The translations under genes and the position numbers were made by a program. Shown piece after piece: positions 1-21,156 of a stretch of DNA of 21,156 nucleotides. The notes under the pieces were generated by a model that was not told where the DNA came from, made no database searches, and was given only the letters and a program-made list of their open reading frames with translations. Numbering within the stretch: position 1 is the stretch's first letter; the number at the start of each line of letters is the position of its first letter. Source of the stretch: a virus; the IMG/VR virus record IMGVR_UViG_3300010412_000151, positions 1-21,156 of that record; one strand, given 5' to 3'.

Positions 1-2472
1 TATGCCAACATGAAAGAAAAAAATTCTGAGTTAGGCCGTAGTGTCTTATTAGAAGCCGAAAATTTAAAGATTCAGCGAGAAATAACTAAAGAGGCTATTA
101 AGCAGCGGGAACTAAGAGCCACTTTTAATGCTTTTCAAAACTTTGGGGATATAGAAAGTATGGCAATAGGCAGGGTTCTGCCGAATGTTCTCACAGGTGA
201 AACCAGAACATTTAATCGTCCTGAGGATTTAGTAGAAGTGCCTAGCCCTATAACAGGAGGTACTGAAAAAATATTGTCAGAAAGTGCGGAAAAGGAGATA
301 ATTCAATATTCCAAACAAATGGCAATGACTCCTTCACTGATGAATTTGCCAGAGAATAGGATTCGGCAACAGCAACAACTTATTGATATGTTGCCAGCTA
401 GGGTTGCCGAGGGAGACATTACTGCAAGACAGGCACAGGCGTATAAAATAAAAGCCGAACTCGAAATTGATCTAATCAAAACTGAGGAGACTTTTGAAGG
501 TTTTTGGAAAGGTGTTGAAGAAGGCTTTGCCTCGATGTATGAGTCCATACAAAGCATGTCACAAACTATGGCGCAAAGTTTTGCGTCAGGATTTGGGCAA
601 GCTTTTGCAGACTTCGCTTCGGGAGCAGAAACAGCCAAGGAAGCTTTCAGAAAGTTTGCCTATGACTTCTTGAGACAGGTTGCACAGATGTTGGCGCAGC
701 AGGCTGCTATACGTGTGATTATGGCAATGTTCGGGGGAATGAATGCAGGGGGATCAACTGCATTAGGAGGGACAACTTCGTTTGGGTCTTCTGGTACGGG
801 GATTACTCTTCAGGGAGTAAGTGTTGCCCCTATTTCATCCGGCACAACATATTTCCCCGGTGGGGCTGAAGGTGGACTAACTCAAACATTTGCTAAAGGT
901 GGAAAAGTCGCTGCATATACTGCGGGAAGTGTCATTTCCCTGCGTGATCAACCTGATGGCGGTATTTTACGAGGGGGATCAGGATACAAGGATGACATAC
1001 CTATCATGGCGATGGGTAATGAATATATCATCCGTAAAGAGCGGGTGAAGGAATTTGGCACAGAGTTCTTCGACAAGATCAATAAGGAGGGCAAGATTCC
1101 TGAAATCAAAAACATGCCAGATACCCCGCTAGACGCAGGGCCAATCATCAAGCAAGGCCAGCGTTCAATGCCTATGTTTGACACAAGCGCAAGTGCAGGC
1201 CCAGCAGGACCGAGCGGTGGCGGTGAGCCAAGCAAGGGAGGAATCAAAGGTCCACTCGCTATGGTAGCGGGCATCTTGATGCAGAAGATCGTTGATCAGA
1301 GGCAGCAAATGATGGACAGTGCGCCTTATTATAACGGGACTACGAGTTTAGGTACTACATCTCCTGCCCCAATGCAGGGGTATATGCCATCAACGCCTCA
1401 GGTATCCGCAGGTCCAGCAGTATTGCCTAGCTATGAAGCCCCTGAACAAAAGGAAGACCCATACGGGCCTACAGGCAAGTACGGTATGGGTAGCGCATCC
1501 ATAGGGCTTTTTGGGGGAGCCTTGGGAGCTTCAGGCATAGAGCCCGGATCAGCTTTAGGGGCAGTTTCCACTTTTGGATTACTAGGAGCATTGTTCGGAG
1601 CCAAGGGAGGCAAGATTCCTCAGTATGCCAAGGGCAATGTCATTTCGTTGCGTGACCAGCCAACAGGGGGAATCCTTAAAGGCGGTTCAAAGTATAAAGA
1701 CGACTTGCCAATACTTGCTATGGGCGGGGAGTATGTTATTAATAAAAAACGTGTCGATCAGTTTGGCAAGGGTTTCTTTGATAAGCTTAATTTTGAAGGA
1801 ATTGTTCCCGCAACTCGAATAGAAGAGAAAAAGGAAATCCATGAAAACAATAGGCTGAACGAAACATTTGATCGTCAATTGTCCAAAAAGGAAAGAATAC
1901 AAAGCTTTGGAAAGGATTTCTATTCCCGCTTTGTTGAAAAAAATAACACACTGAAAGAAAGTAAATTCAGTCAGGGAGGTTATTTCCAAAATACCCGAAA
2001 TTATGAAATAGGCGGTAACGTTATTTCCAATTTTGCAACAGGCGGCAACATTGTAAATGACCGTACAAAGGTTTCATTATTCAATGATCAAGGCAGCATC
2101 AGCAACTCTTCTAATTTGTCAGGGTTTGCCGAAGGAGGCCCGATAGTCAATTTCCCGACTCCAATGGCTGACGGTGGCGCAATCATGATGCCACAACCCG
2201 TACCGATGGCTTCAGGGGGCAGTGTAGTAGGCGACAGTAGTACACAGGTAGTCAGCAATACTCCTGTATTCAATGTAGTTACCAACGTGACCTTGCATAA
2301 CAATGGCAGTGCAACTTCTGAAACTGAAACTACATCTTCTGGTGGGAATCAGGGAGACCTGATGGCTCAGTTCAGTGATGGAGTACGAGGCGTAGTTGCC
2401 GAGTACATTGCTGAGGAGTCAAGGCCAGGACGAACCATTGACAGAATCATGAACGCTAAAATGAGACGATAA
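1..2472 (+). CDS. Tail tape measure protein, C-terminal part (5' partial)
   Basis: Tape measure proteins set tail length and occupy the tail tube before DNA ejection. The frame is open from base 1, so the ATG at 10 is probably internal and the gene starts upstream. From that ATG, about residues 150-240 form an amphipathic Ala/Gln-rich segment that resembles the conserved C-terminal domain of lambda gpH-type tape measures. It is followed by Gly-rich hydrophobic stretches and two copies of a module with the core ISLRDQP-GGIL-GGS-YKDD-P---MG-EY-I. The extreme end (motif RPGRTIDRI, residues about 806-814) resembles the usual tape measure C-terminus. The stop TAA overlaps the next ATG by one base (TAATG), as expected for the H-M tail gene order. 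The family assignment is strong; the exact N-terminus cannot be seen. Confidence 0.88.
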   Translation, partial: YANMKEKNSELGRSVLLEAENLKIQREITKEAIKQRELRATFNAFQNFGDIESMAIGRVLPNVLTGETRTFNRPEDLVEVPSPITGGTEKILSESAEKEIIQYSKQMAMTPSLMNLPENRIRQQQQLIDMLPARVAEGDITARQAQAYKIKAELEIDLIKTEETFEGFWKGVEEGFASMYESIQSMSQTMAQSFASGFGQAFADFASGAETAKEAFRKFAYDFLRQVAQMLAQQAAIRVIMAMFGGMNAGGSTALGGTTSFGSSGTGITLQGVSVAPISSGTTYFPGGAEGGLTQTFAKGGKVAAYTAGSVISLRDQPDGGILRGGSGYKDDIPIMAMGNEYIIRKERVKEFGTEFFDKINKEGKIPEIKNMPDTPLDAGPIIKQGQRSMPMFDTSASAGPAGPSGGGEPSKGGIKGPLAMVAGILMQKIVDQRQQMMDSAPYYNGTTSLGTTSPAPMQGYMPSTPQVSAGPAVLPSYEAPEQKEDPYGPTGKYGMGSASIGLFGGALGASGIEPGSALGAVSTFGLLGALFGAKGGKIPQYAKGNVISLRDQPTGGILKGGSKYKDDLPILAMGGEYVINKKRVDQFGKGFFDKLNFEGIVPATRIEEKKEIHENNRLNETFDRQLSKKERIQSFGKDFYSRFVEKNNTLKESKFSQGGYFQNTRNYEIGGNVISNFATGGNIVNDRTKVSLFNDQGSISNSSNLSGFAEGGPIVNFPTPMADGGAIMMPQPVPMASGGSVVGDSSTQVVSNTPVFNVVTNVTLHNNGSATSETETTSSGGNQGDLMAQFSDGVRGVVAEYIAEESRPGRTIDRIMNAKMRR
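916..1104 (+). repeat. Tape measure internal repeat, copy 1
   Basis: First copy of a module of about 60 residues inside the tape measure gene. It contains SVISLRDQPDGGILRGG, then YKDD-P, then EYIIRKERV and a phenylalanine-rich helix (FGTEFFDKI). It is preceded by a KGGK motif, as is copy 2. The pattern of Gly-rich turn, Asp-Asp-Ile-Pro and (G/N)EY(V/I)I is a recurrent element of tape measure C-terminal regions. Confidence 0.8.
1621..1812 (+). repeat. Tape measure internal repeat, copy 2
   Basis: Second copy of the module at 916-1104, 705 bases downstream. It contains NVISLRDQPTGGILKGG, YKDDLP, GGEYVINKKRV and FGKGFFDKL. Protein similarity is high, but many codons differ, so this is an old duplication. 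A degenerate third fragment (KKERIQSFGKDFYSRF) lies at about 1885-1940, still in frame. Confidence 0.8.
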
Positions 2473-3389
2473 TGGCAACTTTAAAACATTTCCCCTCTTC
2501 TCTGAAGGACTGGTACAATTCAGCAAACTTCTGGTCGCATAGTACAGTGTATAATACCAATACTGTTGTAAAAATCAAAGATGATTGGACAATTTGGTGG
2601 CCCTACAAGTGCCTGAATGATACTGTTTCAGCATATCATCCCTACGGCGACATAGTTAACTGGGAAAAGATAATGTACGTAGAAGGTGACTCGATCCCAA
2701 GTACATTTTCTTCCGAGATCGACCCACGCATATTTGATGTTAGGGAATCTTCGATACTAAAAGCTGAAACTACTTTTGCAGCAGGTGGATTGAACGGAGC
2801 GAAGCTAGGGCAGTACAACTACAGTACGAAAGCTCTTGAAGCCACGTATACCATTACAGGCAATGATGCGACAACTTCAGCAGGGATTACTGAAAACATA
2901 ACGGGAGTAACGTGGAGCCCTACTCCGAATAACGGTACATTCTTTTTAATTGAATTAGGCGGCACAATATATACTGCCTTTGTGTATGGTACACCTTCAG
3001 GTTATGACTTGTTTGGAATAAAAGAAGTCCCGTATGCTAGGGCATTGTTCCAGCAGATTATGCCTGACCAGATGTTTAAGTTGGACCATGAGCCAAAAGT
3101 TATCAAGCACACTTTTGGTAACGGGTATGTACAGATCGCACCGCAGGGCATTAAGAATGACTTGAGAACATTTACCGCTACTTTTGGTAAGCTTGATGCC
3201 ATTGATGCCGAGAGCATACGAAACTTCTTAAAGGAGCATCACAGCACCCCCTTCTGGTTTATGGTTCCTCCCCCCGATTGGAATAGAATTGCGTGTCTAT
3301 GCGGTAAGTGGGATATTACTTATGACCAGTACAAGTATGCTACGGTAAACATGAGCATAGAGGAAATATCTGGATGGGAGACTTACTGA
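2472..3389 (+). CDS. Minor tail protein, lambda gpM-like C-terminal domain
   Basis: Residues about 205-300 match the gpM family pattern: KVIKHTFGNGYVQ, a Gly-Ile turn (QGIKND), then FLKEHHSTPFWFMVPP, and a final strand containing VNMSIEEI. In lambda, gpM is part of the tail-tip complex assembled with L, J, I and K. Lambda gpM is only about 109 residues, whereas this protein has 305. The first 60 residues are rich in Trp and Tyr (FWSHSTVYNTNTVVKIKDDW, then WWPYKCLND) and look like a small carbohydrate-binding fold. Residues about 98-185 form another Gly/Thr-rich beta module of unknown role. The start is set by the TAATG overlap with the tape measure gene. The M assignment is good for the C-terminus; the extra modules are inference. 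Confidence 0.78.
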   Translation: MATLKHFPSSLKDWYNSANFWSHSTVYNTNTVVKIKDDWTIWWPYKCLNDTVSAYHPYGDIVNWEKIMYVEGDSIPSTFSSEIDPRIFDVRESSILKAETTFAAGGLNGAKLGQYNYSTKALEATYTITGNDATTSAGITENITGVTWSPTPNNGTFFLIELGGTIYTAFVYGTPSGYDLFGIKEVPYARALFQQIMPDQMFKLDHEPKVIKHTFGNGYVQIAPQGIKNDLRTFTATFGKLDAIDAESIRNFLKEHHSTPFWFMVPPPDWNRIACLCGKWDITYDQYKYATVNMSIEEISGWETY

Positions 3390-3390
3390 T

Positions 3391-4341
3391 ATGGCTACCG
3401 ATAGTGCAAAAATGATATGGGAGCTTGTGCGGCTTGATTCTTCTGCTGCACTTGAGTTGTTTCAGTTAGACTTGACCCCTTTGGGAGACCAGATTTATTG
3501 CTGGTTCAACGGGCAGAACTACAAGGATGAGTTCATTACGTGGCAGGGGGTGAAGTACCTTTCAATGCCCATAACAGTTGATGGGTATTCAATGAGTACG
3601 GAGAGTTCTCCTCCACGACCCAAGATGACCATTGCAAATCCGTTGAACATCATCGGCAAGATGATGGATGTGTACAACGACTTTGTGGGAATGAAAGTCA
3701 CCCGAATACGCACTAGGGCTAAGTTTATTGATGCTGTTAATTTTCCAGACAACACCAATGCGGATGCATCGAGTTTTGAATTACCGAGGGATGTATATTA
3801 TGTAAAGCGAAAAGCGTCCCATACACGTGAATCAGTACAGCTTGAACTAGGGGCTGCTACGGATATGATTACCCAGTTCCCTCAGAGAATGGTAACTGTA
3901 CAGTCATGTACTGCACAATACCGTGACCCCCTGACATGCGGGTACAGATCAATCCCCCTGACAAATTCAAACGGACAACTGTTTAACTGGAACGCCACTG
4001 ACAGAAGCGGCAATGTGCTGTTTGTTAACAAAGGGGAATGGAATAACAATGTCACCTACAGGGAGCATAACTATGTTTTCCTGCGCCAGTTTCCGATAGG
4101 GTATGTGCGTGACCCCGATGAAGAACCGGACGAGAACGATTTAATAACAGGGGAAACCCGAAAAGTTTATTTTGTATGCAATATAGGCAATCAGGGGAAG
4201 CATCCCCTGCTTAATCCCTCATACTGGGAGCCAGATGATTGCGTTAGACAGTTAGAGTATCCGGGGTGCAAGTTTCATTTTCCTAAAGGGCCATTGCCTT
4301 TTAATGCATTCCCCGGATGTTCAAAAGTTGGGCAGTATTAA
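3391..4341 (+). CDS. Minor tail protein, lambda gpL-like, predicted Fe-S tail-tip protein
   Basis: Order and sequence match the gpL family, a tail-tip protein that in lambda carries an iron-sulfur cluster held by four cysteines. Here C173 and C183 (SCTAQYRDPLTCGY) and C284 and C293 (DDCVRQLEYPGC) give the same Cys pattern, followed by the conserved end FPKGPLPFNAFPGC. Between the second and third cysteine there are about 100 residues, far more than in lambda. This extra stretch (about 207-282) looks like an inserted chitin-binding-type module: EWNNNVTYREHNYVF, later VYFVCNIGNQGKHP and SYWEPDDC. The ATG at 3391 lies one base after the stop of the M-like gene (TGATATG). The stop overlaps the next start (TAATG). 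Confidence 0.85.
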   Translation: MATDSAKMIWELVRLDSSAALELFQLDLTPLGDQIYCWFNGQNYKDEFITWQGVKYLSMPITVDGYSMSTESSPPRPKMTIANPLNIIGKMMDVYNDFVGMKVTRIRTRAKFIDAVNFPDNTNADASSFELPRDVYYVKRKASHTRESVQLELGAATDMITQFPQRMVTVQSCTAQYRDPLTCGYRSIPLTNSNGQLFNWNATDRSGNVLFVNKGEWNNNVTYREHNYVFLRQFPIGYVRDPDEEPDENDLITGETRKVYFVCNIGNQGKHPLLNPSYWEPDDCVRQLEYPGCKFHFPKGPLPFNAFPGCSKVGQY

Positions 4342-5051
4342 TGAAGTCAGAAGTTATCAGAAAGCGATTGCTTGAGGAATGCCGCAAAGCTTATCCGAAT
4401 GAAGCCTGCGGGTATGTAATAATCTCAGAAAAAGGACAGTTTGAGGTAATATCCTGTGAAAACTCCGCACATAATCCGAGAACTGACTTCAGGATTTCCC
4501 CACGTGAGACCTTGCGAGTAAAGAAATTAGGAAGGGTTGTAGCGGGGTATCATTCCCATCCAGACGGTAAGGCCAAGCTGAGTACCTTTGACGAGATGTT
4601 TATCAAGCTGTCGGAGATGCCCATGTATGTAGTTTCCATACCTGAAGGGCGCATAAGTTACTTTACTCCTGAGAATGTTAATATCCCTTATGAGGGCAGA
4701 GAATATAAACTGGGATACCAAGATTGTTATACAATTGTTACTGACTGGGCTCGCAAAGAAAAGGGGCTCGATATTCCGATGCACACAACTCCTGAGAAAT
4801 GGTGGGAGTCAGGCAAAGAAAACCGAGCAGAACTTTTTGGCCCCCGATATGCATACAAGGTTGACTCGTTCAAAGAGTGTGAAGTAGTATTGTTTCAGAT
4901 AGACGCACCTGTTCCAAACCACATGGCTATAAAAGTGGGTAATGACAAAATTTTACATCATTTAATTAACCGATTGTCCTGTATTGACCACTGGAATCGC
5001 TTTTGGCAATCCCACGCAGTTTCATACTGGCGATTTAAAGAAAATCTTTAA
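4341..5051 (+). CDS. Tail assembly protein K-like: JAB metallopeptidase fused to NlpC/P60 peptidase
   Basis: Two-domain protein like lambda gpK. The N-terminal Mov34/MPN/JAB domain has the JAMM signature: E21 in NEACGYVI, then H71-S-H73-P, S81 and D84. The C-terminal NlpC/P60-type domain has the catalytic Cys C129 in QDCYTIV and His H194 in PNHMAIKVG, followed by ILHH (H206, H207) and RLS, the typical K ending. Such proteins are thought to act in tail-tip maturation and in local peptidoglycan cutting during infection. An in-frame ATG at 4317 would add eight residues, but 4341 overlaps the L stop as TAATG, as at two neighbouring junctions, so it is preferred. All catalytic residues appear intact. 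The stop lies inside the first palindrome at 5045. Confidence 0.9.
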   Translation: MKSEVIRKRLLEECRKAYPNEACGYVIISEKGQFEVISCENSAHNPRTDFRISPRETLRVKKLGRVVAGYHSHPDGKAKLSTFDEMFIKLSEMPMYVVSIPEGRISYFTPENVNIPYEGREYKLGYQDCYTIVTDWARKEKGLDIPMHTTPEKWWESGKENRAELFGPRYAYKVDSFKECEVVLFQIDAPVPNHMAIKVGNDKILHHLINRLSCIDHWNRFWQSHAVSYWRFKENL

Positions 5052-5060
5052 CGTTAAAGA
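5045..5060. repeat. Palindromic element, copy 1 (16 bp perfect)
   Basis: TCTTTAACGTTAAAGA, a perfect 16-bp palindrome. It contains the stop codon of the K-like gene (TAA at 5049-5051) and ends two bases before the ATG of the I-like gene at 5063. Its right arm therefore occupies the ribosome-binding position. The 14-bp core CTTTAACGTTAAAG recurs at 13361, 14839 and 19430, always at a stop codon. Confidence 0.9.
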
Positions 5061-5062
5061 AA

Positions 5063-6559
5063 ATGCTTACTACAATCAATTTACATGACCGCTTGGGTCG
5101 CATGGTCGGCAGAGAAACTTGGAAGCTTTCAGTCAAGTCAGTAGCAGAAGCTATTCAGGCCATCGAAATTCAGTCCGAGAGATTCTTTGATGTTATACAG
5201 CGTTTGCAGGACGGGGGAGTAGCCTTTCACGTGTTAGTCAATGGAGAAGATACCCCCGACGATGATTATTTTATAATGCAAAGTCCTGACATTAGGACAA
5301 TTGACATTATTCCAGTTATAGAAGGCTCAAGCAGAAATGCCCGAATAATCGTAGGAATTATATTGATTATAGTAGCTTCATACTTTACTGGAGGTTTAGC
5401 CGCTTACGGAACATCAGGCTATACAGGGGGAGGTATTATAGGTACAAGTATGGGGACTTTTGGAACTTCCATGATGACAGGTGTTGCAATGATGGGTGCG
5501 TCACTCGTTGCAGGAGGCATTGCTGAAATGTTTGCCCCAACTGTAGAGAACAAATCAGAAAGCGGAGACAAGAAAGAATCCTACCTGTACTCGGGTGCGT
5601 TCAATAGAGTAGGGGCAGGTGGCCCGATTCCTGTATTGTATGGGTGCATGTACATAGGCTCAACAGTGATCAACGGTAAGGTAAATGTATCTCAGGGAAC
5701 AGTGCCTTACATGATTGCCGCTCAAATGAGGGGAGTTGAGTTTGTGCCGCATGATTCAAGTGCTATTGCCACTTTTGAAAAAGCCAGAGATGATTTGCTG
5801 GCTGAAATGTATGATTACGACATAGACGATTTTCCAGAAGGTTCCGCGATTCCAGGACACGTTTATCAGCCCAGTGTAGAGATCAAACGAATTACTTCAA
5901 ATGGTCTCTCTTGGGAGATTACCGTCACGTCCGAAACAGCAGACAGTACATGGAGTTACTGGTTGAAGCCGTATGATGAATCGGTAGAGAATGAAAATGT
6001 GTTGTACACGTTAGGCACAGTTGAACGTCCAACAGACAATGGTGAAGCCAGTGATGATTTGCCGAACGGGTATACTGCGAGCATAACCCTGCCGCAGAAG
6101 GATTCCACAGGACTAGCCCAACCGCATCAGATACGAATTGTTTCAAGTCATGAAACTTTGGAGTCATCTTTTCCAAAAGATTCAGCACTGTCTGCCGAAG
6201 TAGGATTAACTATTCAAGGCAAGGATGGCAAGAATTGGTGGGACGGCAGTGTTCTAACTAAAACTGAATATCCTACTTTTGGATATACTATTACGAATGT
6301 AGTAGCAGGCAGTATTGACATTACTGTTACATATCATGACGCTGTTATTACAGGAGACCTTGTAGCTGAGTCCAGACAAAGGCGGGGAGTAACATTGGAT
6401 ATTAATCAAACTACTGTAGTTGTTCCTGAAGACAATATGGCGTTTGGATATGCGTCAATGATTCCTAGCAAGGTCACAGTTAAAATATCCAGCCCCGAGG
6501 GATTCTTTGAGCCTGTTACAGTCTTCAGGGATTACGAAATGCAAAACTACTACGGATAA
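5063..6559 (+). CDS. Tail assembly protein I-like, with long C-terminal extension
   Basis: The first 210 residues resemble the lambda gpI family of tail-tip assembly proteins: a small alpha/beta N-terminal domain (VKSVAEAIQAIE), a hydrophobic Gly/Ala/Met-rich segment (about 94-157, including IIVGIILIIVASYF), and the conserved element GAFNRVGAGGPIPVLYGCMY followed by IGS. Lambda gpI is about 223 residues. This protein continues to 498 with beta-rich sequence of no family I recognise, rich in Thr, Ser and acidic residues. The gene is preceded by a palindrome rather than a clear Shine-Dalgarno site. Its stop overlaps the start of the J-like gene (TAATG at 6557-6561), consistent with I-J coupling. 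The I assignment rests on order, the membrane-like segment and the VPVxYG-type motif. Confidence 0.78.
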   Translation: MLTTINLHDRLGRMVGRETWKLSVKSVAEAIQAIEIQSERFFDVIQRLQDGGVAFHVLVNGEDTPDDDYFIMQSPDIRTIDIIPVIEGSSRNARIIVGIILIIVASYFTGGLAAYGTSGYTGGGIIGTSMGTFGTSMMTGVAMMGASLVAGGIAEMFAPTVENKSESGDKKESYLYSGAFNRVGAGGPIPVLYGCMYIGSTVINGKVNVSQGTVPYMIAAQMRGVEFVPHDSSAIATFEKARDDLLAEMYDYDIDDFPEGSAIPGHVYQPSVEIKRITSNGLSWEITVTSETADSTWSYWLKPYDESVENENVLYTLGTVERPTDNGEASDDLPNGYTASITLPQKDSTGLAQPHQIRIVSSHETLESSFPKDSALSAEVGLTIQGKDGKNWWDGSVLTKTEYPTFGYTITNVVAGSIDITVTYHDAVITGDLVAESRQRRGVTLDINQTTVVVPEDNMAFGYASMIPSKVTVKISSPEGFFEPVTVFRDYEMQNYYG

Positions 6560-9500
6560 TGAAGCATATTATTTCAAATATAGATAACATACTTGAAGGC
6601 TCTGGATGTTTCAGGGCGGGAACCCTTGTGCTTACTCCCAAAGGTGAGCGTTCTATTGAGAAATTCCGCAAAGGGCAGAAAGTAATATGTTTCAACAAAT
6701 TAGTGATTTGTTTAGCCGATGGCACTCAATTAAAAGTTACAGCAAACCACTGGCTGCTTACTCCTGACGACGAGTTTAAGGAAGCAAAGGATTTCAGGGT
6801 AGGTGAACATTTGTTCACTAAGGACTACAAGCCTGTCAAGATTGATGCCATCATCATCGACCGTACAGTAGATGCGGTATACAATCTGAAAGTCGTGCCG
6901 TATCCGACATTCATTGTGAACGGTATCATGGCGCACAATGGCGGTGGGGGCAAGGGTGGAGCGTCATATACTGCAACCGAGGAACCTGACACGCTGTTCT
7001 CCATTGCAACCGCACGTGTACTTGATCTGCTGTCAGAGGGTGAATGTGCGGGATTCGTAGACAAGTACGAGAACATTGTAGGGGATGACGAGATAGGTAA
7101 AGCCATTTTCCTGAACAAGACCCCGATTCAATCCGATGTAAAATCCAACTACGTGCAGAGATTTGATAGGGTTGAAACAAATGTGTACCATAACTACTTT
7201 TTCGGCAACAACAACCAGTTATTCCTATATGGCGATCCTGTGCGCGACTGGAAAGGGGATAATGAAGACCCTCTTGCCGACCCGCCAGTTGGTGACGATG
7301 TGTACATGTATGTAGAAGACTATGGATCAACAGGATTATATGACTGGCCTGTAGATACGGTAAATGCCCTTGTCACTACAGACAAGATGGATGATGAGAT
7401 TTTTCCAGCCGACTTCAGCATACGCCCACAGTCAGGGTATACTTCGTTCCAGCTTCCAGTGCATATCGCTTATGCGGCTCCTGCGTACTTGACCAAAGAC
7501 CCGAGCAGGTATCAGTACAAGTTTGAAATCATTTCCAACAGCACCACGTTTTATCCCGGCTCAGGATGGACGATGCGAGTTTATGGAAATAGGACTACCG
7601 ATCCAATTCTTGATTTGCCTGATATTATAGCCAAGGAGGGAACAGGTTCTCCTTTACATCGTAGAATAGGCGTGAGCCTGTTAGACGACCCTTTTGATAA
7701 AGCAGATGAATATGATGACAGAGGGGCGATTATAAGCGGATTATTCATGGCTCCTGTTACAGGGAACATCACGTTTACGCTGGCGGCAAAAACACAAGCT
7801 AGATGCGTAATTCATGCTTACAACGATCCCGGCATAGGTAGCAAGCTCGCAGAACTTGAAACAACTTATCACCATAATTGGTTTGAGTGGACTGAAAAGC
7901 TCTGGTTTAACCCAGTGTCTACGAGTGTTTCGATGACCGCAGGCACATTCTATCATATCCGAATCTATTACGTGCATAGGTGGAATGATAATTACGTGGG
8001 GCTGAAAATTAAGTATAATCAGGGTGAAAAAACATACGATCATCCTTCCATACCTTTGCCTTTAATGTCGGCCGACCCCGAAGTGGAAAATTCAGATTAT
8101 TTGAAGTACATTCCTTCGGACATATATGCAAAGAGGGGATCAGTGCGCCTGAATACCCTGCATGAGAATTTCAGGGGAGTAAAGCTGATGTACCAGTTGG
8201 GCACTGATGTTACCCAACAGCAGGCGATTATAGGGTTTGCAGAGCCGTCACAGACAGTTCAAGTAGGTATCCAAGTCAAACAGAAGATACCGTGGACAGT
8301 CAACATATACGATGGGAATGCCGAGAGTGTCGATGTAGCATTGCGCTTTAATGGGTTGAGCAAATCCACAGCAGAAGGGGATGTTGTAAAAACCAGAGTA
8401 GACTTTAAGGTGTACAAAAATAACGTGTACACAGAAAGTTTTTACGTATATGGTAAAGCATCTTCCGCTTATCAGGTTTCCCGAACATTTTTCCCGCCTG
8501 ACAACAATGATGGGCAGCCGTGGACGTTGACTATCGAGCGAACAACCGAGGATTCAATCAAGAATAATTCAGAAGACGAAGATGAAGCGGGCATGAATGT
8601 GAATGACGACAGCTTCATTGAGTTTTATTCGGTCAATAACACTGAAACGTATAATTACCCGAATTGTGCGCTGATTGGAATCGAGACTAGGGCAGACCAG
8701 TTCTCAAGCATCCCGACACGCACTTACCATTTCAAGGGAGTTAAGGTAAAGCTGCCCAACGGGTATAACCCGAGTACCAGAGCGTATCCCGCCTACTGGG
8801 ACGGAACTTTTGCCTCTAATAAAGAATGGACCGATAATCCTGTTTGGCAGTTGTACGATATGTCCACCAACAAGCGTTACGGCTTGGGAGCGTACATCGA
8901 AGATGACATGATCAACAAATGGGAGTTCTATCGGTGCAGCAAGTATTGTGATGAAATGGTATATACTGGTGCGATCAAAGCCGTAGGTGTATATGCATTT
9001 GAAAATACAGATAATACCCTGTTCTTCAAGACTCCCCTGACTCAGGGAATCAAGGCGGGAGACAAGATTTATTTTGAGGGGCAAAGTCAGTCCACGTTTT
9101 ATCTGGTGGCAAATGCAAATGCGTATAAATCGGCTACGTCGATTGCCATAACAAATCCTGAAGTCATTTCATCGACTGATGGCGATCTCATGATAAACTA
9201 CAAGGGGGCTGAACCACGCTTCCAGTGCAGTTTCTACTACCAGACCTTTGCAGAGGCTTGGAAAGCCTTCAGAGACCTCACTACAGCATTCAGGGCGGCA
9301 GTGTTCTGGATGAACGGGGGAGTAAGTTTGTCTCAGGATAGGCCGATAACCACCGAACACCAGCTTTTCACCAATTCAAACGTCAAGGACGGACTGTTCA
9401 GCTATACAGGCGGTGATGTGAATGACCGCTATACCGTGTGCAGAGTGCAATGGAATGATCCGAGCCAGTTTGACGAGCCTGTAGTAGAGACGGTGGAGAA

Positions 9501-11652
9501 TATCGGGGGACTGATGCGCTATGGACAACGCATCAAGAGCATGACAGCTTTCGGAGCCCGATCCAGAACGCAAGCCATACGCCTAGCCAGATGGTATCTT
9601 TATACTTCGCTGTATGAAGCAGAGATTGTGTCGTTTACAGCAGGCCAGGAGGGGTTGTATACCGCTCCCGGCAGAGTTATTTACATACATGACAAGGATC
9701 GTGATTCGATTGTGCTGGGAGGCCGAGTAAAGCGTGTAGAGAATGACGGGTCAACTGACACCATTGTAGTTGACAACTACGTGGATTTCGAAGCGGGGTA
9801 CGAGTACACGCTGGTAATGATCATACCAACTGATTACCGTACCATTGAAGAGATTGACGATTTGGCTGAAGCTAATCGTGAGGCTGAATCCGAAAATATT
9901 TATGCCCCCCAAGTAGTGCGTTACCGTTTGGAAGAAGCTTTGGCAGGCCGACATGAAAAGATTCCATTGCCCACCGGATCAACTTTGTCATTACCGACAG
10001 GGGTAGACGGATCGCAGTTGATTTGGGCAGTTGAACGATCAAAATTGTCTTCAGGGCCGCTTGTAGCGGGAACATTGATAAAGTACAGGCAGTATAAGAT
10101 TGCCGATTATGTGTCAGATGACGACTTTACGAATGTCGGCGCATTGAGCAATGCCACCGGAGAGTATTTTATCGCTACAGGAACAATACCTACTACATGG
10201 ACTAACGGCTCAACGTTGTACGAAATTTCTGCCGATGCAGCGCAGTGGAAAGTCATTACTGTAGAAGACAAGAAGGATGGGGAAGTAGAAATTTCCGCAA
10301 AGCGATATTTTCCGCAGAAATTTGAGGAGTCTGACAGGGGGCCATTCCTGTACAGCACCACTTCACCCGATCCGATAACGGCTGATCCGAAAAAGCCGTA
10401 TGACTTCAGGGTTACACGCAGGAAGAAATATGACCCGACAGCAACCAACGCATATTACCAGTTAACTTGGGGGGCTCCTGTAGGAGTGGGAATTGTAGGC
10501 TATCAGCTTAAGTATGAAACCTCTGTGAATCCCGGCAACCTTGAGACCATCAGCGAAGCATACTACGGTACAACGTATGATGCCGAGATGAATTTGGATA
10601 TTTCCCGATTTTATGTCAGATCAATAACTATTGCGGGCAAGTATTCAGACTGGGTTACTTCTGCAATAGATCAGGAGTTTACTGCCAAGCTGTCAGACTA
10701 TGCCCCGATAATCGGGCTTGAATTGCAAAACCGTAACAGCAACGGAGAGTATAATGACAAGTTCGCTACACTTAGCTGGCGGTTGAGCAATACTGTGGCT
10801 CCTGAAATGACTGATGATGTCACCGCTGATTCAGGGTCGGACGAAGCGTGGTTCAAGCAGTACAGGGTGAAGCTTGAATCAATAGATGGAATGTTCCTGA
10901 ACGAATATACCACCAAGGAGCGTAGATTCACCTATACCTATGACATGATGGTGGATGACTTCAGTAATGCAGGTGAAACGTTAAATGGGGACTTCAAGTG
11001 TTGGGTAGCCGTAGAAGACAGGCTTGGGGACATATCACGCTATAGCATGACTGAAGTGTACAATGCGTCTCCCGGCAACATTCAGAACCTTGCTGTCACC
11101 AGAGACCAGCTAGGAGTCAAAATAGACTGGGATGCACCAGCAGGGGAGAACGATATTGTCAAGTACTACATTTACCGCACCCTAGATACGACACCGCCAA
11201 CACCCGGCACAGATGACCCGTTTGCAATAGTGGCAGCAGATTCGTATACTTATAAAGAAGACATTGAAGAATTGGGCTATGAGCCTTGGGTGCAGAAGTA
11301 TTACTGGGTAGCCGCTTATGATATTTTTGATCAGTTAGGCACAGTATCTTCAACAGGCTATGCAACTGTTTCCCCCTTGGATACTTTAGATGATTTTGAA
11401 GCAGTACCGATAACACCTGCCAATGGAGGCAGGGGATTTAATGTTACGTGGGATGTTACAGTACCAAGTGCTACAGTCATGAGTGCGTATACCGGAAGTA
11501 TTTCTAATGGTACTGCTACTTTTTCAAGTCATTCATTCAGTGAAGGAGACCATGTTATTATAATAGATACTGCGGGCAGAGAGTGGACAGCAAAAGTAAC
11601 TGAAGTAGATGGAAACGATGTTACATGGGCAGTATATTATCAGTTATTATAA
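6559..11652 (+). CDS. Central tail-tip/host-specificity protein, lambda gpJ-like, with N-terminal Hint domain
   Basis: Tail hub and central tip protein that contacts the receptor. Residues 17-127 are a Hint domain (separate entry). Residue 128 onward (GGGGKGGASY, later VLDLLSEGECAGFVD) parallels the lambda J start. Strong J landmarks are CALIGIETRADQFSS (about 703), GYNPSTRAYPAYWDGTF, YDMSTNKRYGLGAYIEDD, SQDRPITTEHQLF, RYGQRIKSMTAFGARSR-QA and FTAGQEGLYTAPG. Loop insertions not in lambda J are a PA14-like module (about 360-494), a cassette at about 804-879 (GIKAGDKIYFEG) and a DDFTNVGA cassette (about 1171-1224). From about 1277 there are three FN3-like domains and the start of a fourth, which is interrupted. 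The TAATG overlap with the I-like gene sets the start; an ATG at 6928 would bypass the Hint domain but has no good ribosome-binding site. Confidence 0.92.
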   Translation: MKHIISNIDNILEGSGCFRAGTLVLTPKGERSIEKFRKGQKVICFNKLVICLADGTQLKVTANHWLLTPDDEFKEAKDFRVGEHLFTKDYKPVKIDAIIIDRTVDAVYNLKVVPYPTFIVNGIMAHNGGGGKGGASYTATEEPDTLFSIATARVLDLLSEGECAGFVDKYENIVGDDEIGKAIFLNKTPIQSDVKSNYVQRFDRVETNVYHNYFFGNNNQLFLYGDPVRDWKGDNEDPLADPPVGDDVYMYVEDYGSTGLYDWPVDTVNALVTTDKMDDEIFPADFSIRPQSGYTSFQLPVHIAYAAPAYLTKDPSRYQYKFEIISNSTTFYPGSGWTMRVYGNRTTDPILDLPDIIAKEGTGSPLHRRIGVSLLDDPFDKADEYDDRGAIISGLFMAPVTGNITFTLAAKTQARCVIHAYNDPGIGSKLAELETTYHHNWFEWTEKLWFNPVSTSVSMTAGTFYHIRIYYVHRWNDNYVGLKIKYNQGEKTYDHPSIPLPLMSADPEVENSDYLKYIPSDIYAKRGSVRLNTLHENFRGVKLMYQLGTDVTQQQAIIGFAEPSQTVQVGIQVKQKIPWTVNIYDGNAESVDVALRFNGLSKSTAEGDVVKTRVDFKVYKNNVYTESFYVYGKASSAYQVSRTFFPPDNNDGQPWTLTIERTTEDSIKNNSEDEDEAGMNVNDDSFIEFYSVNNTETYNYPNCALIGIETRADQFSSIPTRTYHFKGVKVKLPNGYNPSTRAYPAYWDGTFASNKEWTDNPVWQLYDMSTNKRYGLGAYIEDDMINKWEFYRCSKYCDEMVYTGAIKAVGVYAFENTDNTLFFKTPLTQGIKAGDKIYFEGQSQSTFYLVANANAYKSATSIAITNPEVISSTDGDLMINYKGAEPRFQCSFYYQTFAEAWKAFRDLTTAFRAAVFWMNGGVSLSQDRPITTEHQLFTNSNVKDGLFSYTGGDVNDRYTVCRVQWNDPSQFDEPVVETVENIGGLMRYGQRIKSMTAFGARSRTQAIRLARWYLYTSLYEAEIVSFTAGQEGLYTAPGRVIYIHDKDRDSIVLGGRVKRVENDGSTDTIVVDNYVDFEAGYEYTLVMIIPTDYRTIEEIDDLAEANREAESENIYAPQVVRYRLEEALAGRHEKIPLPTGSTLSLPTGVDGSQLIWAVERSKLSSGPLVAGTLIKYRQYKIADYVSDDDFTNVGALSNATGEYFIATGTIPTTWTNGSTLYEISADAAQWKVITVEDKKDGEVEISAKRYFPQKFEESDRGPFLYSTTSPDPITADPKKPYDFRVTRRKKYDPTATNAYYQLTWGAPVGVGIVGYQLKYETSVNPGNLETISEAYYGTTYDAEMNLDISRFYVRSITIAGKYSDWVTSAIDQEFTAKLSDYAPIIGLELQNRNSNGEYNDKFATLSWRLSNTVAPEMTDDVTADSGSDEAWFKQYRVKLESIDGMFLNEYTTKERRFTYTYDMMVDDFSNAGETLNGDFKCWVAVEDRLGDISRYSMTEVYNASPGNIQNLAVTRDQLGVKIDWDAPAGENDIVKYYIYRTLDTTPPTPGTDDPFAIVAADSYTYKEDIEELGYEPWVQKYYWVAAYDIFDQLGTVSSTGYATVSPLDTLDDFEAVPITPANGGRGFNVTWDVTVPSATVMSAYTGSISNGTATFSSHSFSEGDHVIIIDTAGREWTAKVTEVDGNDVTWAVYYQLL
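6607..6939 (+). other. Hint (intein-like/BIL-type) autoprocessing domain within J
   Basis: Residues 17-127 of the J-like protein, 111 residues. Block A is CFRAGTLVLTPKGERSIEKF, with Cys17 as N-terminal nucleophile. Block B is LKVTANHWLLT, with the T61-x-x-H64 motif. The C-terminal blocks are VYNLKVVPYPTFIVNG, then IMAHN with His126-Asn127. The +1 residue is Gly128, not Cys/Ser/Thr, so complete splicing is unlikely; Asn cyclisation would cut before GGGGKGG and give a canonical J N-terminus. No homing endonuclease is present. The span between blocks A and B is shorter than in typical Hint folds, so the domain is minimal or partly degenerate. Only 16 residues precede it, ending in EGSG. Confidence 0.85.
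7640..8040 (+). other. PA14-like module inserted in J (boundaries approximate)
   Basis: Within the N-terminal part of the J-like protein, residues about 360-494 contain ISGLFMAPVTGNITFTLAAK, then a strand ending VSMTAGTFYHIRIYYV and VGLKIKYN. This follows the PA14 pattern of a G-x-(I/L)-x-A-P-x-x-G-x-(Y/I)-T-F strand, and L-x-A-G-x-x-Y-x-I near the end. PA14 domains often bind carbohydrate. Lambda J has no comparable segment here. Assignment is by eye only. Confidence 0.5.
10069..10233 (+). repeat. DDFTNVGA cassette, copy in J
   Basis: Roughly 50-residue cassette: YKIADYVSDDDFTNVGA, then NATGEYFIATGTIPTTWTNG and STLYE. It sits in a loop of the last J hub domain, between ERSKLSSGP and AAQWKVITVEDKKDG, where lambda J has no insert. 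From memory, the same kind of motif recurs in many phage structural proteins; its role is unknown to me. A diverged copy is in the next gene at about 11939-12097. Confidence 0.8.
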
Positions 11653-11656
11653 GGAG
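11651..11656 (+). promoter_or_regulatory. Strong Shine-Dalgarno for the FN3 tail protein
   Basis: AAGGAG, beginning inside the stop codon of the J-like gene and nine bases before ATG 11666. It is the best ribosome-binding site in the window. It shows that the downstream protein is translated on its own and not as part of J. Confidence 0.8.
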
Positions 11657-11665
11657 AATTAAATA

Positions 11666-13360
11666 ATGGCAGGCGGTGTTTCAGTACCTTATAGCATGAG
11701 ACCAAATCCTTATCGAAGCGATAAGGTAGTTATTCGTACATGGGAAGATGGCGATTCAACGTCATCCGTCCGTGAATTACCCTATACGAGTGGTTCAGGA
11801 ACAGTATATGTTCCAATTACAGAAGCGGGAAGTTATTTGTGGCTTGAAGCCACTCGAAAACATACTTTTGGAAGTACGCAACTTAATAGTAATTTAGTAT
11901 TGAGTGGACAGACTACGGGGAACGCAATAACCAGTGGAACACTTGAAATAGGTAAACGCTATAAAATTACAAACTATGTTTCCAGTGATGATTTTACCAA
12001 TGTAGGGGCAAATGAAAATGAAACCGGAGAAATTTTCACAGCTATAGGCACTACTCCTACGGTATGGACTAATTCATCGACATTATATGAGTTTACTACA
12101 GAATCATTGCTTGTTGCGCCTAGTTGGGATTTAGCACAACCTAGTAGTTTAACTCCTGTTGCTACTGAAGGGGGAGTTGAGCTTTCATGGACAGATGCTA
12201 CAAATCCTGCCATATTTAAAGGGTACTCAATTACAGGAGTTGATGCCTATGACCCCCCACTTAAGTACCAAGGAAGCCCACAGTATAACCCCACATTTCC
12301 AGAGGTTGATTCATCCCAAAGAAAAGCCCATTTGAACTTTACAACAAGTGATGAAGTAGGAGATCAGGTAAGATACCATATCACAGTGACTCCGCTTGAT
12401 ATTTTGGGGAACCCGATGGACGGAGTTACAAGTACCGATTGGGGAACTCCAAATAGTAAAAAAGCTGTAACGTCTACTGGATTAGGATTAGGCCCCCTGT
12501 TGCCCGAGTATCCTAAATTGTCAAATGACTCCCCCACAAGCTACACCAATGTGGCGATCACAAACGTAAATACTGTTGATAATTTATTGTATAGTGCGTC
12601 GCATGGATTAGAGGCTGGATGGGCTTTGAAATTTACGGGAACCGATTTGCCTGATCCGTTAGCACAAGATACATGGTATTACGTAGTAGATATTGGGTAT
12701 ACCGATTGGTTTGCAGTAGCTACTTCAATTAACGACACCAACTTAGTTGTTATTAATGACGTAGGATCAGGGTCTATGACTTGGACAGCATATCCTCCCA
12801 TGCTGTACGTGTATTATGATACGGTTTCAAGCATAGACACTGATAATGATCTTATAAACTTTGGAGAGCCCCATGCCTTTGCAACTGGGGACTGGGTGAA
12901 ATGTTATGCGTGTAATGGAGGTACAGAAGGGGGATATCCCGGCATAAGCGGAGATACTGCTTATTACGTAGTCAAAGTGTCTACAAATCACATTGCGTTG
13001 AAAACATCTGCCACGTCATCGAGTTATGTTAATCTGACTTCGGGGTTAACGGGTACGCTTGAAGTAGTGAGATGCAGGTGTCCGTTGATATTTGATCCAT
13101 CATTAAACAATGAATACTTAGGCGGGTATCAGTTCAAGTATAATAACTCTGCGGCAATAGACCTCGTGGATGATCCTCTGTACTACAAAACTGCAAGCAA
13201 TTTGAACTTTACATGCACATATAACAGTGGGGGAAACTATACGCTTCAAACCATGTATTTAGAAATAGTGAGTAAAAAGGGGATTAGTTTTCCAATGAAT
13301 ATTTATGCAGAGATTGATTCCCTTATTACGGGAGGCTGGGGAGGCGGTGCGCCCTATTAA
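11666..13360 (+). CDS. FN3/cassette tail protein, possible detached distal part of J
   Basis: 564 residues with no single family match that I recognise. Residues 18-68 (SDKVVIRTWEDG, later TVYVPITEAGSYLWLEATRK) look like strands C to F of a FN3 domain lacking its first strands, which the end of J seems to supply. Residues 92-145 are a DDFTNVGA cassette. About 155-262 form a FN3-like domain (GGVELSWTDA, KGYSITGVDAY, VRYHITVTPLDILG). About 296-375 and 386-470 are two diverged copies of a cassette with (S)HGL-x-x-G-(W/D), then Q-TWYYVVDI or TAYYVVKV, a type I know from many phage tail proteins. The last 95 residues are unassigned beta-rich sequence ending GGWGGGAPY. The sequence is visibly more AT-rich than most of J. 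Likely role: an extension of the central tip fibre. Confidence 0.7.
   Translation: MAGGVSVPYSMRPNPYRSDKVVIRTWEDGDSTSSVRELPYTSGSGTVYVPITEAGSYLWLEATRKHTFGSTQLNSNLVLSGQTTGNAITSGTLEIGKRYKITNYVSSDDFTNVGANENETGEIFTAIGTTPTVWTNSSTLYEFTTESLLVAPSWDLAQPSSLTPVATEGGVELSWTDATNPAIFKGYSITGVDAYDPPLKYQGSPQYNPTFPEVDSSQRKAHLNFTTSDEVGDQVRYHITVTPLDILGNPMDGVTSTDWGTPNSKKAVTSTGLGLGPLLPEYPKLSNDSPTSYTNVAITNVNTVDNLLYSASHGLEAGWALKFTGTDLPDPLAQDTWYYVVDIGYTDWFAVATSINDTNLVVINDVGSGSMTWTAYPPMLYVYYDTVSSIDTDNDLINFGEPHAFATGDWVKCYACNGGTEGGYPGISGDTAYYVVKVSTNHIALKTSATSSSYVNLTSGLTGTLEVVRCRCPLIFDPSLNNEYLGGYQFKYNNSAAIDLVDDPLYYKTASNLNFTCTYNSGGNYTLQTMYLEIVSKKGISFPMNIYAEIDSLITGGWGGGAPY
11939..12097 (+). repeat. DDFTNVGA cassette, copy in the FN3 tail protein
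   Basis: Protein pattern YKITNYVSSDDFTNVGA, then ETGEIFTAIGTTPTVWTNS and STLYEF. It aligns over about 48 residues with the J copy at 10069, but most shared residues use different codons. The two copies are therefore long diverged or separately acquired, not a recent duplication. Confidence 0.8.
12551..13075 (+). repeat. Two tandem HGL/YYV cassettes
   Basis: Within the 564-residue protein, residues about 296-375 and 386-470 repeat the order: start strand, (S)HGLEAGWALKF or HAFATGDWVKCY, a loop, TWYYVVDI or TAYYVVKV, a F/I-A-(V/L) strand, and a final Gly-Ser or Gly-Thr turn. Identity is low but the element order is the same. Confidence 0.6.
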
Positions 13361-13376
13361 TCTTTAACGTTAAAGA
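13361..13376. repeat. Palindromic element, copy 2 (16 bp perfect)
   Basis: TCTTTAACGTTAAAGA, directly after the TAA (13358-13360) of the FN3 tail protein gene. It shares TTAATCTTTAACGTTAAAG (19 bases) with copy 3. With copy 3 it brackets the 474-residue gene exactly. Confidence 0.9.
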
Positions 13377-13398
13377 AATTGACACAATTCGCAAATTT

Positions 13399-13403
13399 AA
13401 GGA
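13399..13403 (+). promoter_or_regulatory. Shine-Dalgarno for the 474-residue tail protein
   Basis: AAGGA, nine bases before ATG 13413, in the context TTAAGGATAAACAATCATGG. A nearly identical initiation region, TTAAGGATTAACAACAATGG, precedes the gene at 19907. Confidence 0.75.
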
Positions 13404-13412
13404 TAAACAATC

Positions 13413-14837
13413 ATGGCTCAAATTAAATCTTATGCAGCGTCTTCGCTAGTCTCAGGGCGAGATGCAAATGTTATTGTATCGACTGGGGCAGATTGGAGCA
13501 GTGTACTCAAGGGGGCAATGTTCATGTTTCAGGGGGACAATGTATCCTATTTTGTTGGAAGCACTGTAGCCCCTTCCGTCTCAGATAGCGGTTATTGGGA
13601 ACTGCTCCTTACCTCAGAGTATGTAGGCACACAGAAGACAGGGGCCAGTTATGTAATCCATCAGGATTTTGAAGCCAACGTGGGGCTGCCCTTGATGCGC
13701 TCGGGTGACGTTGAGACTGGGATCATTTTCAGCCGAGCGATGCAGAAGATAGGGGAGTTGCTGGTCACAGGGCTTGTGCTTGAGGGAACATATACTCCCG
13801 CAGCAGGGAACAATGGGTATCCGAAAGATACAACCCCAGGCGGGGATGACATGAGTTCGTATACTGCCAAACGATCCTATTGGATTGCGGACACGACATA
13901 CACCACGTTTACAAAGGGAGCCAAGCTTATCTGGAATGGGGGAAGTTCTGCTACAGAAGCAAACAACTGGTATTATGTTGAGCCAGATGTTAATTTTTAT
14001 TCATCCGATTCAATTACCACAGCGATGCTTCAGGATGAGGCGGTTACGACAGCCAAACTCAGCACAGCCCTTCAGGATTCAATTGAGGCGGCTGATGCTT
14101 TACATTATAAAGGGGATTTTTCGCCAAGTGGGGCAAGTTATCCAAGTACAGCAGGTTTAGTAGATTACGATTATTTTATTGCAGATGACAACGGTACAGT
14201 TAGTGGAACTTATTACAAAGCCGGGGATTGGGCAAGATACGACCAAGATACAGGTAACTTCGGCAAAGAAGCACAATACTCTCCATACGGTACACCCTAC
14301 ACGTATATGGGAGGATGGGATGCATCAGGCAACACCGCACCAAGCAGCCCAAACGAGTATGAGGCGTGGAGAATTACCGCAGCAGGCACGTTCGGTGGCA
14401 TAACTTGGGTTATAGATGATATTTGCGTTTATATAGATAGTGCATGGACATTGTATCCAAAAACTCCCGACCTGACTTTGTACGCAGCTACCACGGATGC
14501 CACGCAGACAGAAATGTTCTTGGCTGACGGGTCTTCCCGATTAGTATTAGCCTCTGACACCACGTGGGGATTCGACATAATGGTGGTGGCCCGCAGAACC
14601 GATGCCGACAATGAAAGCGCATTTTACCGATTTGAAGGATGCATTGACAACAATGCGGGTACGACAGCCCTAGTGGGCAGCGTAGTGGCGGCTACTCCTA
14701 TTGAAGATACCGCAGCGTGGGCGTGTAGCGTAGATGCAGACAATACGAATGACGCTTTACGAGTGAGAGTTACGGGGGAAGGAAGTAAGAACATAAGCTG
14801 GAAAGCTACAGTAAGAATTGTAGAAGTAAGGGGTTAA
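13413..14837 (+). CDS. Multi-cassette phage tail/fibre protein
   Basis: 474 residues. The N-terminal 115 residues (ending with SGDVETGIIFSRAMQKIG) look like a tail-attachment segment. Then come three related cassettes of the pattern G-x-(Y/F/W)-x-x-(S/A)... yP... GT-x-x-G-x-x-Y... GD/DD-x... W: about 123-190, 230-278 (YKGDFSPSGASYPST, YYKAGDWARY) and 297-348 (MGGWDASGNTAPSSP, GITWVIDDICVY). A linker at about 199-226 (SITTAMLQDEAVTTAKLS) resembles the repeat linkers of tail fibres. The last 120 residues (EMFLADGSSRLVLASDTTW, IMVVARRTDADNESAFYRFE, RVTGEGSKNISWKATV) form a C-terminal beta domain of a type I recognise from phage tail proteins without a firm name. It is flanked on both sides by the palindrome, so it may be a movable gene cassette. 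Confidence 0.75.
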   Translation: MAQIKSYAASSLVSGRDANVIVSTGADWSSVLKGAMFMFQGDNVSYFVGSTVAPSVSDSGYWELLLTSEYVGTQKTGASYVIHQDFEANVGLPLMRSGDVETGIIFSRAMQKIGELLVTGLVLEGTYTPAAGNNGYPKDTTPGGDDMSSYTAKRSYWIADTTYTTFTKGAKLIWNGGSSATEANNWYYVEPDVNFYSSDSITTAMLQDEAVTTAKLSTALQDSIEAADALHYKGDFSPSGASYPSTAGLVDYDYFIADDNGTVSGTYYKAGDWARYDQDTGNFGKEAQYSPYGTPYTYMGGWDASGNTAPSSPNEYEAWRITAAGTFGGITWVIDDICVYIDSAWTLYPKTPDLTLYAATTDATQTEMFLADGSSRLVLASDTTWGFDIMVVARRTDADNESAFYRFEGCIDNNAGTTALVGSVVAATPIEDTAAWACSVDADNTNDALRVRVTGEGSKNISWKATVRIVEVRG

Positions 14838-14838
14838 T

Positions 14839-14852
14839 CTTTAACGTTAAAG
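14839..14852. repeat. Palindromic element, copy 3 (14 bp)
   Basis: CTTTAACGTTAAAG one base after the TAA at 14835-14837. The left flank T matches copies 1 and 2, but the right flank is T instead of A. The GTG start of the next gene follows four bases later, at 14857. Confidence 0.9.
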
Positions 14853-14856
14853 TTCA

Positions 14857-15300
14857 GTGAATAAAGCATTAACCATATATCTCGGAAGCCGAGCGTACAT
14901 TGAGAACTGGGAAGAGAAGCTTCAGTTTCGTGCTACTTCTGTCGCAAGCTTGGCGGGGGTTAAACAGAAAACCCTGACTTTCCCCTTTCCTTCCCGAGAG
15001 TATATGATAGGGCTTAGTGGGAAAAATCCCAATGTCTATACAGTGGATACGACTAAAGTTGCGCCTGTGATTGATGTGTCCAGTTCCCCCGCAATATCAT
15101 GGGCAGCGTCACCGGACACTGAATTGTACTATGAAGTAGCCACCAGTGGCGCGTACAGCCATTTAGACAGGAAGAAATCGCTTACATGCACCGATTCACT
15201 GTCCTATACCGCCACGGAGACGGGGTATTATTTTGTGCGTTACCGATTCGCAAGTAACGTTGTTTCCAGATGGAGTCAGCCTGTGGAGATTAGTGTATGA
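14857..15300 (+). CDS. Small Ig/FN3-like tail protein of unknown function
   Basis: 147 residues starting with GTG (first residues MNKALTIYLGSRAYIENWEE). No ATG gives a comparable length; the first in-frame one is at residue 49. The C-terminal half (PAISWAASPDTELYYEV, later ETGYYFVRYRFASNVVSRWS) reads like a single Ig/FN3-type beta domain. I do not recognise the N-terminal half. It lies between the palindrome and the big fibre gene. Its stop TGA overlaps the next ATG (ATGA at 15297-15300), so the two proteins may be made in matched amounts. It may be a fibre connector or a chaperone; this is inference from position only. Confidence 0.6.
   Translation: MNKALTIYLGSRAYIENWEEKLQFRATSVASLAGVKQKTLTFPFPSREYMIGLSGKNPNVYTVDTTKVAPVIDVSSSPAISWAASPDTELYYEVATSGAYSHLDRKKSLTCTDSLSYTATETGYYFVRYRFASNVVSRWSQPVEISV

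Positions 15301-21156: not shown

Follow-up and report, generated by a model that had tools for sequence, protein, structure and literature searches.

A recurrent intein-like Hint domain in the N-terminal glycine tract of lambda-type phage tail tip proteins

Pretoxin-Hint domains (PT-HINT, PF07591) are described as releasing a C-terminal toxin. To our knowledge, no natural role has been clearly established for bacterial intein-like (BIL) domains, and we know of no place in nature where one could follow how they are gained and lost. BILs have been described in variable, non-conserved bacterial proteins (PMC7765530). In type A BILs, which lack a nucleophile at +1, splicing is possible and cleavage is predominant; the splicing route consists of thioester formation, Asn cyclisation and attack by the freed amine (PMC4031507). 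Here we describe a Hint domain inserted at the N-terminus of the J tail tip protein encoded by a 21,156-nucleotide viral contig (IMGVR_UViG_3300010412_000151, referred to as the window), together with its relatives. About a hundred further uncultured phages carry this insertion, likewise in the N-terminal Gly tract of J.

J occupies positions 6559..11652 of the window on the + strand, which also carries its parts and the gpI-like gene, and its reading frame of 1697 aa is open throughout. Profile searches matched PHROG 31 (5.8e-129), Phage-tail_3 (2e-14), FNIII-A_GpJ (7e-14) and lambda_TipJ. The J ATG overlaps by one base the stop codon of a gpI-like tail assembly gene (5063..6559; PHROG 32, 7.3e-40; Lambda_tail_I, 8.9e-4), and the genes leading up to and including J follow the order L-K-I-J, with K combining JAB and NlpC/P60 domains. 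Both its core domains and the gene order identify window J as a true tail tip protein of the lambda type. Lambda gpJ and its Hint-less relatives share the body domains, the L-K-I-J order and the N-terminal Gly leader motif, but have no Hint. No close relatives of window J were found in phage records or in IMG/VR.

Several other features of the region were recorded. The gpI-like protein is 498 aa long and continues for ~290 residues past the usual gpI end (GGPIPVLYG, 5618-5644). Relative to three Hint-less J proteins, window J has an insertion of ~370 residues after the EGECAGFV region (residues about 167-530, approximately 7057-8150), inside which residues 376-480 give a weak PA14 match; locus L010 seemingly also has an insertion after this region. 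A 44-residue segment is common to J and the next ORF (10093-10224 and 11960-12091; YKIADYVSDDDFTNVG... and YKITNYVSSDDFTNVG...). An ORF in the tape-measure region carries a duplicated 48-residue motif (928-1071 and 1636-1779; ISLRDQP.GGIL.GGS.YKDD.PI.AMG.EY), and a large tail fibre-like ORF (15297-18860) contains four copies of the repeat IKQ..DSH.GG.K.T.SAT..TWS between 16119 and 17900.

The Hint domain extends from Cys17 to Asn127 of J (6607..6939; 111 aa). It is preceded by a leader, or N-extein, MKHIISNIDNILEGSG (6559..6606), which ends in the canonical J motif I-L-E-G-S-G, and followed by the C-extein start GGGGKGGAS (6940..6966). An earlier note on this DNA had identified Cys17, T61-x-x-H64, His126-Asn127 and a Gly at +1, and all were found where it had placed them. 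Cys17 (6607..6609), Cys1 of the Hint, is the predicted nucleophile for an N-S acyl shift and is invariant in relatives with a complete 5′ end. Block B lies at 6739..6750 (T61 at 6739, H64 at 6748), the predicted Asn cyclisation site formed by His126 and Asn127 at 6934..6939, and Gly128 at 6940. The note's placement of the insertion within a Gly run, with no nucleophile at +1, is also supported; the same tract is present in Hint-less J proteins (e.g. IIGSGGGGGKGGGG). In the profile search that it had proposed, J residues 1-144 matched PT-HINT (3.8e-7) and Hint_2 (8.5e-7) above cut-off and Intein_splicing at 1.2e-7, below that profile's cut-off, while the TIGR profiles for intein N- and C-terminal regions were weak on window J. 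The closest PDB sequence was the Clostridium thermocellum BIL domain 2lwy (1.9e-5), and a structure model, far from losing the fold, matched intein and BIL structures (E about 1e-6; best, intein gp41-1). Chance resemblance to a Hint is ruled out by the profile E-values and by recurrence in the family. The Hint assignment of J residues 17-127 is confirmed, with Cys1, T-x-x-H and His-Asn in place and a Gly at +1.

Among described systems, A-type BILs such as 2lwy resemble the J Hint in fold, N-terminal Cys, T-x-x-H, C-terminal His-Asn and the absence of Cys, Ser or Thr at +1. They differ in residing in hypervariable bacterial proteins, whereas the J Hint always occupies the same position, flanked by Gly tracts, in a conserved structural protein of phages; one J-Hint subgroup ends in Ser-Asn, and the window copy is shortened. 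We file the domain as BIL-like, and not as a typical BIL, because its host protein is the conserved J; location is here a descriptive trait, and activity does not require it. Mini-inteins (gp41-1, Npu DnaE, Ssp DnaB) share with it the fold, the sequence blocks and presence/absence polymorphism at one site (here in the clade of J proteins recognised by DDSLQSVQ), and, as in canonical class 1 inteins, removal with ligation would restore the canonical host protein. Unlike them, the J Hint lacks a +1 nucleophile and the optional homing endonuclease, and its host is a tail tip protein and not a replication or packaging enzyme. A selfish homing endonuclease was rejected as an explanation, as there is no room for one in a domain of 111-135 aa. 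Window J matches the PT-HINT profile, but the part C-terminal to its Hint is a tail tip protein. Tetrahymena BUBL1 BIL2 (PDB 6y75) matched in fold (TM 0.69-0.76 to query) and belongs to a eukaryotic locus with unrelated flanks.

The extent of the family was delineated by several searches. The pattern NGx..HNGGG brought up numerous J proteins whose Gly tract likewise holds a Hint, and a profile-guided search yielded 183 relatives in IMG/VR, of which 80 were kept. A genome scan gave 16 matches, including one true J (L190, in a Betaproteobacteria MAG); L191-L194, L197 and L203 proved on inspection to be other Hint proteins. A J pattern derived from a single clade (NPNGP) and not from the Hint recovered 43 contigs, with an intact Hint in all 41 that have a complete 5′ end. 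In total 104 loci were aligned, comprising 79 distinct Hints (110 distinct Hint sequences once the last clade was added), and ten relatives out of ten checked by PHROG profile were lambda-type J.

Across the 79 distinct Hints, the +1 residue is Ala in 46, Gly in 18 and Lys in 15, and in none is it Cys, Ser or Thr; the -1 residue is Gly in 78. The block-B His is present in 79/79, the block-B Thr in 77/79 and the block-F His in 77/79, and the domain ends in His-Asn (70/79) or Ser-Asn (9/79), with the qualification that this set was partly selected and parsed by Cys1 and Asn, so that counts of those two residues are partly circular. Sets unselected for Hint residues, the NPNGP and DDSLQSVQ clades, agree with them; the latter has Cys1 in 44/44, TxNH in 45/45 and HN in 46/46. 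Two variants were seen: Ser-Asn in place of His-Asn is combined with Lys at +1 in L047, L049, L050, L056 and their relatives, and L034 and L042 have N-K-I-H at block B in place of T-x-N-H, losing the Thr and keeping the His.

No J with a Hint was found in open-access papers, to which the literature search was confined, or, at the sensitivity used, among 50,697 isolate phage records. A Hint-only search of isolate phages gave weak matches in helicases, terminases, a thymidylate synthase, a methyltransferase and hypothetical proteins, including two Ruminococcus phage loci that encode hypothetical proteins and carry no tail annotation. The J-borne Hint is a real and recurrent setting for intein-like domains, and apparently an undescribed one.

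The window copy is an atypical member of this family. As the earlier note had remarked, the domain is unusually short between blocks A and B: it measures 111 aa, as compared with 129-135 in the 78 other distinct relatives, with about 20-25 residues absent at an approximate junction after FNK (6697..6699), and a search of IMG/VR at its exact A-B spacing found no second example. It also lacks the block-F His, the position being taken by Pro116 (6904..6906) in an alignment in which the exact residue may shift by one or two positions. AlphaFold modelled the window Hint with pLDDT 74 and pTM 0.63 (confidence was low around the deletion junction, residues 38-43), and a full-length relative, L026, with pLDDT 86.5, pTM 0.81 and a long beta-strand where the window has its deletion; the two predictions were built on different alignments, and this comparison is indicative only. 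The best PDB match of the L026 model was BIL 2lwy (E 1.5e-10, TM 0.87 to target), so that a BIL is closest by sequence for the window and by fold for L026, and an intein is closest for the window model. The missing strand and His, the short length and the unique spacing would all be expected if this copy, as distinct from the family, were a decaying, inactive Hint kept on J as an N-terminal appendage. Against this, Cys1, T-x-x-H, His-Asn and the open frame are all retained and the fold model still resembles inteins; as a single private copy, it allows no selection test. We consider decay a serious possibility that falls somewhat short of probable. Activity of the window copy is doubtful, and because it is shortened, processing of J in the window phage may be slow, partial or lost.

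Comparison with Hint-less proteins shows what flanks the insertion. When three Hint-less J proteins of isolate phages are aligned with window J, their native start corresponds approximately to the window leader plus the post-Hint sequence, minus the Hint. A Hint was present in only 2 of 103 distinct J N-termini in a sample drawn with a J-body pattern. Among 73 distinct Hint-less N-termini with the Gly motif, in which the Gly positions were fixed by the motif search itself, Ala or Ser follows the first Gly in 61 and Ile or Leu stands two residues before it in 60, making [IL]-x-G-[AS]-[GK]-G nearly universal among them. Of 52 distinct leaders that precede a Hint, 51 contain the same motif, that of the window among them; there ILEGSG stands before the domain and GGGGKGG after it. 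Joining the two would give ILEGSGGGGGKGG, which resembles Hint-less forms such as KIIGSGGGGGKGG; a spliced-leader query against phage records returned remote J matches only. Since Hint-less J proteins share its motif, the leader is part of J and not merely a cap, and in the window architecture ligation, and not cutting alone, would restore the canonical start. The proposal in the earlier note that cleavage after Asn127 leaves a canonical J N-terminus is consequently not supported in that form, as cutting alone would lose the motif that precedes the Hint. Some Hint-less J proteins have no Gly leader at all (e.g. L099, L177 and L179), and the leader may therefore be dispensable.

Two architectures are found among 70 distinct junctions. 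In Type I (27 junctions, the window included), one leader is followed by the Hint and a Gly/Lys tract; in Type II (43 junctions), a second copy of the leader motif follows the Hint, as in MTKRIIGAGGGGGGG|Hint|AGLGSRIIGAGGGG. From their sequences, Type I would fit splicing, and Type II either splicing or cutting, as a cut by itself would already yield a complete J start, with no need for splicing. One locus (L246, J at 7953-12293) has two tandem Hints at the J N-terminus, each followed by a leader-like AGLG... segment.

These junctions bear on whether the Hint only cleaves, freeing itself from J by a cut at either end or at both, so that the leader is discarded and J begins at the Gly or Ala after Asn. 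The +1 residue is never a nucleophile in the 79 distinct Hints, and in the Type II junctions the cut product would be much like Hint-less alleles (L371 as compared with L387). The earlier note's statement that domains with a non-nucleophilic +1 mainly cleave agrees with the published view of BILs, with the amendment that according to the same review type A BILs can also splice (PMC4031507). In the window architecture, however, the cut product would lack the motif of most Hint-less J proteins. Estimates of dN/dS for the leader, several of them from very few substitutions, are mostly 0.06-0.17 and reach 0.27 where estimable, which suggests purifying selection, in most pairs tested, on a segment that cleavage would discard. 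Moreover, Cys1 and block B are invariant although C-terminal cleavage alone does not need them, which points to selection on the N-terminal step in Type I and Type II alike. Cleavage without ligation is a possible but rather unlikely account.

That the Hint region is not translated at all, J beginning at an in-frame internal ATG (6928; MAHNGGGGKGG), is very improbable. The codon is present in the window, but there and in most relatives the start of J is coupled to the stop of gpI, no other relative has an ATG near the Hint-body junction, and in relatives selection acts on the Hint at the protein level. An internal start, which the earlier note had weighed, does not hold as a general mechanism: 78 of the 79 Hints, the window being the exception, have no ATG in their last 8 codons, and 69 have no start codon of any kind there.

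The comparison of J homologues for residues 1-127 suggested in that note revealed Hint-less and Hint-bearing forms alike, with near-identical alleles in the DDSLQSVQ clade. About half of the 88 J proteins of this clade carry the Hint and about half do not, although three of the 44 scored as lacking it are cut off at a contig end, with remains of a Hint still visible. On a quick tree of 82 rows, the Hint state changes at least 14 times, 7 changes being forced by well supported branches. L371, with a Hint, is 96.4-96.6% identical in J body DNA to L387 or L318, which have none. L022 is a clean swap of the Hint cassette, with breakpoints near the flanking Gly tracts: its leader is 98.5% identical to that of L008 and its body 97%, while its Hint is 94% identical to that of L011 but 72% to that of L008. 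Gain, loss and exchange would be best explained by recombination between Gly-coding repeats, and the Hint behaves like an endonuclease-free mini-intein moved in this way.

The same data weigh on the suggestion that the Hint is a domesticated maturation switch, kept since its delayed removal stops premature tip assembly, or since a Gly-thioester links the leader to another tail protein. Its presence in 41 of 41 complete members of one deep J clade and its low dN/dS (0.01-0.20 in relative pairs where estimable) are in keeping with such a role. The Hint is, however, missing from about half of the near-identical J proteins of another clade and is thus dispensable there, and a plain intein would equally be expected to show purifying selection. 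We regard domestication as improbable.

On balance, the J Hint is most likely an autoprocessing element: an A-type BIL mini-domain in the J Gly tract, between a short native leader and the body, that would join the one to the other. The chemistry, products and role that we infer for it follow the type A route. Attack of Cys1 on the Gly before it would produce a thioester, cyclisation of Asn would release the Gly amine of the J body, and the freed amine would attack the thioester and join leader to body, with cleavage products arising as by-products. The product in the window would be MKHIISNIDNILEGSG-GGGGKGGAS..., resembling Hint-less J. The catalytic residues of the Hint would then be under selection because an essential part of the tail has to be freed of it.

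A more speculative extension, to which we give little credence, is that a phage lineage has made an intein-like domain a fixed step of tail tip maturation, in which the Gly-terminated leader thioester would either join the N-terminus of J, possibly to a partner protein of the tail, or release it, in time with assembly of the tip; the genes for JAB/NlpC and gpI, which adjoin J, also act at that site. Whatever the role, J-borne Hints form a numerous family in nature, and all of them sit at a single site in a phage protein that is well understood. The family includes near-identical alleles that differ in carrying the domain, a clean swap of the Hint, tandem copies, and leaders arranged in two architectures. 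It makes it possible to test directly whether natural BILs splice or cleave without splicing, how an endonuclease-free mini-intein spreads, and whether tail tip assembly tolerates or uses a Hint.
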